A DNA stretch of 64,000 nt from Roseicyclus sediminis (GTDB taxonomy: Bacteria > Pseudomonadota > Alphaproteobacteria > Rhodobacterales > Rhodobacteraceae). The DNA is taken from positions 1-64,000 of the forward strand of contig NZ_JAOPHT010000016.1 in assembly GCF_025515305.1 (NCBI RefSeq). Direction: 5' to 3'. Of this stretch, positions 1 to 64,000 are shown in pieces. The notes under the pieces were generated by a model, which was not told the origin of the DNA, ran no database searches, and saw only the letters and a program-made list of their open reading frames with translations. Numbering within the stretch: position 1 is the stretch's first letter; every line of letters starts with the position of its first letter. The position numbers and the translations under genes are program-made.

Positions 1-681
1 CAGCAGGTTCCTGACGTTCGACACGTGCCACCGTCCTCCCCGACGGGTCATCATACCCCGAGCGTTTAGCGCATCTGCCATGGCACGCAGCGTCGTGTGG
101 CCCTCGGCTTTCAGCGCATCCACCACCGGCGCCAGCGCGGCTGCATACTCATCCGCGTTCGAACGCACGGTCTCACGAAGAGCCGCCCCACCTTTCCTTG
201 CCCGCCTGAGCGCGGCGGCCCCGTTCGGGTTGCCCAACTTCACCCCCCGCGCCTTCGCCGCCGCCAGCGCCTCCCTAGTCCGCCGTGAGATCGCCTCCCG
301 CTCCTGCTGCGCGACCAGTGCCATGATGCCCACGGTGAGATCGTTCGCCTCCGGCATGTCGCAGGCCACGAAGCTGACGCCAGCGTCGCGGAGAGTCAGC
401 AGGAAGGCCGCGTTCCGGCTGAGCCGGTCGAGTTTGGCGATGACCAGCGTCGCACCGGTGATCCGTGCGAGCTGCAGCGCCTTCTCCAGTTCCGGCCGGT
501 CGTTCTTCCGCCCGCTCTCCACCTCGGTGAACCGCGCCAGGATCGTGCCGCTCTTGGTCGCGGCGTAGTCGTCAATCGCCATCCGCTGTGCCTCGAGGCC
601 CAGCCCCGACTTGCCCTGTCGCGCCGTCGAGACCCGCTCGTAGGCCACCAGCTTCGGATTTGGGGCAGTATCCCTGATCAT
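1..681 (-). CDS. Serine recombinase/resolvase (3' end cut by window edge)
   Basis: A small serine recombinase of the resolvase/invertase class, which would cut and rejoin DNA through a serine-DNA intermediate. The reverse strand reads open from ATG at 681 to base 1 with no stop (227 codons). The catalytic region has YERVSTARQGKSGLGLEAQ (Ser18 is the presumed nucleophile), followed by AKLDRLSRN and AQQEREAISRRTREAL, the usual dimer-helix region. The last visible residues (RRGGRWHVSNVRNLL) resemble a C-terminal resolvase helix-turn-helix, so only a few residues are probably missing. It follows a phage terminase small-subunit gene on the same strand, where a terminase large subunit would normally be expected, which suggests insertion or deletion. 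Whether it serves a transposon, the prophage or a plasmid-like element cannot be told here. Confidence 0.85.
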   Translation of the reverse strand, partial: MIRDTAPNPKLVAYERVSTARQGKSGLGLEAQRMAIDDYAATKSGTILARFTEVESGRKNDRPELEKALQLARITGATLVIAKLDRLSRNAAFLLTLRDAGVSFVACDMPEANDLTVGIMALVAQQEREAISRRTREALAAAKARGVKLGNPNGAAALRRARKGGAALRETVRSNADEYAAALAPVVDALKAEGHTTLRAMADALNARGMMTRRGGRWHVSNVRNLL

Positions 682-720
682 GTACACACCTGCCTAACGT
701 TCGTTGCGCAGTTCTGTACA
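681..720. promoter_or_regulatory. Paired TGTACA palindromes upstream of resolvase
   Basis: Two identical TGTACA palindromes lie at 681-686 and 715-720, and the first overlaps the start codon of the resolvase gene. The bases between include the palindrome AACGTT. Resolvases often bind a res site next to their own gene and repress themselves, so this is a candidate resolvase binding site or promoter. That role is inferred from position and symmetry only. Confidence 0.35.
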
Positions 721-764
721 TCGAGTTGGCCAACACCTCGTAGGGAATAAGGACCTGCTGCGTT

Positions 765-1280
765 TCAGTCGTCGTAGCTGGAGATCACGCGCACGGCCGG
801 GCGGCCGATATCGCTCCCGGGCCTGTCGTCACTCCCGTCGATCTCGAACTTCGGCTTGAGCGGCACCAGCTCGATGCTGGTGATCCGCGGAGGCCCCTCG
901 TCCTTCAAGATGCTCTCCTTCAGCCGCGAGCGCGCGGATGGCGTCAGACCAAGCTCGGCCATGAACCGCCCCATGAGTTCGAGCTGCTTGTTGGCGATCG
1001 AGAGCCAGGGCGACTGCTGGACGTATCCAGATGGTGTCTTCAGGAGCATTGGTGTCTCCTTCAGCTTCTCCTCGGCCTCGACCCAGCGGGCATAGGCCTG
1101 GCAGTAGGCTGCGAACGCCGCGCGGTCCGCGATGGTCAGCACACCCGCGTCGTGCATGGGCTTCGCGAGCCTCCGCCACTCGGCCTTTGCCACATCCCCG
1201 AGGTGCGGCGGGCAGCGTGGCAGCGCTGCGCCCACCACCTTCACCCCGGTCTTATCAGGCTTCGGCTTGCGTCCCCGCAT
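765..1280 (-). CDS. Phage terminase small subunit, P27 family
   Basis: A 171-aa protein resembling the P27 family of phage terminase small subunits, which recognise viral DNA and recruit the large subunit for packaging. The N-terminus MRGRKPKPDK, the early CPPHLGDVAKAEWRRL stretch and the segment LTPSARSRLKE near the C-terminus fit the family. The start was placed at ATG 1280; a longer frame beginning at 1328 would overlap the upstream gene much more and lacks family resemblance. It overlaps the end of the small membrane protein gene by 26 bases, as compact phage genes do. The expected large subunit is not on its 3' side within the window; a resolvase gene is there instead. Confidence 0.8.
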   Translation of the reverse strand: MRGRKPKPDKTGVKVVGAALPRCPPHLGDVAKAEWRRLAKPMHDAGVLTIADRAAFAAYCQAYARWVEAEEKLKETPMLLKTPSGYVQQSPWLSIANKQLELMGRFMAELGLTPSARSRLKESILKDEGPPRITSIELVPLKPKFEIDGSDDRPGSDIGRPAVRVISSYDD

Positions 1281-1503
1281 GGCGCGCCTCCTTCCGGGTG
1301 AGCCGACCGAACAGACGACGCAAGACATAGCTTCGCAGGATCGAGACCAGCGTGAAGGCGAGGCCCACGAGCAGCATCTGCCGCGTGCGGATCTCGACGC
1401 CCACGAGCGGGAATACCGTGGCCTGGGTGGCGACCGCGAGCCCGTAGCCGACGGCGACGTTGGTCAGGGCCTCGACGAGCGACATGGTGCGCGACTGGCT
1501 CAT
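1255..1503 (-). CDS. DUF7220-like small membrane protein
   Basis: An 82-aa protein with two probable membrane segments (about residues 13-33 and 41-60), then a basic tail containing SYVLRRLFGRL. The start SRTMSLVEALTNVAVGYG resembles a small family that commonly lies just before the terminase small-subunit gene in alphaproteobacterial prophages (DUF7220, as I recall it). The function is unknown. Its start codon overlaps the stop of the upstream methyltransferase by four bases and its end overlaps the terminase gene, so these genes are probably translated from one message. Confidence 0.65.
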   Translation of the reverse strand: MSQSRTMSLVEALTNVAVGYGLAVATQATVFPLVGVEIRTRQMLLVGLAFTLVSILRSYVLRRLFGRLTRKEARHAGTQAEA

Positions 1504-2774
1504 GCCGCCTGTCCCTCGCTCCCCCTGCGCTCTTCGGCGATCTCGTTGTAGGTCCGACCGTCGCCGTCAAGCACCGCCTGCTTGCCAGTAAAGGCCTGCC
1601 AGCGCTGCACGGCCACGTCCACGTAGGCCGGATCGAGTTCCATCGCGTAGGCCGCCCGTCCCGTGGTCTCGGCGGCGATGATCGTGCTGCCCGAGCCCGA
1701 GAACGGCTCGTAAACCGCCTGCCCGGGGCTGGAGTTGTTGAGCATCGGTCGGCGCATGCATTCAACCGGCTTCTGGGTGCCGTGGATCGTGGTCGCGTCC
1801 TGGTCCCGGCTCGGGATCTGCCAGAGCGTCGATTGCGTCCGGTCGCCAGACCAGTGTCCCCTGCCCTTCACCGCGTACCAGCAGGGCTCGTGCTGCCAGT
1901 GGTAGTGCCCGCGCGAGAGCACGTGCCGCTCCTTGGCCCAGATGATCTGCGAGCGGATGTCGAAGCCGCAGGCAACGAGGCTCTCCGCGACCGTGGTGGC
2001 GTGGAGCGCCCCGTGCCAGACATAGGCCACCTCGCCCGGAAACAGCGCCCAGGCCTCGCGCCAGTCGGCCCGGTCGTCGTTCATGACCTTGCCGATGCGC
2101 TTTGTCTCCGAGGCCCCTGCCCTGTTCCGCCAGTCCGGATCGTACTCCACGCCGTAGGGCGGGTCGGTCACCATCAGGTGCGGGCGGACATCACCGAGCA
2201 GGCGCGAGACGTCCGTCGGAGACGTTGCGTCGCCGCAGAGCAGCCGGTGCGAGCCGAGGACCCAGAGATCGCCGGTGCGTGAGACGGGATCGACAGGCGA
2301 CTCGGGCGTGGCTTCCTCCCGCGGGTCGGTCGCACCGTGGCCCAGCAGCGCATCCAGTTCCGCACCGTCGAAGCCGAGACCCCCGAGGTCCACGCCCAGT
2401 TCATCGAGGTCCGCCAGTTCGAGCGACAGCAGTTCCCTGTCCCAGCCTGCCATTTCTGCAAGCCGGTTGTCGGCCAGGATGTAGGCCCGCTTCTGCGTCT
2501 CGCTCAGGTGCGCCAGTTTGATGACCGGGACCTCCGCCAGTCCCAGCTTCCGCGCTGCCATCACCCGGCCATGGCCCGCGATGATGCCATTCGAACCATC
2601 CACCAGCACCGGGTTGTTGAACCCGAACTCCCGGATCGAGGCCGCGATCTGCGCGACCTGTGCCTCGGAATGCGTCCGCGCGTTGTTGGCGAACGGCACG
2701 AGATCGGCGACCGACCGGTGCTCGATCGACCGCGCCCCGTGCGCGCCTTCTGCCGCTGATTTCTTGCCTGCCAT
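1500..2774 (-). CDS. ParB-like / DNA (adenine or cytosine-N4) methyltransferase fusion
   Basis: A 424-aa fusion protein. Residues about 15-110 form a ParB/sulfiredoxin-like domain (GIIAGHGRVMAARKLGL at 63-79). Residues about 165-395 form an amino-methyltransferase with the catalytic DPPY at 204-207 and the SAM-binding FSGSGST at 358-364. Motif IV precedes motif I, the order of beta-class enzymes. No cognate restriction endonuclease is adjacent, so this is best read as an orphan phage methyltransferase that modifies element DNA, perhaps to evade host restriction. The target base and site cannot be predicted. It lies between the primase-helicase gene and the terminase module on the same strand. 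Confidence 0.85.
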   Translation of the reverse strand: MAGKKSAAEGAHGARSIEHRSVADLVPFANNARTHSEAQVAQIAASIREFGFNNPVLVDGSNGIIAGHGRVMAARKLGLAEVPVIKLAHLSETQKRAYILADNRLAEMAGWDRELLSLELADLDELGVDLGGLGFDGAELDALLGHGATDPREEATPESPVDPVSRTGDLWVLGSHRLLCGDATSPTDVSRLLGDVRPHLMVTDPPYGVEYDPDWRNRAGASETKRIGKVMNDDRADWREAWALFPGEVAYVWHGALHATTVAESLVACGFDIRSQIIWAKERHVLSRGHYHWQHEPCWYAVKGRGHWSGDRTQSTLWQIPSRDQDATTIHGTQKPVECMRRPMLNNSSPGQAVYEPFSGSGSTIIAAETTGRAAYAMELDPAYVDVAVQRWQAFTGKQAVLDGDGRTYNEIAEERRGSEGQAA

Positions 2775-2973
2775 ACCCCGCCCCGGAATAACGCCGCCTC
2801 TGAGGCGCAGGATAGCACGAGGCCTAAAGCATTAGAATCCTGACAATAATCGAAGAAGGCCGACAACTACCGCCAGTGCCGCGTGCAGTCCGGAACAGGT
2901 GACACCGTACGATGGCGGCAGGAAAAATGAAGTTGCCTTGGCCTAATTGCAGGTTCGAGTTGAATTTTGCGGA

Positions 2974-5900
2974 TCAGCGGTCTGCGGTTGACCAGCCAGA
3001 CAGTCGGCCAAGACACAACTCGAGTTGCTCCCGCACGTCAGCCTCGTCCCGTTCAAACCACCAGGCACGCTGCCAGCCGCGACCACGGCCGTCCCGCCGG
3101 TAGGCAGCCGATTTAAGGGTCATTTCCCTATAAGTATCATACATAGGGTTTTGACCTTTAAATCCCGCCCGCTCGAAGGCCATCCTCGCCGTGTTCTCGT
3201 TGGCAAAGATGCCCGGATACAGAGCCGCTGCGTCGGCCGGGCTGTCCACCGCCACGCCCGCCAGAAGCATCTGCTGCATGACGTGCGGCTTCACGGCGTC
3301 CCATGACTGCAGCACGTCGTAGACCAGCGGCAGGGCAACGTCGGCCAGCACGTGCACCTCGAGCGGATTATCGGCAGTCCGGTTCACGCCCCTGCCCCGC
3401 CCGATCGCCTGGATCAGCTCGTCGTCGCAGATCGCAGCCCGCAGATCCTCGGCCGTCTCGTCGCGGTGGCGGATCACCCGGACACCGCGGATTGTCCTGT
3501 CCCGCATCCGGATGCCCGCCACTTCCGTCGCGTAGCCGCCCTCGTGCCTCGTCCGGAAGTATCCGCCCGCATCCGCCTCCAGATCGAAGCTTGATGGCAG
3601 CGGACGACCGATGACGATCAGGCAGGCCACGTCCTTGTAGGCGTCGAGACCGGCGAGGTTGTTGAAGTGCAGCGTGGATACGTTCGGGATGCCCGCGAAG
3701 GCCTCCTCGATGGCCTTGTAGGTTATCACCAGCGTGCCGCCCTTGCCATGCCGCAGCGCCTGCCAGCGGACGTAGTCGACGCACTCCCTGAGCCTGTTCT
3801 CGCGGCGCCGGGCCTCTTCCGGCCTGAGCCCCTCCTGCGGGCACAGCATCGACTTGCCGAAGCTGCCGATTACCAAGCGCACGTGCATATGGCGTGCTTC
3901 CGCCTCTATGGTCTCCTTCTCAAGCCCGCGCAGGATTGTTCCGGCGAGCTCCGGGCGCAGCGTGGCATCGAGGTGCAGGACAGGTCGATTGCGGAGGCTC
4001 TCGTGGAGCGGCCTTACGCGGCGAAGCTCAATCCGCGCCCGACCTTCACCGCCTGTGACCTTGAGCCGGCCACTCGAGGCGGCATTGCTCTCCAGAAGCG
4101 CGCCGAGTTCCCGCCAGATGGCGATGCGGTGGTCTATCCGCTGGTTTTGCCGTGCGATCTCGAAGGCCCGCTTCCGCTCGCTCGGCGTCAGTGCCGGCGA
4201 GAGCAAGGGATCAGTCTTCCGCCACTCCTCCAGCCTGGCCGCCTGACGGCAGTCCTCAGCCGTCAGCTCTGCTTTGTTCAATGCCTCCCGGTTCACGTGC
4301 CCCGGCCCAGTCCCCTGCAACGCCTTCACCGCCCTCTGCCTCAAGGCATGGAGATCCGCCATCGCTCCAACAGGTCCGCGCCCGACCGTGGGCCCGCCCA
4401 TGTCGGTGATGCGGTCGCCCATGAGATCCTCGACGTGGATATCCTTGATCGTCTCCAGCGCACGCGGCCAGCAGGCCTCGTCGACGACCATGAGCGCGAT
4501 GTCGTCGGTGTTGAACGGGAGCCCGCTGAACAGCGTGTCGTAAGGCGAGATCACGATCTGGGCCGCGGCCACGTCATCTCGGTTCCGCTGCTTGAGACAC
4601 GTGGAGAAGAACCGACACCGCGCCCCCGACTTCGGCGCACAGATGATCTCCTGGGCGCTTAACCCGGTCTGGTGAGCCGCAGTGACGGCCTCCCGGTCCC
4701 GGCACATCGGCTCGCCCGTAACCGGGTCGTCCCGATCGTATCCGCGGTGGACAGCGACGTTCGCCCCCGCGCGCCGCCACGCCCCTGCCGCCTCTTCGGC
4801 CAGGGCATGACCTGCAACGAAGACGAGCAGCCGGCTGGGGAGCCCCGCTTGCCGCAGCCGCTCGGCCAGCGTCATCAGGTGCCTCCGCGAAGCATGGGAC
4901 TTGCCGAGCCCCACGGTGGCTCGGATGGCAAGGGCGGGCACATGCAGGTCCTTCTGTCGATGCCAGTCGAACACGCGCTCGCAGAAGGTGGACAGCACCT
5001 TGTCGAGCTTATCACGAGCTTCCCCGACCGTGAGCGCCGGCACGTCATACGCGGGTTCCGGTGCGGGCAGATCCCGGCTCTTGAGGCGGCCCTCGCGGTA
5101 CAGCCTGAGCTTGTCCCGGACCTTCGCGCGGGCATGGGGCTCTCGGTAGGGCTGGGCGCCGTCCTTCCGCGGCCGACCGACATCGGTGGTCTCGACGAAC
5201 CGATGCCAGACCCGTGCGCCGAGCATCTCCGCGTCGAGCGGAAGGCCCGCCTCTATGGCGTCGTGGGCCACATGGAAGGCGATGCTGCTGAGCCAGCCGT
5301 CGCGGCCCTCGACCACGATCCCAAAGTCATCCCGAACGGGCCCCGTGCCTGGGGACGGAGGCTTCGTGCGAGGCGCTGACTTCGAGTGCTCGTGCGCATC
5401 TGGCTGGAGGGCGCGCGCCTCGGCCACGAACGCACCGACGGCGTCGGCGTCGACCTGCGGCAAATCACCGATCGGGACATCGAGCGGCGTCTCCCCATCC
5501 GGCCAGTAGTATTGCCGGCCCGTGTCCGGATGGATGCCGAAGGCCAGCACCTGCTGTCCCTGCCCCAGCACCTCGACCTTGCCGGCCGACATCTTCCCGA
5601 ACGGCGTCTCTGTCCGGTAGAGCAGCACCCGCTTCGGCCACAGGCCGACGCGGCGGAGCGTGTCGCCGAACCTCCGTCTCGCCAACGCCTCCACCCTGTG
5701 GGCGAGGTCGGGATCGAGGATGTCGATGTCGATCCCGACGAGGCGCCCGGTCCTCAGGCCGATGCCGTGGTCAGGATACTGTCGTTGCCACGCCGCGATC
5801 TGCGCCTCGTCGAGTGTGACGCTCGTCCAGCGCGCAGGTGCGGGTTTCTTGGCGCCTGGCTTGATCGGCAGCGGCCCGTAACCGTTCTCCCGCAGGATTT

Positions 5901-6009
5901 GCGCCCATTCCCCATATGTCGGATGGCCAGCACGAACGGGGCGGTCGCCTACCGCCCTGTCGTCCGTCTCTCGCTGTTGGTCGGCTCCGATATATGGAGC
6001 CCGATCCAC
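2974..6009 (-). CDS. Primase-polymerase fused to an XPD/DinG-like helicase
   Basis: A 1011-aa replication protein. Residues about 30-200 match the bifunctional primase-polymerase domain: the acidic pair is in VGIDIDILD (D94 and D96), and VLAFGIHPDTGRQYYW at 154-169 carries the usual His. The rest is helicase-like, with a Walker A variant ATVGLGKS at 364-371, a DEAC box at 510-513, and QAIGRGRGVNR near the C-terminus as a motif VI candidate. Between Walker A and the DEAx box are four cysteines (436, 457, 465, 471), then AQIVISPYDTLF, the arrangement of Fe-S helicases such as XPD and DinG. The start is GTG at 6009, three bases after the AlpA-like gene. Probable role: initiating replication of a phage or satellite element. 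Confidence 0.8.
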   Translation of the reverse strand: MDRAPYIGADQQRETDDRAVGDRPVRAGHPTYGEWAQILRENGYGPLPIKPGAKKPAPARWTSVTLDEAQIAAWQRQYPDHGIGLRTGRLVGIDIDILDPDLAHRVEALARRRFGDTLRRVGLWPKRVLLYRTETPFGKMSAGKVEVLGQGQQVLAFGIHPDTGRQYYWPDGETPLDVPIGDLPQVDADAVGAFVAEARALQPDAHEHSKSAPRTKPPSPGTGPVRDDFGIVVEGRDGWLSSIAFHVAHDAIEAGLPLDAEMLGARVWHRFVETTDVGRPRKDGAQPYREPHARAKVRDKLRLYREGRLKSRDLPAPEPAYDVPALTVGEARDKLDKVLSTFCERVFDWHRQKDLHVPALAIRATVGLGKSHASRRHLMTLAERLRQAGLPSRLLVFVAGHALAEEAAGAWRRAGANVAVHRGYDRDDPVTGEPMCRDREAVTAAHQTGLSAQEIICAPKSGARCRFFSTCLKQRNRDDVAAAQIVISPYDTLFSGLPFNTDDIALMVVDEACWPRALETIKDIHVEDLMGDRITDMGGPTVGRGPVGAMADLHALRQRAVKALQGTGPGHVNREALNKAELTAEDCRQAARLEEWRKTDPLLSPALTPSERKRAFEIARQNQRIDHRIAIWRELGALLESNAASSGRLKVTGGEGRARIELRRVRPLHESLRNRPVLHLDATLRPELAGTILRGLEKETIEAEARHMHVRLVIGSFGKSMLCPQEGLRPEEARRRENRLRECVDYVRWQALRHGKGGTLVITYKAIEEAFAGIPNVSTLHFNNLAGLDAYKDVACLIVIGRPLPSSFDLEADAGGYFRTRHEGGYATEVAGIRMRDRTIRGVRVIRHRDETAEDLRAAICDDELIQAIGRGRGVNRTADNPLEVHVLADVALPLVYDVLQSWDAVKPHVMQQMLLAGVAVDSPADAAALYPGIFANENTARMAFERAGFKGQNPMYDTYREMTLKSAAYRRDGRGRGWQRAWWFERDEADVREQLELCLGRLSGWSTADR

Positions 6010-6012
6010 CCG

Positions 6013-6228
6013 CTACCCGCGCGGCCCTTTGCGATGCCGCTCCTCGAAGGCCAGGACGTCGCTGAACCGATAGCGAACCGACCCGCCCATGTAGAACCAC
6101 GCTGGCCCGAAGTGCTCTGCCCGCCAGCGCTCCAGCGTCCGGCCGCTGAGCTTCCAGCGTTCCTCAAGATCGCGCTGGGTCAGGAATGCACCCTGATCGC
6201 GATGACCAAATGTCTCTTGCCCGCTCAT
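6013..6228 (-). CDS. AlpA-like helix-turn-helix regulator
   Basis: A 71-aa DNA-binding protein of the AlpA/excisionase-like winged-helix group. FLTQRDLEERWKLSGRTLER forms the helix-turn-helix, and GGSVRYRFSDVLAFEERHRK forms the wing and final helix, the usual layout. Such proteins activate excision or early genes in prophages and satellites. It is the first gene of the leftward primase-methyltransferase-terminase run and ends three bases before the primase start. It is a clear paralogue of the protein encoded at 7507-7719 on the opposite strand. The 230-base interval to the divergent gene at 6461 probably holds promoters for both directions. Confidence 0.8.
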   Translation of the reverse strand: MSGQETFGHRDQGAFLTQRDLEERWKLSGRTLERWRAEHFGPAWFYMGGSVRYRFSDVLAFEERHRKGPRG

Positions 6229-6460
6229 TGCCCTGCCCGATTGCCCGGTTCATTCGGCGGGCAATTCGCACCGCCGCAGGCATGCACCTGCAGAAATCAG
6301 AATATCACAGACACCTAAGACTTTGTAAGAATGACATTTTCCGCCACGGCGCGCCGAATGACGACATCTGCGGACAGGTCGTATCGGGATATGATGGTTT
6401 GTGGCGGAGCGATTCGCGTGGCGACGTGAATGAAAGCGCATGCAGCAGGGCGGAGTTCCA

Positions 6461-7354
6461 ATGGAGCAGTCGGACGAACAGAGGCAAGAACTTCTGAAAG
6501 CCAAGCTCGGCCAATTGCACGACTGGCAACCGCCGGACCTCGTTCCGTCAATTGGACCAGGCGACCCCGAGGCATTCCAGGAGTTCCGTGCGAAGATCAA
6601 CGCTGTCGCCGAACGCTGCTTCGAGCGCCTTCGCAGCTACTCGGATGACGTTGTCGAAGTTCTGGCAAACGAGACCGAGGCGGATCCCAATGACGTGCGA
6701 GCGGATTGGGATCAGTTCATGCGAGCCGAGATCAGACAGCTCGAGAAAGAAAGACCGCCATGGTTCGCAGGTGGCTTCGGCCACCCAGACTATCAGGCGG
6801 ATTTCGCCTACTGGGCCAGGATGCCCCACTTCACCGTTTCAGAAGTCACATGCCTTTCGGTTGGCGTCGATCCAAGGCACATCCCTCATGACAGACTAGA
6901 ACGGATCAGCAACGCGAAGGATCCGGAAAACCTGTGGCAAGCGATGGCGTTCTTGCGGGATCGCCACGAACTGCTTCAACGGCGGTTCGGTCGCGGGTTG
7001 CGAGACCGACGCGTGAGTGCGTGGGACCTTGTCACTTGGGCCATGCAGATGGACTTCGAGATGCCGGAAGAGTTTCTCGGCCTACTCAAGCGATATCATC
7101 TTGCGGCGGAGGTGGGCCTTGCCGTCGCCGGGACACCTAAGAAGACCGACAAGCGCGAAATCGACAAGATCGCGCAGCTGTTCACGGCCATGGCAATCGC
7201 TTGCTATGGGCATCGCCCCGGGGCTGCCCGAAACACCTCGACCAGCGACATCGCATCACTCGCCGCTGACTTGGGGCTGGAGATCTCGGACGACACGATT
7301 CGAAAATACCTGCGGATCGGCGGCGAGTTCATCCCGGACGACTGGGAACCCTGA
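6461..7354 (+). CDS. Hypothetical protein of the mobile element (297 aa)
   Basis: A soluble, acidic protein of unknown function, not recognised as any named family. The middle contains YWARMPHFTVSEVTCLSVGV, reminiscent of a small predicted-helical unit found in several element-borne hypothetical proteins. The C-terminal 60 residues (STSDIASLAADLGLEISDDT and after) look like a helix-turn-helix-type tail. The ATG at 6461 has a GGCGGAG ribosome site at good spacing; an in-frame ATG at 6440 would add seven residues and has no such site. It is transcribed divergently from the AlpA-like gene and toward the recombinase module. A regulatory or replication-linked role is possible but unsupported. Confidence 0.6.
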   Translation: MEQSDEQRQELLKAKLGQLHDWQPPDLVPSIGPGDPEAFQEFRAKINAVAERCFERLRSYSDDVVEVLANETEADPNDVRADWDQFMRAEIRQLEKERPPWFAGGFGHPDYQADFAYWARMPHFTVSEVTCLSVGVDPRHIPHDRLERISNAKDPENLWQAMAFLRDRHELLQRRFGRGLRDRRVSAWDLVTWAMQMDFEMPEEFLGLLKRYHLAAEVGLAVAGTPKKTDKREIDKIAQLFTAMAIACYGHRPGAARNTSTSDIASLAADLGLEISDDTIRKYLRIGGEFIPDDWEP

Positions 7355-7360
7355 TCGGCG

Positions 7361-7397
7361 CTATTCGGTTAACGAATAGTGGGACGGTTTTTCCCAC
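7361..7397. promoter_or_regulatory. Two adjacent perfect stem-loops
   Basis: CTATTCG and CGAATAG (7361-7367 and 7373-7379) form one perfect hairpin or operator. GTGGGA and TCCCAC (7379-7384 and 7392-7397) form a second, whose loop is T-rich. The pair begins six bases after the stop codon of the 297-aa gene and ends about 110 bases before the second AlpA-like gene. It may terminate the upstream transcript, serve as an operator for one of the two AlpA-like proteins, or both. Confidence 0.45.
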
Positions 7398-7506
7398 CTT
7401 GCCAAGATCTTAGATTTACTCGGGAACGGCGTTCGGCTGTTCTGATACACGCGCCGCTCGCTGTGCCAGTCCTTTTGCGACAGGCACCGACACGAGCGAG
7501 CAGATC

Positions 7507-7719
7507 ATGTCCCGACATGACGAACACCGGCGCACGGACAACCCGTTCATGCTGCGCGAGCGCGACTTGGCGATCCGTTGGAAGATGTCGCGTAGATCGC
7601 TGCAGCGAATGCGCAGGGAACACCGCGGACCGCCGTGGATCATGATCATGGGCTCGGTCAGGTACGCGCTGGAGGATATTCTCAGCTACGAGCAGCGCAT
7701 GAAGCGCGGGGGCGAATGA
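7507..7719 (+). CDS. AlpA-like helix-turn-helix protein
   Basis: A 70-aa predicted DNA-binding protein with MLRERDLAIRWKMSRRSLQR as the helix-turn-helix and MGSVRYALEDILSYEQRMKR as the wing and last helix. It is related along its whole length to the product of 6013-6228. It begins the recombinase module: its stop overlaps the start of the 66-aa gene, which overlaps DUF2924, which overlaps the recombinase, each by four bases. Such tight coupling points to one polycistronic message. Its probable job is control of excision or of the module's own transcription. Confidence 0.75.
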   Translation: MSRHDEHRRTDNPFMLRERDLAIRWKMSRRSLQRMRREHRGPPWIMIMGSVRYALEDILSYEQRMKRGGE

Positions 7720-7916
7720 CCATGAACCCTCTGCACCCCCGCCACCTTACCCCGATGGAACGCCGCCGCGAGTTGTGCCGGCTGCTGGCACTCGGTCTCG
7801 TCCGTCTCCACATGCGCACAGCCGCCGCCGTTGAGCGGGAGACCGGAGACATTCCGCTACACAACTCAGGCGACCGGAGCGGTCATGCGAACCCAAAGCA
7901 TCGGAGAACCGCATGA
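7716..7916 (+). CDS. Small conserved hypothetical of the DUF2924-recombinase module
   Basis: A 66-aa protein (MTMNPLHPRHLTPMERRREL at its start, then a leucine-rich helix and a polar tail). Similar small proteins recur just upstream of DUF2924 and large serine recombinases in alphaproteobacterial elements. No catalytic or DNA-binding motif is evident. The start was chosen at 7716 because it makes a four-base ATGA overlap with the AlpA-like gene; a longer frame from 7635 would run through that gene. Function unknown, possibly an accessory factor of recombination. Confidence 0.6.
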   Translation: MTMNPLHPRHLTPMERRRELCRLLALGLVRLHMRTAAAVERETGDIPLHNSGDRSGHANPKHRRTA

Positions 7917-8368
7917 CGACCCACGATCCCATCCCCGCGCGCCTGGCCGCACTCAAGACCGTGACAACGCCGGAACTGAAGGCGCAGTGGCGCGACCTGT
8001 TCGGCAGCGAGCCGCCGCCGTTCAATCGGCGCTACCTCGAGAGCCGGCTGGCCTATCGCATCCAGGAACTGGCCTATGGCGGGCTGAAGCCCGAGACAGT
8101 GCGTCGCCTCGAACGGCTGGGCGAGGACCTCGACGGTGGCGATCGCAAAAAAAGCCGCGTCCGAGCGGATCACGGCATGCCCATCGCAGGCACCCGGCTC
8201 ATCCGCGAATGGCAGGGAGTCGAGCACGTCGTCACCGTCACCACGGACGGCTTCGACTGGCAGGGGCGGCCCTACAAGTCGCTGTCCGCCATCGCGCGCG
8301 CGATCACTGCCACGCGCTGGAATGGCTGGGTGTTCTTCGGCCTCAGGAACAGGCGGGGGCGGTCATGA
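7913..8368 (+). CDS. DUF2924 domain-containing protein
   Basis: A 151-aa protein matching DUF2924, a family almost always found next to large serine recombinases. The first part carries the signature LKAQWRDLFGSEPPPFNRRY followed by LESRLAYRIQELAYGGL. The C-terminal half (GTRLIREWQGVEHVVTVTTD, then YKSLSAIARAITATRWNGW) resembles a small beta-rich domain that may bind DNA. It overlaps both neighbours by four bases. The role is unproven; the constant linkage suggests a recombination directionality or accessory factor. Confidence 0.85.
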   Translation: MTTHDPIPARLAALKTVTTPELKAQWRDLFGSEPPPFNRRYLESRLAYRIQELAYGGLKPETVRRLERLGEDLDGGDRKKSRVRADHGMPIAGTRLIREWQGVEHVVTVTTDGFDWQGRPYKSLSAIARAITATRWNGWVFFGLRNRRGRS

Positions 8369-9672
8369 CGGACGTGAAGATCAAGCGCCGCTGTGCGATC
8401 TACACGCGGAAGTCCTCAGAGGAAGGGCTGGAGCAGGAGTTCAATTCGCTCCACGCTCAACGCGAGGCCTGCGAGGCGTACATCGCCAGCCAACGATCCG
8501 AAGGTTGGGTGGTGGTCCGCGATCAGTATGACGACGGCGGCATCTCCGGCGGGACGCTGGACCGCCCCGGCCTTCAGCGGCTGCTGGAGGACATCGAGGA
8601 CGGGTTGGTCGATGTGGTGGTGGTCTACAAGATCGACCGCCTCAGCCGGTCGCTGGCTGACTTCGCCAAGCTGGTGGAGGTGTTCGACCGCAACGGCGTG
8701 ACCTTCGTCTCGGTGACGCAGTCCTTCAACACCACCACGTCGATGGGTCGGCTGACCCTGAACATTCTGCTGTCCTTTGCCCAGTTCGAGCGCGAGGTCA
8801 CGGCCGAGCGCATCCGCGACAAGGTCGCCGCCAGCCGCAAGAAGGGGATGTGGATGGGCGGTGTGCCGCCCTACGGCTATCGCGTCGAGAACCGGAAGCT
8901 GGTGGTCGACGACGAGCGCGCCGAGCATGTCCGCTGGATCTTTGCGCGGTTCCTCGAGATCGGGTCCGCCACGCTGCTGGCGCGGGACATCGATGCAATG
9001 GGCATCCGCACACCCAACGGCAACCGGATCGACAAGAAGTACCTATACCGGATGCTGAACAACCGCGCCTATGTCGGCGAAGCGGTCCACAAGGGAGAGA
9101 GCTATCCCGGAGAGCACGATGCCATCATCGACCGCGAGACTTGGGACCGGGTCCACGCAATCCTGCAGGAGAGCCCCCGCAAGCGCGCAGCGCGGACGCG
9201 GGCAGACACGCCCGCGCTGCTGAAGGGACTGCTGTTCGGACCGGACGGCGCGGCATTCTCGCCGACCCATACCCGCAAGGGCGACAGACTCTACCGCTAC
9301 TATGTCAGCCAGACGGTGCTGAAGCACGGTGCCGGATCGTGCACGGTCGGCCGCGTGCCTGCGGGCGAGATCGAGGCTGCCGTCTTCGACCAGCTTCGCG
9401 CCGTGTTCCGCCAGCCGGAGATCGTGGCGGGGACGTGGAAGGCGGCGCGGGCCCACGCCGACGACATCATCGAGAACGACGCCCGCGCAGCACTCCAGCA
9501 GCTCGACCCGCTCTGGGACGAGCTTTTTCCTGCCGAACAGGCGCGCATCGTGGCGCTGCTGGTCGAGCGCGTCGACATCGGCACGGACGGCTTGACCGTC
9601 TGGCTGCGCGTCGATGGGCTGAGCGGCCTCGCGCGCGAGATGCTTGCCGGCGGTATCGAGGCCGCCGCATGA
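8365..9672 (+). CDS. Large serine recombinase
   Basis: A 435-aa site-specific recombinase of the large serine class. The catalytic domain covers about residues 1-160: AIYTRKSSEEGLEQEFNSLH holds the presumed nucleophilic serine, then KIDRLSRSLADFAKLVE and LLSFAQFEREVTAERIRDKV. The recombinase domain follows (GGVPPYGYRVENRKLVVDD). The segment where a zinc ribbon normally lies (LLKGLLFGPDGAAFSPTHTR) lacks paired cysteines, so the ribbon appears degenerate. The start ATG at 8365 overlaps the DUF2924 stop. The longer reading frame beginning at 7831 is spurious because it runs through DUF2924. It probably integrates or excises the surrounding element; its att sites were not identified. Confidence 0.9.
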   Translation: MTDVKIKRRCAIYTRKSSEEGLEQEFNSLHAQREACEAYIASQRSEGWVVVRDQYDDGGISGGTLDRPGLQRLLEDIEDGLVDVVVVYKIDRLSRSLADFAKLVEVFDRNGVTFVSVTQSFNTTTSMGRLTLNILLSFAQFEREVTAERIRDKVAASRKKGMWMGGVPPYGYRVENRKLVVDDERAEHVRWIFARFLEIGSATLLARDIDAMGIRTPNGNRIDKKYLYRMLNNRAYVGEAVHKGESYPGEHDAIIDRETWDRVHAILQESPRKRAARTRADTPALLKGLLFGPDGAAFSPTHTRKGDRLYRYYVSQTVLKHGAGSCTVGRVPAGEIEAAVFDQLRAVFRQPEIVAGTWKAARAHADDIIENDARAALQQLDPLWDELFPAEQARIVALLVERVDIGTDGLTVWLRVDGLSGLAREMLAGGIEAAA

Positions 9673-9908
9673 CCCGCGGGGCTCCCATCCCCGACGCTGT
9701 GACGCTCCACGTTCCGTTCCGGGTCGTGAAGCGCGGCGGGCGGAAGGAGATGCAATTGCAGGATGGGGCCAGCCATATTCGCCGATTGGATAGCGCGCTG
9801 GTCAAGGCGCCGGTCAGCGCCTTCCGCTGGGAGCGCATTCCTGGGTGGGGAAAGTTCGCAAGAAACCGCACGAAATCGAAGTCGCAAGCAAATCAGTGTG
9901 CAGAATAG
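9669..9908 (+). pseudogene. Truncated recombinase-linked gene (5' part of a ParB/KorB-like gene)
   Basis: A 79-aa reading frame overlapping the recombinase stop by four bases. Its first 55 or so residues, including TLHVPFRVVKRGGRKEMQLQ and AFRWER, align with the intact 129-aa protein at 10284-10673 (TLYVPFRVVKRGGRKEMHLP and AFRWKR). After FRWER the similarity stops. The helix-turn-helix half of the paralogue is missing and is replaced by an unrelated lysine-rich tail. The break lies just before an AT-rich gene, which points to insertion or deletion at this spot. It may be a non-functional remnant or a short product that still acts. Confidence 0.6.
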
Positions 9909-9919
9909 GAAAAACGCAA

Positions 9920-10204
9920 ATGAGAAAGAAAAGAACTATCAGTGTTAACGAGTGCTACGAAGATCGAATTGAGGCTGGAAAACTAATCAACCCAAGTAAC
10001 TCATTTATCTTTCAGAAGTATGTAAATGAAGTGGACCCATATGGAATCATGGATGATACCCCTCCGGAGTTTGAAAGCATCAATCGGGCGACCTTTGTTT
10101 ACTCGCCAGATGTAGGCGAGGTATTAATTGATCATGTTCCCGGTAAAACTCTCAAGAAACTAGGATGGCGTTCTCAGGTTGATGACGAGGAGTTCCTTCT
10201 TTGA
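9920..10204 (+). CDS. AT-rich orphan gene, unknown function
   Basis: A 94-aa predicted soluble protein (begins MRKKRTISVNECYEDRIEAG, ends DDEEFLL). I do not recognise it. Its DNA is visibly AT-rich (runs such as aactcatttatctttcaga) against the GC-rich surroundings, a sign of recent transfer. The ATG at 9920 has a TAGGA ribosome site nine bases upstream; an upstream ATG at 9845 would extend back into the truncated recombinase-linked gene. It sits exactly between the truncated and intact copies of the recombinase-linked paralogue, so it looks like cargo at the end of the module. Defence, toxin-antitoxin or inhibitor roles are all possible without evidence for any. Confidence 0.55.
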   Translation: MRKKRTISVNECYEDRIEAGKLINPSNSFIFQKYVNEVDPYGIMDDTPPEFESINRATFVYSPDVGEVLIDHVPGKTLKKLGWRSQVDDEEFLL

Positions 10205-10283
10205 TTCCGCGTTGTCGAAAGGTGTCGACACCAACGATGAGTTACTGCCTGAGAACTGCTGATCTTCAAGGCAAAGCGTCAAA

Positions 10284-10673
10284 ATGAAAGGAACAACCAA
10301 CACCGAGACTTTGACGCTATATGTCCCGTTTCGCGTCGTAAAGCGCGGCGGGCGGAAAGAAATGCATTTGCCGGAAGGCGTCACGCACTCGCAGCGGACC
10401 GACAACACGTTGAACAAGGCGCTGGCGCGCGCGTTCCGCTGGAAGCGCATGCTGGACTCTGGCGAGTACGCTAACATCGCCGAACTGGCCGAGCGCGAGG
10501 GGATCGCGCCGTCCTACATGACCCGCGTCTTGCGGCTCACGTTGCTCGCGCCAGACATCGTCGAGGCGATCCTGGACGGGAAGCAGGGGCCAGAAGTGAC
10601 GCTAGCCCGGGTGCTGGAACCGTTTCCAGCTGAATGGGCGGAGCAGCCAAATCACTTCGCGCGCTTCGGCTGA
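10284..10673 (+). CDS. ParB/KorB-like helix-turn-helix protein of recombinase module
   Basis: A 129-aa protein. The N-terminal part has the conserved VPFRVVKRGGRKEMHLP segment; the middle has ANIAELAEREGIAPSYMTRV, a convincing helix-turn-helix of the ParB/KorB type, followed by LTLLAPDIVEAILDGKQGPE. Proteins of this kind typically follow large serine recombinases in alphaproteobacteria. It is the intact relative of the broken gene at 9669-9908; nucleotide similarity between the two is only moderate, so they are diverged paralogues and not a fresh duplication. Likely role: DNA-binding partner or regulator of the recombinase. Confidence 0.75.
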   Translation: MKGTTNTETLTLYVPFRVVKRGGRKEMHLPEGVTHSQRTDNTLNKALARAFRWKRMLDSGEYANIAELAEREGIAPSYMTRVLRLTLLAPDIVEAILDGKQGPEVTLARVLEPFPAEWAEQPNHFARFG

Positions 10674-10691
10674 AGCGGACGTTCGTGCTGG

Positions 10692-11036
10692 GTGCAGCGA
10701 ACGGCGGGATCGAGCCCTTTGCGGACCGTTCCCGCAAAGGCGCCTGTGTCCGGTTTTCGTTTGATTGCGGACGGCAGGACTCCATGCCAAAGGCGGCGGC
10801 GCGCCGTCCTCGTTCTTGCGACGATCGGGCTAAGCGGCTGCGCGACGGACGTTTCTGACGTTGTGAACTTCGGGGCCTGTCCGCCTTTCGTCGAGTACAG
10901 AAGGGAGTTCCAGGTGCGGGCGGCAGTGAAGCTGGCCCAACTGCCGGAAGGGTGGGCAATCAAGGAGATGATCAGCGAGTACGCGGTGACGCGGGAGCAG
11001 GCTTGGGCGTGTTTTCGCAAATCTCACTGTCTTTGA
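10692..11036 (+). CDS. Putative small lipoprotein (Rz1-like), start uncertain
   Basis: The reading frame contains a lipoprotein signal: a basic stretch, then VLVLATIGLSGCATD, where LSGC is a lipobox. About 60 residues follow (ACPPFVEYRREFQVRAAVKL and after). Small lipoproteins with a CPPxVEYxREFQ segment occur near lysis genes in related prophages, so an Rz1-like spanin or another phage envelope protein is possible. No good start was found: the ATG at 10692 gives an unusually long N-terminus, GTG at 10746 lacks a ribosome site, and the ATG at 10783 is one frame off. A one-base change near 10783 may have broken the gene. Confidence 0.45.
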   Translation: MQRTAGSSPLRTVPAKAPVSGFRLIADGRTPCQRRRRAVLVLATIGLSGCATDVSDVVNFGACPPFVEYRREFQVRAAVKLAQLPEGWAIKEMISEYAVTREQAWACFRKSHCL

Positions 11037-11132
11037 GACACGCAAGCGTGCCTACCGCCCAGTCCATGGTAGGGGCTGTCACGCTGTAGATGCCACGTAA
11101 GCGAGACCCTTAAACGACACTACGATCAGCGG

Positions 11133-11882
11133 CTACTCCACCGCTTTGCTGAACGATGCCTTGCCGCCCGCCCAGATCGGTAGGTTTTCCGCGTCGTCGA
11201 GCCACGCTTGTTCGTCCGCGGTGTTTTCCCGCCCGAACTCCGGGTTCCTTTGTGGGTAGCGCCCGAATTTCTCTAGAACCTGTCGGTGCTGCTCGATCGC
11301 TGGCTTGTTGCGCTCCTCGAAGAGTTTGAAATCCGGGTAGGCCTGAATCGACAGGTCGACCAATTCGACCGCGCGTTCGAGGTCTTTGAGGTCTTCCGAA
11401 TGCGCCAAGGCCCAGGGCAGCAGATACAGGAGCGCCGCTGGCAGCCTAAGGGTTTCGTCGCGCAGATCGGAACTCAGCAGTTCGCGCATAAGGACACGCG
11501 CAACTGGATCATAGGAAAAGGCTTCCGCCGTCCCACGAAAACACGAGCGCGACAATTGATCGGCCAGCAGCACCTTCGCCACCTTGCCCTCGACGCTGTC
11601 CCAGTTGTTGCCGATCAGGCTTGGCGGATCGGCCTTCAGTTCACGCACAACGCCGGCGAACGGCTGGCAGAAGTCGTCGAGGGCGGTTCCGCTCTGAAAC
11701 CAGATCGCCATCAAGGGTGATACATTCTCATCGAGGCTCAATGCCTTGCAGGTGTCGGGGTCCGACGTATCACATGCACACATGTAGTTGAGTACGCTGC
11801 GCGGGGACCGCGGGTTTTCAACTGCCCGAATAACAGCCGGGCGCCTGCGAAACCGCTCAGGGGTCAGTTGTGAGGTAGGCAT
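11133..11882 (-). CDS. DUF924 family protein
   Basis: A 249-aa protein of the DUF924 family, predicted all-helical. Family features visible are WDSVEGKVAKVLLADQLSRS followed by FRGTAEAFSYDPVA, and near the end KFGRYPQRNPEFGRENTADE. Function is not established. ATG at 11882 was preferred to ATG at 11888 because AAGGAG lies six bases upstream of the former but abuts the latter. It is the last gene of a leftward series that includes the membrane protein, the SnoaL-like protein and the SDR, with a palindromic repeat in the gap upstream. The residue context of the usual family motif differs in places, so activity may have drifted. Confidence 0.85.
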   Translation of the reverse strand: MPTSQLTPERFRRRPAVIRAVENPRSPRSVLNYMCACDTSDPDTCKALSLDENVSPLMAIWFQSGTALDDFCQPFAGVVRELKADPPSLIGNNWDSVEGKVAKVLLADQLSRSCFRGTAEAFSYDPVARVLMRELLSSDLRDETLRLPAALLYLLPWALAHSEDLKDLERAVELVDLSIQAYPDFKLFEERNKPAIEQHRQVLEKFGRYPQRNPEFGRENTADEQAWLDDAENLPIWAGGKASFSKAVE

Positions 11883-11950
11883 TCGCATCTCCTTCTATCG
11901 ACTTCTTGGGCGGGCGTGTCTGTTCGTTTGTGCGCAGTTCACTCATCGCG

Positions 11951-12005
11951 GGCGTTCGTTGCGATTTCGCAGGCGTGACAGGTCTTCCGCCTGCTTGGGC
12001 GCGGC
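11951..12005. repeat. Palindromic intergenic repeat, copy 1
   Basis: A 55-base unit, identical to copy 2 at 12651-12705 at 49 positions by direct alignment. Its core is an inverted repeat GCAGGCG (11969-11975) and CGCCTGC (11988-11994). It lies between the DUF924 gene and the membrane protein gene, downstream of the latter. The form is that of a REP-like mobile palindrome. An integron attC site was considered, but the canonical outer core sites are not evident. Confidence 0.6.
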
Positions 12006-12055
12006 CTGTGCGCGCTGGAATGCTTGGTCGGTTCCGTACTCCGAACGAAAAGCGG

Positions 12056-12580
12056 TCAGGTGTTGAAGCCGATGTAGTTCAAAATCGCCGCTGCCGCCCA
12101 GAACAGCGCAAAGAGGATACCGACATTGCGCCCGTTGTGGCTGACTCTGGGGTGGTGACCCAGTCCGGGAACACCGGCATGATTGGCGTTCACCAGCGCG
12201 AAAAGGGCCGCCATCGTACCGAAGACTAAATGCAGAGCATGTCGGTCGGCCATGGGAAGAGAAAGGCCATACAGAACACCTACCGCCACCGCGATGAAGG
12301 CCAGCGAGCCCTGGCGTTGCTCGAAAAGAATCAGAAAGATGTAGTCCGCTCCTGCGGGAGCCTTGTCCTTCGGTGCGGCGTCGAGCGCTGCGTCTAGCAT
12401 AGCGATCTGGTCATCATGGGTCAGGGCCTTCGACGGGCGCGGCAGACCCGGGGCGAAGAACGGAAGCACCCAGTTCACTACCCATCGTGCCCAGAGGGGG
12501 CGGACGACTTCGACGGCATGGACGACAGCCGGAGCAAGGCAGAGCAGAAGGCCGAGGGTGGAGGCAAAAGTTGAAGACAT
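12056..12580 (-). CDS. Hypothetical membrane protein
   Basis: A 174-aa protein with probable membrane segments near residues 5-22, 88-107, 117-130 and 150-170. A region rich in charge and alanine (DDQIAMLDAALDAAPKDKAP) lies between the first two. The first segment could be a signal anchor. I do not recognise the family. The start was placed at MSSTFAST (12580) because the longer open frame to 12760 runs through the palindromic repeat copy 2 and has no protein-like character there. It lies between two repeat copies, which makes a 700-base repeat-gene unit. Confidence 0.6.
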   Translation of the reverse strand: MSSTFASTLGLLLCLAPAVVHAVEVVRPLWARWVVNWVLPFFAPGLPRPSKALTHDDQIAMLDAALDAAPKDKAPAGADYIFLILFEQRQGSLAFIAVAVGVLYGLSLPMADRHALHLVFGTMAALFALVNANHAGVPGLGHHPRVSHNGRNVGILFALFWAAAAILNYIGFNT

Positions 12581-12650
12581 TTGGCTGGCTCGTTTCGGTT
12601 GCGAGATTGTCGAGTACGGCGATGCTTGGAGGAGCTCCGGCCACCGGGCT

Positions 12651-12705
12651 GGCGTTCGTTGCAGTTTTGCAGGCGAGACAGGTGTCCCGCCTGCTTGGGC
12701 GCGGC
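12651..12705. repeat. Palindromic intergenic repeat, copy 2
   Basis: Second copy of the 55-base unit. The inverted core GCAGGCG (12669-12675) and CGCCTGC (12688-12694) is extended inward by GACA and TGTC, so this copy folds into a longer hairpin than copy 1. It lies 30 bases downstream of the SnoaL-like gene stop and 71 bases upstream of the membrane protein start. Both copies have the same orientation relative to their genes. Confidence 0.6.
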
Positions 12706-12734
12706 TCGTTGGCCGGGCTATGTCGTGATGAGGT

Positions 12735-13622
12735 CTATTGCCCGATTGACTCCGGGCCAACGCCGTCGAACCCGGTGAACATGCCGTTTGTGTTGGCCAG
12801 ACCCTCGGTCGGGACAGGCTGGATCACGTCCCAATGCTCGACGATCATGCCGTCTTCCATCCGGAACAGGTCATAGAAGGCGTTGGTCGTGCCGTTCCAT
12901 TGGCCTTCGCTGACGGTCAGGACAAAATTGCCCTCGCCCAACACAGCGTGGATCTCGGTGTATTGGAACATGTTGCCTTGCGCAGTGAGTTCCTCGACGG
13001 CCGCGACGATGCCCTCAAGCCCATCCGCAATACCGGGGTTGTGCTGGGCGTAGCTCTCGGCGCTGATGTAGTCGGTGATCCGTGCCGGGTCGCGGCCCAT
13101 CAGCACATCTTCGATCAGTGCGACGGCCAAAGCTTTGTTCGCCTCGGTCTGGTCCAGATCCGTGACCTCGGTTGGACCGTCAACCATGCTGCGCCCGCTG
13201 GCTGTTTCCGTCACGAAGGGTTGGATAGCGTCCCAGTGTTCAGCGGCCTGTCCGTCTTCCATCCGATAGATATCGATGGTGACGATCTCGGGCGCTCCGA
13301 AAGCCTCAGCATTGGTAAACGAATTGTGCAGAACAACGAAGTCTCCATCCTGCAAGATTCGATGGTTGGTCCACGTGATAGCCGAGGCTTCGAGACTTGG
13401 CAGAAACCCGATCAGCGCATCTCGGCCGGTGGGCACGAAAGGATTATGTTGAACGATATCCGCGGCAATGTACGTGCGCACGCCTTCTTCGCTGTAGTCC
13501 GTGAATAGCGCCTGGAACGCGCTGAGGGCGGCAGATTTGAGTTCTGACGCGTGGGTCTCGGCAATTGCGCCTGTTGCAGCGACAGCGACCGTGATGGCGG
13601 CAGCCGTAAGGGTCTTTTTCAT
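12735..13622 (-). CDS. Secreted two-domain SnoaL-like (NTF2-fold) protein
   Basis: A 295-aa protein with a signal peptide (basic start, hydrophobic AAAITVAVAATGAIAE, cleavage near residue 22). It then has two tandem SnoaL-like domains, about residues 25-145 and 160-280. Both repeats show the family landmarks: an AxxYxQHNP-type motif (AADIVQHNPFVPTG, then SAESYAQHNPGIADG) and IYRMEDGQAAEHWDAIQP matched by LFRMEDGMIVEHWDVIQP. Relatives are called predicted SnoaL-like aldol condensation enzymes; the substrate is unknown. AAGGA lies in front of the ATG. It begins 39 bases after the SDR stop, so the two are probably cotranscribed. Confidence 0.8.
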   Translation of the reverse strand: MKKTLTAAAITVAVAATGAIAETHASELKSAALSAFQALFTDYSEEGVRTYIAADIVQHNPFVPTGRDALIGFLPSLEASAITWTNHRILQDGDFVVLHNSFTNAEAFGAPEIVTIDIYRMEDGQAAEHWDAIQPFVTETASGRSMVDGPTEVTDLDQTEANKALAVALIEDVLMGRDPARITDYISAESYAQHNPGIADGLEGIVAAVEELTAQGNMFQYTEIHAVLGEGNFVLTVSEGQWNGTTNAFYDLFRMEDGMIVEHWDVIQPVPTEGLANTNGMFTGFDGVGPESIGQ

Positions 13623-13661
13623 TGGATTGGGTCCTTTTCCAGGGGAGGGATATTGGGGTGG

Positions 13662-14540
13662 TCAGGCGTCGGCACCGCCGAGCACGGTGTCGAGCTGCAT
13701 TTCCTTGAGCAGCGCGTCCTGCCGCGGCTGGGTGAAGGCGTTCACCTCGTCGACGCCCCAGGTGATGCCGACGACCGTGCGCGTGGGGCGCTTGCCGGGG
13801 GCGGCATCGGCCAGCGACAGATAGGCATCGACGACCAGTTGCGGGTCGGGGGCTTCATCGCTGGCCAGCATCTGGGCAAAACCCGCGACCATGGCGGAGG
13901 GCACCTGTCCAAGATCGCCATAGGACGCCAGCACATCCGCGCGGGCGGGCGGCTTTCCGGCGGCCAGCAGGTTCGACGGGAACGGGCCGGGTTCGACCAA
14001 CGCCACGTCGATGCCGAAAGGGGACACCTCGTATCGCAGGCTTTGGCTGTAGGCTTCCAGCGCGTGTTTGGTCGCGCAATAGGTGCCGAAGAAGGGCACC
14101 GCGACCCGCCCGGCGAGGGAGCTTGTGTTGATGATGAGGCCCGAACCGGCCGCACGCATCGACGGCAGAACCGCCTGCATCGCGCGGATGGCCCCGAAAT
14201 AGTTGGTGTCCATCTGCTCATGGGCCTGCGCGACGCTGTAGGCCTCGGTCATGCCGATATACATGATGCCGGCGTTGTTGATCAGAATGTCGATCGGACC
14301 GTCGGCCAGGATGGCGGCAAAGCCATCGGCTACGGATGCGTCACGAGTCACATCCATCTCCGCGATGGCAATGCCAGGGGCGTAGGCTTCCAGGTCGGCC
14401 TTCTTGGCCGCGTTGCGCCCGTCTGCGTCGCGCATCGTGCCCCAAACGCGGTCCCCGCGATCGGCAAAGGCGCGCACGGCCGCGGCACCGAAGCCACTGC
14501 TGGCCCCTGTGATGACGACTGTTCTTGCGGTGTCGGGCAT
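13662..14540 (-). CDS. SDR-family NAD(P)-dependent oxidoreductase
   Basis: A 292-aa short-chain dehydrogenase. TVVITGASSGFGAAAVRAFA is the cofactor-binding glycine motif near the N-terminus. LINNAGIMY, then IINTSSLAG and the catalytic pair in TYCATKHALEAY (YxxxK) are all present. The substrate cannot be told; classical SDRs of this size reduce or oxidise alcohols and ketones. It is divergent from the TetR-type regulator gene, with several inverted repeats between them, so it is the likely regulated target. The secreted SnoaL-like protein gene follows on the same strand. Confidence 0.9.
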   Translation of the reverse strand: MPDTARTVVITGASSGFGAAAVRAFADRGDRVWGTMRDADGRNAAKKADLEAYAPGIAIAEMDVTRDASVADGFAAILADGPIDILINNAGIMYIGMTEAYSVAQAHEQMDTNYFGAIRAMQAVLPSMRAAGSGLIINTSSLAGRVAVPFFGTYCATKHALEAYSQSLRYEVSPFGIDVALVEPGPFPSNLLAAGKPPARADVLASYGDLGQVPSAMVAGFAQMLASDEAPDPQLVVDAYLSLADAAPGKRPTRTVVGITWGVDEVNAFTQPRQDALLKEMQLDTVLGGADA

Positions 14541-14564
14541 GGTGTCTTCTCCTGCTTGCGCGAT

Positions 14565-14625
14565 GCGTTACCGGTTGGTACAAATATCTGTAACGCGTCG
14601 TCAAGGCTTAAAGTACCAAATGGTA
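14565..14625. promoter_or_regulatory. Candidate operators between SDR and TetR genes
   Basis: The short divergent spacer holds nested inverted repeats: GCGTTAC (14565-14571) with GTAACGC (14590-14596), TACC-GGTT-GGTA (14569-14580), and TACCA-AA-TGGTA (14614-14625), the last ending five bases before the regulator's ATG. The shared TACC/GGTA half-site suggests repeated binding by one dimeric protein. The obvious candidate is the TetR-type product, repressing both its own gene and the SDR gene. Confidence 0.6.
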
Positions 14626-14630
14626 ACAAA

Positions 14631-15236
14631 ATGACAGCTGAGGACCCGAAACCCACTCGCGGCAGACCGCGGACGATGGACACGGAGAAGGTGTTGGACA
14701 TCGCCATGACCGCCTATTGGCAGACCGACCCGGCGGACGTGTCGGTCAACGCGATCACCCAGATGGCAGGTATCTCCAAGCCCTCGCTCTACCGCGCGTT
14801 CGGCAGCGAGGACGGGCTGTCGCGCGCGGTGCTCGACCGCTATGCCGAGCAGGTGCTGTCGGAGATGTTCTTGATCCTGCACGGTGGAAAGGGGCTGCGC
14901 AGGACGCTTGACGCTCTCATCGACTTTGCAAGCGGCGATCCCCGGATGGAAACCGGGTGCCTGTTCTACAAAATGCGCGCGGGCAAGCACCGGCTGGGGC
15001 CGGATACGCTGGCGCGGGTCGAAGAGATCGACGCAGCCGCGCAGGCGGCATATGTGGCGTTCCTGCAAGCTGCCCGCAATGCCGGGGAGTGGCCCGACGG
15101 GTTGTCGGTCGAGGCCGGGGCGAAATATCTGGGCGAGCAGATCGCGCTTGCCATCACCCAGCGTGCGTCGGGCGAAGACCCCGCACGCATCCGCGAAATG
15201 CTGACGCTGGCGTTGTCTGTGTTCACGCGACCATGA
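14631..15236 (+). CDS. TetR family transcriptional regulator
   Basis: A 201-aa one-component regulator. The N-terminal DNA-binding domain includes RGRPRTMDTEKVLDIAMTAY, then VSVNAITQMAGISKPSLYRA, a typical TetR helix-turn-helix. The C-terminal ligand-binding half has FASGDPRMETGCLFYKMRAG. The start at 14631 follows directly on a TACCA/TGGTA palindrome, which would block translation or transcription when bound. It overlaps the downstream DUF418 gene by four bases. Its ligand is unknown but may be a substrate or product of the SDR. Confidence 0.85.
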   Translation: MTAEDPKPTRGRPRTMDTEKVLDIAMTAYWQTDPADVSVNAITQMAGISKPSLYRAFGSEDGLSRAVLDRYAEQVLSEMFLILHGGKGLRRTLDALIDFASGDPRMETGCLFYKMRAGKHRLGPDTLARVEEIDAAAQAAYVAFLQAARNAGEWPDGLSVEAGAKYLGEQIALAITQRASGEDPARIREMLTLALSVFTRP

Positions 15237-16348
15237 CCGCGCCGCCCCGTGCGCTCATGCCGGATTACCTGCGCCTCTTCGCGCTGTTAGGTATCGTCGT
15301 CGTCAACGTCCAGTACATCGCGTTCTCGGCGCTCGGCAGCTTCGCCGACCCAAGTGGCGAGACGGCACTGGACGCCATCACCCTCTGGCTTGTGAACGGG
15401 CTGGCGCTGCTCAAGACCTACGGGCTCTTCTCCTTCATGTTCGGTGTCGGGCTGGGGTTCCTGATGCGCTCGACGGCTCGGCGCGGGCTGCCGTTCGGGC
15501 GCGTCTACCGCAACCGGATGATCGGGCTCCTGATCCTCGGTATCGCTCATGGCTGCCTGTTCTTCCCCGGCGATATCCTGACGATCTACGCCGTCACAGG
15601 ATCCATCCTCTACCTGTTCCGGGACTGGCCGGTGCGGCGCCTCGTGCGACTTGGCGCCGGGCTGCTGGTCGTGCAAGCCGTAATCGCCCCGCCACTTCTG
15701 CTCGTCGCGCCGGAGACGCCACCAGACATCGTCGCGATGGAGCGCGCGATCCTGACGGAGGGCGGGTTCTTGGAGGCCGTCCTGTTCCGCAGCATCGGCT
15801 TCGCGTTCGTCCTGCCGTCCTTCCTCGTGATCCAGGGCATCTCGGCGCTCGGCTGGTTCTGCCTCGGCCTTGCGGCGGTGAAATCCGGTATGATCGACGA
15901 CGCGGTGCACCCGCTCTGGCGGCGCGCCCGGCGCTGGTGTCTCGGGCCGGGGGTCGCGCTTGGACTCCTGGGGGCCGCGATCTGGCAATCGGGGCCGCCG
16001 GTGCCCGGGGTCGTCCTGACCATCGTCTCTGCACCGGTTGCGACGCTCGGATATCTCGGCCTGATCGCGGCAGTCTCACGCCCGCCGGGACCGCTCATGG
16101 CGCAGGCGCTGGCGGCCGGCGGGTCGAGCCTGAGCATATACCTCAGCCAGTCGATCGTCCTGTCGACGATCTTCTCGGGCTACGGGCTGGGGCTCTGGAG
16201 TGCGGTGGACCGGCTGACCGCCGTTCTCGTCGCGCTCGCCGTGACGGGGGGGCTCATCGGGCTGCTGCTCATCTGGCGGCGCTATTTCAGGCTCGGACCC
16301 ATGGAATGGGTCCTGCGACGGATCACGTATGCCGATCTCAGGACCTGA
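15233..16348 (+). CDS. DUF418 domain-containing membrane protein
   Basis: A 371-aa integral membrane protein with about eight to ten hydrophobic segments. It opens with PDYLRLFALLGIVVVNVQYI, the N-terminal signature of the acyltransferase-like DUF418 group, and ends with a conserved GPMEWVLRRITY motif typical of the DUF418 C-terminus. Function is undetermined. Its ATG overlaps the TetR stop, so the regulator and this gene are translationally coupled and probably answer to the same signal. Confidence 0.85.
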   Translation: MTAPPRALMPDYLRLFALLGIVVVNVQYIAFSALGSFADPSGETALDAITLWLVNGLALLKTYGLFSFMFGVGLGFLMRSTARRGLPFGRVYRNRMIGLLILGIAHGCLFFPGDILTIYAVTGSILYLFRDWPVRRLVRLGAGLLVVQAVIAPPLLLVAPETPPDIVAMERAILTEGGFLEAVLFRSIGFAFVLPSFLVIQGISALGWFCLGLAAVKSGMIDDAVHPLWRRARRWCLGPGVALGLLGAAIWQSGPPVPGVVLTIVSAPVATLGYLGLIAAVSRPPGPLMAQALAAGGSSLSIYLSQSIVLSTIFSGYGLGLWSAVDRLTAVLVALAVTGGLIGLLLIWRRYFRLGPMEWVLRRITYADLRT

Positions 16349-16806
16349 CGCCAGGTATTCGGCCGGCGAAGCCACCAAAGCGCCAATGAAAAATTACGTG
16401 ATATCATGCGCTTGAGGCGGAGAACTTTGAAGCCAGCTCGCGCCCCCTCCTTAGAACGGCTGCTTTCCGGTAGTGAGTCGTCAGCGGACGCACGTAGTTC
16501 GACGACTGATTTGTCCGCAACGCCGCCATCGACATCTGTCCGAACGGATGTCTGCATTGGTTGTTATTCCGCAAGCCCAGCGGAACTCAGCTTCCCGCCT
16601 TCCAGCGCGTCGAGACGAACTACGCGAACGGCCCGAACCGGACCTTCGCGTCAGGCGCAGCGGGTGATCGGTGTCAGCCCCAAGCAGACACAATACGCCG
16701 CGAGGAAGATGGATACAAAAGTTGATCGATAAGTGGCCAACTGCCGGGATGCAACCGACGAAGACAGTTTCGGACACGCGTCACACAAGCCAGCAATCGA
16801 TATATT
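16349..16806. other. Gene-poor interval between DUF418 and AIPR genes
   Basis: About 460 bases with no convincing gene. Short open frames exist on both strands but show no protein-like pattern, ribosome site or recognisable motif. The base composition drops toward the AIPR gene. A minor inverted repeat, ACATC and GATGT, is near 16535-16555. The stretch may hold remnants of lost genes and a boundary between transferred segments. Confidence 0.5.
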
Positions 16807-18522
16807 TCAGGTTGAAGCCACCACCGATGCAAAATCGGAACACTTTTCGGGTTGCCCGGTTGCAACGAGCATAGCGTCCAACTGTGCTTTTGTTTGGCTC
16901 AGAAAGTTGTCTTCTGAACTTAGCTTCTTGAAGAATGTATCTGGTTCAACGATGGCTGTAAGAAGGGGAAGCACCGCTTCTACTATTGGCAGCCATCTCG
17001 CTGAGAGATCGGTCAATACTGTGCCCTTGGCGGCGGCAGGTTTGAAGCTGACAGTCAGCGGATCACAATAAGTGCCGACAACGGTTTCAAGACTGTTCAC
17101 TATGGCAGAAACGAGGAACGGTTTAAAATTAAGATTCCTCAGAAGCGCCAATTGCTTGGCCTCGACCGAGATTAGGGCGCCTTCATTTGACTTCGCCTTT
17201 AACTCTAACCGTTTGTTGTCGATTGCGCGAGCGAGAGAGTAGACGAGTAAAATGTGCCTGGCTTTCTTGTTTTCGAACGCGCTCCGGTATAAGTGGTCTT
17301 GCACAAAAAGCTGAGCCTTGCCTCGAACCGCATCTGTAGGGCGGCCGTGAAATGCCAGCAGAGGCTGCAAAACTTGCTCAATTCCAATCTGGTCACCCTG
17401 GGCATTGAAGCCACGCTTGCGGTTGTAAGCGTACCCGAGCTCATCAAACTCGTCAGACAGTCGCTTCTGGTCAGCATCATTGCTGAAACGGTCCCATGTG
17501 GTGATGACATTTTGAGTGTTATTAAAGCGCACGATTTTATCGATAGTTGCTTGATCGGAGCATTCAATGACGCGACAAAGGAGCTTCACCTCATCTAGCG
17601 ATATTTTGGATTTATCGATTGAACCAATGGTTCCAGAAGTCTGCGCTCCATTAATGATGGAAATGCCCCGTAAATCCCTTTTGCCCTTCTTCTTTTCGCC
17701 TATGGAAATGGTCAGCACCGTGATGCCGTTGTTGTAAGCCCAAAAATCTTTAGGCTCATTTTCAGCAGTTTCACGGATTCCAGAGTTAACTCTTTTTCTA
17801 CCATCGGCACCGAGAAATCCACGGTAATTCGCGCTGTACAGCTTGTCGCCATATCTCTGGTATAGACTATGCAACCAGTTCGCTTCAACCGTGGCGACAC
17901 CAGCGCTCCAGTTATCTCCCTTTTGTGTGATCCCAATCGTCCAAGGGAAATCGATGTCATCAATCACTTCGATGTGAGAGTCTTGGGCTGAAAAAAGATG
18001 CTCAATCTTGGCCTTTCCGAGCTCATGTGAGCGAACCGTAAGCCTATCGTCCGCGAGTGTTGTGCGCAGGTGGCTTTCAACTGTTTGAAGCTCGCGAGTG
18101 ACGTTCACTGATTCCGGTAGGTTGTGGACGTACAGGAGGTCAATGGAATCAATTTCGCCTGCATCCATCGCCGTGCGGAAGCCTGTAATGATTTCCCGCA
18201 GTTTTTCCGGCACCGACGCCAGGTCGCCAGACAGGAGCCACGCACAAGCCGTATTGAGGTCTGAAGCTTTGTTGCTCGGGGCCTCGTCTTTCGGCTTCTT
18301 TGCCATATAGCCTTGGGCGAAAACCAGACGCTTTGAATTCGGATCGTGATAAATGAAGTCGATTTTCTTATCGTTTCCGCCTTCGGTAAGGCCTCCACTC
18401 GCCAACGAATCGACGTCAGGCTCTTCTATGAAGAGCGCGACCGCAAGACAAAGATACGCCTCATCGTACCCAATCTTGTCAATGAGAGATTGCCGGGTCT
18501 CTAGTGCGTCTGTGAAGCTCAT
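16807..18522 (-). CDS. AIPR family protein (abortive phage infection)
   Basis: A 571-aa protein of the AIPR family, linked to abortive infection and phage resistance. The family core is clear: SANYRGFLG (230-238), NSGIRETAENEPKDFWAYNN (246-265) running into GITVL, INGAQTSGTIG (290-300) and RFNNTQNVIT. The N-terminal part has KKIDFIYHDPNSKRLVFAQG (52-71), which resembles the core of a PD-(D/E)xK-type nuclease fold; that reading is tentative. The DNA is markedly richer in A and T than the flanking chromosome, a sign of recent acquisition. No obvious methyltransferase partner is beside it. It probably acts as a stand-alone defence gene. Confidence 0.85.
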   Translation of the reverse strand: MSFTDALETRQSLIDKIGYDEAYLCLAVALFIEEPDVDSLASGGLTEGGNDKKIDFIYHDPNSKRLVFAQGYMAKKPKDEAPSNKASDLNTACAWLLSGDLASVPEKLREIITGFRTAMDAGEIDSIDLLYVHNLPESVNVTRELQTVESHLRTTLADDRLTVRSHELGKAKIEHLFSAQDSHIEVIDDIDFPWTIGITQKGDNWSAGVATVEANWLHSLYQRYGDKLYSANYRGFLGADGRKRVNSGIRETAENEPKDFWAYNNGITVLTISIGEKKKGKRDLRGISIINGAQTSGTIGSIDKSKISLDEVKLLCRVIECSDQATIDKIVRFNNTQNVITTWDRFSNDADQKRLSDEFDELGYAYNRKRGFNAQGDQIGIEQVLQPLLAFHGRPTDAVRGKAQLFVQDHLYRSAFENKKARHILLVYSLARAIDNKRLELKAKSNEGALISVEAKQLALLRNLNFKPFLVSAIVNSLETVVGTYCDPLTVSFKPAAAKGTVLTDLSARWLPIVEAVLPLLTAIVEPDTFFKKLSSEDNFLSQTKAQLDAMLVATGQPEKCSDFASVVAST

Positions 18523-18561
18523 GGACGTTTGCTCTGCTTTTTTTCATGCTTCCACAAAGCA

Positions 18562-18807
18562 TCACAGCCAACTGCCCCGCTCGCAACCTTGTAGACGTTG
18601 CCATTCTCGGATCGGCGACAGACATACACAAGAGTTTTCGCAACTGGCGGAACCGGGCCGGTATTTGGTTTTTGCAAAGTCAGCTTCCTGCTCATCGCTG
18701 CCGTTCATCCACGCCGCAGCGAAGGTCGGCTCTCCGCCCTCCTTGTCGAATGTTGGCATATACCCTGCCGCAGCAACGGTGCGTTCGATCATGGTTCCAT
18801 TCGCCAC
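18562..18807 (-). CDS. Possible small gene or remnant upstream of AIPR
   Basis: An 81-aa open frame beginning GTG at 18807 (ATG available at 18792) on the same strand as the AIPR gene and ending 39 bases before it. Residues such as FDKEGGEPTFAAAWMNG look protein-like, but I recognise no family and the tail is cysteine-rich and odd. It could be a short partner of the AIPR gene, a remnant, or chance. The rest of the interval 18808-18995 shows nothing definite. Confidence 0.25.
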   Translation of the reverse strand: MANGTMIERTVAAAGYMPTFDKEGGEPTFAAAWMNGSDEQEADFAKTKYRPGSASCENSCVCLSPIREWQRLQGCERGSWL

Positions 18808-18995
18808 GTGCGACCCAAATCGAAGTGTTCAGGTCGTCGCAGAAGAAAATCTACGCCTACCAACATCTTATCGAGCTATTCACCAAAACTGCGCAGTCAT
18901 CAGGTCCGGAGAGCATCGGCTCTGAGAGACGGTTTCTGGGCCTCTCGTCGCGTGGGCCAGTGCTCAGCCCCTCCCGTATAACCCTCGAAAACAAC

Positions 18996-19019
18996 GGAAA
19001 AATCCGGCCGCAGCCGGAT
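18996..19019 (-). terminator. Intrinsic terminator of tRNA-Ser
   Basis: On the minus strand a stem ATCCGGC / GCCGGAT (19013-19019 with 19002-19008) is followed at once by a run of T. It lies about 26 bases past the tRNA 3' end and is oriented to end its transcript. Confidence 0.8.
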
Positions 19020-19045
19020 CGGGAGAACGCTTTCGCGGGGGCAAG

Positions 19046-19135
19046 TGGCGGAGAGACAGGGATTCGAACCCTGGAGACGGTTTCCCGCCTACACGCGTTC
19101 CAGGCGTGCGCCTTCGACCACTCGGCCACCTCTCC
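19046..19135 (-). tRNA. tRNA-Ser (GGA)
   Basis: Read on the minus strand it starts GGAGAGGTGGCCGAGTGG and ends with TCTCTCC, then GCCA, so the CCA end is encoded. The acceptor stem pairs GGAGAGG with TCTCTCC. The anticodon stem CACGC/GCGTG closes the loop CTGGAAC with anticodon GGA. A long variable arm and GGTTCGAATCC T-loop are present, as expected for a class II serine tRNA. Confidence 0.97.
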
Positions 19136-19234
19136 GGCGAGTGATCCGATAGCGCAGCGCGGGGCGCGGACGCAAGGGGCAAGTCTGCCGCGAAACGACG
19201 ACTGTGCCGCGTGAACCGCGGCAGGCCGGTGCGC

Positions 19235-19951
19235 TCAGGCGAACTCGATCGTCACGCGGCGGTTCTGACGGCCCTTTTTCTCGATTTTCCCGATCTTCAG
19301 CTTGCCGATCTCGCCGGTCCGCGCCACGTGCGTGCCGCCGCAGGGCTGCAGGTCGACCGGCGCGTCCTCGGACCCGATCCTGACGAGGCGGACCCGCCCT
19401 GCCCCGCGCGGCGGCTGAACGGACAATGTCTTGACGAGACCCGGGTTGGCGTCGAGTTCGGCCTCGTCGATCCAAGTCTCCGAAACCGGAAGATCGCGGG
19501 TCACGAGCGCGTTCAATTGCCCCTCGAGGATCGCCTTCTCGTTCGGCGCCTCGGGCATGTCGAAGTCGAGCCGCCCCTTGGTCGCGCCGACCGCACCGCC
19601 CGTCACCGGGAGCGGGATGACCACCGACAGCAGGTGCAGCGCGGTATGGATGCGCATGTGCCCGTATCTGCGGTCCCAGTCGAGGCGCTGATCCACGGCT
19701 GCGCCGACCGGCGGCAGGGCGCCGGCCTCCGCCGGGATCAGGACGATGGCGCCATCGTCGGATTTCACGGCCGTGGCGATGGCGATGCGCCCGCCCGACC
19801 AGTCGAGCGTGCCGGAATCGCCGGGCTGGCCACCACCACGGGCATAGAAGATCGTCTGGTCGAGCACGATACCGCCCTCGTCGGTCAGGGCCAGCACGCG
19901 GCCGGAGGCGGACTTGCGGTAGGGTTCGCGCATGTAGAGGGCTTCGGTCAT
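19235..19951 (-). CDS. Alanyl-tRNA editing protein (AlaX type)
   Basis: A 238-aa free-standing editing domain that hydrolyses mischarged Ser- or Gly-tRNA(Ala). The zinc-binding motifs of the family are visible: HTALHLL (HxxxH) in the middle and PCGGTHVAR near the C-terminus. An AlaRS-like N-terminal segment, QTIFYARGGGQPGDSG, is also present. The start ATG at 19951 overlaps the stop of the mechanosensitive channel gene by four bases, and the longer frame to 20095 reads through that gene. It is the last member of the leftward trgA-trgB-cysK-mscS-alaX run. Confidence 0.9.
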   Translation of the reverse strand: MTEALYMREPYRKSASGRVLALTDEGGIVLDQTIFYARGGGQPGDSGTLDWSGGRIAIATAVKSDDGAIVLIPAEAGALPPVGAAVDQRLDWDRRYGHMRIHTALHLLSVVIPLPVTGGAVGATKGRLDFDMPEAPNEKAILEGQLNALVTRDLPVSETWIDEAELDANPGLVKTLSVQPPRGAGRVRLVRIGSEDAPVDLQPCGGTHVARTGEIGKLKIGKIEKKGRQNRRVTIEFA

Positions 19952-22407
19952 CTCTGTGTCTCTCCGGGCATGTCCGGCGCTGTGTCGCCCGATGGGGCCT
20001 CGGGCGCCTCGCTGTCGGTGTCGGCCTTCGCGCCGTTTCCGGGACCGCCGGCCGGGCCGCGCCCGGCGAACAGGGTCTCTGGGTTCCTCAGCCACACGTC
20101 GCGTTGTGCAAAGGGGATCTCGATCCCCTCCTCGGCGAAGCGCTCGGCGATCCTGTGATTGATCTCGGTCTTGACCGCCAGCATCTGGTTCACGTCCCGC
20201 AAGATGCAGCGGATGCGGAAATCGAGGCTGTCGGCGCCGAAGCCGAGGAAGTCGACGCCCGGTTCCGGATAGGCGGCGACAACGGGATGCTCGCGCGCGA
20301 TCTCCAGCAAGATATCCTGCACGCGGCGGGTATCGGTGCCGTAGGCCACGCCGACGGTCAGGACCGCGCGGCCGATCGTGTTGCCGCGTGTCCAGTTGGT
20401 CACCGTCCCCGAGATGAGATCGGCGTTGGGCACGATCACGTCCGTCCGGTCGAAGGTCTCGATCCGGGTCGAGCGCACGGAGATGTCCTTGACGATCCCC
20501 ATCGTGCCGTTGACCTCGATCCAGTCGCCCTCGGAAATCGGCCGCTCGATCAGCAGGATGATGCCCGAAACGAAGTTGTTGACGACGTTCTGAAGGCCGA
20601 AGCCGATCCCGACCGAGAGCGCCCCGAGAACGACGCCCAGCGCGGTCAGGTCGATCCCTCCCGCGGTGATGGCGATGACGGCGGCAAGTCCGATGCCGAC
20701 ATAGCCCACGCCGGAGGTGACGGCGGTCCGCGCGCCGGCATCGAGGCGGGTGCGCGGCAGCACGGTCGACTTCAAGGCGCCCTGCAGCAGGCGCGTTACC
20801 AGAAGGCCGATGCCGAAGACGATCGCCACGGCGAAGACGTTGCCGGGCGTGATCCGCGCGCCCCCAAGTGCGATGCCCTCCCAGAACCGGCTGTAGATGT
20901 CGCCCAGCTGTTCGGGTCGCATGCCCCAGATCAGCGCGAAGAGCGGCAGCGCGAGAAATCCGAGCAGGAAGTTCACGAGGACGGGAATCAGCGCCGCGGC
21001 AGCCTCCTCTTGCGTCCTGCGGGCCGCCAGGGCGTAAAGGTCCCGCACCACCGGCTGCAGCGCGAGCAGAACCCCCGCGAGTCCGAGGCTCTGCGCGACG
21101 GGCACCATCAGCGCCTCGGTGGCGTTGACGTATCCCACCAACGCGAGAAGCGGCCCGAGGATCGCAACGACGATCAGGGCATTGGCCGAGACGTTCAGGG
21201 CGCGGACCGAGAACGCCCCGCCATCGGCCTCGGTGACTGCGACCGCGTCGGCCCGCAACAGCCGTGCCGCGCGCCAGAACAGGTAGGCCAGCAGGATATA
21301 GGCGGGCAGCTGGATCACCCCGGCGGCGGCCGGCGGAACCTGGTCGAAGGCCGCGACGGTTTGCGCCACCAGACCAAGGCCGACGGCGGCCCCGATGAAA
21401 CTGGTGACCCGCTTGGCGGCGGTGGCGCGGTCCTCGTCGCGGACCAGAACGGCGAACACGGGATCGCTGCTTTGCCGGAACAGGCGCCGCGCAAGCCAGA
21501 GGGTGATGTAGACCGTGCCGGCGAACCCGGCGAAGGCCTGCAGGAGCTCGGAGCCGAGCGGCCCGACCATGCCCGTCGTCAGGAGCGCCGTCAGCAGGAG
21601 GATCACGCCGATCAGCGGCACCGCCACCTGGAGCAGCGACACCATGAACGCGAGGGCGATGCGCCCCCGCGAGTGGCTCCGCCGCTGGAGCCGTTCGGTC
21701 AGGCGCTTGGTCCAGCGCCGGCCACGCAGGAGGGCGAGAAGGCCCAGCGCCGCCAGCGCGAGAATTCCCGGCGCGCCGTCGGTCAGCGCCCCCTGCCGGG
21801 TCGGATCGCCAAGGCGCAGCCGCGTCTCGCGCTCCACCGCCACGGCCACGTCACGCAGGGCCGTAAGCGCGACCGGCCAGTTCACCGGGTTGGCGGGGCT
21901 CGGATCCAGCTGCAGAAGTTGCTGTTGCTGCCGCTCGCGGAGCAGGAGGTCGATCTCGTTGATGAGGCCGTTGGCACGGTTCAGGGCCGCGGTCGCGTTG
22001 ACCTGGGGCGTGCGCGCACGGGCAAGCTGTTCGTCCAGACTGGACCGGCGGTCCGCGATTGCGGCGGGTTCTGGCGACCCGTCGGCCGGCAGCGGGCCGA
22101 GCGCCTCGATCTGCGCCTCGATCGTGTCGATCCGGGCGGCGTTGGCGGTTTCCGCCGACACGAACCGCGCCCTCCAGTCGACGAGGGTCTGCCGCAGGTT
22201 GGTGAAGAACGCGCTCGAGGCCGTGCCGGACTCCAGCAGGTTCTCGATCCGCGTGGCCTCCGTCTCCCAGCTGTCGTAGTCGATGCCCTCGGGTCCGGTC
22301 GCCTGGGCGGTGGAGGGCTCCTGGGCCAAGGCGTGCGGCGCGAGGCCCGGGACCAGCGCGAACGCGAGCCCCAGGAGAAGCAGGACGGCGGCGAGACGGC
22401 GCTTCAT
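19948..22407 (-). CDS. Mechanosensitive ion channel (MscS family, DUF3772)
   Basis: An 819-aa inner-membrane channel. A signal peptide (LLLLGLAFALVPGLAPHALA) is followed by a periplasmic coiled region of about 190 residues of the DUF3772 type (EIDLLLRERQQQQLLQL). Around ten membrane segments come next, then the MscS pore and beta domain: GALSVGIGFGLQNVVNNFVS and ISEGDWIEVNGTMGIVKDIS. The last 40 residues are Pro/Gly/Asp-rich and probably disordered. It should release solutes under osmotic downshock. It overlaps cysK by four bases upstream and alaX by four bases downstream, so it is part of the same message. Confidence 0.92.
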   Translation of the reverse strand: MKRRLAAVLLLLGLAFALVPGLAPHALAQEPSTAQATGPEGIDYDSWETEATRIENLLESGTASSAFFTNLRQTLVDWRARFVSAETANAARIDTIEAQIEALGPLPADGSPEPAAIADRRSSLDEQLARARTPQVNATAALNRANGLINEIDLLLRERQQQQLLQLDPSPANPVNWPVALTALRDVAVAVERETRLRLGDPTRQGALTDGAPGILALAALGLLALLRGRRWTKRLTERLQRRSHSRGRIALAFMVSLLQVAVPLIGVILLLTALLTTGMVGPLGSELLQAFAGFAGTVYITLWLARRLFRQSSDPVFAVLVRDEDRATAAKRVTSFIGAAVGLGLVAQTVAAFDQVPPAAAGVIQLPAYILLAYLFWRAARLLRADAVAVTEADGGAFSVRALNVSANALIVVAILGPLLALVGYVNATEALMVPVAQSLGLAGVLLALQPVVRDLYALAARRTQEEAAAALIPVLVNFLLGFLALPLFALIWGMRPEQLGDIYSRFWEGIALGGARITPGNVFAVAIVFGIGLLVTRLLQGALKSTVLPRTRLDAGARTAVTSGVGYVGIGLAAVIAITAGGIDLTALGVVLGALSVGIGFGLQNVVNNFVSGIILLIERPISEGDWIEVNGTMGIVKDISVRSTRIETFDRTDVIVPNADLISGTVTNWTRGNTIGRAVLTVGVAYGTDTRRVQDILLEIAREHPVVAAYPEPGVDFLGFGADSLDFRIRCILRDVNQMLAVKTEINHRIAERFAEEGIEIPFAQRDVWLRNPETLFAGRGPAGGPGNGAKADTDSEAPEAPSGDTAPDMPGETQR

Positions 22408-23429
22408 GCCTCGAAGACGTCCGGCAGGTCCCTCGGCGCACGGTTGAGCCATGTCGGCACCGGCAAACCCTTCTCCTTCAGGAAGACGGGATTGAACAGC
22501 TTCGACTGATAGCGCGTGCCGTAGTCGCACAGGATCGTCACGATGGTGTGGCCCGGCCCCATCTCGCGCGCCATGCGCACGGCACCGGCCACGTTCACAC
22601 CCGAGGATCCGCCAAGACACAGGCCTTCTTCTGCAAGAAGATCGAAGACGATCGGCAGCGCCTCGGTGTCGGGGATCTTGTAGCAGGCATCGGGCGTGAA
22701 CCCTTCGAGGTTCGCGGTGATCCGCCCCTGCCCGATCCCCTCGGTGATCGAGTTTCCGCCCGCATCGAGGCCCGTATAGAGCTTGTAGAGCCCCGAGCCC
22801 TCGGGATCGGACAGCGCGACCTTCACGCCCCTGGGCTGCAGGACCTGCGCCACCCCGGCCAGCGTCCCGCCCGAGCCCACCGCACAGGTAAAGCCGTGGA
22901 CGGCGCCGCCGGTCTGGTCCCAGATCTCGGGGCCGGTCGTCTCGACATGGGCCTGCCTGTTGGCCACGTTGTCGAACTGGTTGGCCCAGATCGCGCCGTT
23001 GGGCTCGGACTGCGCCAGGCGCTCGGCGAGGCGACCCGAATAGCGGACGTAGTTGTCGGGGTTCGAATAGGGAACCGCCGGAACCTCGACCAGCTCCGCG
23101 CCCGCGAGGCGCAGCATGTCCTTCTTTTCCTGACTCTGGGTCTCGGGGATCACGATCACGGTGCGATAGCCCATGGAGGCCCCCACCAGCGACAGGCCGA
23201 TGCCGGTATTGCCGGCCGTCCCCTCGACGATGGTGCCGCCCGGGCGGAGCTGCCCCTTCGCCACGGCATCGCGGATGATGAACAGCGCGGCGCGGTCCTT
23301 GACCGACTGGCCGGGATTCATGAACTCCGCCTTGCCGAGGATCTCGCACCCGGTCATGTCGCTGACCTTGTTGAGACGGATCAGCGGCGTGTGTCCGACG
23401 GCGGCGGCAAGGTCTTGGTGAATGGTCAT
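22404..23429 (-). CDS. cysK: Cysteine synthase A
   Basis: A 341-aa PLP enzyme that makes cysteine from O-acetylserine and sulfide. The PLP lysine is K44 in NPGQSVKDRA; the substrate loop is EGTAGNTGIGLS; the phosphate-binding glycine run is AVGSGGTLAG. Length and motifs agree with CysK. The gene follows trgB by 59 bases in the trgA-trgB-cysK order known from Rhodobacter sphaeroides, where the cluster gives tellurite resistance. Its stop overlaps the start of the mechanosensitive channel gene. Confidence 0.95.
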   Translation of the reverse strand: MTIHQDLAAAVGHTPLIRLNKVSDMTGCEILGKAEFMNPGQSVKDRAALFIIRDAVAKGQLRPGGTIVEGTAGNTGIGLSLVGASMGYRTVIVIPETQSQEKKDMLRLAGAELVEVPAVPYSNPDNYVRYSGRLAERLAQSEPNGAIWANQFDNVANRQAHVETTGPEIWDQTGGAVHGFTCAVGSGGTLAGVAQVLQPRGVKVALSDPEGSGLYKLYTGLDAGGNSITEGIGQGRITANLEGFTPDACYKIPDTEALPIVFDLLAEEGLCLGGSSGVNVAGAVRMAREMGPGHTIVTILCDYGTRYQSKLFNPVFLKEKGLPVPTWLNRAPRDLPDVFEA

Positions 23430-23488
23430 CCTGCGCCCTTCTTGCGGGGGTTGCGGGCCTCAAGGGATAGGGGTCAACGCGGGCAAAC

Positions 23489-24622
23489 TCAACCCGCGGC
23501 CGCCGCCTTCCGCAGCCGCTCGCGGTTCTGTGCCAACCACTGCAGCGACAGGATCGCGGGCGCGTTCACGAGGTCGCCGCCCTGCAAGAGGGCCATCGCC
23601 TCCTCGAAGCCGACCACATGGCCGAGGATGTCCTCCGCCTCGTTCTCGTGGCCGCCGAGCCGCCCGGCCTCGTCCGGCAGATCGGCGATCCCGATGTAGG
23701 AATAGAGCACATGGGCCACACCGCCGGGCGTCGGGTAGTAGCGGGCGACGAAATGCAGGTCCTCGACATACAGGCCCGCCTCCTCGGCGGCCTCGCGCCG
23801 CGCGGCATCCTCCGGCGCCTCGCCGGCGTCGATCAGGCCCGCGACGGGTTCCAGCAACCAGGGCGAGGGGTCGCCCTGCGCCAGCGGTCCGAACCGAATC
23901 TGCTCGACAAGCAGGATGCGGTCGCGCACCGGATCGTAGGGCAGGACGGTGGCGGCATCCGCCACGCGGAAAACCGCCCGCACCACATCGGCCTGTGTCG
24001 TGCCGTCAAAGCGCGTGTGCCGGGCGACGATCTCTTCCATGGCGTAGAAGCCGTCATAGGGATGGTGCCGTTCGAGGATATGCGCATCCCCGGCGCCAAG
24101 CTGTCCCCCGAGGCGACCGGGACGCCGCCATGCGCGCGTCCTCAGCACTGCATCGGCGCGGGCGCGGATGATATGTGCGATGCGGCCGACTTCCCCGGGG
24201 TCCTGCTGGCCGATGCGGCGGACCATATCGGCCGCCGCCTCCAGCGTGACCGGGCCCCAGGTCGCAATCCAGGCGTCGAGGCTCCAGTCCTCGCCGCTGC
24301 CGGGATCGTCATGGGACGGGCGCCAGACCTCCGCCACGACCCTCTCTCCGGCGACCTCCACCGTGACGGGGGCGCGGCTGTAGCCGAATACCGCCTCATA
24401 CCAGTCGAGCCGCCGCAGCGCCGCCTCGTCAAGCTCGGCTACAAGGCCGCCGGCCCGACCGTCCGGCGCGTCGACGAGGACAGGCCAGTCGCCATGCTCG
24501 GCCCGTTGGCAGCGCTGACCCTCCAACTGAGCGGGCCGCGTCGCGACCTCGCGCCCGGCGACCAGCCGCAGAAGCGGCGCGTGGCGCAGCGTGCCGAAAA
24601 GAAAAACCGTGGTGGTTGCCAT
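23489..24622 (-). CDS. trgB: TrgB: gamma-glutamylcyclotransferase-like / Nudix hydrolase fusion
   Basis: A 377-aa two-domain protein. Residues about 4-110 form a gamma-glutamylcyclotransferase-like domain (VFLFGTLRHAPLL at the N-terminus, then LDWYEAVFGYSRAPVTVEV). Residues about 180-370 form a Nudix hydrolase of the ADP-ribose pyrophosphatase type, with a complete Nudix box at 262-284 (G262, E268, R276, E277, E280, E281, G283). The domain order and the position between trgA and cysK identify it as TrgB, implicated in tellurite resistance in R. sphaeroides. The chemical substrate in that context is not settled. It begins three bases after trgA ends. Confidence 0.9.
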   Translation of the reverse strand: MATTTVFLFGTLRHAPLLRLVAGREVATRPAQLEGQRCQRAEHGDWPVLVDAPDGRAGGLVAELDEAALRRLDWYEAVFGYSRAPVTVEVAGERVVAEVWRPSHDDPGSGEDWSLDAWIATWGPVTLEAAADMVRRIGQQDPGEVGRIAHIIRARADAVLRTRAWRRPGRLGGQLGAGDAHILERHHPYDGFYAMEEIVARHTRFDGTTQADVVRAVFRVADAATVLPYDPVRDRILLVEQIRFGPLAQGDPSPWLLEPVAGLIDAGEAPEDAARREAAEEAGLYVEDLHFVARYYPTPGGVAHVLYSYIGIADLPDEAGRLGGHENEAEDILGHVVGFEEAMALLQGGDLVNAPAILSLQWLAQNRERLRKAAAAG

Positions 24623-24625
24623 GGA

Positions 24626-25084
24626 TCAGCGCCAGAGACGCCCCGCGGCCTCGGTCAGGAGCCCCGCGATCGCGCCGCCGATCAGAAGCGTCGCCCAGAT
24701 ATGCGGGATTTCAAGGGTCTGGAGGAAGTACTGCAGGAACAGGTCGAGCGTCGCGATCACCGCCTCGCCCGGACTGTCGTAGCGCAGGTTGGCCGAACGC
24801 ATGAACATAGTGCGCAGTGCGAACAGAAGGATGCCGAAGAAGGCGACCTGCACCCCGCAGCGCACCCCGTTGCCCAAGGCGACCCCGACACCCTGCCCCG
24901 CACGGCTGCCCGACACCATCCACCCCTGCCAGAGGCCGATCATCGCGATGGACAGGGGAAAGTAGGTTGCGGCCATTTCCGGCGGAAAGGTCAGCAGCGT
25001 GAAGGTCGCCGCCTGCCATCCCACCACGAAGAACAGGATCGCCGCGACCAGTTTGGCCGCCGTGGGCATCTGCCGCTTGGGCAT
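24626..25084 (-). CDS. trgA: TrgA family membrane protein (tellurite resistance)
   Basis: A small integral membrane protein of about 150 aa with four hydrophobic segments. The start region MPTAAKLVAAILFFVVGWQA is the family hallmark, and the C-terminus has ATLLIGGAIAGLLTEAAGRL. TrgA is the first gene of the Rhodobacter tellurite-resistance cluster. The start is uncertain: ATG codons lie at 25114, 25084 and 25069, and none has a strong ribosome site at ideal spacing. The 25069 start would give the shortest form, closest to relatives. It lies 116 bases downstream of cfa on the same strand. Confidence 0.85.
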   Translation of the reverse strand: MPKRQMPTAAKLVAAILFFVVGWQAATFTLLTFPPEMAATYFPLSIAMIGLWQGWMVSGSRAGQGVGVALGNGVRCGVQVAFFGILLFALRTMFMRSANLRYDSPGEAVIATLDLFLQYFLQTLEIPHIWATLLIGGAIAGLLTEAAGRLWR

Positions 25085-25200
25085 GCCCGACTGGGTTTGC
25101 GGATCGAAGAACATGCGCGGGATCAAACCTTCCGATTGGGGCCCATTTGTGGCCAAACCGCGCAAAACGAGCGGATTTCGCAAAAGCGGCGCATCAATGT

Positions 25201-26409
25201 TCAGATTGGCCGCCGCACGGTGATCTGGGTCACGTCGGTGTTCCCGAAATGGAACGTCGACGCGCAGGAACACAGGTAGAAATTCCACATCCGCCGGAAC
25301 CGCTCGTCGAAGCCCAGTGCCGCGACCTCGTCCCAACGGGCGTTGAACGTCTCGTGCCAGCGCCGCAGCGTCTGAGAATAGCTCTCGCCGAACTCGATCG
25401 AGCCCGCGATCTCCAGTCCCGCACGGCCCACCTCTTCGCGCAACACCTTGGGCGCGGGCAGCATGCCGCCGGGGAAGATGTACTTCTGGATGAAGTCCAC
25501 GCCGCGCCGGTAGATCTCCCAGCGGCGGTCCTGCACGGTGATGATCTGCAGCGTCGCCTGCCGGCCGGGCTTCAGCCGTTCGCGCAGGGTGTCGAAATAG
25601 ACCGGCCAGTAGCGTTCGCCCACCGCCTCGAACATCTCGATCGAGGCGATGCCGTCGTAGATACCCTTCTCGTCGCGGTAGTCCTGCAGCTTGATCTCGA
25701 CCCGGTCCGAGAGGCCCGCACGGGCGATCCGCTCGACCGCGTAGTCATGCTGTTCCTTCGAGATGGTCAGGCCCGTCACCCGCAGCCCGCGCTCCTTCGC
25801 GGCGTATTCCGCGAAGCCGCCCCAGCCGCAGCCGATCTCGAGCACGTGCTCGCCCGGCTGGGCGCCCATCTGGTCGACCATCGAGGCGTACTTGGCGATC
25901 TGCGCCGCTTCCAGGCTCTCCTGGCCGGTTTCGAACTTGGCCGAGGAATAGGTCATCGTGTCGTCCAGCCAGAGCCCGTAGAACTCGTTGCCCAGATCGT
26001 AGTGGTAGGAGATGTTCTTCTTCGCCTGCCGCTTCGAATTCGACTGCAACCAGAAGCGCAGCCGCTCGTAGGCGCGCACCAGGCCCATGCCGAGAAAGCC
26101 GTCGTAGACCTCCTCGTTGTCGGCATGGACGAGATCCATGAAGGCCTGCAGGTCCGGCGTCGACCACCACTCGTCGAGATAGGCCTCGCAGAAGCCCAGG
26201 TCGCCCTCGCGGATCAGCCGCCCGAAGATGTCGGTGTTGTGGATGTGCAGCTCGGCAACCGGGCCGGGCTTCGGCCCCTCGGTGCGGAAGACGCGGCCGT
26301 CGGGCAGCACCATGTCGAGCCGCCCGTGCTCCATCCGTCCCGCCTGTTCGAAGACCGCGTTGAAGTATCGCGGAAGCCCGGTTTCACCCGATGTCGTGGT
26401 CTTTATCAT
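25201..26409 (-). CDS. cfa: Cyclopropane-fatty-acid synthase family methyltransferase
   Basis: A 402-aa SAM-dependent enzyme that methylenates unsaturated acyl chains in membrane phospholipids. KKNISYHYDLGNEFYGLWLD and MTYSSAKFE are family signatures, VLEIGCGWGGFAEYAA is the SAM-binding glycine motif, and IEMFEAVGERYWPVYF and FIQKYIFPGG complete the pattern. The start at MIKTTTSG (26409) was chosen because a longer frame reads into phrB. It follows phrB by 75 bases in the same direction. In R. sphaeroides a photolyase gene and a cfa gene are neighbours in the RpoE/ChrR singlet-oxygen regulon; no clear RpoE promoter was seen here. Confidence 0.92.
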   Translation of the reverse strand: MIKTTTSGETGLPRYFNAVFEQAGRMEHGRLDMVLPDGRVFRTEGPKPGPVAELHIHNTDIFGRLIREGDLGFCEAYLDEWWSTPDLQAFMDLVHADNEEVYDGFLGMGLVRAYERLRFWLQSNSKRQAKKNISYHYDLGNEFYGLWLDDTMTYSSAKFETGQESLEAAQIAKYASMVDQMGAQPGEHVLEIGCGWGGFAEYAAKERGLRVTGLTISKEQHDYAVERIARAGLSDRVEIKLQDYRDEKGIYDGIASIEMFEAVGERYWPVYFDTLRERLKPGRQATLQIITVQDRRWEIYRRGVDFIQKYIFPGGMLPAPKVLREEVGRAGLEIAGSIEFGESYSQTLRRWHETFNARWDEVAALGFDERFRRMWNFYLCSCASTFHFGNTDVTQITVRRPI

Positions 26410-26484
26410 TGTCGTTTTCCATGTCGTTCCGGCATCTTGGCCCGATGCCGCCGCGTTAGACAAGCCCCGGTCTGGCCGGGACAT

Positions 26485-27903
26485 TCAGAAGCTTCGGTTG
26501 GAATAGGCGTCGAGCGCCCGCTGCCGTCCCAGCGCCGTGTCGACCACCGGCCGCGCCGGGTAACGGTCGGCCGCCGACATGCCCCAGCTTTCGGGAATGG
26601 CATCGAAGTAGCTCCGCGCCGCCTGCGGCGGATCGGAGGACAGTTCGGCCACCCAGCGGCGCCGGTAGCGGCCGTGGGGATCGAACTTCTCGGCCTGCGT
26701 CTCGGGGTTGAACACCCGGAAATAGGGCGCCGCGTCCGGTCCCGATCCGGCCGACCATTGCCAGCCCATCGCGTTCGAGGCCGGATCCCAGTCGACGAGG
26801 CAATCCTCGAACCAGTCGAGCCCGATTTTCCAGTGGGTCAGAAGGTGCTTGCAGAGATAGGAGGCGACGAGCATCCGCGCGCGGTTGTGCATCCGCCCCG
26901 TCACGTACATCTCGCGCATCGCGGCGTCGACGACCTGCATGCCCGTGCGGCCCCGCCTCCAGGCGCGCACGTCCTCGCGCCCGGCATCCTCGTTCCACGG
27001 AAAGGCATCCCAGTCCTCGCGCCAGTTCGTCTCCACGATATGGGGCGTGTGATGGACGAGGTGATGGGCGAAGTCGCGCCAGACGAGCTCCTTGAGGAAG
27101 GTCTCGGCCCCGGGCTTGCCCTGCTCCATCGCGCGCATCCCCGCCCACCAGCAGGTCCGCGCCGAGATCTCTCCATGAGTGAGGTTTTCCGACAGGTGCG
27201 ACGTCCCGTCCCGCGCGAGGTCGTCGCGACGATCGGCATAGTCCGCGATGCCCTCGGCGATGAATGCGCCGAGCCGCCCGCGCGCGGCCTCCTCGCCGAC
27301 GGCGAGATAGGGGCGCACGATCTCCGCGCCGCGCCGCATCGCGTCGCCGAGGCCCATGCCGGCGATATCCTCCGACGCGGGCCAGACCTCGGGCGCGGCA
27401 AGCTTCGGCACCGCCAGGGGTTCGCCCGGATCGCGGCCCCGCACCGCCTTCCAGAACGGCGTGTAGACACGGTAGAACCCGCCCACACCGGTCGCGACCG
27501 TCCATGGCTCGAAAAGGACATGCGCGCCGTGGCTGCGCGCCTCGACGCCCTCGGCCTTCAGCGCGGCCTTCACCGCCTCGTCCCGCCGGCGCGCGGCGGG
27601 ATCGTAGAGCCGGTTCCAGTGCACCTCGCGCGCGCCGGTCTCGGCGATCAGGGCGCGCAGAACGTCGAGCGCCCGTCCCCGCCGCACGATGAGCCTCGAT
27701 CCCGCCCCGGCCAGGGCCGCGCCGAACGCCTCCGCGCCGAGGCCGAGCCGCCATTTCGGCGCCGCGCCGTGGCCTTCCATGACCTCGTCGACGACAAAGA
27801 CCGGGATCACCGGGCACCCCGAGGCCGCCGCCGCGCAGAGCGCGGGGTTGTCGCCCAGCCGGAAGTCCCGCCGCGCCCAGTAAAGGATCGGTGTTCTGGT
27901 CAT
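26485..27903 (-). CDS. phrB: Deoxyribodipyrimidine photolyase
   Basis: A 472-aa FAD photolyase that repairs UV-induced cyclobutane dimers with blue light. The N-terminal alpha/beta antenna-binding domain begins PILYWARRDFRLGDNPALCA. The C-terminal FAD domain has WRRGRTGMQVVDAAMREMYV, the RMHNRARMLVASYLCKHLL segment and DPASNAMGWQW. The start at 27903 (MTRTPILYW) was taken over 27918 on family resemblance. A strong hairpin lies upstream that ends the dmdA-acuI transcript, so phrB must have its own promoter. Confidence 0.93.
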   Translation of the reverse strand: MTRTPILYWARRDFRLGDNPALCAAAASGCPVIPVFVVDEVMEGHGAAPKWRLGLGAEAFGAALAGAGSRLIVRRGRALDVLRALIAETGAREVHWNRLYDPAARRRDEAVKAALKAEGVEARSHGAHVLFEPWTVATGVGGFYRVYTPFWKAVRGRDPGEPLAVPKLAAPEVWPASEDIAGMGLGDAMRRGAEIVRPYLAVGEEAARGRLGAFIAEGIADYADRRDDLARDGTSHLSENLTHGEISARTCWWAGMRAMEQGKPGAETFLKELVWRDFAHHLVHHTPHIVETNWREDWDAFPWNEDAGREDVRAWRRGRTGMQVVDAAMREMYVTGRMHNRARMLVASYLCKHLLTHWKIGLDWFEDCLVDWDPASNAMGWQWSAGSGPDAAPYFRVFNPETQAEKFDPHGRYRRRWVAELSSDPPQAARSYFDAIPESWGMSAADRYPARPVVDTALGRQRALDAYSNRSF

Positions 27904-27987
27904 TCTCGCGTCGCCCACCCGTCTGTCCCGCGCGAGTTAAGGCCGCGGCCCCCTCCGTCAAGGAACACGCGCAGCTTCATCCTGGCA

Positions 27988-28038
27988 GAAAACTCCGGGG
28001 GAGCGCCGCAAGGCGCGGGGGCAGCGCCCCCTTGCGCC
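27988..28038 (-). terminator. GC-rich terminator after acuI
   Basis: Read on the minus strand, a hairpin with the stem GGGGG/CCCCC (28027-28031 and 28017-28021), extended by GGCGC/GCGCC, is followed by GGAGTTTTC. It begins eight bases after the acuI stop. Similar GC-rich hairpins with a trailing CCGGAGT and T run are common after genes in this family of bacteria. Confidence 0.65.
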
Positions 28039-28045
28039 GCCGGCC

Positions 28046-29038
28046 TCAGGCCGAAACGTCCACCACGACGCGGCCCCGGACGCCCCCCTTCAGGATCGCG
28101 CGACCGAGATCGGGCAGATCGGCGAGGCCCGCCGGCTGCACCATCGCCTCGAGCTTGTCCATCGGCACGTCGCGGGCCACGCGCTCCCAGGCCCTGACCC
28201 GGTTCCCGTAGGGCTGCATCACGCTGTCGATCCCCAGAAGGTTCACGCCGCGCAACAGGAACGGCACCACCGTCGCGGGCAGTTGCGCGCCGCCCGCCAG
28301 ACCCACCGCCGCGACCGACGCACCGTATTTCATCTGCCCGAGCACGCGCGCCAGCATCGCGCCGCCCACGGCATCGACGCACCCAGCCCAGGTCTCGGCC
28401 TCCAGCGGCCGCTTCACCGTCTCGGCCAGCTCCTCGCGGGGCACGATCCGCTTGGCGCCGAGGTCCGTGAGGTAATCGGCCTGCTCGGGCCGCCCGGTGA
28501 CGGCGGCGACCTCGTAACCGAGATGCGCCAGCGCGGCAGTGGCGACCGAGCCCACCCCGCCCGCAGCTCCAGTCACGAGAACCTCACCATTTCCGGGCGT
28601 TAGACCATGATCTTCAAGCGCCATGATCGCGAGCATCGCGGTCAGGCCCGCGGTCCCCACCGCCATGGCAGAGCGCGTCGTCAGCCCCTCGGGCAGCGGG
28701 ACCAGCCAGTCGGCCCTGACCCGCGCCTTCTCGGCATAACCGCCCCAATGCACCTCGCCCACGCGCCAGCCTGTCAGCACCACCTTGTCGCCGGGCTTGT
28801 AACGGGCGTCGTCGCTGGCCTCCACGGTGCCGGCGAAGTCGATGCCCGGGACATGGGGATACTTCCGCACGAGCCCGCCGCCCGAGCCCAGGCAAAGGCC
28901 GTCCTTGTAGTTCAGCGTCGAATATTCGACCGCCACGGTCACGTCGCCCTCGGGCAGCGCGTCGTCCTCGAGCGTCCGGACCATGGCCGATTTCTGGCCC
29001 TGTTCTTCCTCTTCCACCACCAAGGCACGAAATGTCAT
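28046..29038 (-). CDS. acuI: Acrylyl-CoA reductase (NADPH), AcuI-type
   Basis: A 330-aa zinc-free medium-chain reductase. It resembles the quinone-oxidoreductase group and in particular AcuI, which reduces toxic acryloyl-CoA to propionyl-CoA during DMSP catabolism. Visible features are STLNYKDGLCLGSGGGLV, HVPGIDFAGTV, and the NADPH-binding VLVTGAAGGVGSVATAALAH. The gene starts 34 bases after dmdA; the dmdA-acuI pairing is known from Ruegeria pomeroyi and supports the specific call. Without that context it would only be called an MDR-family oxidoreductase. Confidence 0.88.
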   Translation of the reverse strand: MTFRALVVEEEEQGQKSAMVRTLEDDALPEGDVTVAVEYSTLNYKDGLCLGSGGGLVRKYPHVPGIDFAGTVEASDDARYKPGDKVVLTGWRVGEVHWGGYAEKARVRADWLVPLPEGLTTRSAMAVGTAGLTAMLAIMALEDHGLTPGNGEVLVTGAAGGVGSVATAALAHLGYEVAAVTGRPEQADYLTDLGAKRIVPREELAETVKRPLEAETWAGCVDAVGGAMLARVLGQMKYGASVAAVGLAGGAQLPATVVPFLLRGVNLLGIDSVMQPYGNRVRAWERVARDVPMDKLEAMVQPAGLADLPDLGRAILKGGVRGRVVVDVSA

Positions 29039-29072
29039 GTCGGTCTCCCTCGTCTTTCCGGTTGCGTGAATT

Positions 29073-30197
29073 TCACGCGGCAATCGTCTGTTTTTCTTCC
29101 CAGAAACTTCCCTGAACCATTGCGGGAAAGCTTCCGTCCTGGGTTTGAACCGTCAGTTCGGTGCCCGCGTCCCAGTGGGTCATGCGAACCATGCCTATTG
29201 CAACCCCACACCCGTAATCTGGCGATATCGCCGCCGAGGTGACGCTGCCCACGCGCTTGTCTCCGGCCAGAAGCGGCCAACCCCGGTCGCATCGCGGCAG
29301 CTTCTTGGCGTCGATCCCGATCGGCCGGATCTGCTTGACCGGGCCTTCCTTGGCCACCCGCAGGAGCGCGTCGCGCCCGATGCAGCCGATGGCCGTCGCC
29401 GTGTTGCAGAACCGCCCCAGCCCGCATTCATGCGGCGTGTTCTCGCGCGTCATGTCGTTGCCGTAGCTCAGCAGGCCCGCTTCCACCCGCTCGATCCCGT
29501 TGGGGCAGCCCGCGCGCACGTCGAGGTCGCGGCCCGCCTCCATCAGCGCATCCCAGAGCGGCATTCCGATGTCCTCGCCCTCGACATAGATCTCGAAGCC
29601 GCCCTGCTTGGAATAGCCGGACCGCGCGATGACAAGGTCGCGGCCCTTGAAGTCGAAATGCCCGAAGCGGAAGAAGCGCACCTGCCGCACGCCATCGCCG
29701 AAGACCCGCGCCATCAGGTCGTCCGACAGCGGCCCCTGCACGGCCAGCGGCGAGACGTCGGGCTCGTCGATCAGCACGTCGAGGCGGTAGCCGTTGGCGA
29801 TGGCCTTGATCCACAGCAGAAGGTCGCTGTCGGCGATGGAGATCCACCAGCGGTCCTCGGCCAGCTTCACGGCGACGGGGTCGTTCAGCATGCCGCCCGT
29901 CTCGTCGACCATCGGCACGTAGTAGCACTGGCCGGGCAACATGCCCCGCAGGTCGCGCGGCGTCAGCATCTGCACGAGGCGGCCCGCGTCGGGCCCCCGC
30001 ACCTCCACCTGCCGCTCGCAGGCCACGTCCCAGATCTGCACGGCGGACTTGAGGTGGCGGTAATCCTCCTCGACCGAACGGAAGACCGTGGGCAGGAGCA
30101 TGTGGTTGTAGACCGTGTAGGCCGAGACGCCCGCACGCTCGACACCGTCGGAGAAGGGTGTGCGCCGGAGACGGCGCGAGGGGGAGATCAGCGCCAT
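29073..30197 (-). CDS. dmdA: Dimethylsulfoniopropionate demethylase
   Basis: A 374-aa tetrahydrofolate-dependent enzyme of the GcvT fold that takes a methyl group from DMSP to give methylmercaptopropionate. SRRLRRTPF at the N-terminus, AYTVYNHMLLPTVFRSVEED, MLTPRDLRGMLPGQCYYVP and GNDMTRENTPHECGLGRFCN agree closely with authentic Roseobacter DmdA, beyond general GcvT similarity. The start is ATG 30197, overlapping the end of the DinB-like gene by ten bases; the longer frame reads through that gene. It is the fourth gene of a five-gene leftward operon ending with acuI. The downstream methylmercaptopropionate genes dmdB, dmdC and dmdD are not in the window. Confidence 0.93.
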   Translation of the reverse strand: MALISPSRRLRRTPFSDGVERAGVSAYTVYNHMLLPTVFRSVEEDYRHLKSAVQIWDVACERQVEVRGPDAGRLVQMLTPRDLRGMLPGQCYYVPMVDETGGMLNDPVAVKLAEDRWWISIADSDLLLWIKAIANGYRLDVLIDEPDVSPLAVQGPLSDDLMARVFGDGVRQVRFFRFGHFDFKGRDLVIARSGYSKQGGFEIYVEGEDIGMPLWDALMEAGRDLDVRAGCPNGIERVEAGLLSYGNDMTRENTPHECGLGRFCNTATAIGCIGRDALLRVAKEGPVKQIRPIGIDAKKLPRCDRGWPLLAGDKRVGSVTSAAISPDYGCGVAIGMVRMTHWDAGTELTVQTQDGSFPAMVQGSFWEEKQTIAA

Positions 30198-30703
30198 TCC
30201 GGCACCTCCTCGGGCATGAAGGGAAGGTCCGTGTCGTCGGGACGCGCGCCCGCCGCCGTGAGCATCGCGTGGACCTGCCCGCGATGATGGGTCTGATGAT
30301 TGAAGAGGTGCATGACGCAGAGCGCGAAGGGCTTGGCCATGTCGCGCCCGAGCACGGAGGAATGCCACCGCAGGTCGCCCGACAACTCCTCGTCCGTCAC
30401 CATCCAGGCCCAGCCGGCGACGCGCGCGTCGAGCTTCGGGCGTTCGGCCCAGAGCGTCGGCCAGTCGAAGCGGTCGGCCGAACCCGATATGGCGCCGCCC
30501 GGCCCCTCGCCGCCGTCGAAGCGCGCCATCCACATCAGGTCGCCCCACATGAGGTGGCTGAGCGTCGCCCGGATCGAGCCGAAGAAGGCGCCGCGGTCTT
30601 CTTCCCGCGCCGCCTCGGACAGGCCCGCCGCAGCATGGTAGAGCGACTGGTTCTGCCAGGCGTTGTAGCGTGCCATGGTCTGGCAATAGGCGGGCGTGAT
30701 CAT
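30188..30703 (-). CDS. DinB family protein
   Basis: A 171-aa four-helix-bundle protein of the DinB/YfiT family. Metal-binding histidines are expected and seen at LSHLMWGDL (His in the first helix pair) and HLFNHQTHHRGQ (the C-terminal HxxxH). Relatives include thiol-dependent S-transferases and glutathione-linked enzymes, so a role in thiol chemistry alongside DMSP breakdown is an attractive guess without direct support. It overlaps dmdA by ten bases and starts four bases after the DUF1326 stop. Confidence 0.88.
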   Translation of the reverse strand: MITPAYCQTMARYNAWQNQSLYHAAAGLSEAAREEDRGAFFGSIRATLSHLMWGDLMWMARFDGGEGPGGAISGSADRFDWPTLWAERPKLDARVAGWAWMVTDEELSGDLRWHSSVLGRDMAKPFALCVMHLFNHQTHHRGQVHAMLTAAGARPDDTDLPFMPEEVPEWR

Positions 30704-30707
30704 GTGC

Positions 30708-31418
30708 CTATTTCCCGGCCGAACCCGACCAGTCGATGGCGCAGATCTCGCCCGACTTGCCCGAGAGGTCCCAGACCCGCCCGAAATCGCGCACCTTGGA
30801 CTTCAGCCCGCGCGCGGCGATAACGTCGGGACCCATCCAGTATTTCGTGTTGCTGATCACCACCGGATGATCCGGCGAGGCGCCATCGATCATCTCGATC
30901 TCGCCCTGGATCTTGCGGCCGACATAGAGACCGCGCTTGCGCCCCTCGCGGACGATCTCGACCTTCTCGCGCTCGGCCCCGATGATCTCGGAGACAAGGA
31001 GGGTGAAAAGGCCGGTGGTGCCGCCCGCGGCCCCCGACAGGATCTGCAGCAGGCCATTGTACGCCTTGCCGCTCGCGCGCTCGTCGATATAGGCCGCCAC
31101 CTTCCAGTCGCCCTCGGCCATCTTGCCGGGGATCTCGACCATGAGACCCACGTTCAGGCCCGCAAGGCTCTCGCCCTCGTAGTGGCCTTCGTCGATGGCG
31201 ATGGCCATCCAGGCCTTGCAGGTGCCGTCGGTCGGCGGGTGTTTCCCGAGGCTGACGACGCAGGGGCAGAACACGGTGCAGGAGCAGTTGAGGAACAGCT
31301 CCCCCTTGATCGCCCAGTCGGTCGGGCGCATCTGCCGGCGCTTGGGGTTTTCCACCCGGCTGTCGATGCGTTGGCTGACCGGCAGTCGGTCGGCGTCGGC
31401 TCTGCGTTTCACGGCCAT
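30708..31418 (-). CDS. DUF1326 domain-containing protein
   Basis: A 236-aa protein whose core opens with TDWAIKGELFLNCSCTVFCP, a Cys-rich motif (CSCTVFCPC) diagnostic of DUF1326. The remainder is beta-rich (GKAYNGLLQILSGAAGG, then IQGEIEMIDG). The cysteines suggest metal or redox binding. It is usually found next to DUF2182 membrane proteins, as here, 12 bases downstream of one. Its biochemical role is not known. Confidence 0.9.
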   Translation of the reverse strand: MAVKRRADADRLPVSQRIDSRVENPKRRQMRPTDWAIKGELFLNCSCTVFCPCVVSLGKHPPTDGTCKAWMAIAIDEGHYEGESLAGLNVGLMVEIPGKMAEGDWKVAAYIDERASGKAYNGLLQILSGAAGGTTGLFTLLVSEIIGAEREKVEIVREGRKRGLYVGRKIQGEIEMIDGASPDHPVVISNTKYWMGPDVIAARGLKSKVRDFGRVWDLSGKSGEICAIDWSGSAGK

Positions 31419-31430
31419 GTCTTTCCTCCG

Positions 31431-32192
31431 TCAGATGAGGGCGGCAACGAGCGTCACGAGCCCGCCCGCGATCAGTAGTCCACCCAGCGGCCGGGTGATC
31501 ACCGCGCCGATCCAGGTGAGTTTCTCGAGCGCCATCACGAGGGTGGCGAGCCCCATGAAGGCGAGGTTCATCACGCCACCCGCGAAGGCGAGCAGCATCA
31601 GCGCCCAGCAGCAGCCGAGGCAGACCGCGCCGAGGCGGAGGCCGTTCCGGAACGGCCCCTCCGCCCAGTGTTCCATGAAGAAGGCCAGCGGCGCGCGGCA
31701 CTGGCTGAGGCAGGCCTCCTTGAAGGCGCTGAACTGGTAAAGCCCGGCCAGGACCAGAAGCCCGCCCGACAGCGCCGCCGAGCGGCTGTCGCCGAAGACG
31801 GTCAGCAGGCCTGCCTGCGTCAGCGCCATCTGCGCGCCCGCCGCAAGGACGGAGAACCCCGCCCAGATCAGGAGGTATCCGCCCAGCAGCGCGCCGAATC
31901 GCGTCTGGGTCCGCGCGCCAAGCTCGTCATAGGTGGCAAAGGCGGGAAGTGCGGTCGGCGCCATCATCGCGGCGCTCATCAGGAGCCACATGGCGACAAG
32001 GCCCGCGAAGCCCGCCGCATCCGGCGACACGATGCACAGGCTGCGCAGGAATTCCGCCCCGTAGATGGCCCCCGCCTCACGCAGATCCTGCGGCAGAGCC
32101 ATGACGTAGAGCGCGGCCCATGCAACGAAGATACCGCCGTAAAGCGCCAGCCAGTGCGGGCGCGTCATGCCGCGAATGCGTGCCGCAACCAT
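31431..32192 (-). CDS. DUF2182 membrane protein
   Basis: A 253-aa membrane protein with six to seven hydrophobic segments and the family features WLLMSAAMMAPTALP, FKEACLSQCRAPLAFFMEHW and LGAVCLGCCWALMLLAFAGG. The cysteine pairs imply metal binding. A GGAGGATCGCGGAGC stretch precedes the ATG at 32192; a second ATG eight codons in is also possible. It is the first gene of the leftward dmdA operon and is divergent from the GntR regulator 70 bases away. Confidence 0.9.
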   Translation of the reverse strand: MVAARIRGMTRPHWLALYGGIFVAWAALYVMALPQDLREAGAIYGAEFLRSLCIVSPDAAGFAGLVAMWLLMSAAMMAPTALPAFATYDELGARTQTRFGALLGGYLLIWAGFSVLAAGAQMALTQAGLLTVFGDSRSAALSGGLLVLAGLYQFSAFKEACLSQCRAPLAFFMEHWAEGPFRNGLRLGAVCLGCCWALMLLAFAGGVMNLAFMGLATLVMALEKLTWIGAVITRPLGGLLIAGGLVTLVAALI

Positions 32193-32236
32193 GCTCCGCG
32201 ATCCTCCCCGAACGCGAAAATCCCTTGCGCAGATAA

Positions 32237-32262
32237 TTGTCAGACTTTTAAATGTCTGACAA
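32237..32262. promoter_or_regulatory. Perfect inverted repeat, candidate GntR operator
   Basis: Arms TTGTCAGAC (32237-32245) and GTCTGACAA (32254-32262) are exact reverse complements around an AT-rich eight-base centre. The right arm touches the regulator's ATG. Its size, symmetry and place between divergent genes fit an operator for the FadR-type regulator, able to control both its own gene and the DUF2182-to-acuI operon. Confidence 0.75.
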
Positions 32263-33003
32263 ATGAAAATCGATCCCGATCACCCGTCCGGCCTGTCCGC
32301 TCAGATCGCCGATGCGATCCGCGACGCCATCGTGTCCGGTCGCCTGATCGTGGACGAGCGCCTGCCGTCCGAGGCCGAGCTGGCCGAGCAGTTCGACGTC
32401 TCTCGTCCCACCGTGCGCGAGGCGCTGAAGCGGCTGGCGGCGCAGTCGCTGATCCGGACGCAGAGGGGCGCGACGGGCGGGGCCTTCGTCAACCGACTGA
32501 GCTACCAGGACGCCTATCCGCAGGCGATCACCACCGCGACGCTCTTGCTGTCGATGAACGACGTCGCCTTCGAGACCGCCTGCGAGGCGCGGTTCGCCCT
32601 GGAGCGCGCCTGCGCGCCTCTCGCGGTCGAACGGCGCACGCCCGACCAGCTGGCCACGATGCGGGCCGAGATCTTCCGGCAGGGCCAGCCTGGGCTGACA
32701 GACGAGGCGTTCTGCGCCTCGGACGTCGCGTTCCACCGGGCGCTGGTCGATGCGGCCGGCAATCCCGTGCTGTCCTACGCGCTTGCGGGGGCGGTCGAGG
32801 CGATGCAGCCGCTGATGAACATGATCACCTTCACCGCCCGGTCTCGGGAACGGATCGGTGCGCTGCACACTGCGCTGGCGGACGCGGTGGAGGCCGGGGA
32901 TGCCCCCGGGGCGCTGGCCGAGCTCGACGCGATCGAGACCTATACGAAAGAGCTCGCCCGTGCCGTTCTCGATGCGCGCGCGCAGGCCCGGCAGGAGCGA
33001 TAA
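32263..33003 (+). CDS. GntR/FadR-family transcriptional regulator
   Basis: A 246-aa regulator. The N-terminal winged helix includes LPSEAELAEQFDVSRPTVRE followed by ALKRLAAQSLIRTQRGA. The C-terminal FCD effector domain has CASDVAFHRALVDAAGNPVL with its metal- or ligand-binding histidine. It is divergent from the operon carrying dmdA and acuI. In Ruegeria pomeroyi a GntR-type gene lies beside dmdA, so this may be a DMSP- or acrylate-responsive regulator of DmdR type; that is inference from position. A perfect inverted repeat directly before its ATG suggests autoregulation. Confidence 0.88.
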   Translation: MKIDPDHPSGLSAQIADAIRDAIVSGRLIVDERLPSEAELAEQFDVSRPTVREALKRLAAQSLIRTQRGATGGAFVNRLSYQDAYPQAITTATLLLSMNDVAFETACEARFALERACAPLAVERRTPDQLATMRAEIFRQGQPGLTDEAFCASDVAFHRALVDAAGNPVLSYALAGAVEAMQPLMNMITFTARSRERIGALHTALADAVEAGDAPGALAELDAIETYTKELARAVLDARAQARQER

Positions 33004-33106
33004 ATCCTCGCGGCACCGCAGCGGCGCCCCTTGCAGGAAAAGGGTGCAAACCCTAGTTTCCCGCGCAATCGGACTACAAGGATACCAACAGGGAACCCCC
33101 AGCATC

Positions 33107-34144
33107 ATGATCCATCGTTTCTCTCTCGGCACCGCGATCTCGCTCACTCTGGCCGTCCCCGCCTTCGCTCAGGACCTTCTCGTCTTCGACTACTCGGGCT
33201 TCGAAAACCCCGACTATCACCAGCCCTTCATCGACACCCATGGCAGCGGCCCGGAATTCGTCTTCTTCGGCGACGAGGACGAGGCGTTTCAGCGGCTGCT
33301 CGCGGGCTTCCGCTCGGACGTGACGCATATCTGCGCGGGCTCCGTGCCGCGCTGGCAGGAATCGGGCATCATCGAGCCCTGGGACCGGACCCGCATCGCG
33401 GCCTACGAGACGCTGAACGCCGACCTCGTGGGCCAGGACGTGCTGGCCGGATCGGCGGAGCTGTTCTTCCTGCCCACCGACTACGGCTCGACCGCGGTCG
33501 CCTACAACTCCGACGAGGTCCCGGCCGAAGACGTGGCCAGCCTCGAGATCTTCAACAACCCCGCCTATGCCGGGCGCCTGTCGATCCCCGACAACGTCGA
33601 TGACGCCTATGCGCTGGCCTACCTCGCCACGGGCGTGACCGACTGGTCCGACGTCACCGACGCGCAGTTCGAGGCGGCGACCGAATGGCTGCGCGGCATT
33701 CACCCGAACCTCCTGAACTACTGGGTCGACCCCGCCGAGATCCAGCAGCTGATGGCCTCGGGCCAGGTGCTGGCAGCCTGGGTCTGGAACGAGGTTCCGG
33801 TGGCGCTGGCCGACGAGGGCTTCCCCGTGGGCTTCCAGCGCAATACGGCCGAAGGTTCGAGCGTCTGGCTCTGCGGCTACGTGAACATGGCCGAGGGCGA
33901 AGGCTCCGAGGACCAGGCCTATGACTACGTCAACGCGATGCATGCGGAGGTCTCCGCCCGGCCGCTCCTCGACAACGGCTTCGGCACGGCGAACGACGCC
34001 GCCCTGCAGTCGCTTGGCGCGGAGGCACTGGAAGCCGCGGGCCTTGGCACGGTGACGGTGCCTGTCCTGGCGCAGCTGCCGATCTCGAACGAGCAGCGCG
34101 AGCGTCAGGCCGAAGCCTTCGAGCGGATCAAGGCGGGCTTCTGA
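33107..34144 (+). CDS. Periplasmic ABC transporter solute-binding protein (PotD-like)
   Basis: A 345-aa secreted protein with a signal peptide ending at LAVPAFAQ. The mature part (VFDYSGFENPDYHQPFID, then FLPTDYGSTAVAYNSDEVPA) matches the spermidine/putrescine-type extracellular solute-binding family. No ATPase or permease gene is beside it, and a terminator follows, so its transporter partners must be encoded elsewhere. The ligand is unknown; polyamines or related cationic compounds are the usual guess. The ATG at 33107 leaves a 103-base gap after the GntR gene. Confidence 0.87.
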   Translation: MIHRFSLGTAISLTLAVPAFAQDLLVFDYSGFENPDYHQPFIDTHGSGPEFVFFGDEDEAFQRLLAGFRSDVTHICAGSVPRWQESGIIEPWDRTRIAAYETLNADLVGQDVLAGSAELFFLPTDYGSTAVAYNSDEVPAEDVASLEIFNNPAYAGRLSIPDNVDDAYALAYLATGVTDWSDVTDAQFEAATEWLRGIHPNLLNYWVDPAEIQQLMASGQVLAAWVWNEVPVALADEGFPVGFQRNTAEGSSVWLCGYVNMAEGEGSEDQAYDYVNAMHAEVSARPLLDNGFGTANDAALQSLGAEALEAAGLGTVTVPVLAQLPISNEQRERQAEAFERIKAGF

Positions 34145-34165
34145 GCCCTCCACCACGAACGGAAC

Positions 34166-34192
34166 CGGGCGCCCCTTGCGGGCGCCCGTTTT
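34166..34192 (+). terminator. Intrinsic terminator after solute-binding protein gene
   Basis: Stem CGGGCGCC (34166-34173) with GGCGCCCG (34181-34188), seven-base loop, followed by TTTT. The 250 bases after it up to clpS show no gene. Confidence 0.8.
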
Positions 34193-34449
34193 CGTCCCGG
34201 CCCCCCTGCCCGCCTGATCGCTCGTCGCGCGCCGTAAGCGCGGCCTCGGCCCGGTCCGGACGCCGGAGGGCACGCCCGGTGCAGCCTCACCCGGACAATG
34301 CCCGGCGCCGAAGCCGCAGGGCGCCACCCCCGCATCCCCGGGGACATCGGGAAACCCGTCTGCTATAGTTGATGCCGATCGCGGTGCGTCGCGGATGCGC
34401 GCGTCCGCCGCGGCGGACCGGCCATTGGCTCCGGAGGCGAACGGCAGAC

Positions 34450-34755
34450 GTGACGGGGACAACGACACATCTCGAGCCGCGGACCCGCACCCGGACGGAG
34501 CGGCCAAAGCTCTACAAGGTCATCTTGCTCAACGACGACTTCACGCCGCGCGATTTCGTGGTGAAGGTGCTGAAGGCGGTGTTCGGCATGTCGCTCGACG
34601 AAGCCTATACCGTGATGCTGACCGCCCATCAGCGGGGCGCCTGCGTGGTCGCCGTCTACACATTCGAGATCGCCGAGACGAAATGCGCACGCGCCAACGA
34701 GATGGGCGTCTCGGCCGGCTTTCCCCTCACCTTCACCAGCGAGCGCGAGGACTAG
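34450..34755 (+). CDS. clpS: ClpS-type adaptor for the Clp protease
   Basis: A 101-aa adaptor that delivers N-degron substrates to ClpAP. PKLYKVILLNDDFTPRDFVV contains the conserved NDD pocket motif, and MLTAHQRGACVVAVYTFEIA carries the rest of the binding site. The C-terminal region differs from the classical ClpS and resembles the second paralogue (ClpS2) found in many alphaproteobacteria. The start is taken as GTG 34450, with GGAGG about 12 bases upstream; an upstream ATG at 34369 would add a basic leader with no family similarity. It lies just upstream of the ssrA promoter. Confidence 0.88.
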   Translation: MTGTTTHLEPRTRTRTERPKLYKVILLNDDFTPRDFVVKVLKAVFGMSLDEAYTVMLTAHQRGACVVAVYTFEIAETKCARANEMGVSAGFPLTFTSERED

Positions 34756-34762
34756 GCGCATC

Positions 34763-34791
34763 TTGAATCGCGCGAGCCGCGCGCGTATCTT
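34763..34791 (+). promoter_or_regulatory. Sigma-70 promoter of ssrA
   Basis: TTGAAT at 34763-34768, a 17-base spacer, and TATCTT at 34786-34791. It is positioned to start the tmRNA precursor at about 34798. Confidence 0.65.
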
Positions 34792-34797
34792 CCAGGT

Positions 34798-35140
34798 GTC
34801 CCCTCGGGGACTATGGACATAAACGCGCGTGGAATAAGCGGATCGGACCCGGGGGCGGTACCCGGCGGCTCCACCATCAGACCCCTCGTTGGGGGGAGGA
34901 CGGGGCCGAAACAGGATCGACGAACGTGTAAAGACGTGGCTTTGTCCCGGTGAGGTACCACCGTTATCGGTCCGTAAAGCATAATTGCCAACGACAATCG
35001 TGCTCCGGTTGCTCTGGCTGCGTAAGCAGTTCGAGGAATCGAAATCTAAGTCCTTGCGCCTAGCAGCGTAAGGCGGGGTTCGCAGGCACCTGGCAACAGA
35101 AGCCTGCACTTTCTCCCCCTCCAGTTTCCTCGTCCGGCCG
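34798..35140 (+). ncRNA. ssrA: Transfer-messenger RNA, permuted alphaproteobacterial form
   Basis: The two-piece tmRNA that rescues stalled ribosomes. The acceptor piece comes first and ends in CGGCTCCACCA (34868 region). The messenger piece starts GGGGCCGAAACAGGATCGACG near 34910. GGGGCCG and CGGCTCC pair as the acceptor stem. The tag codons at 34987-35022, followed by TAA at 35023, spell ANDNRAPVALAA. A long pseudoknot-rich tail follows, closed by GCAGGC/GCCTGC. The end boundaries are approximate. The precursor would be cut between the pieces during maturation. Confidence 0.95.
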
Positions 35141-35154
35141 CAAGCGATCACGGC

Positions 35155-35180
35155 AACTCACGCCTCCGTGAGTTTTTTTT
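35155..35180 (+). terminator. Intrinsic terminator of ssrA
   Basis: Perfect stem AACTCACG (35155-35162) and CGTGAGTT (35167-35174) with a four-base loop, running into eight T. Confidence 0.9.
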
Positions 35181-35247
35181 CAGCTGCAAGTGATCCAAAG
35201 CGCTTCGCGTGCCGTTTAACGTTAGACGAACGGAGCGGAGAACAGGA

Positions 35248-35616
35248 ATGCTGGGTGTACTGACCCTGGTCGATATCGTGAACATGGGTGTTGCCCTGCT
35301 GACCATCGGGCTCGGTCTTCTGGGCTGGCTCGCGCCGCGCTGGACGATGCAGCAGCTCGACATGGTCGCCGGGCCCACGCACATGGCCTATACCGAGGTA
35401 TCGGCGGTGTCGGGATGCCTCTTCGTCGGCCTCGGCCTCGGCGCGATGATCCTGAACGAACCGCTCGGATGGGTGGTGATGGGCCTTGCCTATGCCGGGG
35501 CGGCGGTCGGGCGCATCACCTCGATCTTCCGCGACAATGCCGCCTCGCGGCAAAGCTGGACCTTTTTCGGCTCGGAGGCCGCCCTCGCCGCCTGGCTGAT
35601 CCTCGCCAATACCTGA
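35248..35616 (+). CDS. Small four-helix membrane protein (DUF4345-like)
   Basis: A 122-aa protein with four hydrophobic segments: LTLVDIVNMGVALLTIGLGL, then around residues 50-70, 72-90 and 100-120. The pattern resembles the DUF4345 group of small membrane proteins; function unknown. ATG at 35248 has CGGAG-AACAGG upstream and gives a natural membrane-protein start, so it was preferred to the longer frame from 35209. It stands alone between ssrA and sspB. Confidence 0.65.
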   Translation: MLGVLTLVDIVNMGVALLTIGLGLLGWLAPRWTMQQLDMVAGPTHMAYTEVSAVSGCLFVGLGLGAMILNEPLGWVVMGLAYAGAAVGRITSIFRDNAASRQSWTFFGSEAALAAWLILANT

Positions 35617-35735
35617 CCGAGCCCTGGGTCGCCACCCCCCAAGCGGGCGGCCCGGGCGCGAGGCACCAGCCGACTTTCATATCGCCGCGAATCTTCTATG
35701 GTGAAGGCGTAGCCAAGCCGGAACAGCAGTCTTTC

Positions 35736-36227
35736 ATGTCCGACAAATCAGAGACCATCGCCTATGGCCGCCTGATGCATCACGCGATGCGCGGCCTTAT
35801 CCAGACGGTGCTGTCGGATGTGGCGCGCGACGGGTTGCCCGGCGATCACCATTTCTTCATCACCTTCGACACCCGCCACGAAGGGGTGGACCTCGCCCCA
35901 TGGCTGCAGGACCGCTACCCCGAGGAAATGACCATCGTCATCCAGCACTGGTATGACGGCCTCGAGGTCGATGATGACGGCTTCGCCATCACGCTGAATT
36001 TCGGTGACAGTCCCGAGCGCCTGCGCATTCCCTTCGACGCGATCCTCACCTTCGTCGATCCCTCGGTGGAATTCGGCCTTCGGTTCGAAACCGCGCCGGC
36101 GCCCGAGGGGCCCGGGGACGACCCGCCGAACGGCGGACGCGACGAGGATGACGGGACCGACGAGGACCGGCCGGCCCCCCGCGACGCCGAGGTGGTCAGC
36201 CTCGAAACCTTCCGCCGCAACCACTGA
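35736..36227 (+). CDS. sspB: ClpXP specificity-enhancing factor SspB (alpha type)
   Basis: A 163-aa adaptor that binds ssrA-tagged proteins and tethers them to ClpX. The folded N-terminal domain spans about residues 10-115 (FFITFDTRHEGVDLAPWLQD, then MTIVIQHWYDGLEVDDDGFA). An acidic proline-rich linker follows, and the C-terminal tail EVVSLETFRRNH is a ClpX-binding motif. It lies 0.7 kb after the tmRNA gene, so the tag and its recognition factor are encoded side by side. The ATG at 35736 removes a long leader with no similarity to relatives. Confidence 0.93.
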   Translation: MSDKSETIAYGRLMHHAMRGLIQTVLSDVARDGLPGDHHFFITFDTRHEGVDLAPWLQDRYPEEMTIVIQHWYDGLEVDDDGFAITLNFGDSPERLRIPFDAILTFVDPSVEFGLRFETAPAPEGPGDDPPNGGRDEDDGTDEDRPAPRDAEVVSLETFRRNH

Positions 36228-36290
36228 ACCGTCCCGGCACGGTCCCTTCCCGAAAACGCCGCGCCCGCGAGGCGCCGCCTGCCCCGAGAC

Positions 36291-36872
36291 ATGGCCATGG
36301 CCACTTCCGACCTCGCCCTCTTTCTCGGTCAGCTTGTGCGCCGCCCCCACCAGGTCGTCGCGCTGGCCCCTTCGTCGCGTTTCCTCTGCGCCGAGATGGT
36401 GGCCGAGATCGATCCGGGCGCCGGCCCCGTGATCGAACTGGGCGCCGGGACGGGGAATATCACGCAGGCGATACTGGGCCGTGGGGTGGCCCCTGAAAAC
36501 CTTCACTCCATCGAGATGAACCCCGATTTCTGCGACCGGCTGCGCGCCCGCTTCCCCGGCCTGAACGTCCACAAGATGAGCGCGGGCGATGTCGGCGAGC
36601 TGCCGGTGGAGAAGGCCCAGGCCGTGGTCTCGGGCCTGCCGCTTCTGTCGATGCCGGTGGCCTTGCAGCGCGACATCCTGAGCGGAAGCTTCGCCCGCCT
36701 CGCGCCCGGCGGGACTTATGTCCAGTTCACCTATGGCCCGAAGCCTCCCGTGACGCGCGCGGTCCGAGAGGAACTGGGCCTCGACTGGCGGGTGAGCGGC
36801 AAGATCTGGTGGAACCTGCCGCCCGCCCGCGTCTACCGCTTCTACCGGGCAAGCCCCGAAACGGGCGCCTGA
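36291..36872 (+). CDS. SAM-dependent methyltransferase, phospholipid N-methyltransferase-like
   Basis: A 193-aa class I methyltransferase. The SAM site is VIELGAGTGNITQAILGRGV (motif I) with SIEMNPDF as motif II, and VVSGLPLLSMP takes the place of the usual motif IV. The overall sequence resembles the small PmtA-type phosphatidylethanolamine N-methyltransferases, which share rRNA-dimethylase-like features. The substrate call is moderate because several related small methyltransferases look alike. It is followed by fumC in the same direction after 74 bases. Confidence 0.75.
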   Translation: MAMATSDLALFLGQLVRRPHQVVALAPSSRFLCAEMVAEIDPGAGPVIELGAGTGNITQAILGRGVAPENLHSIEMNPDFCDRLRARFPGLNVHKMSAGDVGELPVEKAQAVVSGLPLLSMPVALQRDILSGSFARLAPGGTYVQFTYGPKPPVTRAVREELGLDWRVSGKIWWNLPPARVYRFYRASPETGA

Positions 36873-36946
36873 GGCAACTCGTGCCGTTGCGCGGGCTGCC
36901 GCCCTCGCGCTAGACGGCATGCAACCGCATACCGGAGGGACCAGAG

Positions 36947-38338
36947 ATGACCGCCACCAGAACCGAATCCGACAGTTTCGGCCCCCTCGAGGTGCCCGCC
37001 GACAAGTACTGGGGCGCGCAGACCCAGCGCTCGATCATGAATTTCCCCATCGGCTGGGAGAAGCAGCCGGTCGCCATCGTCCGCGCCCTCGGCGTCATCA
37101 AGCGCGCCTGCGCCGAGGCCAACAAGGCCAGCGGCAAGCTGACGCCGGAGCTGGCCGACGCGATCATCGCCGCGGCGCAGGAGGTGATCGACGGCAAGCT
37201 CGATGACAACTTCCCGCTGGTGGTCTGGCAGACGGGGTCCGGCACCCAGTCGAACATGAACGCCAACGAGGTGATCGCGAACCGCGCCATCGAGATGCTG
37301 GGCGGCGAGATCGGCTCGAAGTCGCCGGTCCACCCCAACGACCATTGCAACATGGGGCAGTCCTCGAACGACACCTTCCCCACGGCCATGCACATCGCCG
37401 CCGCCGTGACGGCGCACGAAGTGCTGATCCCGGGGCTCGAAAAGCTGGCCGAGGGGCTGGAAGCAAAGGCCGAGCAGTTCCGCGACATCATCAAGATCGG
37501 GCGCACGCACACGCAGGATGCCACGCCTCTCACGCTCGGCCAGGAATTCTCGGGCTACGCCATGCAGGTCCGAAACGGGATCGCGCGGATCAAGCTCGCG
37601 CTGCCCGGCATCTACGAACTGGCGCAGGGCGGGACGGCCGTGGGCACGGGGCTGAACACCGAGATCGGCTGGGATACGACGGTGGCCGCGAACATCGCCG
37701 CCATCACCGGCCTGCCCTTCGTCACGGCGCCGAACAAGTTCGAGGCGCTCGCGGCCCATGACGCGATGGTCTTCATGTCGGGCGCGATCAAGACGGCCGC
37801 CATGGCCTGCTACAAGATCGCCAACGACATGCGCTTCCTCGGCTCGGGCCCGCGCTCGGGCCTTGGCGAGCTGATCCTGCCCGAGAACGAGCCTGGCTCC
37901 TCGATCATGCCGGGCAAGGTCAATCCGACCCAGGCCGAGGCGATGACGCAGGTCTGCGCCCATATCCTCGGCAATGACGCGGCGATCTCCTTCGCGGGGT
38001 CCCAGGGGCATTTCGAGCTGAACGTCTACAACCCGATGATGGCCTACAACCTCCTGCAATCCATGACGCTTCTGGGCAATGCCGCCGACAGCTTCACCGA
38101 GCGGATGCTGATGGGGACGGAGGCCAACGTGGAGCGGATCGGCAAGCTGATGCGCGAAAGCCTCATGCTGGTGACGGCACTGGCGCCCACCATCGGCTAC
38201 GACAACGCGACGAAGGTGGCGAAGACAGCTCACAAGAACGGGACCACGCTGAAGGAGGAGGCGATCCGCCTCGGCTTCGTCGACGAGGAGACCTTCGACC
38301 GCGTCGTGCGGCCGGAGGACATGATCGGCCCGAAGTGA
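36947..38338 (+). CDS. fumC: Fumarate hydratase class II
   Basis: A 463-aa homotetrameric TCA-cycle enzyme that interconverts fumarate and malate. The signature [17 protein letters not shown] and the [19 protein letters not shown] active-site segment are intact, as are the [20 protein letters not shown] residues. It is iron-free and oxygen-stable, unlike class I. The stop overlaps the GTG start of the DUF4169 gene by four bases. Confidence 0.97.
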
Positions 38339-38517
38339 GCGGCAAGGTCGTCAGCCTCTCCCGCGCGCGGAAGACCCGGGCCCGTGACGAGAAGAAGCGG
38401 AAGGCGGATGCCAATGCCGCGAAGTTCGGCCGGACGAAGGCGGAACGAGAGGCGGAGGCGGCGCGCGCGCGGCTGGAGGCCGGGAGGCTCGACGACCACC
38501 GGCGGGACGAGGAATGA
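38335..38517 (+). CDS. DUF4169 family small basic protein
   Basis: A 60-aa, highly charged, probably helical protein ([20 protein letters not shown], then [20 protein letters not shown]). It matches DUF4169, a small family that in this group regularly follows fumC. The start is GTG, overlapping the fumC stop, and the end overlaps the next gene by four bases. Function unknown; the charge suggests nucleic-acid or ribosome association. Confidence 0.85.
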
Positions 38518-38735
38518 GCGGGCGGCCGGGCAAACGGTCGCTCACGCTGCGCGGTCACCGCACCAGCGTCTCGCTTGAGGATGCGTTCTGGGACGAGTTC
38601 CGCCGGATCGCGGAGGATCGCGGCGTCTCGGTCAACGCGCTTGCAGCCGAGATCGACGCGGGGCGCGGCCTGAAATCCGGGCTCGCCTCGGCGATCCGGG
38701 TCTTCGTGCTGGAAGAGGTCAAGGCCGGGCGGTAA
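38514..38735 (+). CDS. Ribbon-helix-helix domain protein
   Basis: A 73-aa protein with KRSLTLRGHRTSVSLEDAFW (beta strand and first helix) and FRRIAEDRGVSVNALAAEID (second helix), the ribbon-helix-helix arrangement. Such small proteins bind DNA as dimers and often repress. It overlaps the DUF4169 gene by four bases. About 210 bases with no gene follow before the 3' end of the converging P450 gene. Confidence 0.85.
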   Translation: MSGRPGKRSLTLRGHRTSVSLEDAFWDEFRRIAEDRGVSVNALAAEIDAGRGLKSGLASAIRVFVLEEVKAGR

Positions 38736-38944
38736 CGCCGCGTTGACCACGGCATGACAGGGGTGGCCGCCACGGAGGGGCGACCGCCGCATATCCCGCC
38801 CGAGGCATTCCTGGCCCACGCGGTCCGCCCGAGGCCGATGCGCGACGGCAGGATCCTCCGACGTTCGCTTCGGGATATCGATCGGTATATCGGCCTCGCC
38901 CGTGTTCGACGGCGAAACCGCCCGGGACAGGCCGACAGCTCCGC

Positions 38945-40297
38945 TCAACGCCGCGACACGCGCAGGCGGATCCCGTCCCTGGCCCGCACCGTCAGGTAGG
39001 CAACCGGCACCGGCGCGTCGCCCGGCACGCATTCGAACCGGAACGCGCGCAGAAGCAGAGCCAGAAGCAGCGGCCCTTCCACCATCGCGAAGCCGGCCCC
39101 CGGACAGACGCGCGCCCCGGCCGAGAAGGGAATGAAAGCCTCGCGCAGGCAGGCCTTGCCGTTCTCGGTGCCCCAGCGCCCGGGATCGAAACCGTCGGGG
39201 TCGTCCCAGAGCCGGACCTGCCGGTGCAGATGCCAGGGCGAAATGACGATCTGCGCGCCTTTGGGGATGTCGCGGTCGCGGAATCGCTCCGCCTTCGTGG
39301 TCTCGCGCACCATCATCGGCACCGGGGGATAGAGCCGGAGCGCCTCGCGGAAGACGTCCCGCGCGATGCGAAGCCGGGAGATATCGCCGAAACCCGGCTC
39401 GGGCGCCAGGGCGGCGGCTTCCTCGGCGACCCGCGCCTGCCATTCGGGGTAGCGGGCGAGAAGATAGAGCGTCCAGCTCAGCGCGCTGGCGCTCGTCTCG
39501 TGGCCCGCGAGAAAGAAGATCGCGACCTGGTCGACCATCTCCCCGGCGGTGAAACCTTCGCCGGTCTCGGGGTCCCGGGCCGTCAGGATCTTCGTGGCGA
39601 GGTCGTCGGGCGCCGTTCCGGCGGCGACCTCCGCCGCCCGCGCCTCGGTCAGCGCGGTGATGAGCTCCCGGATTTCGCGTGCGGCCCTCAGCGTCTCGGC
39701 CCGGTGCCCGCGCGGCATCCATGCCGGCAGGGGCAGGAAGGCGCGCAGGTTCAGGATCGGTTGTGTCCGCTGGTAGGCGCGAAAGGCGCGGTAGACGCGG
39801 GCGGCCACCGCGTCCTCGATCGGCAGGGAGAAGAGCGTGCGGAAGATCACGTCCGCCGCCGCGTGGCTCATCGCCTCCTCGATGTCCCGCACCCCTTCGT
39901 CCAGACGCGCGACCGCCGCCTGCCCGGCGTCGAGCATCGCGGGGAAGGTTTCGCGCAGGCGCCCGCCCTCGAAGGCCGGGTCGATGATCCGCCGTTGTCG
40001 CGCCCAGGTCGCGCCGTTGGTCAGGAAAACCGAAGCGCCCAGCAGCGGACGAAGCCCCTCGCCCACGCGGTCGGACTTCGGAAAGTCCATCGGGCGAACC
40101 TTCAGAACTTCTTCTACAAGATCAGGCTGGTTCACGAGGCAGGACCGGAAGAAGGGCGTCCGGAACTCCGCCATCCATGCGCGATAGAGCCGCTCGGGCT
40201 GGGCCGAGAGGATGTCCTGCCGGAACAGGCGCATGTAGCGCCAGAGCGACACGCGGTCGGCGCGGGATGGCGGCTTGGGCGGCAGGTCGCGGCTCAC
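38945..40297 (-). CDS. Cytochrome P450
   Basis: A 450-aa heme monooxygenase. The heme-ligating cysteine is in FSAGARVCPGAGFA. The I-helix oxygen-activating motif is AGHETSAS, and the ExxR of the K helix is in VFREALRLYPPVP. No ferredoxin or reductase gene adjoins it. The substrate is unknown; hydrophobic compounds or fatty acids are usual. Its start is GTG at 40297, overlapping the stop of the upstream hydrolase gene by four bases; the longer frame reads through that gene. The two proteins are therefore probably made together. Confidence 0.92.
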   Translation of the reverse strand: MSRDLPPKPPSRADRVSLWRYMRLFRQDILSAQPERLYRAWMAEFRTPFFRSCLVNQPDLVEEVLKVRPMDFPKSDRVGEGLRPLLGASVFLTNGATWARQRRIIDPAFEGGRLRETFPAMLDAGQAAVARLDEGVRDIEEAMSHAAADVIFRTLFSLPIEDAVAARVYRAFRAYQRTQPILNLRAFLPLPAWMPRGHRAETLRAAREIRELITALTEARAAEVAAGTAPDDLATKILTARDPETGEGFTAGEMVDQVAIFFLAGHETSASALSWTLYLLARYPEWQARVAEEAAALAPEPGFGDISRLRIARDVFREALRLYPPVPMMVRETTKAERFRDRDIPKGAQIVISPWHLHRQVRLWDDPDGFDPGRWGTENGKACLREAFIPFSAGARVCPGAGFAMVEGPLLLALLLRAFRFECVPGDAPVPVAYLTVRARDGIRLRVSRR

Positions 40298-41532
40298 GCG
40301 GCGCGGTCCCCGTAGGCGCAGACCGGCCGCTCGATCCGGCTGGACGAGGGCTTGCGGCCTGCGAACCGCGCCGCGAGCGTGCGCGGGCCTGCCGTGACCG
40401 CGAAGTAGTCGTAATCCCCCGGGTCGCCCGGCAGGTTGTCGAAGGCGTTGAGATACTGGAAATGCCGCTCGAAGAACCGCCAGCGGAGTGCCGACCATGC
40501 CTCTGGCGACAGGGTCTTGCTGAAGGCCGCCGACAGCACGAGCGGCCAGCGTTTGTCAGGCCCCGCCATGCCCGAGACCGCCACCGGATCGCAGAGCGCG
40601 AAGGCGCAGCCGTCGCCGGGCGCGGTCACGTCGACCCAGGCCAACCGGTCGCTTTCGCCCAGACGCGCGAGGTCGTCGCGAAGACGGGTCGCGCGCGGCA
40701 GGAAGCTTACCATCGGGATAACCTGCCCGAGCGTCAGCAGCGACAGGACCGGCCCCGCCTCCGGCACACGCCCGCCGCGCAGGAGATCGGCCAGGATCGA
40801 GACGGCGAGATAGGCGCCCGAGGAATGGCCGACGACGAGGATCTCGTCCGCCCCGCCCCCGAGCGCCCCGGCGATCCGGTCGGCAAACTCGGCCATGCGC
40901 GCCTCCTGTTCCGGGGGATAGGCTCCTTCGAACTGGGCCGAAAAGGCGTAGTCGTGCATCAGGTACCAGGCCAGCAGGTGGTCGCGCCGCCGGAACCAGC
41001 GCAGGAGCGTCCCGGCGGCAAGAAGGCCGATGCCCAGACCCGCGACGATGCCCGCCCCCGGCAGGACCGCCTGCCCGACCGCCGCGACCACAGCCGCGAG
41101 GCCCAGGGCCAGCGCAAGCTGCCCAAGCAGCACCGCCACCGGGAAGAGCGCCGCGATCACCGGTCCCTTCCTCAGCCGCATCAGGCGAAACAGGGCACCC
41201 GAGCGGAGATAGACCCATGCCGTCCGCAGAAGCTGCCCGTAGGTCGCGGCGATGCTCTGTCCCATCGAGGCGCGCACGATGTCGGCCCAGTAGAGCACCT
41301 CGACCTCGGTCTCGACCGCCTCCCCTTCGATCCGGGCCGAGACATGCCAGCCGAAGCGCGCGTCGCCCTCGGCCGCCCCAAGCGCGATCTCGTGGCCCGA
41401 AAGCGCCGCCTGCCGCGCGGCCTGGCGCCGGTAGCGTTCGCGATACTTTCGGGGCGGCACGGGGTCGTAGCCCGGCACGTAGAGCACGACGCGCCGGCGG
41501 ACGGGTCGCGCATCTGTCTCCGCACCGCTCAT
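40294..41532 (-). CDS. Membrane-anchored alpha/beta-hydrolase-like protein
   Basis: A 412-aa protein. The N-terminal part starts VVLYVPGYDPVPPRKYRERY; the middle has two or three membrane segments (ALFPVAVLLGQLALALGLAA and after). The C-terminal part has the nucleophile elbow EILVVGHSSGAYLAVSILAD, typical of serine hydrolases. I know no experimental relative. Coupling to the P450 gene by a GTGA overlap suggests they act on the same hydrophobic substrate, perhaps a lipid ester. Confidence 0.7.
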   Translation of the reverse strand: MSGAETDARPVRRRVVLYVPGYDPVPPRKYRERYRRQAARQAALSGHEIALGAAEGDARFGWHVSARIEGEAVETEVEVLYWADIVRASMGQSIAATYGQLLRTAWVYLRSGALFRLMRLRKGPVIAALFPVAVLLGQLALALGLAAVVAAVGQAVLPGAGIVAGLGIGLLAAGTLLRWFRRRDHLLAWYLMHDYAFSAQFEGAYPPEQEARMAEFADRIAGALGGGADEILVVGHSSGAYLAVSILADLLRGGRVPEAGPVLSLLTLGQVIPMVSFLPRATRLRDDLARLGESDRLAWVDVTAPGDGCAFALCDPVAVSGMAGPDKRWPLVLSAAFSKTLSPEAWSALRWRFFERHFQYLNAFDNLPGDPGDYDYFAVTAGPRTLAARFAGRKPSSSRIERPVCAYGDRAA

Positions 41533-41575
41533 GGGGCGAGACTACAGGGGGAAGCGCGCGGCGTCAGGGCGGAAA

Positions 41576-42331
41576 TCAGCCCAGGAGCGCGAGCGCCGGG
41601 AATGTTTCCAGAAGCCAGAAGGCGAAGGCCGAGAAGGCCCCGGTCATCAGCGCCACGCCCACACCGACAAGGAGGACGCCCATCGCGCGCTCGATCGTCT
41701 TCATGTGCCGCTTGAGCCGCGCCATCACCGCCATCGCCCGGTCGATGAAGGCCGCCGCGAGCAGGAACGGGATGCCGAGACCGATGGCGTAGACACCCAG
41801 AAGCATCGTGCCGCGCCCGACGCTGGCCTCGGTGGCGGCAAGCGACAGGATCGCGCCGAGTTGCGGGCCGATGCAGGGCGTCCAGCCGAAGGCGAAGGCA
41901 AGCCCGAGGATGTAGGCGCCCAGAGCCGAGCCGCCCCGGTCGCCCGCGTCGAGCCGCGCCTCGCGATTGAGGATCGGGATGTTGATGATTCCAAGGAAAT
42001 GCAGCCCGAAGATCACGATGACCAGGCCCGCGATCCGGCCCAGAAGGATCTGGTTCTGCAAAAAGAACTGCCCGAAGATCGAGGCGGTGAAGCCCAGGAA
42101 AATGAAGACGGTGGACAGGCCCAGCACGAAGAACAGCGCGGCCAGCAGCGCCTTCCTGCGCGCGGCCTTCGGGCTTGCGTCCATCTCCTCGATGGTGATG
42201 CCGCCCATGTAGGCGAGGTAGGGCGGCACGATGGGCAGGACGCAGGGGCTGAGAAAACTCAGCGCGCCCGCCGTCAGCGCCACCAGCATCGCGGGCAGAA
42301 GCGATGCGTCGAAGAGGTCGATCCCGAACAT
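41576..42331 (-). CDS. ccdA: Cytochrome c biogenesis protein CcdA
   Basis: A 251-aa membrane protein with six segments that moves reducing equivalents from cytoplasmic thioredoxin to the periplasm for haem attachment and disulfide control. The two redox cysteines are in GALSFLSPCVLPIVPPYLAY and FGWTPCIGPQLGAI, each preceding a proline. The start was placed at MFGIDLFDAS (42331); the frame extends 12 codons upstream without similarity. It lies back to back with tusA, 94 bases away. Confidence 0.93.
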   Translation of the reverse strand: MFGIDLFDASLLPAMLVALTAGALSFLSPCVLPIVPPYLAYMGGITIEEMDASPKAARRKALLAALFFVLGLSTVFIFLGFTASIFGQFFLQNQILLGRIAGLVIVIFGLHFLGIINIPILNREARLDAGDRGGSALGAYILGLAFAFGWTPCIGPQLGAILSLAATEASVGRGTMLLGVYAIGLGIPFLLAAAFIDRAMAVMARLKRHMKTIERAMGVLLVGVGVALMTGAFSAFAFWLLETFPALALLG

Positions 42332-42425
42332 GGGCGCAGAGGTAAACACTTTTTTCCGGCTCGTCACGCGGCCCTTGCGTCACATTCGCGTGGACGCAGG
42401 CCGGGCCGGGCGGTAGGCCACAGGC

Positions 42426-42653
42426 ATGGAAGACGAGATCGAGATCGACGCGACGGGGCTGAAGTGTCCCCTCCCCGTCCTGCGGCTGCGCAAGCGGCTG
42501 GAAGGCGTGGCTCCGGGCCGGGTCGTGAGGCTCCTGGCGAGCGATCCGATGGCGGCGATCGACGTGCCCCATTTCTGCGCCGAGGCGGGCCATGCCTATC
42601 TCGGGGCCGAGGACGGCCCGGTGCCGGCCTACCGCGTGCGGAAGGGCGGCTGA
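42426..42653 (+). CDS. tusA: TusA-family sulfur carrier
   Basis: A 75-aa protein with IDATGLKCPLPVLRLRKRLE, the CPxP signature whose cysteine carries persulfide sulfur. It may feed tRNA thiolation, molybdenum cofactor or other sulfur pathways. Its length fits the family. It is divergent from ccdA and convergent with trmJ, whose stop is only seven bases away. Confidence 0.92.
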   Translation: MEDEIEIDATGLKCPLPVLRLRKRLEGVAPGRVVRLLASDPMAAIDVPHFCAEAGHAYLGAEDGPVPAYRVRKGG

Positions 42654-42660
42654 GGCGGGT

Positions 42661-43422
42661 TCAGTCCCGGTCGCGCCGCTCCGCCCAGCGGACCATCTGG
42701 CGCATCATCCCGTGAAGCGATTGCACATCCGCCCGGGTAAGCGGCAGGCGGCCCCAGAGGTTGCGCAGGTTCGTCTTCATCCCCGCGGCCTTTTCCGGCG
42801 GAAAGAAGAAACCGGCCTCCTCCAGCCGGTCTTCGAAATGGTCGCCGAGAGCGTTGATCTCGGCCCCGGTCGCGAAATCGGTGCGCGCCATCTCCATCAC
42901 GGCCTGGGGCATCTCGACCGTCGTGCGCCGCCATTCGTAGGCGCACAGAAGCACGCATTGCGCGAGGTTCAGGGAGGGGAAATCCGGGTTCACCGGCACC
43001 GAGACGATGGCATTCGCCCGCGCGATGTCGGGGTTTTCCAGCCCCGCGCGCTCGGGCCCGAACAGGACGGCGACCCGACCGCCCGCGGCGATCATCTCGC
43101 GCGCCTCGATCATCGCGCGCTCGGGCGTGACGACGGGTTTGGTCAGGCCCCTCTCCCGCGCCGTCGTGGCATAGACATAGGTGCAATCGTCGATCGCGGA
43201 CGGCACGTCGCCGAACAGCCCCGCGTGGTCGAGAAGCCGCCCCGCCCCGCTGGCCAGCGCCACGGCGCGTTCGTTCGGCCAGCCGTCGCGCGGCTCGACC
43301 ACGCGCATCCGGTCGAGGCCGAAGTTCCACATCGCGCGCGCGGCGGCGCCGATGTTCTCGCCCATCTGCGGGCGCACGAGAACGAAGGCCGGCTGGCCGG
43401 GTCTTTCGGGTATTGTGTCCAT
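42661..43422 (-). CDS. trmJ: tRNA/rRNA methyltransferase, TrmJ type
   Basis: A 253-aa SpoU/SPOUT methyltransferase that probably adds the 2'-O-methyl group at tRNA position 32. AFVLVRPQMGENIGAAARAM is the RNA-binding motif 1, VAVLFGPERAGLENPDIARA motif 2 and NPDFPSLNLAQCVLLCAYEW motif 3, which form the SAM knot. The C-terminal helical extension matches TrmJ and not the shorter TrmL. Exact target is by family. Confidence 0.88.
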   Translation of the reverse strand: MDTIPERPGQPAFVLVRPQMGENIGAAARAMWNFGLDRMRVVEPRDGWPNERAVALASGAGRLLDHAGLFGDVPSAIDDCTYVYATTARERGLTKPVVTPERAMIEAREMIAAGGRVAVLFGPERAGLENPDIARANAIVSVPVNPDFPSLNLAQCVLLCAYEWRRTTVEMPQAVMEMARTDFATGAEINALGDHFEDRLEEAGFFFPPEKAAGMKTNLRNLWGRLPLTRADVQSLHGMMRQMVRWAERRDRD

Positions 43423-43539
43423 GGCGGCGGGCGATAGCGCCTGTCGGCCCGCACGGCAAGGCCCTGCCAGGGGTCAGACCCTTGCAGGGCGGCAAGCGAG
43501 CGCGTAGGCACGCGCGAAAACCTAGCAGGGGACGGGCCG

Positions 43540-44160
43540 ATGGCCGAGACCGACACGCCGAGCATCTACCTCGTGACGCCGACCGCCTTCGAGACGGAGG
43601 CCTTCGCGCCTGTGCTGGCGCGCATCCTCGACGCCACGGACATCGCCTGCCTGCGCCTCGCGCTGGCCGATCCCGACGGCGACGCGGTGGCCCGCGCGGC
43701 CGATGCCTGCCGCGAGATCGCCCATGCCCGCGACGTGCCCCTGGTGATCGAGCGGCATGCGGGCCTGGTGGAGCGTCTCGGCCTCGACGGGGTGCACCTG
43801 ACGGACGCCGCGCGCTCGGTCCGGGCGACGCGCAAGGCGCTCGGGGCGGACGCCATCGTCGGCGCGGCCTGCGGCACCTCGCGGCATGACGGGTTGACCG
43901 CGGGCGAAAGCGGCGCGGACTACGTGAGCTTCGGCCCCCTCGGCGATACCGGCCTTGGCGAGACGGCGCTGGCCGAACACGACCTCTTCGCCTGGTGGAG
44001 CGAGATGATCGAGGTTCCGGTCGTGGCCGAGGGCGGGCTCGACCTTGCCCTCGTCGAGGCTTTCGCGCCGGTCACGGATTTCTTCGCCATTGGCCCCGAG
44101 ATCTGGCGCGCGGAGGATCCGCTCGCGGCCCTGCTCGCGCTTACCGCGCCGCTCCGTTGA
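43540..44160 (+). CDS. thiE: Thiamine-phosphate synthase family protein
   Basis: A 206-aa TIM-barrel protein resembling ThiE, which joins the pyrimidine and thiazole halves of thiamine. Family points are IYLVTPTAFE at the start, VHLTDAAR and GADYVSFGPLGDT. It diverges from the biosynthetic core enzyme at some loops and stands apart from other thi genes, so it might be a TenI-like relative. Its 3' end overlaps the converging acyltransferase gene by 20 bases. Confidence 0.75.
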   Translation: MAETDTPSIYLVTPTAFETEAFAPVLARILDATDIACLRLALADPDGDAVARAADACREIAHARDVPLVIERHAGLVERLGLDGVHLTDAARSVRATRKALGADAIVGAACGTSRHDGLTAGESGADYVSFGPLGDTGLGETALAEHDLFAWWSEMIEVPVVAEGGLDLALVEAFAPVTDFFAIGPEIWRAEDPLAALLALTAPLR

Positions 44161-44968
44161 AGCCGGCGCGCACGGCTGCCTCGGCGGCGGCGGCCAGTGC
44201 CTTGCGGTCGGGAAAATCCGCGACGCGCAGGGGGTCGTGGTAGATCACGCGCACCGATCCCTGCCGCCGGACCGACAGGATCGACAGAAGGCTCGCGCCG
44301 AACTCCATGCTGCCCCACCAGCCGTAGAAGGACGGAGGCTCGCCCTCGGGGGCGGTGTAGATCACGCTGACCGGCTGGATTTGCAATTCCTCTCGCAACA
44401 GCGGCGTGAAGAAGGCGGCGAACAGCGTCGTGCGAAACGGCAGGACGCGCAGGCCGTCGGTCGACGTGCCCTCCGGGAAGAACAGGAGCCTGTGACCCGC
44501 GTGCAGGCGTTCCTCCATCAGCTTCGCCTGCCGCGCGGCCTCGGCCCGGTCGCGGCGGATGAAGACGGTTCCCGTACCCCGCGCGAGCCAGCCGATCCCG
44601 CCCCAGCCCGCGACCTCCTCCTTCGAGACGAAGTAGAGCCGCTTGGACGCGTTCAGCACGAAGATATCGAGCCAGCTGGCGTGATTGGCAACATAGGCAC
44701 CCACGCCTCGCATGGGCCGCCCCTCCACCTGGCGCGACAGTCCGAGAAACCTGCAGGCCCAGATGCAGACGAACTGCGTGATCCAGGGCGTGACGGGGCG
44801 GGCATAGCCCCAGATCGCCTTTTCCGGCGGCCGGAGGATCAACAGGAGCGGGAAACACACCGCAAGCATCAGCAGAAGCGGCGCGCCCCGCCGCACCGCC
44901 CTGAGCCAGCCCAGGAGCCCGGGCCGGGGCGGCGGCGGCGGGGGTGCGCCCTCCCATGTCAGGCTCAT
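44141..44968 (-). CDS. olsA: Lyso-ornithine lipid / 1-acylglycerol-phosphate acyltransferase
   Basis: A 275-aa membrane acyltransferase. The N-terminus is proline-rich and followed by hydrophobic segments. The catalytic HxxxxD motif is in VANHASWLD, and FFPEGTSTDGLRVLPFR is the acyl-acceptor site. As partner of olsB it should add the second acyl chain to lyso-ornithine lipid; similar enzymes make phosphatidic acid. The start at 44968 overlaps the olsB stop by four bases, which supports the ornithine-lipid reading. Confidence 0.85.
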   Translation of the reverse strand: MSLTWEGAPPPPPPRPGLLGWLRAVRRGAPLLLMLAVCFPLLLILRPPEKAIWGYARPVTPWITQFVCIWACRFLGLSRQVEGRPMRGVGAYVANHASWLDIFVLNASKRLYFVSKEEVAGWGGIGWLARGTGTVFIRRDRAEAARQAKLMEERLHAGHRLLFFPEGTSTDGLRVLPFRTTLFAAFFTPLLREELQIQPVSVIYTAPEGEPPSFYGWWGSMEFGASLLSILSVRRQGSVRVIYHDPLRVADFPDRKALAAAAEAAVRAGFNGAAR

Positions 44969-45831
44969 GGGTTGGCCGTCCCCGCCAGCGCGCGGTCGCG
45001 GCTGTAGATGGCGCGGTGTTTCTCGCTCATGCGCGCGATGTCCATGACGAGGCAGACGTCGATACAGTTGAACGGCCGGTCGATGTAGGCCCCCTCGCCC
45101 ACGAAACCGCCGAGCCTGAGGTAGGCCTTGATCAGCGCGGGCGTCTCCCGGATCGCGGCCGGCCGGTCGAGATCGGCCTCGGCGATCAGGTCCATGCGCT
45201 GGAAGCCCCCGGCGCGGGCGACAGGCCGCACGTCGGCCGGAGCGAGGTGCCGGTGATGCAGCAGCGACAGAGGCCCCGCGATCGCACCGGCCTCGGTGCC
45301 GTGGAAACTCGCCACCCCGAACATGACCTCGATCCCGTGGCGGGCGATGTAGTCGGCCAGCCCGTTCCAGAGATGCACCATGGCCGTGCCGCCGCGATAC
45401 TCGGGATGCAGGCACGACCGTCCCAGTTCGAGAAGCCGCCGCCCCGAAGCCTTGAGCGGCCCGAGGTCGTACTCGTCCTCGGAATAGAACTGCCCCGCGG
45501 CCCTGGCCTGCTCGGCCCGCATGAGCCGGTAGACACCGACCACGCGATCGCCCGCGTCCCGGCGCATGTCGCGCAACAGGAGATGGTCGAAATGGGGATC
45601 GAAGCGGTCGGCCTCGATCCTTGCGGCGTGGTCGACAAGCGGACCGTCACCGCCCAGTTCCTCGACGAAGACGGCATAGCGCAGTCGCTGCGCCTCGCGG
45701 ATCTCGTCCTCGTCCGCTGCCAGGCGAAGCTCGAAATGGGAATCGTCGATCTGCATCCGGCCGGCCGCTGCTGCGTCCGCAGACCGGACGCGGGTGAGAT
45801 TGCACGCGGGGTTATCGGGGCGCCGCGCCAT
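44965..45831 (-). CDS. olsB: Ornithine-acyl-ACP N-acyltransferase
   Basis: A 288-aa GNAT-fold enzyme that attaches a hydroxyacyl chain to ornithine, the first step of ornithine lipid synthesis. EIREAQRLRYAVFVEELGGD and LLELGRSCLHPEYRGGTAMV are family motifs. The start is uncertain: ATG 45831 gives the long form used here, and ATG 45756 (MQIDDSHFELR) would remove a 25-residue leader that may be untranslated. It is upstream of and coupled to olsA. Confidence 0.88.
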   Translation of the reverse strand: MARRPDNPACNLTRVRSADAAAAGRMQIDDSHFELRLAADEDEIREAQRLRYAVFVEELGGDGPLVDHAARIEADRFDPHFDHLLLRDMRRDAGDRVVGVYRLMRAEQARAAGQFYSEDEYDLGPLKASGRRLLELGRSCLHPEYRGGTAMVHLWNGLADYIARHGIEVMFGVASFHGTEAGAIAGPLSLLHHRHLAPADVRPVARAGGFQRMDLIAEADLDRPAAIRETPALIKAYLRLGGFVGEGAYIDRPFNCIDVCLVMDIARMSEKHRAIYSRDRALAGTANP

Positions 45832-45929
45832 ATGCAAGGCGCGGGACCCGGACTTGCCCGGAAGTCCGCGCGCGCGTTAAACCTGCGTTAACCGCCTTCG
45901 TGACAAGGTGCACCCGCCAGGCGCCCGCG

Positions 45930-46115
45930 TCATGGCAGGAATTCCATGAGGAGCGTGATGCGCCTTCCGTCAATGACGACCTTGCCCTGGTTCTCGAAAT
46001 TGACGGTGATCCGGCCACCTATATTCGACTGCACCTGCCCCAGGCCCCAGTCCGGCTGGTCCGGGTGGCGCACGAACATCCCCGGTTCGAGGATCGAGTT
46101 GACGTCTTCGGTCAT
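45930..46115 (-). CDS. DUF3553 family protein
   Basis: A 61-aa protein with GMFVRHPDQPDWGLGQVQSN followed by ITVNFENQGKVVID, an SH3-like fold seen in the DUF3553 family. It resembles the C-terminal domain that binds RNA polymerase in UvrD-type helicases, so a small transcription- or repair-linked role is possible. It is divergent from chpT across only 27 bases. Confidence 0.88.
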   Translation of the reverse strand: MTEDVNSILEPGMFVRHPDQPDWGLGQVQSNIGGRITVNFENQGKVVIDGRRITLLMEFLP

Positions 46116-46142
46116 GGGCCCCCTGCCTTGGCGGAACTCGCG

Positions 46143-46766
46143 ATGGACGACCTGACGATGCCCGAGACCCAGACCCTTGCGGACCTGATCGGATCGCGCC
46201 TTTGCCACGACCTAAGTAACCCGCTGGGCGCCATCGGCAACGGGGTGGAACTTTTGCAGATGACCGGCGCGGGAGACGGGCCGGAACTGGCCCTGATCCG
46301 CGACGCGGTGGCTGACGCCCTGGCGCGGGTGCGCTTTCTCCGCCTGGCATTCGGCCATGCCGGGCCCGATCACATGACAAGCGCGCGCGAGGCCGCCGCC
46401 GCGCTCGAGGGGCTTTACAGGCAATCGCGCCTCTCGCCCCGCTGGCTGCCGCGAAACGACCTGCCCCGCCGGCAGGTGAAGCTCGCCTTCCTGATGATGC
46501 TCTGCGCGGAAACCGCGTTGCCGATGGGCGGAAGCGTGGCCCTGTCGATGGAGGCGCCGGGCCACTGGACGCTGGACGCGCAGGCCGACCGCATCGCCCT
46601 TGACGAAGCGCTGTGGTCCGTCCTGCGTTTCGGCGCCGGCGCGGCGGGGCGTCCGCTCAGGCCCGCCGAGGCACAGTTCATGGCGCTGCAGGACATGGCG
46701 GACCGCATGGGCGTCGGCGTGAATTACGTGCGGGAGGAGGGATGGCTGCGGCTCTCGACCGCCTGA
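46143..46766 (+). CDS. chpT: Histidine phosphotransferase ChpT
   Basis: A 207-aa protein of the CtrA phosphorelay, passing phosphate from CckA to CtrA and CpdR. The phospho-acceptor helix is SRLCHDLSNPLGAIGNGVEL, and the degenerate ATPase-like C-terminal half is present. In Rhodobacteraceae the pathway controls motility, gene transfer agents and quorum responses more than cell-cycle essential steps. ATG 46143 was chosen; the longer frame overlaps the divergent DUF3553 gene. Confidence 0.9.
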   Translation: MDDLTMPETQTLADLIGSRLCHDLSNPLGAIGNGVELLQMTGAGDGPELALIRDAVADALARVRFLRLAFGHAGPDHMTSAREAAAALEGLYRQSRLSPRWLPRNDLPRRQVKLAFLMMLCAETALPMGGSVALSMEAPGHWTLDAQADRIALDEALWSVLRFGAGAAGRPLRPAEAQFMALQDMADRMGVGVNYVREEGWLRLSTA

Positions 46767-46773
46767 GCGGGTC

Positions 46774-47292
46774 TCAGACCGCGCGGAGACCTTCGCGAAA
46801 CCGCCGCATCCGTTCCTGGTAATGCGCCGCCGAGGCGAGGATGCCCGCCTTCGCCGTCGCGTCGAGGTCTCGGACCACCTTGCCCGGCATCCCCATCACG
46901 AGCGATCCATCGGGGATCTCCTTGCCCTCGGCGATGAGCGCGCCCGCGCCGATCAGGCACCCTTTGCCGATCCGCGCACCGTTCAGCACCGTCGCGCCCA
47001 TGCCGACGAGAGAGCCGTCGCCGATGGTGCAGCCGTGCAGCATCGCCTTGTGCCCGATGGTGCAGTTCGCGCCGACCGTCAGCGGATAGCCCATGTCGGT
47101 ATGGAACACGCAGTTCTCCTGCACGTTCGAGCCCGCGCCGATACGGATCTCCTCGTTGTCGCCGCGCAGCGTCGCGCCGAACCAGACGGAAGCGCCCGCC
47201 TCCAGCACCACGCGGCCGATGAGGTTCGCGTCCGGAGCGACCCAGGTATCGGCGTGGATCTCGGGGGCGATCCCGTCGAGCGCGTAGATCAT
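46774..47292 (-). CDS. Gamma-type carbonic anhydrase-like protein
   Basis: A 172-aa left-handed beta-helix protein with hexapeptide repeats ([20 protein letters not shown], then [12 protein letters not shown]). The zinc-binding histidines in VFHTD and [10 protein letters not shown] are in place. Such proteins act as carbonic anhydrases or as scaffold-like transferases. It overlaps the gmk stop by four bases, so it follows yicC and gmk in a leftward run. Confidence 0.9.
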
Positions 47293-47969
47293 GCCGTCGT
47301 CCCTTCCTCGAATTCCTCGTGCAATCGGCGGACATGGGCCGCCAGCCCCGGCTGCTGCGGACGGCGGAGGCGCTCGGCGGTGACGATGGTGCGCAGCCGC
47401 TCGAACGTCGCATCGAGGTCGTCGTTCACGAGAACATAGTCATAGCCATCCCAATGGCTGATCTCGTCCCAGCTTTTCTGCATGCGCTTGGCGATGACTT
47501 CGGGACCGTCCTGGCCCCGGCTGACGAGCCTGCGGCGCAACTCGGGGATCGACGGCGGCAGGATGAAGACCGACAGCGTGTGCCGGCCCAGAACCGAGTT
47601 CCGGATCTGCTGTGCGCCCTGCCAGTCGATGTCGAACAACACGTCGCGCCCGGCCTCGATCGCCTCCTGCACCGGCGCCATGGGCGAGCCGTAGAAGTTG
47701 CCGAAGACATGGGCGTGTTCCAGCATCGCGCCGTCGGCGACCAGTTTCTTGAAGGCGGGCTCGGTGAGGAAACGGTAATCTTGGCCGTCGACCTCGCCGG
47801 GCCTCGGCGCGCGGGTCGTGGCCGAAACCGAGAAGCGCAGCGTCGGGTCCCAGTCCATCAGGCGTCGCGCAAGCGTCGATTTCCCGGCCCCGGAGGGCGA
47901 GGACAGGATGATGAGAAGGCCGCGCCGCCCTCCCGAAGTGCTGACTTTCGCGTCCGTCGGCATCGTCAT
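47289..47969 (-). CDS. gmk: Guanylate kinase
   Basis: A 226-aa enzyme that phosphorylates GMP to GDP. P-loop [19 protein letters not shown]-binding [18 protein letters not shown] and the FGNFYGSP segment are intact. It is overlapped by yicC upstream and by the carbonic anhydrase-like gene downstream, each by four bases. Confidence 0.96.
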
Positions 47970-48835
47970 TCCACGTTCTGAACCTGCTCGCGGGTCTGGT
48001 CGATGGCGAGTTTGAGGTCAAGACCGATGGCCGTGAGCGCCGCATCGCCGGACTTCGAGCACAGCGTGTTGGCCTCGCGATTGAACTCCTGCATCAGGAA
48101 GTCGAGCTTGCGCCCCACCGGCCCGCCCGTCGCAAGCAGCTCGCGCGCCGCGGCGACGTGCGCGCGCAGCCGGTCGATTTCCTCGGTCACGTCGGACTTC
48201 ACCGCCAGAAGCGCCAGTTCCTGCGCCAGTCGCGCCTCGTCGAGGTCGGCCGTGTCGAGAAGCTTCCGGACGTTCGCCCGGAACGTCTCGGCCTGCGAGA
48301 CCGCGCGCGCCGCCGCGGCGGTCTCCGCCGCTTCGGTCAGGGCCGCGATCCGGTCGATCTGCGCACCGAGGACCTCGGCCACGGCCCGTCCCTCCGAAAG
48401 GCGCATGGCGAGGAAGGCCTCGATCAGGCGCCCGGCCTCCGACAGGAGACGCGCGGCCTCCGGCGGCTCGGGGGCACCGGCAGTCTCGGCCATCCCGCGC
48501 AGCGCCAGGATCTCGGCCGCACTCGGCCGGGACAGTTCCATGCCGCGCGCCTCGGCCGCCGCGCGCACCTGGGCCAGCGCGTTCAACGCCGTCTCCAGCG
48601 CCGCGGCGTCGACGCCGCCTGCCCCGGCCTCCTCGGAACGGGTCAGGCGAAGGCCCAGCGTGACCGATCCGCGGGCGATCTTGTCCGACAGCAGCTTGCG
48701 CAGCGGCGCCTCGAGGGCGCCGAGCCCATCGGGCAGGCGCAGGCGCAGATCCAGCCCGCGCCCGTTCACGCCACGGATCTCCCAGCTCCACCGCAAACCC
48801 GGCGCCGCCCCTTCCAGCGTGGCAAACCCCGTCAT
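47966..48835 (-). CDS. yicC: YicC/YloC family endoribonuclease
   Basis: A 289-aa protein of the YicC family, associated with stress-linked RNA decay. It opens MTGFATLEG (the family's MTGF start) and ends with [20 protein letters not shown], then [20 protein letters not shown], the conserved C-terminal motif. It forms the common yicC-gmk pair. The upstream extension to 49030 has no similarity and crosses the divergent PAS gene. Confidence 0.93.
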
Positions 48836-49013
48836 CGACGCGATGCGTCCCTGTTCCGCGGTTCCGTTAACCAATTGAAAACTCTCCCTCTGCCCGTCGA
48901 ATTGAAACGAGGCTATTAAGGATTGGGAAAGCAAAAGGTGCAGCGGGTCAACCCAGGCGCCCGATAGCCGACCCGACGGACCGATCCCCCCGCCAGAGAC
49001 CGGAGACCCCGCC

Positions 49014-49709
49014 ATGCAAAGAAATGACACGCCTTCGGGCGCGCGCGCCCCGCTCGACCGGCGCCTGACCGACCCGACGCTCCGCCACGCGATCGCCTAT
49101 TGGGAGGCCCTGCGCGGGACGCGGCTGGTTCCGCCGCGCATGGCGCTCGACCCCGCCGAAATGCGGCCCGTGCTGCAAAACTGCGCGATCCTCGAGCGCC
49201 CGAGGCCCGGCACCCTGCGGATCAGGTTGGGCGGCGCGCGGATCAGCGCGCTGATGGGAATGGAGGTGCGCGGCCTGCCGTTGCGCGCGCTCTTCGACCT
49301 GGCCGACCGGGGCAGGATCACCGCCGAGGTCGAGCGCGCGATGGACGAGCCCGCGCTTCTGCTGTTCGAGGTTGCGACGCCCGCGCCGCGCTACGGTCAC
49401 CCGATGGAGGCGACCACCTCGGCTCGGCTCGCCATCCTGCCCATGAGCGACGCCGATTTTACGGTGAACCGCGCACTCTACGTGATGGGAAGCGTGGACG
49501 CCCTTCGCACGGGAACGCCGCCGCAACGCTGGTCGATCACCGGCATCGAGGCGGTTCCACTCGGCATCGGGAGGCCCGTATTGACCGCCGAGGCCATTTC
49601 GCGTCCGCCGATCGCCGCGGCGGCCCAGGCGGCCGACGAGGCAACCAGCGAGGCACACGGACCTCTGGCCCGCGCGCGGTTCCGCGTGATCGAGGGCGGG
49701 CGCGCCTGA
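49014..49709 (+). CDS. PAS domain-containing protein
   Basis: A 231-aa protein with an N-terminal PAS-like domain (about residues 25-170) of the alphaproteobacterial PAS_5 type: YWEALRGTRLVPPRMALDPA, NCAILERPRPGTLRIRLGGA, and MSDADFTVNRALYVMGSV. Such proteins are stand-alone sensors with no obvious output domain. The C-terminal 45 residues are low in complexity. It converges on the DAHP synthase gene with four bases between stops. Confidence 0.85.
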   Translation: MQRNDTPSGARAPLDRRLTDPTLRHAIAYWEALRGTRLVPPRMALDPAEMRPVLQNCAILERPRPGTLRIRLGGARISALMGMEVRGLPLRALFDLADRGRITAEVERAMDEPALLLFEVATPAPRYGHPMEATTSARLAILPMSDADFTVNRALYVMGSVDALRTGTPPQRWSITGIEAVPLGIGRPVLTAEAISRPPIAAAAQAADEATSEAHGPLARARFRVIEGGRA

Positions 49710-49713
49710 GCGC

Positions 49714-51093
49714 TCAGCCCGCCGCCCGAAGCGCCTCGCGGCTTTTCTGCAGCTCCTCGGCGACGAGGAACGCCAGTTCCAGCGACTGCGAGGCGTTGAG
49801 GCGCGGATCGCATGCCGTGTGATAGCGCGAGGACAGGTCCTCGTCCGTCAAGGCCCGCATGCCGCCGGTGCATTCCGTCACGTCCTTGCCGGTCATCTCG
49901 AAATGCACGCCGCCCGGCACCGTGCCTTCGGCGCGGTGGATCGCGAAGAACTCCTGCACCTCGCGCAGGATCGCGTCGAAGGGCCGGGTCTTGTAGCCGG
50001 TGGAGGACTTGATGACGTTGCCGTGCATCGGGTCACAGGACCAGAGCACCTTGGCTCCTTCGGCCTCGACCGTGCGGATGAGGCGCGGCAGGTTGTCACC
50101 GACCTTGCCGGCGCCGAAGCGCGCGATGAGAGTCAGGCGTCCTGCCTCGTTCTCGGGGTTGAGCTTGGCCATCAGGACCTTGAGGTCCTCCTCGGTCGTG
50201 CTCGGACCGCACTTGAGCCCGATCGGGTTCAGCACACCGCGGCAGAACTCCACGTGCGCGCCGTCGGGCTGGCGGGTGCGGTCGCCGATCCAGATCATGT
50301 GCCCCGATCCGGCCAGCCACTTGCCCGAGGTCGAGTCGAGCCGGCAGAGCGCCTCCTCGTATTCCAGCAGCAGCGCCTCGTGCGAGGTGTAGAAGTCGAC
50401 GGTCGACAACTCGTGGTTGGTCTCGCTCGTCAGGCCGGCGGCGGTCATGAAGTCGAGCGCGTCCTGGATGCGGTTGGCGATGCCGCGGTAGCGCTCGGCA
50501 TCGTCATGATCGGTGAAGCCGAGCGTCCAGGAATGGACCCGGTGGATATCGGCGAAACCGCCGGTCGAGAAGGCGCGCAGCAGGTTCAGCGACGCCGCGG
50601 CCTGGGTGTAGGCCTGCAGCATCCGCGCCGGATCGGGGATGCGCGCCTCGGGCGTCGCGGCGATGTCGTTGATGATGTCGCCCTTGTAGGACGGCATCTC
50701 GATGCCGCCGATCACTTCGGTCGAGGCCGAGCGGGGCTTGGCGAACTGGCCTGCCATGCGCCCCACCTTCACCACCGGCACCTTTGCGCCGTAAGTGAGC
50801 ACCATCGCCATCTGCAGCATCACCTTGAAGGTGTCGCGGATCGTATCCGCGGAAAACTCGGCAAAGCTCTCGGCACAGTCCCCGCCCTGCAGCAGGAACG
50901 CCTCGCCCCGGCTGGCGGCGGCCAGCTCGGACTTCAGCCGCCGCGCCTCGCCCGCGAAGACGAGCGGCGGATACTTCGACAGCTGTGTCTCTGCGGAGGC
51001 CAGCGCCTCGGCGTCGGGATAATCCGGCATCTGGATGCGCGGCTTCGCGCGCCAGTCGGTCTTGCTCCAGCCTTTTACGGTCGCGGCGGTCAT
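49714..51093 (-). CDS. Class II DAHP synthase
   Basis: A 459-aa 3-deoxy-7-phosphoheptulonate synthase that starts the shikimate pathway. [40 protein letters not shown] and [20 protein letters not shown] identify the plant-like class II form. An AGGAGG-like site precedes the ATG at 51093. It is a single gene, with the GlxA regulator divergent from it after 180 bases. Confidence 0.95.
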
Positions 51094-51273
51094 GACGGCC
51101 TCCTCATGCGTCTCGGGGCCGGTCTATACGCGAGGCGCTTCGCGGGGCCAATCCCGCAATTGCGCCGCCTCGGGGATTGCCCTCGCGGGAAAATGATGTT
51201 TTCGGTTGAACCCCAGTGAAACAAGCACCGCCGCCTGCGGCAAGCGCGGACGAAGAGAGACGGACGAGGCACG

Positions 51274-52269
51274 ATGGCCGACCCCATGCGGCGAACCGAC
51301 GGCGAAAAGCCCCCCAGACGTTTCGTCTTCGTCCTGCTCGACCAGTTCACGATGCTCTGTTTCGCAAGCGCGGTGGAGGCGCTCCGGATCGCCAACCGCA
51401 TGTCGGGCCAGCAGCTCTATTCCTGGCAACTGATCGGCGAAGGCGGCGAAGTGGCCTGGTGCTCGGCGGGGATCGGGTTCAAGCTCGACGGCGACCTCGA
51501 GGAAGTGAGCCGGGACGACACCGTGCTGGTCTGCGGCGGGCTCGACGTCGCCTCGGCCACGACGAGGCGGGTCATCAGCTGGCTCCGGCGCGAGGCGCGC
51601 AAGGGCGCGATCATGGGCGGGCTTTGCACCGCGGGCTACACGCTGGCCAAGGCCGGTCTTCTCGACGGCAAGCGCGCGACGATCCACTGGGAAAACCAGG
51701 ACAGCTTTTCCGAGGAGTTCGAGGACGTCACGCTGACCAAGTCGGTCTTCGTGATCGACGGCAACAGGATCACCACGGCAGGCGGCACGGCCTCGATCGA
51801 CCTGATGCTCAAGATCATCGCCGACGAGCATGGCGAGGATCTCGCCAACCTCGTGGCCGATCAGCTTATCTATACCTCCATCCGCACCGACCAGGACACG
51901 CAGCGGCTGTCGATTCCGACACGGATCGGCGTGCGCCACCCGAAGCTGGGCCAGGTCATCCGCATGATGGAACAGAACATCGAGGACCCGATCAGCCCGG
52001 CGCAGCTGGCCAAGGAAGTGTCGATGTCGACGCGCCAGCTCGAGCGGCTGTTCCGGCGCTACCTCAACCGCAGCCCCAAGCGCTACTACATGGAGTTGCG
52101 GCTGGCGAAGGCGCGGAACCTGCTGATGCAGACCGACATGAGCGTGATCAACGTGGCGCTGGCCTGCGGCTTCGCCTCGCCCTCGCATTTCTCCAAATGC
52201 TACCGCGCCCATTACGACACGACGCCCTACCGCGAGCGCGGCAGCCATGCGGCGCGCGTGAAGGACTGA
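51274..52269 (+). CDS. GlxA/AraC-family transcriptional regulator
   Basis: A 331-aa regulator with an N-terminal DJ-1/PfpI-like domain (FVLLDQFTMLCFASAVEALR, with a Cys in IMGGLCTAGYTLAKA) and a C-terminal AraC double helix-turn-helix (EVSMSTRQLERLFRRYLNRS, then VINVALACGFASPSHFSKCY). Relatives regulate glycine betaine, carnitine or arginine catabolism. The ligand here is not evident, and no catabolic gene lies beside it. Confidence 0.92.
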   Translation: MADPMRRTDGEKPPRRFVFVLLDQFTMLCFASAVEALRIANRMSGQQLYSWQLIGEGGEVAWCSAGIGFKLDGDLEEVSRDDTVLVCGGLDVASATTRRVISWLRREARKGAIMGGLCTAGYTLAKAGLLDGKRATIHWENQDSFSEEFEDVTLTKSVFVIDGNRITTAGGTASIDLMLKIIADEHGEDLANLVADQLIYTSIRTDQDTQRLSIPTRIGVRHPKLGQVIRMMEQNIEDPISPAQLAKEVSMSTRQLERLFRRYLNRSPKRYYMELRLAKARNLLMQTDMSVINVALACGFASPSHFSKCYRAHYDTTPYRERGSHAARVKD

Positions 52270-52285
52270 GCGCGGGGCGCCCCGC

Positions 52286-52717
52286 TCAGAACAACGCGAT
52301 CAACACGTCTGGATTGCTGTTGAACGTCATGTTCAGCGCGAGCACGCCGCCCTCGGGCAACTCGTGCCACAGCACGCGAACGTAGATGTAGGACGTGCCC
52401 GACCAGTAGGCGATCAGTTCCTGTCCGAAGCCCTCCGCCATTTCGGCGCGCAGCATCACGGCGGTGTTGGCGAAATCCTCGGGATAGATGTTCCGGACCT
52501 GCATCTCGAGGCTCGACATGTCCTGAAGGCTCATCTCGTCGCCGCCTCCGAAGGCGCTGAGAAGTTCGCCGACACGCCGCTCGCTGACCAGCTGGTCGAG
52601 GGTCGCGCGCATGTCCTCGTAGCTGTCGAACAGGGGCACCTCGGCCTCCTGCGCGAGGGACGCCCCCGGCAGGAGCGATGCAAGGATCAGGGCAAGGCAG
52701 AACAGGATGGAACGCAT
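52286..52717 (-). CDS. Secreted hypothetical protein
   Basis: A 143-aa protein with a clear signal peptide (SILFCLALILASLLPGASLA, cleavage after AQ). The mature part is acidic and ends with YVRVLWHELPEGGVLALNMT. No family recognised. The start ATG 52717 follows CGAAAGGAGCC. It lies downstream of the 91-aa gene and glnE on the same strand. Confidence 0.7.
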   Translation of the reverse strand: MRSILFCLALILASLLPGASLAQEAEVPLFDSYEDMRATLDQLVSERRVGELLSAFGGGDEMSLQDMSSLEMQVRNIYPEDFANTAVMLRAEMAEGFGQELIAYWSGTSYIYVRVLWHELPEGGVLALNMTFNSNPDVLIALF

Positions 52718-52745
52718 CGGTTTCGGCTCCTTTCGGGGAACGGGG

Positions 52746-53021
52746 TCAGGTATCGCGAAGGCGCGCGTTGCGCCCGCCACGGCGGCGCGGCCCCGTGGAG
52801 GCGGTGAGGCCCTCGGCCAGCACGGCGCGCATGGGATGGTCCGGCGGGGCATCGGCATGGCGCCGAAGCAGCGCCTCGATCAGCGGCCTGTGATCGGCGG
52901 CCTCCACGCTCAGGGCCCAGTCGACGAAGATCGAGCGGCATTCCTCGGGCGTGATGCCCTCGATGCGGAAGGATTCGCGGATCAGGCCCTTTGGATCGTT
53001 CGGGTCGCGGGGGTCAGGCAT
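52746..53021 (-). CDS. Conserved hypothetical protein after glnE
   Basis: A 91-aa soluble protein with the segment ESFRIEGITPEECRSIFVDW and a basic C-terminus. It overlaps the glnE stop by eight bases, so it is translated with glnE. A similar small gene often follows glnE in this family. No function can be given; the position suggests nitrogen regulation or nothing more than convenience. Confidence 0.75.
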   Translation of the reverse strand: MPDPRDPNDPKGLIRESFRIEGITPEECRSIFVDWALSVEAADHRPLIEALLRRHADAPPDHPMRAVLAEGLTASTGPRRRGGRNARLRDT

Positions 53022-55830
53022 CTCTGTGCTCCGGGTTCGCCGCCGGTGGCGGCAGCATGGAATCGATGATCTCGGCCGAGGCCGCCCGGGCGGCGTCGAG
53101 TTGCGCGGCAAGATCGTCGGCATCGCGCGCGCCGGCGCGTTCGGCCAGAAAGGCGCGCCCGCCCACGCCGACCTCGTCGGCATCGAGCGCGCCGTCGGCC
53201 AGAAGCCGCCCCGACTGGTTCACCGCGGAAAACAGCGCATGCGCCGCGGCGAGCCGCCCGGCCGCTTCGGCATCGAGCCAGCCACAGGCAAGCGCCGCCT
53301 CGATCTGCGCGGCGGGACGCCGCTCGGGAGCCCCGGCGATCAGCGCGCCGGCTTGCGACAGAAGCTCGATATCCTGCATGCCCCCCGGTCCCTCCTTCAC
53401 CGCCCATGTCGCCCCGCCGCGCCCCGCAGCGGCCAGCCGCGCGCGCATCTCGGCGGCGTCGGCCACGATCCGGTCGCGCTCGGGCACCGCCTCGATCACC
53501 TCGCGGCGGATCGTCTCGATATCCTGCGCCAGATCGGACGCCCCCGCCAGCACCCGCGCGCGCGTCAGCGCCATGTGCTCCCAGGTCCATGCCTCCTCGC
53601 GCTGATACCGGTCGAAGGACGAGAGCGCGGTCGCGACCGGCCCCTGCCGCCCCGAGGGTCTGAGCCGCATGTCCACGTCGTAGAGCTTGCCCGCCGCGGT
53701 CGGCGCAGACAGCGCGGTGACAAGCGCTTTCGTGGCCTTGGCGAACCATCCGCGCGGATCGAGCGGGCGGCGGCCTTCGGTCATATCCACGCCACCCGCG
53801 TCGTAGATGACGATGAGGTCGAGATCGGAGGCCGCGGTCATCTGCCCCGCCCCGAGACTGCCCATGCCAAGCACAGCGCCGCCGCGCCCCGGTGCCGGGC
53901 CATGACGCGCCGCGATCTCGCGGCAGACCTTCGGCCAGAGCGCGGACACCACGGCATCGGCGAGGTCGGTGTAATGCGCACCCGCCACTTCCGGGGAGAT
54001 GAGCCCGCGCAACTGATGCACCCCGATCCGGAAGTGCCATTCGTGCTGCCAGCGGCGCGCGGTGTCGAGAAGATGCTCGTAGTCCTGCCCGCCAAGCGCC
54101 CGTTCAAGCTCTGCCTCCAGCGCCGCGCGGCCGGGCCAAGGCGCAAAGAACCGCCCGTCGAGCACCGCGTCGAGCACGGCGGAATGCCGCGAGAGATACC
54201 GCGAAAGGCGCGGCGCCGTGGCGCAGATGTCCACGATCAGGTCCACCAGCGGCGGGTTCGCCTCGAACAACGAGAAAAGCTGCACGCCCGCCGGAAGACC
54301 GCGCAGGAACCCGTCGAAGTTCTGGAGCGCCTCGACCGGCTTCGCGGCCTTGTCGAAACGGGCGAGGAACCCCGGCTTCAGCCGCTCGAAAATGGCCTGC
54401 CCGCGCTCGGACCGCAGCGCCGGGTAGCCGGGCCAGCGCGCGACGATCGCCGCCGCCTCCTCGTCGATTTCGGGGGCACGCGTCTCGCGCTCCAGCGGCG
54501 CGAAGAAGGCGCCTGTCAGGGCCTCCACCCGCTCGATCCGCTCGGACAGGCGCTTGCGGAAGGCGGCCGTATCCCCCTCGCCGCAGAACCGGGCCAGTCG
54601 GTCGAACCCCTCGGGCGATTTCGGCAGGACATGGGTCTGCGCGTCATCGACCATCTGCAGCCGATGCTCCACCTCACGGTGATGGGCATAAAGCTCGGCC
54701 AGTTCGCCGGCCGCCTCGCGCGTGATCCAGTCGGCCCGCGCCAGCGCGGCCAGCGCCTTCACCGTCCGCCGCTGACGCAAAGACGGGTCGCGCCCGCCCG
54801 CCACCAGCTGCCGCGTCTGGGCGAAGAACTCGATCTCGCGGATGCCGCCCGCGCCGAGCTTGATGTTGTGCCCCTCCAGCGGAATGGACCCGCCCGACCG
54901 GACGAGGCCCTTGTGCTCGCGGATGCGTCGGCGCATGTCCATCGTGTCCTGCACCATCGCGAAGTCGAGATGCCGCCGCCAGACGAAGGGGGTCAGCGTC
55001 TCGAGAAACCGCTCGCCCGCCGCGATGTCGCCCGCCGCCGCCCTTGCCTTGATGTAGGCCGACCGCTCCCACGACCGCCCCTCGGCCTCGTAATACCGCT
55101 CGGCCGCGTTCATCGAGATGCAGACCGGCGTCACGCTCGCGTCCGGCCTGAGCCTCAGGTCCGTGCGGAAGACGTAGCCTTCGGCCCCCGCCTCGCTGAG
55201 CGTCGCGGCCATGCGCCGGGTCGCGCGGATGAACCCCGCGCGCGCCTCCATCTCGTCGCCCCCGTCGAAGCGCGTCTCGTCGAAAAGGCAGATGAGGTCG
55301 ATGTCGGAGGAGTAGTTGAGCTCCCCCGCGCCCATCTTTCCCATGGCGAGCACGACCATCCCGGCCCCGTCGCGGAACGCGTCCTCCTCGGTCTGGCCTG
55401 GGATGCGCCCGCGCCGCGCCTCCTGGGCGACATGGTGGGCGAGCGCGGCCGCAACGCAGGCATCGGCGAAGTCCGTCCAGGCCTGCGTGACGGCATGAAG
55501 CGCCCAGACCCCGCCTAGATCGGCCAGCGCCACCAGAAGCGCGGCGCGCCGCTTCAGCTGCCGGAGGCCGCTGTTCAGCTCGGCGGAAGAGAAATCGCCG
55601 GTCGCGCGGACGAGATCGGCCATCGTGTTCTCGGGCGGCTCGTCCAGCGCGTGGGACAGCCAGTGCCCCTCGCGTGCCATCAGCCCCGCCAGATAGGGCG
55701 AGCACCCCGCCGTCCCCTCGATCAGCGGGCGCAACTCGGGGGGCAGGTCGTGAAAATGGGCCAGCGCCTCGGTCCCCCGCTCGGGCACGAAGGGGATCGG
55801 ATGGCGGGTGACGCGGGAGGCGAAGCTCAT
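53014..55830 (-). CDS. glnE: Glutamine synthetase adenylyltransferase / adenylyl-removing enzyme
   Basis: A 938-aa bifunctional enzyme that adds and removes AMP on glutamine synthetase according to nitrogen status. Both nucleotidyltransferase domains have their acidic pairs: SSDIDLICLFD in the N-terminal half and AASDLDLIVIYD in the C-terminal half. The linker helices and the C-terminal GGMQDIELLSQAGALIAG segment are intact. The start at 55830 (MSFASRVTR) overlaps the NTF2-like gene stop by four bases. Confidence 0.94.
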   Translation of the reverse strand: MSFASRVTRHPIPFVPERGTEALAHFHDLPPELRPLIEGTAGCSPYLAGLMAREGHWLSHALDEPPENTMADLVRATGDFSSAELNSGLRQLKRRAALLVALADLGGVWALHAVTQAWTDFADACVAAALAHHVAQEARRGRIPGQTEEDAFRDGAGMVVLAMGKMGAGELNYSSDIDLICLFDETRFDGGDEMEARAGFIRATRRMAATLSEAGAEGYVFRTDLRLRPDASVTPVCISMNAAERYYEAEGRSWERSAYIKARAAAGDIAAGERFLETLTPFVWRRHLDFAMVQDTMDMRRRIREHKGLVRSGGSIPLEGHNIKLGAGGIREIEFFAQTRQLVAGGRDPSLRQRRTVKALAALARADWITREAAGELAELYAHHREVEHRLQMVDDAQTHVLPKSPEGFDRLARFCGEGDTAAFRKRLSERIERVEALTGAFFAPLERETRAPEIDEEAAAIVARWPGYPALRSERGQAIFERLKPGFLARFDKAAKPVEALQNFDGFLRGLPAGVQLFSLFEANPPLVDLIVDICATAPRLSRYLSRHSAVLDAVLDGRFFAPWPGRAALEAELERALGGQDYEHLLDTARRWQHEWHFRIGVHQLRGLISPEVAGAHYTDLADAVVSALWPKVCREIAARHGPAPGRGGAVLGMGSLGAGQMTAASDLDLIVIYDAGGVDMTEGRRPLDPRGWFAKATKALVTALSAPTAAGKLYDVDMRLRPSGRQGPVATALSSFDRYQREEAWTWEHMALTRARVLAGASDLAQDIETIRREVIEAVPERDRIVADAAEMRARLAAAGRGGATWAVKEGPGGMQDIELLSQAGALIAGAPERRPAAQIEAALACGWLDAEAAGRLAAAHALFSAVNQSGRLLADGALDADEVGVGGRAFLAERAGARDADDLAAQLDAARAASAEIIDSMLPPPAANPEHRDA

Positions 55831-56201
55831 GGCACCCCCGCCCCGGTCAGCGGCGTGTCCTGGCTGAAGATATTCAGCCACGTGCCGCCCTGGCATTGCC
55901 AGATGGAACTGACGAGCATCGCCTCCGGCTCCGCGCCTGCCGTGCGGGTGTAATCGGCGCGATAGGCGTAGAGGACGTAGTCGGGACCCATCGGGCGAAG
56001 ATGCTCCTCGGTGATGGCGTAGGAGGCGACGGTGGGCCCATGGGCCAGCTGGCCGGCATGGGCCGCGGGCCCCGCAAAACCGTCGGGATAGACACCGAGA
56101 AAGTCATCGGCCAGCAGCCGCGCATCGGCGGCGGCGTCGCCGGTTCTCAGCGCCTCCCACACCGCGCGTTCCGCCGCGCGGATCGTGCCGGCCTCGTCCA
56201 T
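55827..56201 (-). CDS. NTF2-like (SnoaL/DUF4440-type) protein
   Basis: A 124-aa cone-fold protein: AERAVWEALRTGDAAADARL, then FLGVYPDGFAG, then YVLYAYRADYTRTAGAEPEA and VSSIWQCQGGTWLNIFSQDT match the DUF4440/NTF2-like group. It may bind or convert a small hydrophobic molecule. It overlaps the glnE start by four bases and is probably in its operon. Divergent from the YbaK-like gene by 88 bases. Confidence 0.82.
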   Translation of the reverse strand: MDEAGTIRAAERAVWEALRTGDAAADARLLADDFLGVYPDGFAGPAAHAGQLAHGPTVASYAITEEHLRPMGPDYVLYAYRADYTRTAGAEPEAMLVSSIWQCQGGTWLNIFSQDTPLTGAGVP

Positions 56202-56289
56202 GCTGTCGCGACGCTCCCCGCCTTGTGTCTCGCTGCGAACCTTGCAAGTCTCGCGCGCCGGGAACAAGGGGGCCAGGGGAGAGGCAGGC

Positions 56290-56760
56290 ATGTCGAAGAG
56301 CGTGAAGCGCGTGGCGCGCGTGCTGGAAGAGGCCGGGATCGGCGCGGAAATCGTCGAGATGCCCGACAGCACCCGCACCGCCGAGGAGGCGGCGGCGGCG
56401 GTCGGATGTGCGCTCGACCAGATCGCGAAAAGCATCATCTTCCGCGCCGAAGCCCATGGAACTGCGGTGCTTTTCGTCACGGCGGGCGGAAACCGGGTGG
56501 ATGCGGAGAAGGCCAGCGCGCTTGCCGGGGAACCGCTCGGCAAGGCGGATGCGGGCTTGATCCGGGCGCAGACGGGCTTCGTGATCGGCGGCGTCGCCCC
56601 GGTGGGGCACCTCGCCCCGATCCGGGCCTGGTTCGACCCCCGGCTTCTGGATTTCGAGGTGATCTGGGCGGCAGCGGGCACGCCGCGCCATGTCTTTCCC
56701 ATCGCTCCGCCGGAGCTTCTGCGGCTGTCCGGGGCGGAGCTTGCGGAGTTCACCGTCTGA
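56290..56760 (+). CDS. YbaK/EbsC-type aminoacyl-tRNA deacylase
   Basis: A 156-aa single-domain editing protein of the YbaK/ProX group, which clears mischarged tRNA(Pro) or related species. DQIAKSIIFRAEAHGTAVLF contains the key lysine, and GFVIGGVAPVGHL is the conserved GxxPxGH motif. The ATG at 56290 has AGGCAGGC upstream. It is divergent from the NTF2-like gene and convergent with lpxB. Confidence 0.88.
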   Translation: MSKSVKRVARVLEEAGIGAEIVEMPDSTRTAEEAAAAVGCALDQIAKSIIFRAEAHGTAVLFVTAGGNRVDAEKASALAGEPLGKADAGLIRAQTGFVIGGVAPVGHLAPIRAWFDPRLLDFEVIWAAAGTPRHVFPIAPPELLRLSGAELAEFTV

Positions 56761-56792
56761 GTGAACGGGTTTGCCGGCTTTTCCGGCGCCCC

Positions 56793-57968
56793 TCAGATCA
56801 CCTTCAGCACGGAACGGGCGGCCCTCAGCCCCGGCGCCTCGCCTCCGCGCCCGAGCTTCAGCATCGTCGCCGCCATGGCGTCGAGTTGCGCGACGCGCGC
56901 GCCCTCGTCCGCAAGCAGCCCCTTCAGCGCCCCGGCGATGGGACCCGGACGGCACTCGGGCCCCAGGAACTCCGGCACCGCGCGGGTGTCGGAGACGAGG
57001 TTCACCAGCGTCACGGTGTCGACCCGCAACATGGCGCCGATGATCTTCCGGCTGAGCCAGCTCATGTCATAGGCCACGACCATCGGCGTCTCGGAGGCGG
57101 CAAGCTCGAGGCTGACCGTCCCCGACGCCGCCAGCGCCACGTCGGCGGCGGCGAAGGCCGCGCGTTTCTCGGCGAGAAAATCCTCCGTCCTCCGCCCGCG
57201 TGGATCGAGGATGACCGGCTCTGCCGGCCAGCCGCGGAGTTTCTCCGGCAGCCCAACCGCCACCGTCTCGGTGGTCGGCAGGACCAGCCGCGCACCGGGA
57301 TGGGCCGCGAGAACGGGACGCAGCGCCTCGCCGAAAACAGGGGCGAGGCGATCGACCTCGGACCGACGGGAGCCCGGAAGAACGAGGATCAGCTTGTCCT
57401 CCGCCCCGATCTTGTGTGCCTCGCGGAAGGCGGCGGCCTCGGCCGCGCTCGCCACGGGTTCGGTCGTCACCGGGTGACCCACGAAATCGCAGCTCATCCC
57501 CTCGGCCTGCATGTAGGCGGGCTCGAACGGGAACAACGCCAGCACATGGTCGATGGAGCGCGCCATCTTGCGCGCGCGCTTGGGCCGCCATGCCCAGACG
57601 GTCGGCGCGACGTAGTGGATCGTCGGCATATGCGCCGCCCGCGCCTTCACGCGGCCCGCCACCCGCAACGAAAACTCGGGGCTGTCGATGGTGATGAGGG
57701 CGTCGGGCTTCAGGCGGATCACCTCCTCGGCGGTCTCGGACACACGGGCCAGAAGGCTGCGAAGCCGCGGCAGGATCTCGGTCAGGCCCATGACCGACAA
57801 TTCCTCCATCGGGAAGAGCGAGGTCAGCCCCTCGGCCTGCATCAGCGGCCCGCCGATGCCGTGAAGCTCGATCTCCTCGCCCGACACCTCGCGAAGGCCC
57901 CGGATCAGGGCCGCGCCCAGCCGGTCGCCCGATGCCTCCCCGGCGACGAGGAAAAGCCGCAGCGTCAC
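56793..57968 (-). CDS. lpxB: Lipid-A-disaccharide synthase
   Basis: A 391-aa GT-B glycosyltransferase that joins UDP-diacylglucosamine and lipid X. LFLVAGEASGDRLGAALIRG at the N-terminus, IHYVAPTVWAWRPKRARKMA and the SETPMVVAYDMSWLSRKIIG segment are standard. The start is GTG at 57968, overlapping lpxI by four bases. It ends the leftward lipid A run. Confidence 0.95.
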   Translation of the reverse strand: MTLRLFLVAGEASGDRLGAALIRGLREVSGEEIELHGIGGPLMQAEGLTSLFPMEELSVMGLTEILPRLRSLLARVSETAEEVIRLKPDALITIDSPEFSLRVAGRVKARAAHMPTIHYVAPTVWAWRPKRARKMARSIDHVLALFPFEPAYMQAEGMSCDFVGHPVTTEPVASAAEAAAFREAHKIGAEDKLILVLPGSRRSEVDRLAPVFGEALRPVLAAHPGARLVLPTTETVAVGLPEKLRGWPAEPVILDPRGRRTEDFLAEKRAAFAAADVALAASGTVSLELAASETPMVVAYDMSWLSRKIIGAMLRVDTVTLVNLVSDTRAVPEFLGPECRPGPIAGALKGLLADEGARVAQLDAMAATMLKLGRGGEAPGLRAARSVLKVI

Positions 57969-58744
57969 GGGCTCGCCCGAAGCGAAAGCCCCGTCTCCGC
58001 GCAGGCGGCAAGCACCGCCGCGCGGTCGAGGAGCAGGACAGACCCCGCGGCGATCTCGATCCCGGATAGGCCGGCATCCGCGGCCAGCCGGACCGTCTCG
58101 GGGCCGATCGCCGGCATGTCGAAACGCAGGTCCTGCCCGGGCTTCGGCCGCTTCACCAGAACACCGCCCGAGCCTTTCGCGGACGCGGCCACGAAGCGCA
58201 GCATCGCGTCGGTGCCCTGCAACGTCTCGATGCCCAGCACCTGCCCGCGCCCCGCGACCACGCCCTGTCCCACGTCGAGAGGTCCGAGCGCGTCGAGCAC
58301 CGCGCGGGCCCGCGCCACGTCGGCCTCGGGGAGCGCCCCTCCCGCCAGCACGCCCGCGTCGGCCACGAGATCGGGGCGCACTTCATGCGCGCCGAGAACG
58401 GAGAACCCCTGTTCCTCGAAAAGCGCGGCGATGTCCCGCAGAAGCGCGTCGTCGCCCTGCGCCATCGCCTTCATGAGCCGGGGCATCAGGGCCTTGGTCC
58501 GATCATCGAGCGCAGTCGGGTCGAGCCTGGGCCGCGTCATGGCGCCCGCGAAGCAGACCTCGACGACGCCCGCCGCGCGCAGATCGTCGAACAGCGTCCC
58601 GAGCCGCTCGAACCGGGCGGCGATGGCGGGCGCGCCCTTTGCCGTCACGGCGACGCCCTCGAAGGCCACGACCGCCGATCCCGCGCCCTCGAGCAGAAGG
58701 CCCGGCAGCGCCCCCGTCCCCGCGATGACCGCCCGCAGCGCCAC
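57965..58744 (-). CDS. lpxI: UDP-2,3-diacylglucosamine hydrolase, LpxI type
   Basis: A 259-aa enzyme that releases UMP to form lipid X; alphaproteobacteria use LpxI in place of LpxH. AVIAGTGALPGLLLEGA at the start, GVVEVCFAGAMTRPRLDP, and IGIETLQGTDA-like VLGIETLQGTDAMLRF plus DMPAIGPETVRLAADAGLSG match the family. The start was placed at GTG 58744, five bases after the lpxA stop; the longer frame overlaps lpxA. Confidence 0.92.
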   Translation of the reverse strand: MALRAVIAGTGALPGLLLEGAGSAVVAFEGVAVTAKGAPAIAARFERLGTLFDDLRAAGVVEVCFAGAMTRPRLDPTALDDRTKALMPRLMKAMAQGDDALLRDIAALFEEQGFSVLGAHEVRPDLVADAGVLAGGALPEADVARARAVLDALGPLDVGQGVVAGRGQVLGIETLQGTDAMLRFVAASAKGSGGVLVKRPKPGQDLRFDMPAIGPETVRLAADAGLSGIEIAAGSVLLLDRAAVLAACAETGLSLRASP

Positions 58745-58748
58745 CCGC

Positions 58749-59552
58749 TCAGCCCGGCGTGAGATAGGACCGGTCGGTATCGCCAAGCACGAAATCCACG
58801 ATCTCGCGCACGTAGGGCGACCCGCCTTCCTCGCTTTCGGCCAGGCGGCGGGCGCGGTCCTGGAAGGCCCCTTCGCCCTGCGCCAGCGCCTGGAAGGCGG
58901 CGCGCAGCGCGGTGATGTCGGCCCGGTCGACGCCGCGCCGCTTCAGCCCCACGAGGTTCAACCCGTCGAGCCCGCCGCGCGGACCCTGCACGAGGCCATA
59001 GGGGATGACGTCGTTCGTCACCATCGTGACGGCACCGATGATCGCGCCGCGTCCGATGCGGACCCACTGGTGGACGCCCGACAGCCCGCCGACGATCACG
59101 TCGTCGTCGATCACGCAATGCCCCGCGATGGAGGCATTGTTGACGAGGATCACGCGGTTGCCGATGCGCACGTCATGGGCCACGTGGGCGCCCGCCATGA
59201 AGAGGCCGTCATCGCCCACCCGCGTGACGCCGCCGCCGCCCGCGGTGCCGGTGTTCATCGTCACGCCCTCGCGGATGCGGTTCCGGGCGCCGACAATCAG
59301 GCGCGTCTTCTCGCCCGCGTATTTCAAATCCTGCGGCACGTCGCCGATATTGGCGAAGGGAAAGATCACCGTGCCTTCGCCGATCTCCGTCCAGCCGGTG
59401 ACGACGGCATGCGACTTCAGCACCACGCCGCGCGCCAGCGTCACGTCCTCGCCGACGACGCAGAAGGGCCCGACGCGGCAGTCGGGGCCGATCACCGCCC
59501 CGTCTTCCACGACGGCGGACGGGTGGATGTTCGCCGAGGCGTCGATGCTCAT
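58749..59552 (-). CDS. lpxA: UDP-N-acetylglucosamine acyltransferase
   Basis: A 267-aa left-handed beta-helix trimer that acylates UDP-GlcNAc, the first lipid A step. [40 protein letters not shown] and [20 protein letters not shown] (with the catalytic histidine) are present. The start at 59552 ([11 protein letters not shown]) overlaps fabZ by four bases. Confidence 0.95.
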
Positions 59553-60046
59553 GCGTCGGCCCCGGGCGCTGCCTCGGCGGGCATGTCCATCATCGCGGTG
59601 AACTCGCATTCGGCGGCGAGTTCGCCCTCGACCGTCGCGCGCGCGTCGAATTTCCAGACCTTGCCGCCGGGTTTGCCGCGCGTGACGGTGATCGCGAGTT
59701 CAAGCACGTCGCCGGGCCCGACTTTGCGGCGGAACTTCGCCTTGTCGATGCCCATGAAATAGACCAGCAGATCGCGGTCCGCGTAGTTCGACGAGACGCC
59801 CACCATGACCGCGGCCGTCTGTGCCATCGCCTCGATGATCGTGACGCCCGGCATGATCGGCATGCCGGGGAAATGGCCCTGGAAATGCGGCTCGTTGTAG
59901 GTGACGTTCTTGATGCCCACGGCCGAGGTGAAAGGCACGATGTCCCGCACCTTGTCGATCATCAGGAACGGATAGCGATGCGGCAGAAGCCGCTGGATCA
60001 TCTGGATATCGGCGCTTTCAGGGATGCTATCGGCGTCGAGGCTCAT
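59549..60046 (-). CDS. fabZ: 3-hydroxyacyl-ACP dehydratase
   Basis: A 165-aa hot-dog-fold enzyme of fatty acid elongation. [15 protein letters not shown], the [20 protein letters not shown] helix with the catalytic His and Glu, and [19 protein letters not shown] identify it. Its product chains compete with lpxA for the same hydroxyacyl-ACP, hence the common pairing. ATG 60046 chosen; the leader beyond it lacks similarity. Confidence 0.95.
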
Positions 60047-60152
60047 GGGCGCGCTCACTTCTCTGCTCGGTGGTCGGCGTCGTCCGGGCGTGCGCCCGGG
60101 GCTTTGGCGGGGCTTACCAACAACACCTGCCAGCGGCAAGGCAGGGCACGGA

Positions 60153-60824
60153 TTACCGGTCTTCCACGACGACGGGCTGTGAGCCGTCCGTGCCACCATC
60201 CGCGGGCGCGTCCGGCAGGGCGATCTCGACGTCGATGATCGGGTCCTCGCCGCCGTCGCCCAGCGTCGCGTCGATCGCGGCGATGGCCGTCTCGGTGATG
60301 TCGACGCTGTCCGCGGACAGCAGCACCGCGCGGCTGTCCATCAGGACGGCCGCGCCGCGTTCCCGCACGATCTCGAGCAGGATCGGGGCCGCAAGCTCGA
60401 AGAATTGCGTCTGCGCGGCGTCGGCCTGTTCGCTGATGTCGCGGGCCTTGGCCTCCTGCGCGGCGCGGATCGCCTCGACACGGGTGTCGAACTCATCCGC
60501 CATCACGCGGAAATCGGCGGGCGGGAGGGTATCGCGCATCTCCGTCAGGTCGAGCTCCTCGGCGGTGAGCCGGGTCTCGATGCGCCGGTTCTCGGCCGAA
60601 AGCGCGGAAGACGCCGCCTCGAGCTCGCGCTGGATGCGCTGGCCATAGAGGCTACGGGCGATCAGGCGTTCCTGATTGAGGACGAGGATACTGGCCGCCG
60701 GGCCGGGATCGGCCGCGCCCTGCTGGGCGGCGGCCGGACCGATCAGCGCCGCGGCAAACGCAATGCCCGCCGCGGCGACGATGCCCGGAAATCCCCGGCG
60801 CGAGAACCGGCCCGGCTGCACCAT
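60153..60824 (-). CDS. OmpH/Skp family periplasmic chaperone
   Basis: A 223-aa secreted coiled-coil chaperone for outer-membrane proteins. It has a signal peptide ending near PAAAQQ, the start motif [20 protein letters not shown], and a long helical hairpin ([20 protein letters not shown] and [20 protein letters not shown]). The C-terminal tail is acidic and proline-rich, longer than in E. coli Skp. It follows bamA by seven bases. Confidence 0.88.
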
Positions 60825-60831
60825 GGCAGCC

Positions 60832-63174
60832 TCAGAACCGGGTCTCGACCGTGAAGTCGAATTCGCGGGTGCGGTCGTAGGGCTGCGTGTCCAGCGCGCG
60901 GCTGAAGTTGAAGCGCAGCGGGCCGAGGGCCGTATCCCAGAAGACCGAGAAGCCGATGGTCGAGCGCCAGTGCAGGCTGTCATCGACGGTTCCGGCGAAG
61001 CCGGCCGTGTTGTCGAGCCCCCAGACCGAACCCACGTCGTAGAAGACGCCGCCGGAGATCCCGTATTCCTCGGGCAGACCCAGCGGGAACGCCGCCTCGA
61101 AGCGCGCAACGGCGAAGTAGTTGCCGCCGAGAGCGTCGTTGTTCGGCGCGGTCGTGTCACGGGGTCCGAGACCGTAGGTGTCGAAGCCGCGCATCTGCCG
61201 CGAGGACAGGAAGAAGCGGTCGTTGTAGTGGCTCGGCCCGCCCGTCGCGTTCAGGGCCCCGCCCTCGAAGCTTGCGCGCAGCGTCACGTCCTCGCGCATG
61301 ATGGCGCGTTCCGCGATCGCCGCGACCTGGGTGCGGAGATACTCCGCGTCGCCGCCAAGACCGGCGTATTCGCCGAAGACTTCGAAGTTGACCCCAGCGT
61401 TCGGATTCAGGCCCGTGGTGCGGTTGTCGAAGGCATAGCGCAGGCCGACCGCCGAGGTCACGCGCTGACCCTGATCCACCGTGATGATCGGCGACGAGTT
61501 CGCGGCGCTGCCGCCGAAATTGATCTCGCGCTGGTCAAGCCGGTAGCTGAGCGCAAAGCGGCCGTTCTCGCTCGCCGGGAAGCTGAACGTCGTGCCAAAG
61601 CCGTAATCCTCGGTGTCGAAGGAACGATCCTGGGTCTGCGTCTGCTCGTAGTAGGCGTTGATCCCGAAGCCCACGTCACGGGCCAGGAAGTTCGGCTCGT
61701 TGAAGGCGAAGTTGAAGCTCTGCCCGCCTTCGACCGTGCTGACGCCGAAGCGCAGGCTCTGGCCGCGGCCGAGGAAGTTGCTCTCCGAGAAGTTGATGGC
61801 GATGCCCGCCCCGCTGTCGGTCGAGTAGCTGAGCGAGAAGCCGAGCGAACCCGTGGGCTGCTCCTCGACATTCACGTCGACGATGACCTGGTCGGGCGCC
61901 GAGCCTTCGCGGCCCTCGACCTGAACGTCGGAGAAGAAGCCGGTTGCGCGGATGCGCTCGGCGGCCTGGCGGATCGCGCGCGGATCGAAGGGGTCGCCCT
62001 CGACCGTGTCGAACTGGCGCCGGATCACGCGGTCGAGCGTGGTCGCGTTGCCCTCGATGTCGATCCGTTCGACGAAGACGCGCTCGCCGCGGGAAATCAC
62101 GAACTCGACGTCGAGCGTCAGATCGCGGTCGTTGCGCACGATCCGAGGCGCGATGCGGACGAAGCGCAGAGCCTGCTGGGTCGCAAGGTTCTCCATCCGG
62201 GTGATGGTGTTGTCGACGAGGCGCGGGCTGTAGGTCACGCCTTCGCGGATCCGCATGGTGGCGGCGTATTCGTCGGCGTCGACCTCCGGGATCTCGGAGA
62301 CGACGGTGATGTTGCCGAAGCGGAAGCTCTGCCCTTCACGGATGTTGAAGGTCACGAAATAGGCGTCGCGCGCCCGGGTCAGTTCCGGCGTGACGGACAG
62401 GACCTCGAAATCGATGTAGCCGCGGTCGCGGTAGAAATCGGTCAGAAGCTGCCGGTCGAGCGCGATCCGGTCCTCGATGAACGTGTCCGAGCGGATCAGC
62501 GCCGAGAAGAGGCCGGCCTGCGTGCTTTCCAGGACGCGGCGCAGGCGACGGTCGGAATACTCGCGGTTCCCGACGAAGGCGATGCGCTGGGTCTCGACCA
62601 CGCGGCCCTCGGTAACTTCGAACACGAGATCGACCCGATTCTCGTCACGGCGGATGATGACGGGCGTCACGGTCGCGGTCAGGCGACCCGACACGCGGTA
62701 GGCCTCGGCGATGTCTGCGGCATCCTGCTCGGCGGTGGCGGGCGAATAGACGCGGCGCGGCTGCGAGCGGATCACGGCCAGCAGCGCGTCATCGTCGATG
62801 CGGCGGTTGCCCTCGATCGAGATGCGGTTGATCGACGGGTATTCCTGCACCTGGATGACCAGGGTCGCGCCGCGCGGAATGATCTCGACACGCTCGAAAA
62901 GGCCCGAGTTCTGCAGGTTCTGCAAGGCATCGTTGACCTGCCCCGCCGAGACCGACGACCCCGGGGCGATGCCCGCGTAGGCCAGGATGGTCTCGTCGGT
63001 GATGCGCTGATTGCCCTCAACCACGAAACTGGTGAAACGGAACGCTTGCGCCGCGGCCGGCTGCGCGACGACGGTCATCGCGACGGCGGACAAGGCGAGC
63101 GTGGCGGTGCCGGCGGCCGGCGACGAAAGTGCGGCGATCAAAGCGGCAGCTGTGACGCGCTTGTGGCGGATCAT
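60832..63174 (-). CDS. bamA: Outer membrane protein assembly factor BamA
   Basis: A 780-aa outer-membrane insertase. A signal peptide ends near AQPAAAQA; five POTRA domains follow (FTSFVVEGNQRITDETILAY begins the first), then the beta-barrel with GYGLGPRD-type loop RQMRGFDTYGLGPRDTTAP. The chain ends in FDFTVETRF, with the C-terminal phenylalanine typical of barrels. ATG 63174 was chosen over 63207 on the signal-peptide shape. It is preceded by a terminator, so it has its own promoter. Confidence 0.95.
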   Translation of the reverse strand: MIRHKRVTAAALIAALSSPAAGTATLALSAVAMTVVAQPAAAQAFRFTSFVVEGNQRITDETILAYAGIAPGSSVSAGQVNDALQNLQNSGLFERVEIIPRGATLVIQVQEYPSINRISIEGNRRIDDDALLAVIRSQPRRVYSPATAEQDAADIAEAYRVSGRLTATVTPVIIRRDENRVDLVFEVTEGRVVETQRIAFVGNREYSDRRLRRVLESTQAGLFSALIRSDTFIEDRIALDRQLLTDFYRDRGYIDFEVLSVTPELTRARDAYFVTFNIREGQSFRFGNITVVSEIPEVDADEYAATMRIREGVTYSPRLVDNTITRMENLATQQALRFVRIAPRIVRNDRDLTLDVEFVISRGERVFVERIDIEGNATTLDRVIRRQFDTVEGDPFDPRAIRQAAERIRATGFFSDVQVEGREGSAPDQVIVDVNVEEQPTGSLGFSLSYSTDSGAGIAINFSESNFLGRGQSLRFGVSTVEGGQSFNFAFNEPNFLARDVGFGINAYYEQTQTQDRSFDTEDYGFGTTFSFPASENGRFALSYRLDQREINFGGSAANSSPIITVDQGQRVTSAVGLRYAFDNRTTGLNPNAGVNFEVFGEYAGLGGDAEYLRTQVAAIAERAIMREDVTLRASFEGGALNATGGPSHYNDRFFLSSRQMRGFDTYGLGPRDTTAPNNDALGGNYFAVARFEAAFPLGLPEEYGISGGVFYDVGSVWGLDNTAGFAGTVDDSLHWRSTIGFSVFWDTALGPLRFNFSRALDTQPYDRTREFDFTVETRF

Positions 63175-63313
63175 CGAATCCAACCCCTTGGTTTTCCCTG
63201 CAGACACGATCCTGCCTATCGGAGGGATTTAGGGTTGTCAAAACGATGATGCACAGGATGTGGGCATCCGCGCCCAATTCCTGGAACCTGTGTCCGATGC
63301 GTTACGGCGCGAC

Positions 63314-63352
63314 AAAAAAACGTATAGCCCGCGCGGTTATCCGGCGCGGGCT
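63314..63352 (-). terminator. Intrinsic terminator downstream of the 45-aa gene
   Basis: On the minus strand the stem AGCCCGCGC (63344-63352) pairs with GCGCGGGCT (63326-63334) and is followed by ATACG and seven T (63314-63320). It separates rseP and the small gene from bamA. Confidence 0.85.
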
Positions 63353-63383
63353 TCGGGCGCGATGGCGCGGCGGTGCGGGCGGC

Positions 63384-63521
63384 TCAGATTGTCTGCAGCA
63401 GCGAGACGAGCCAACCGGCGAGCGTCAGGCAGGCCACGATCAGCACCGGAACCAGCAGGCGGTCGGTATTGACGGCCACGAAAAGCGACAGGCCGCGGTA
63501 GCTTTCGTTGAGGAATTTCAT
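63384..63521 (-). CDS. 45-aa single-pass membrane peptide
   Basis: An open frame of 45 codons plus stop beginning MKFLNESYRGLSLFVAVNTD, with one hydrophobic segment (VPVLIVACLTLAGWLVSLL) near the C-terminus. A GGAG ribosome site lies eight bases before the ATG. The gene sits between rseP and a strong terminator, on the same strand, with no other gene in the interval. Too short for usual gene finders. A role as a small partner of RseP or of envelope stress signalling is possible, but unproven. Confidence 0.6.
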   Translation of the reverse strand: MKFLNESYRGLSLFVAVNTDRLLVPVLIVACLTLAGWLVSLLQTI

Positions 63522-63676
63522 CTCTCGCTCCGGCTTTGCAGTCACGGACCCGGTTTACGGATCACGACTGAAATGGCGCCCGAATATGGCGCCTTCTGGG
63601 CAAGCGGGGGGAGTTTTCTTGTTACGCCCCGGGGGCCGCCGGCTTGTGGCGTTGCAGCAACAGCCGGCGGCGAACT

Positions 63677-64000
63677 TCAGGGGCAGAAGATGTCGTTGGT
63701 CAGGGCAAACAGCATCAGCGACAGCAGAAGCGTCAGGCCGACGGTCATGAAAACCCGCAGCGCCTTGTCCGACGGCGGCTTGCCCGACACCGCCTCGTAG
63801 GCGTGGAACAGCAGATGCCCGCCGTCGAGGACCGGGATCGGAAAGAGGTTCAGCAGGCCCACGGCCGTCGACAGGACAGCGATGAACCAGATGAAGTCGC
63901 CGATCCCCTGGCTGGCCGCCGCCCCGCTCGTCTCCGCGATGCCGATGGGGCCCTGCAGGTTGCAGGAGGAAATCGCGCCCGTGATCATGTGCCAGAGGCC
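63677..64000 (-). CDS. rseP: RIP metalloprotease RseP (C-terminal part, cut by window edge)
   Basis: The final 107 codons of a site-2 intramembrane protease. NLFPIPVLDGGHLLFHAYEA contains the conserved LDG motif of the third membrane segment (a zinc ligand). QGPIGIAETSGAAASQGIGD precedes it, and a last membrane segment, VFMTVGLTLLLSLMLFAL, ends the chain. The HExxH site lies beyond the window. RseP followed by bamA is the standard order in Gram-negative bacteria. Confidence 0.92.
   Translation of the reverse strand, partial: GLWHMITGAISSCNLQGPIGIAETSGAAASQGIGDFIWFIAVLSTAVGLLNLFPIPVLDGGHLLFHAYEAVSGKPPSDKALRVFMTVGLTLLLSLMLFALTNDIFCP

What the first reader, a model, noticed from the sequence alone, without database searches (positions are those of the whole stretch)
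28046..33003. dmdA-acuI in a five-gene operon with DUF2182, DUF1326 and DinB
Seen: gaps or overlaps of 12, 4, -10 and 34 bases link DUF2182, DUF1326, DinB, dmdA and acuI, with a terminator after acuI and a GntR regulator divergent at the head. Known: dmdA-acuI is a Roseobacter pair, but the three extra genes are not part of the described pathway. Inference: two cysteine-rich proteins (DUF1326/DUF2182) and a thiol-transferase-like DinB protein could deal with metal, thiol or acrylate stress caused by DMSP breakdown.
Basis: partly seen in the sequence, partly recalled or inferred. Interest (0 to 1): 0.7.

Follow-up and report, generated by a model that had tools for sequence, protein, structure and literature searches.

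The report
Copper-chaperone-like genes inside DMSP operon
A marine bacterium carries its DMSP-demethylating enzyme in an operon with a copper-chaperone-like gene pair and an acrylate-detoxifying enzyme; the same gene order recurs across its bacterial family and survives where the DMSP enzyme is missing or of another kind, so the extra genes look like the steadier part.

Summary
The five-gene order is real: gaps of 12, 4, -10 and 34 bases, with a divergent GntR gene. The claimed terminator after acuI was not found. DUF2182 is now Pfam PpoB2 ("copper chaperone"). Across Rhodobacteraceae, 113 of 140 fetched dmdA loci have DUF1326 upstream on the same strand, and all 180 DUF1326-bearing genomes of 345 also have PpoB2. 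A GntR-type twin palindrome lies between GntR and the operon in 50 of 98 loci (0.02 expected); a half-site lies there in 79 of 98 but inside only 1 of 103 operons, pointing to one controlled promoter. Against a DMSP-specific reading: in 27 of 134 usable loci (not a random sample) dmdA is absent while PpoB2-DUF1326-(DinB)-acuI stays. A divergent DmdA clade sits in the same slot on scattered backgrounds: 2 changes on its own tree, 12 on a GntR+AcuI tree, 8 each on photolyase and CFA trees. Best reading: a GntR-controlled acryloyl-CoA/thiol-copper stress operon whose dmdA is exchangeable cargo. Copper, acrylate sensing and all enzyme roles here are inferred. A Marinovum plasmid record already labels two of these genes "involved in DMSP breakdown"; I found no paper on them in the open PMC library.

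The parts
32233..32262 (.). Operator/promoter: twin GntR-type palindrome GTCAGAC-N8-GTCTGAC (core 32239-32260) overlapping a -35/-10-like pair of the operon promoter on the - strand
   Evidence: the only twin site with an AT-rich spacer among the five places matching the pattern in the whole genome
32263..33003 (+). GntR/FCD-family regulator, divergent from the operon; likely the local regulator
31431..32192 (-). PpoB2 (former DUF2182, PF09948): membrane protein of the copper-chaperone family; five Cys and several Met invariant in 37 orthologues
30708..31418 (-). DUF1326 (PF07040): soluble protein with CxCxxxCPC...C motif; constant partner of PpoB2
30188..30703 (-). DinB-family protein (PF05163): thiol S-transferase-like four-helix fold with invariant His50, His136, His140; optional member of the operon
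29073..30197 (-). dmdA, DMSP demethylase; overlaps the end of DinB by 10 bases
28046..29038 (-). acuI, acrylyl-CoA reductase (YhdH/AcuI family)

Best explanation
The five genes form one operon, controlled by the divergent GntR regulator through a twin palindrome at its head. Its steadier core is not dmdA but the PpoB2-DUF1326 pair, usually with acuI and often DinB: an operon against the electrophile and thiol/copper stress that comes with acrylate and acryloyl-CoA. AcuI reduces acryloyl-CoA to propionyl-CoA (known chemistry of the family). DinB probably couples a cellular thiol to an electrophile at a metal site (inferred from the fold). PpoB2 in the membrane and DUF1326 in the cytosol probably bind and pass on Cu(I), which becomes loose when electrophiles or methanethiol disturb the thiol pool (inferred). 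dmdA is cargo in a slot of this operon: often present, absent in some lineages, and of a divergent kind on scattered backgrounds, so that DMSP demethylation comes under the same control. Shown here: gene order, its conservation, the conserved palindrome, the PpoB2-DUF1326 pairing, persistence without dmdA, and conflicting gene histories. Inferred: that GntR binds there, acrylate as the signal in this organism, copper as the metal, and every biochemical role.
For: Order: 113 of 140 dmdA loci with DUF1326 upstream on the same strand; of 128 with at least 4.2 kb upstream PpoB2 103, DUF1326 104, DinB 57, divergent GntR 92; acuI downstream in 106 of 129. dmdA is dispensable: of 134 usable DUF1326 loci 96 have dmdA and acuI, 27 acuI only, 7 dmdA only (6 with a dmdB-like gene), 3 neither, 1 both but without PpoB2 found; 24 of the 27 are in genomes with no dmdA over cut-off. 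Pairing: all 180 DUF1326 genomes have PpoB2, 5 of 165 others do; PpoB2-DUF1326 distances correlate 0.63, other pairs within the operon at most 0.28. Operator: twin site in 50 of 98 loci (0.02 expected), half-site 80 of 98 (0.68 expected); a stricter half-site in 79 of 98 heads against 1 of 103 operons inside. Slot: divergent DmdA needs 2 changes on its own tree, 14 on the AcuI tree, 12 on a GntR+AcuI tree (AU p 0.000134), and 8 each on trees of the nearby photolyase and CFA genes, where the same rows need 2 and 1 on the DmdA tree. Plasmid copies as a unit. Literature: dmdA-acuI of Ruegeria pomeroyi is induced about 10-14-fold by DMSP or acrylate but not by MMPA, and acuI protects against acrylate (PMC3338564, passages). 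PpoB2 is involved in copper transfer to a tyrosinase in Marinomonas (PMC2855505, passages). Motifs and folds.
Against: No known copper enzyme sits in the operon; SBP56 (copper methanethiol oxidase) gave no match in the own genome. The window's PpoB2 lacks the Met-rich loop that about a third of the orthologues have (48 of 150). The DUF1326 model resembles acetoacetate-decarboxylase-like enzymes, weakly (TM about 0.4), which could mean an enzyme rather than a carrier; the DinB matches have TM up to 0.69 but none with E under 0.001. acuI is missing from 10 of 134 usable loci, so it is not constant either. PpoB2-DUF1326 pairs also occur away from acuI, so the pair is not specific to acrylate. No expression data for these three genes were seen. 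dmdA distances correlate with photolyase at 0.41, more than those of AcuI (0.27) or GntR (0.30), so dmdA need not be exchanged more than its neighbours; GntR and AcuI correlate only 0.28, so counts on their joint tree are rough, and all trees are quick ones with many unsupported forks. Part of the conservation is regional: photolyase and CFA recur nearby. Twin palindromes were not seen in 48 of 98 heads.
Confidence: 0.45

Rival explanations
1. One reading: the three extra genes are accessories of DMSP demethylation that deal with metal, thiol or acrylate stress from DMSP breakdown.
For: dmdA and DUF1326 co-occur: 124 of 146 dmdA genomes against 56 of 199 others. A dmdB-like gene joins the operon in several loci and SBP56 lies beside it in a few. 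Marinovum algicola pMaD9 carries GntR//PpoB2-DUF1326-acyl-CoA ligase-dmdA-acuI-SBP56, with PpoB2 and DUF1326 labelled as involved in DMSP breakdown.
Against: 27 of 134 usable loci keep PpoB2-DUF1326-(DinB)-acuI without dmdA. Among dmdA-less genomes a cupin DMSP lyase is over cut-off in 22 of 56 with DUF1326 and 25 of 80 without. Five Rhizobiales dmdA loci lack the three genes.
Confidence: 0.25
2. Copper supply for methanethiol oxidase: PpoB2 and DUF1326 load copper into MtoX (SBP56), which oxidises the methanethiol from DMSP demethylation.
For: SBP56 lies in 7 of 269 loci searched, one of them without the trio, and on pMaD9. MtoX of Hyphomicrobium is copper-dependent (PMC5739008, passages). 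PpoB2 is a copper chaperone for one oxidase (PMC2855505). In dmdA-less genomes SBP56 is weakly associated with DUF1326 (14 of 56 against 16 of 143, p 0.026).
Against: The own genome has no SBP56 match. Within dmdA genomes SBP56 is not associated with DUF1326: 77 of 124 against 11 of 22, p 0.35. In many organisms mtoX has its own SCO1/SenC and MauG partners.
Confidence: 0.1
3. Regional synteny without functional meaning: the genes are together because this chromosome region is conserved.
For: Photolyase, CFA synthase and other genes also recur nearby; photolyase and CFA distances track each other at 0.62, and dmdA tracks photolyase at 0.41.
Against: In the window genes overlap or lie 4-34 bases apart; one operator at the head and almost none inside; the unit occurs on plasmids with no photolyase or CFA listed in the stretch shown; gene histories conflict while order is kept.
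Confidence: 0.1
4. DUF1326 is an enzyme with an acetoacetate-decarboxylase-like fold acting on acrylate-derived or C3 carbonyl compounds, and PpoB2 is its membrane partner.
For: Foldseek best matches of the DUF1326 model are MppR and acetoacetate decarboxylases, best E about 1e-6.
Against: TM only about 0.4 with rmsd about 12; the conserved feature is a Cys cluster; no catalytic residue comparison was made.
Confidence: 0.1

Closest known systems
dmdA-acuI operon of Ruegeria pomeroyi DSS-3 and other Roseobacters (PMC3338564)
   Same: dmdA immediately followed by acuI; there acrylate- and DMSP-inducible
   Different: The passages I saw describe a dmdA-acuI operon with its own promoter (222 bp upstream of dmdA used as reporter in PMC7181598) and do not mention PpoB2, DUF1326 or DinB; the word GntR does not occur in PMC3338564.
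ppoB1-ppoB2 tyrosinase operon of Marinomonas mediterranea (PMC2855505)
   Same: PpoB2 family (COG5486/PF09948)
   Different: There the partner is a tyrosinase; here DUF1326 and no known copper oxidase in the operon.
[quoted passage not shown] also described in PMC3338564 passages)
   Same: acuI in a regulator-linked DMSP/acrylate operon
   Different: TetR-type AcuR instead of GntR/FCD; DddL lyase instead of DmdA; no PpoB2 or DUF1326 mentioned in what I saw.
mtoX-SCO1/senC-mauG clusters (PMC5739008)
   Same: copper-chaperone gene in a DMSP-related sulphur pathway
   Different: different chaperone family, and no SBP56 match in this genome
Marinovum algicola DG 898 plasmid pMaD9 locus MALG_05024-05030 (CP010864.1)
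   Same: GntR//PpoB2-DUF1326-...-dmdA-acuI; depositors already labelled the two genes as involved in DMSP breakdown
   Different: an acyl-CoA ligase gene before dmdA, no DinB, SBP56 after acuI, on a plasmid

Membership tests
DmdA (DMSP demethylase) | score over the NCBIfam equivalog cut-off NF009133 | tested here: met
   677.7 bits against 410
DmdA (DMSP demethylase) | closest solved structures are DmdA rather than GcvT | tested here: met
   3tfh E 1e-109 against 1.9e-35 for the next; the listing calls 3tfh GcvT-like, that it is Pelagibacter DmdA is recalled
DmdA (DMSP demethylase) | THF-dependent DMSP demethylation | not testable with these tools
   no assay
AcuI (acrylyl-CoA reductase) | NCBIfam equivalog NF051456 cut-off | tested here: not met
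   435.3 bits against 440, just under
Acrylyl-CoA reductase family YhdH/AcuI | TIGR02823 cut-off and similarity to solved AcuI | tested here: met
   445.2 against 297.25; 5gxf/5gxe E 8e-175
PpoB2 (PF09948) | Pfam gathering score | tested here: met
   196.7 bits against 28.7
PpoB2 (PF09948) | operon partner of a tyrosinase | tested here: inconclusive
   no tyrosinase among the eight window proteins scanned; none found in the own genome, but the control genomes did not ring either
PpoB2 (PF09948) | copper transfer | not testable with these tools
   five invariant Cys and several invariant Met in 37 orthologues are consistent only
DUF1326 (PF07040) | Pfam gathering score | tested here: met
   160.5 bits against 25
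DinB thiol S-transferase superfamily | Pfam DinB score, fold, and metal-binding His triad | tested here: met
   PF05163 85.5 against 23; mycothiol S-transferase 8f5v TM 0.63, YizA 2qe9 TM 0.69, Foldseek E 0.013 and 0.0011; His50/136/140 invariant in 37, their assignment as the triad is recalled
DinB thiol S-transferase superfamily | thiol transfer activity | not testable with these tools
   no assay
GntR/FCD regulators | HTH plus FCD domain and a palindromic site at a divergent promoter | tested here: met
   PF00392 and PF07729 over cut-off; site conserved; binding itself not tested

The most novel reading that the evidence does not exclude
The locus is a standing dock for DMSP demethylases: a GntR-controlled operon of a copper-handling pair (PpoB2-DUF1326) with an acryloyl-CoA reductase keeps its order across a bacterial family, while the dmdA allele in its middle is gained, lost and exchanged in place many times. 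DMSP demethylation is thereby tied to copper/thiol protection, and DUF1326 is the missing soluble partner of PpoB2 copper chaperones throughout bacteria.
Probability: 0.3. Interest if true: 0.75.

Novelty: new variant of a known kind. Interest (0 to 1): 0.55.

Why it matters
dmdA decides how much marine DMSP sulphur enters the food web rather than leaving as DMS, and the work on its control that I saw comes from Ruegeria pomeroyi, where the reported promoter lies directly at dmdA. Most of the dmdA loci fetched here (113 of 140) have a longer operon with undescribed genes, usually facing a GntR regulator, so the model strain may not represent the group. A candidate regulator and operator make the acrylate-dmdA link testable. 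The pairing of DUF1326 with PpoB2 (180 of 180 genomes of this family sample) gives a first handle on the role of a widespread unknown family.

Tried and rejected
MtoX copper-supply idea: tested with SBP56 over 345 genomes. Not associated with DUF1326 within dmdA genomes (77 of 124 against 11 of 22) and no match in the own genome; in dmdA-less genomes there is a weak association (14 of 56 against 16 of 143, p 0.026). Kept only as a rival.

DMSP-lyase explanation for the dmdA-less loci: PF16867 in 56 DUF1326-bearing and 80 of the 143 DUF1326-lacking dmdA-less genomes; 22 and 25 over cut-off, no clear difference. Non-cupin lyases (DddP, DddD, DddY, DddX) were not tested.

Client-enzyme idea: type-II DUF1326-PpoB2 pairs (9 loci L242-L250, plus L235 and L238) have no recurring neighbour that I could see by eye; these neighbours were not run against a family library. 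Seven plasmid regions were opened; in the four outside Rhodobacterales a DUF2182 gene is listed next to DUF1326 in three (two Streptomyces, one Polaromonas, there divergently) and not in Variovorax; none is listed beside the Leisingera copy. That gene table is incomplete by its own description.

Singlet-oxygen idea from the nearby photolyase and CFA genes: not pursued.

Terminator after acuI: not found. PDB sequence search with DUF1326: nothing up to E 1. Class-wide DUF1326 search: 33 of 240 genomes, contexts not seen. Papers: 0 hold DUF1326 or DUF2182; COG5486/COG5588 only PMC2855505; dmdA with GntR 3 papers, passages of two seen and neither about a dmdA regulator; acuI with DinB 3 papers, by title not about this; dmdA, acuI, hypothetical protein, conserved and copper together none; dmdA, acrylate, repressor, Roseobacter 4 papers, passages of two seen. 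Only the open PMC library was searched, so the novelty statement is limited to it.

Rows dropped or corrected: one search used 141 dmdA genomes as listed; one search added five (G172, G146, G120, G310, G314), inferred from the E-values to match its tally of 146. dmdA surroundings were fetched for 140 of 146. The 40 loci were picked by hand from places listed away from a listed dmdA; they cover 32 of the 56 dmdA-less DUF1326 genomes and eight dmdA genomes, so 27 of 134 is not a prevalence. One search skipped 3 loci (GntR too far or downstream) and loci without a GntR hit. One search set aside 16 loci with under 4.5 kb downstream. One search left out four long-branch loci (L136, L192, L199, L230) and kept only loci with GntR, PpoB2, DUF1326 and AcuI (95). 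The 70% identity line between the two DmdA groups was chosen, and the operator pattern after seeing the window's site. The HMMs were grown on the same loci on which they were counted. The 80 named loci overlap with the 140. The window itself is counted among the 98 heads and 103 operons.

Full report
OBSERVATION. On the - strand DUF2182 (31431-32192), DUF1326 (30708-31418), DinB (30188-30703), dmdA (29073-30197) and acuI (28046-29038) follow with gaps of 12, 4, -10 and 34 bases, and a GntR/FCD gene lies divergently at 32263-33003. Families score over their cut-offs, except that AcuI falls just under the NF051456 equivalog line (435.3 against 440) while passing TIGR02823 and matching solved AcuI (5gxf, E 8e-175). 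Pfam now names DUF2182 'PpoB2, copper chaperone'. No terminator after acuI was found.

CONSERVATION OF THE ORDER. In 345 genomes of the family (344 genera), dmdA is over cut-off in 146, DUF1326 in 180 and PpoB2 in 185. I fetched the surroundings of dmdA in 140 of the 146. Of these 140 loci, 113 have DUF1326 upstream on the same strand; 57 show PpoB2, DUF1326, DinB, dmdA and acuI in that order (48 with divergent GntR in range), and 43 the same without DinB (35 with GntR). Among 80 named loci from a second collection, which overlap with the first set, 43 have the whole arrangement with GntR, including Sulfitobacter, Roseovarius, Planktotalea, Yoonia, Marivita and HTCC2083; dmdA loci of Oricola, Zhengella, Hoeflea, two Rhizobiaceae genomes and two Donghicola species lack the three genes, and Pacificispira has GntR and dmdA only. 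Two plasmids carry the unit without DinB: Marinovum algicola pMaD9 and Antarctobacter pSMS3-2.

ONE CONTROLLED PROMOTER. Between GntR and the first operon gene lies a twin palindrome, in the window GTCAGAC-N8-GTCTGAC at 32239-32260. With a 3-12 base spacer it occurs in 50 of 98 testable loci (0.02 expected from shuffles), and a half-site in 80 of 98 (0.68 expected). Where GntR faces dmdA directly the twin site is there in 4 of 6 loci (L065, L071, L088, L171; not L132, L166), and where dmdA is missing from the locus and GntR faces PpoB2 the twin site is there in 4 of 9 and a half-site in 7 of 9. A stricter half-site occurs in 79 of 98 heads but inside only 1 of 103 operons. In the own genome five places match the pattern; the others have GC-rich spacers. 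The -35-like hexamer of the only promoter-like match in the operon overlaps the site, as in a repressor-controlled promoter. In R. pomeroyi dmdA-acuI is induced by acrylate and DMSP but not by MMPA (PMC3338564, passages), and 222 bp upstream of dmdA serve as its reporter promoter (PMC7181598, passages). That R. pomeroyi has the short form of the locus is my inference; its genome was not among the named loci.

dmdA IS THE OPTIONAL PART. I fetched 40 hand-picked DUF1326 loci not found at a listed dmdA; most show PpoB2, DUF1326, sometimes DinB, then acuI directly. Over both sets, 134 loci had enough downstream sequence: 96 with dmdA and acuI, 27 with acuI only, 7 with dmdA only (6 of them with a dmdB-like ligase), 3 with neither, and 1 with both but no PpoB2 found. 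Of the 27, 13 have DinB, and 3 lie in genomes with a dmdA elsewhere (L237, L239, L240). On the AcuI tree of 129 loci dmdA presence needs 19 changes, of which supported branches force only 3; on a GntR+AcuI tree of 95 loci 8 (6 forced), no more clustered than in about a quarter of shuffles; on a photolyase tree of 78 loci 11 (5 forced), no more clustered than in about half of the shuffles. Gain and loss cannot be told apart by these counts. The 1.65 kb gap in some loci holds an acyl-CoA ligase like that of pMaD9; calling it dmdB is my inference.

EXCHANGE IN PLACE. DmdA falls into a near group (at least 70% identity to the window, 106 loci) and a divergent group (34 loci), and both occupy the same slot: 93 of 106 and 20 of 34 have DUF1326 upstream. 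The divergent group needs 2 changes on the DmdA tree but 14 on the AcuI tree (17 rows; 4 forced; 39 to 48 of 500 shuffles as low). On the GntR+AcuI tree each of 12 rows stands alone (12 changes, 8 forced; one clade rejected, p-AU 0.000134). With genes outside the operon as yardstick the picture is the same: 8 changes for 10 rows on the photolyase tree (6 forced) and 8 for 8 on the CFA tree (6 forced), against 2 and 1 for the same rows on the DmdA tree. Distance correlations over the loci are 0.63 for PpoB2-DUF1326 and 0.62 for photolyase-CFA, but at most 0.28 for every other pair within the operon, GntR-AcuI included. The order is kept while alleles differ in history, with PpoB2-DUF1326 moving together. 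Against a special role of dmdA as the moving part: its distances follow photolyase better (0.41) than those of AcuI (0.27) or GntR (0.30) do, and all trees are quick ones with many unsupported forks.

THE PAIR. All 180 DUF1326 genomes have PpoB2; 5 of the 165 others do. The CxCxxxCPC motif is in 162 of 163 DUF1326 domains scanned. PpoB2 has five invariant Cys and several invariant Met in 37 orthologues. One PpoB2 type has a His-flanked Cys pair (CHGVCH) and mostly a Met-rich loop (mean 6.2 Met against 1.0); it goes with one DUF1326 type in 52 of 52 loci, while the other DUF1326 type goes with the other PpoB2 type in 73 of 73; 25 loci, the window among them, combine the second PpoB2 type with the first DUF1326 type. 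Pairs also stand elsewhere in the genomes without acuI. In three of the five plasmid regions opened outside the dmdA operon a DUF2182 neighbour is listed (Streptomyces twice, Polaromonas; not Leisingera or Variovorax). PpoB2 is reported as involved in copper transfer to a tyrosinase in Marinomonas (PMC2855505, passages); no tyrosinase was found here, in a search whose controls did not ring. The DUF1326 model (mean pLDDT 80) matches acetoacetate-decarboxylase-like folds weakly (TM about 0.4). The DinB model (pLDDT 95) matches DinB-family structures, among them YizA and mycothiol and bacillithiol S-transferases (TM 0.69, 0.63, 0.53; no E under 0.001), with invariant His50, His136 and His140.

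TESTS AGAINST SPECIFIC STORIES. Copper supply to MtoX: no SBP56 match in the own genome and no association with DUF1326 within dmdA genomes (77 of 124 against 11 of 22, p 0.35), with a weak association in dmdA-less ones (14 of 56 against 16 of 143, p 0.026); it lies in 7 of 269 loci. In many organisms mtoX has its own SCO1/SenC partner (PMC5739008, passages). DMSP cleavage: a cupin lyase is over cut-off in 22 of 56 dmdA-less genomes with DUF1326 and 25 of 80 without; the own genome has one, so it may form acrylate itself. Kinship of the genomes was not corrected for in these tables.

READING. The most economical account is a GntR-controlled operon against acryloyl-CoA and thiol/copper stress, with dmdA as exchangeable cargo. 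The gene order, its control region, its conservation and the pairing are well supported; GntR binding, acrylate as signal, copper as metal and the roles of DUF1326 and DinB are inferred.

NOVELTY. I found no paper on DUF1326, on its link to dmdA or acuI, or on a GntR regulator of dmdA, in the open PMC library only. The depositors of Marinovum pMaD9 had already labelled PpoB2 and DUF1326 as involved in DMSP breakdown, so the association was noticed at least once. I rate it a new variant of a known kind.

Noticed in passing
26485-27918 (-) and 25201-26484 (-): DNA photolyase and CFA synthase follow acuI in the window and recur near the locus in 69 and 64 of 180 loci by clustering; their distances track each other (0.62) better than the operon genes (at most 0.41, with dmdA).
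   Followed up: partly
30708-32192: The window pairs a DUF1326 of one type with a PpoB2 of the other type, like 25 of 150 loci; CHGVCH-type PpoB2 with the second DUF1326 type was not seen in these 150.
   Followed up: partly
L242-L250, L235, L238: Second kind of DUF1326-PpoB2 pair, mostly with DUF1326 first, without acuI or dmdA in the pair and with differing neighbours.
   Followed up: partly
L333 2853-12854: Marinovum plasmid pMaD9 carries an acyl-CoA ligase, dmdA, acuI and SBP56 in one run after PpoB2-DUF1326, with a gene annotated as glycine cleavage T protein beyond GntR.
   Followed up: partly
L077, L319, L091: mtoX (SBP56) lies beyond the GntR gene, on the strand opposite to the operon.
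   Followed up: no
L163: dmdA followed by mtoX on the same strand, without hits for the three genes or acuI.
   Followed up: no
33107-34144 (+): Solute-binding protein of the PotD-like kind downstream of GntR, also near the locus in some relatives; substrate unknown.
   Followed up: no
L271 (upstream of GntR): A second, weaker dmdA-like gene (259 bits) about 3.4 kb upstream of dmdA.
   Followed up: no
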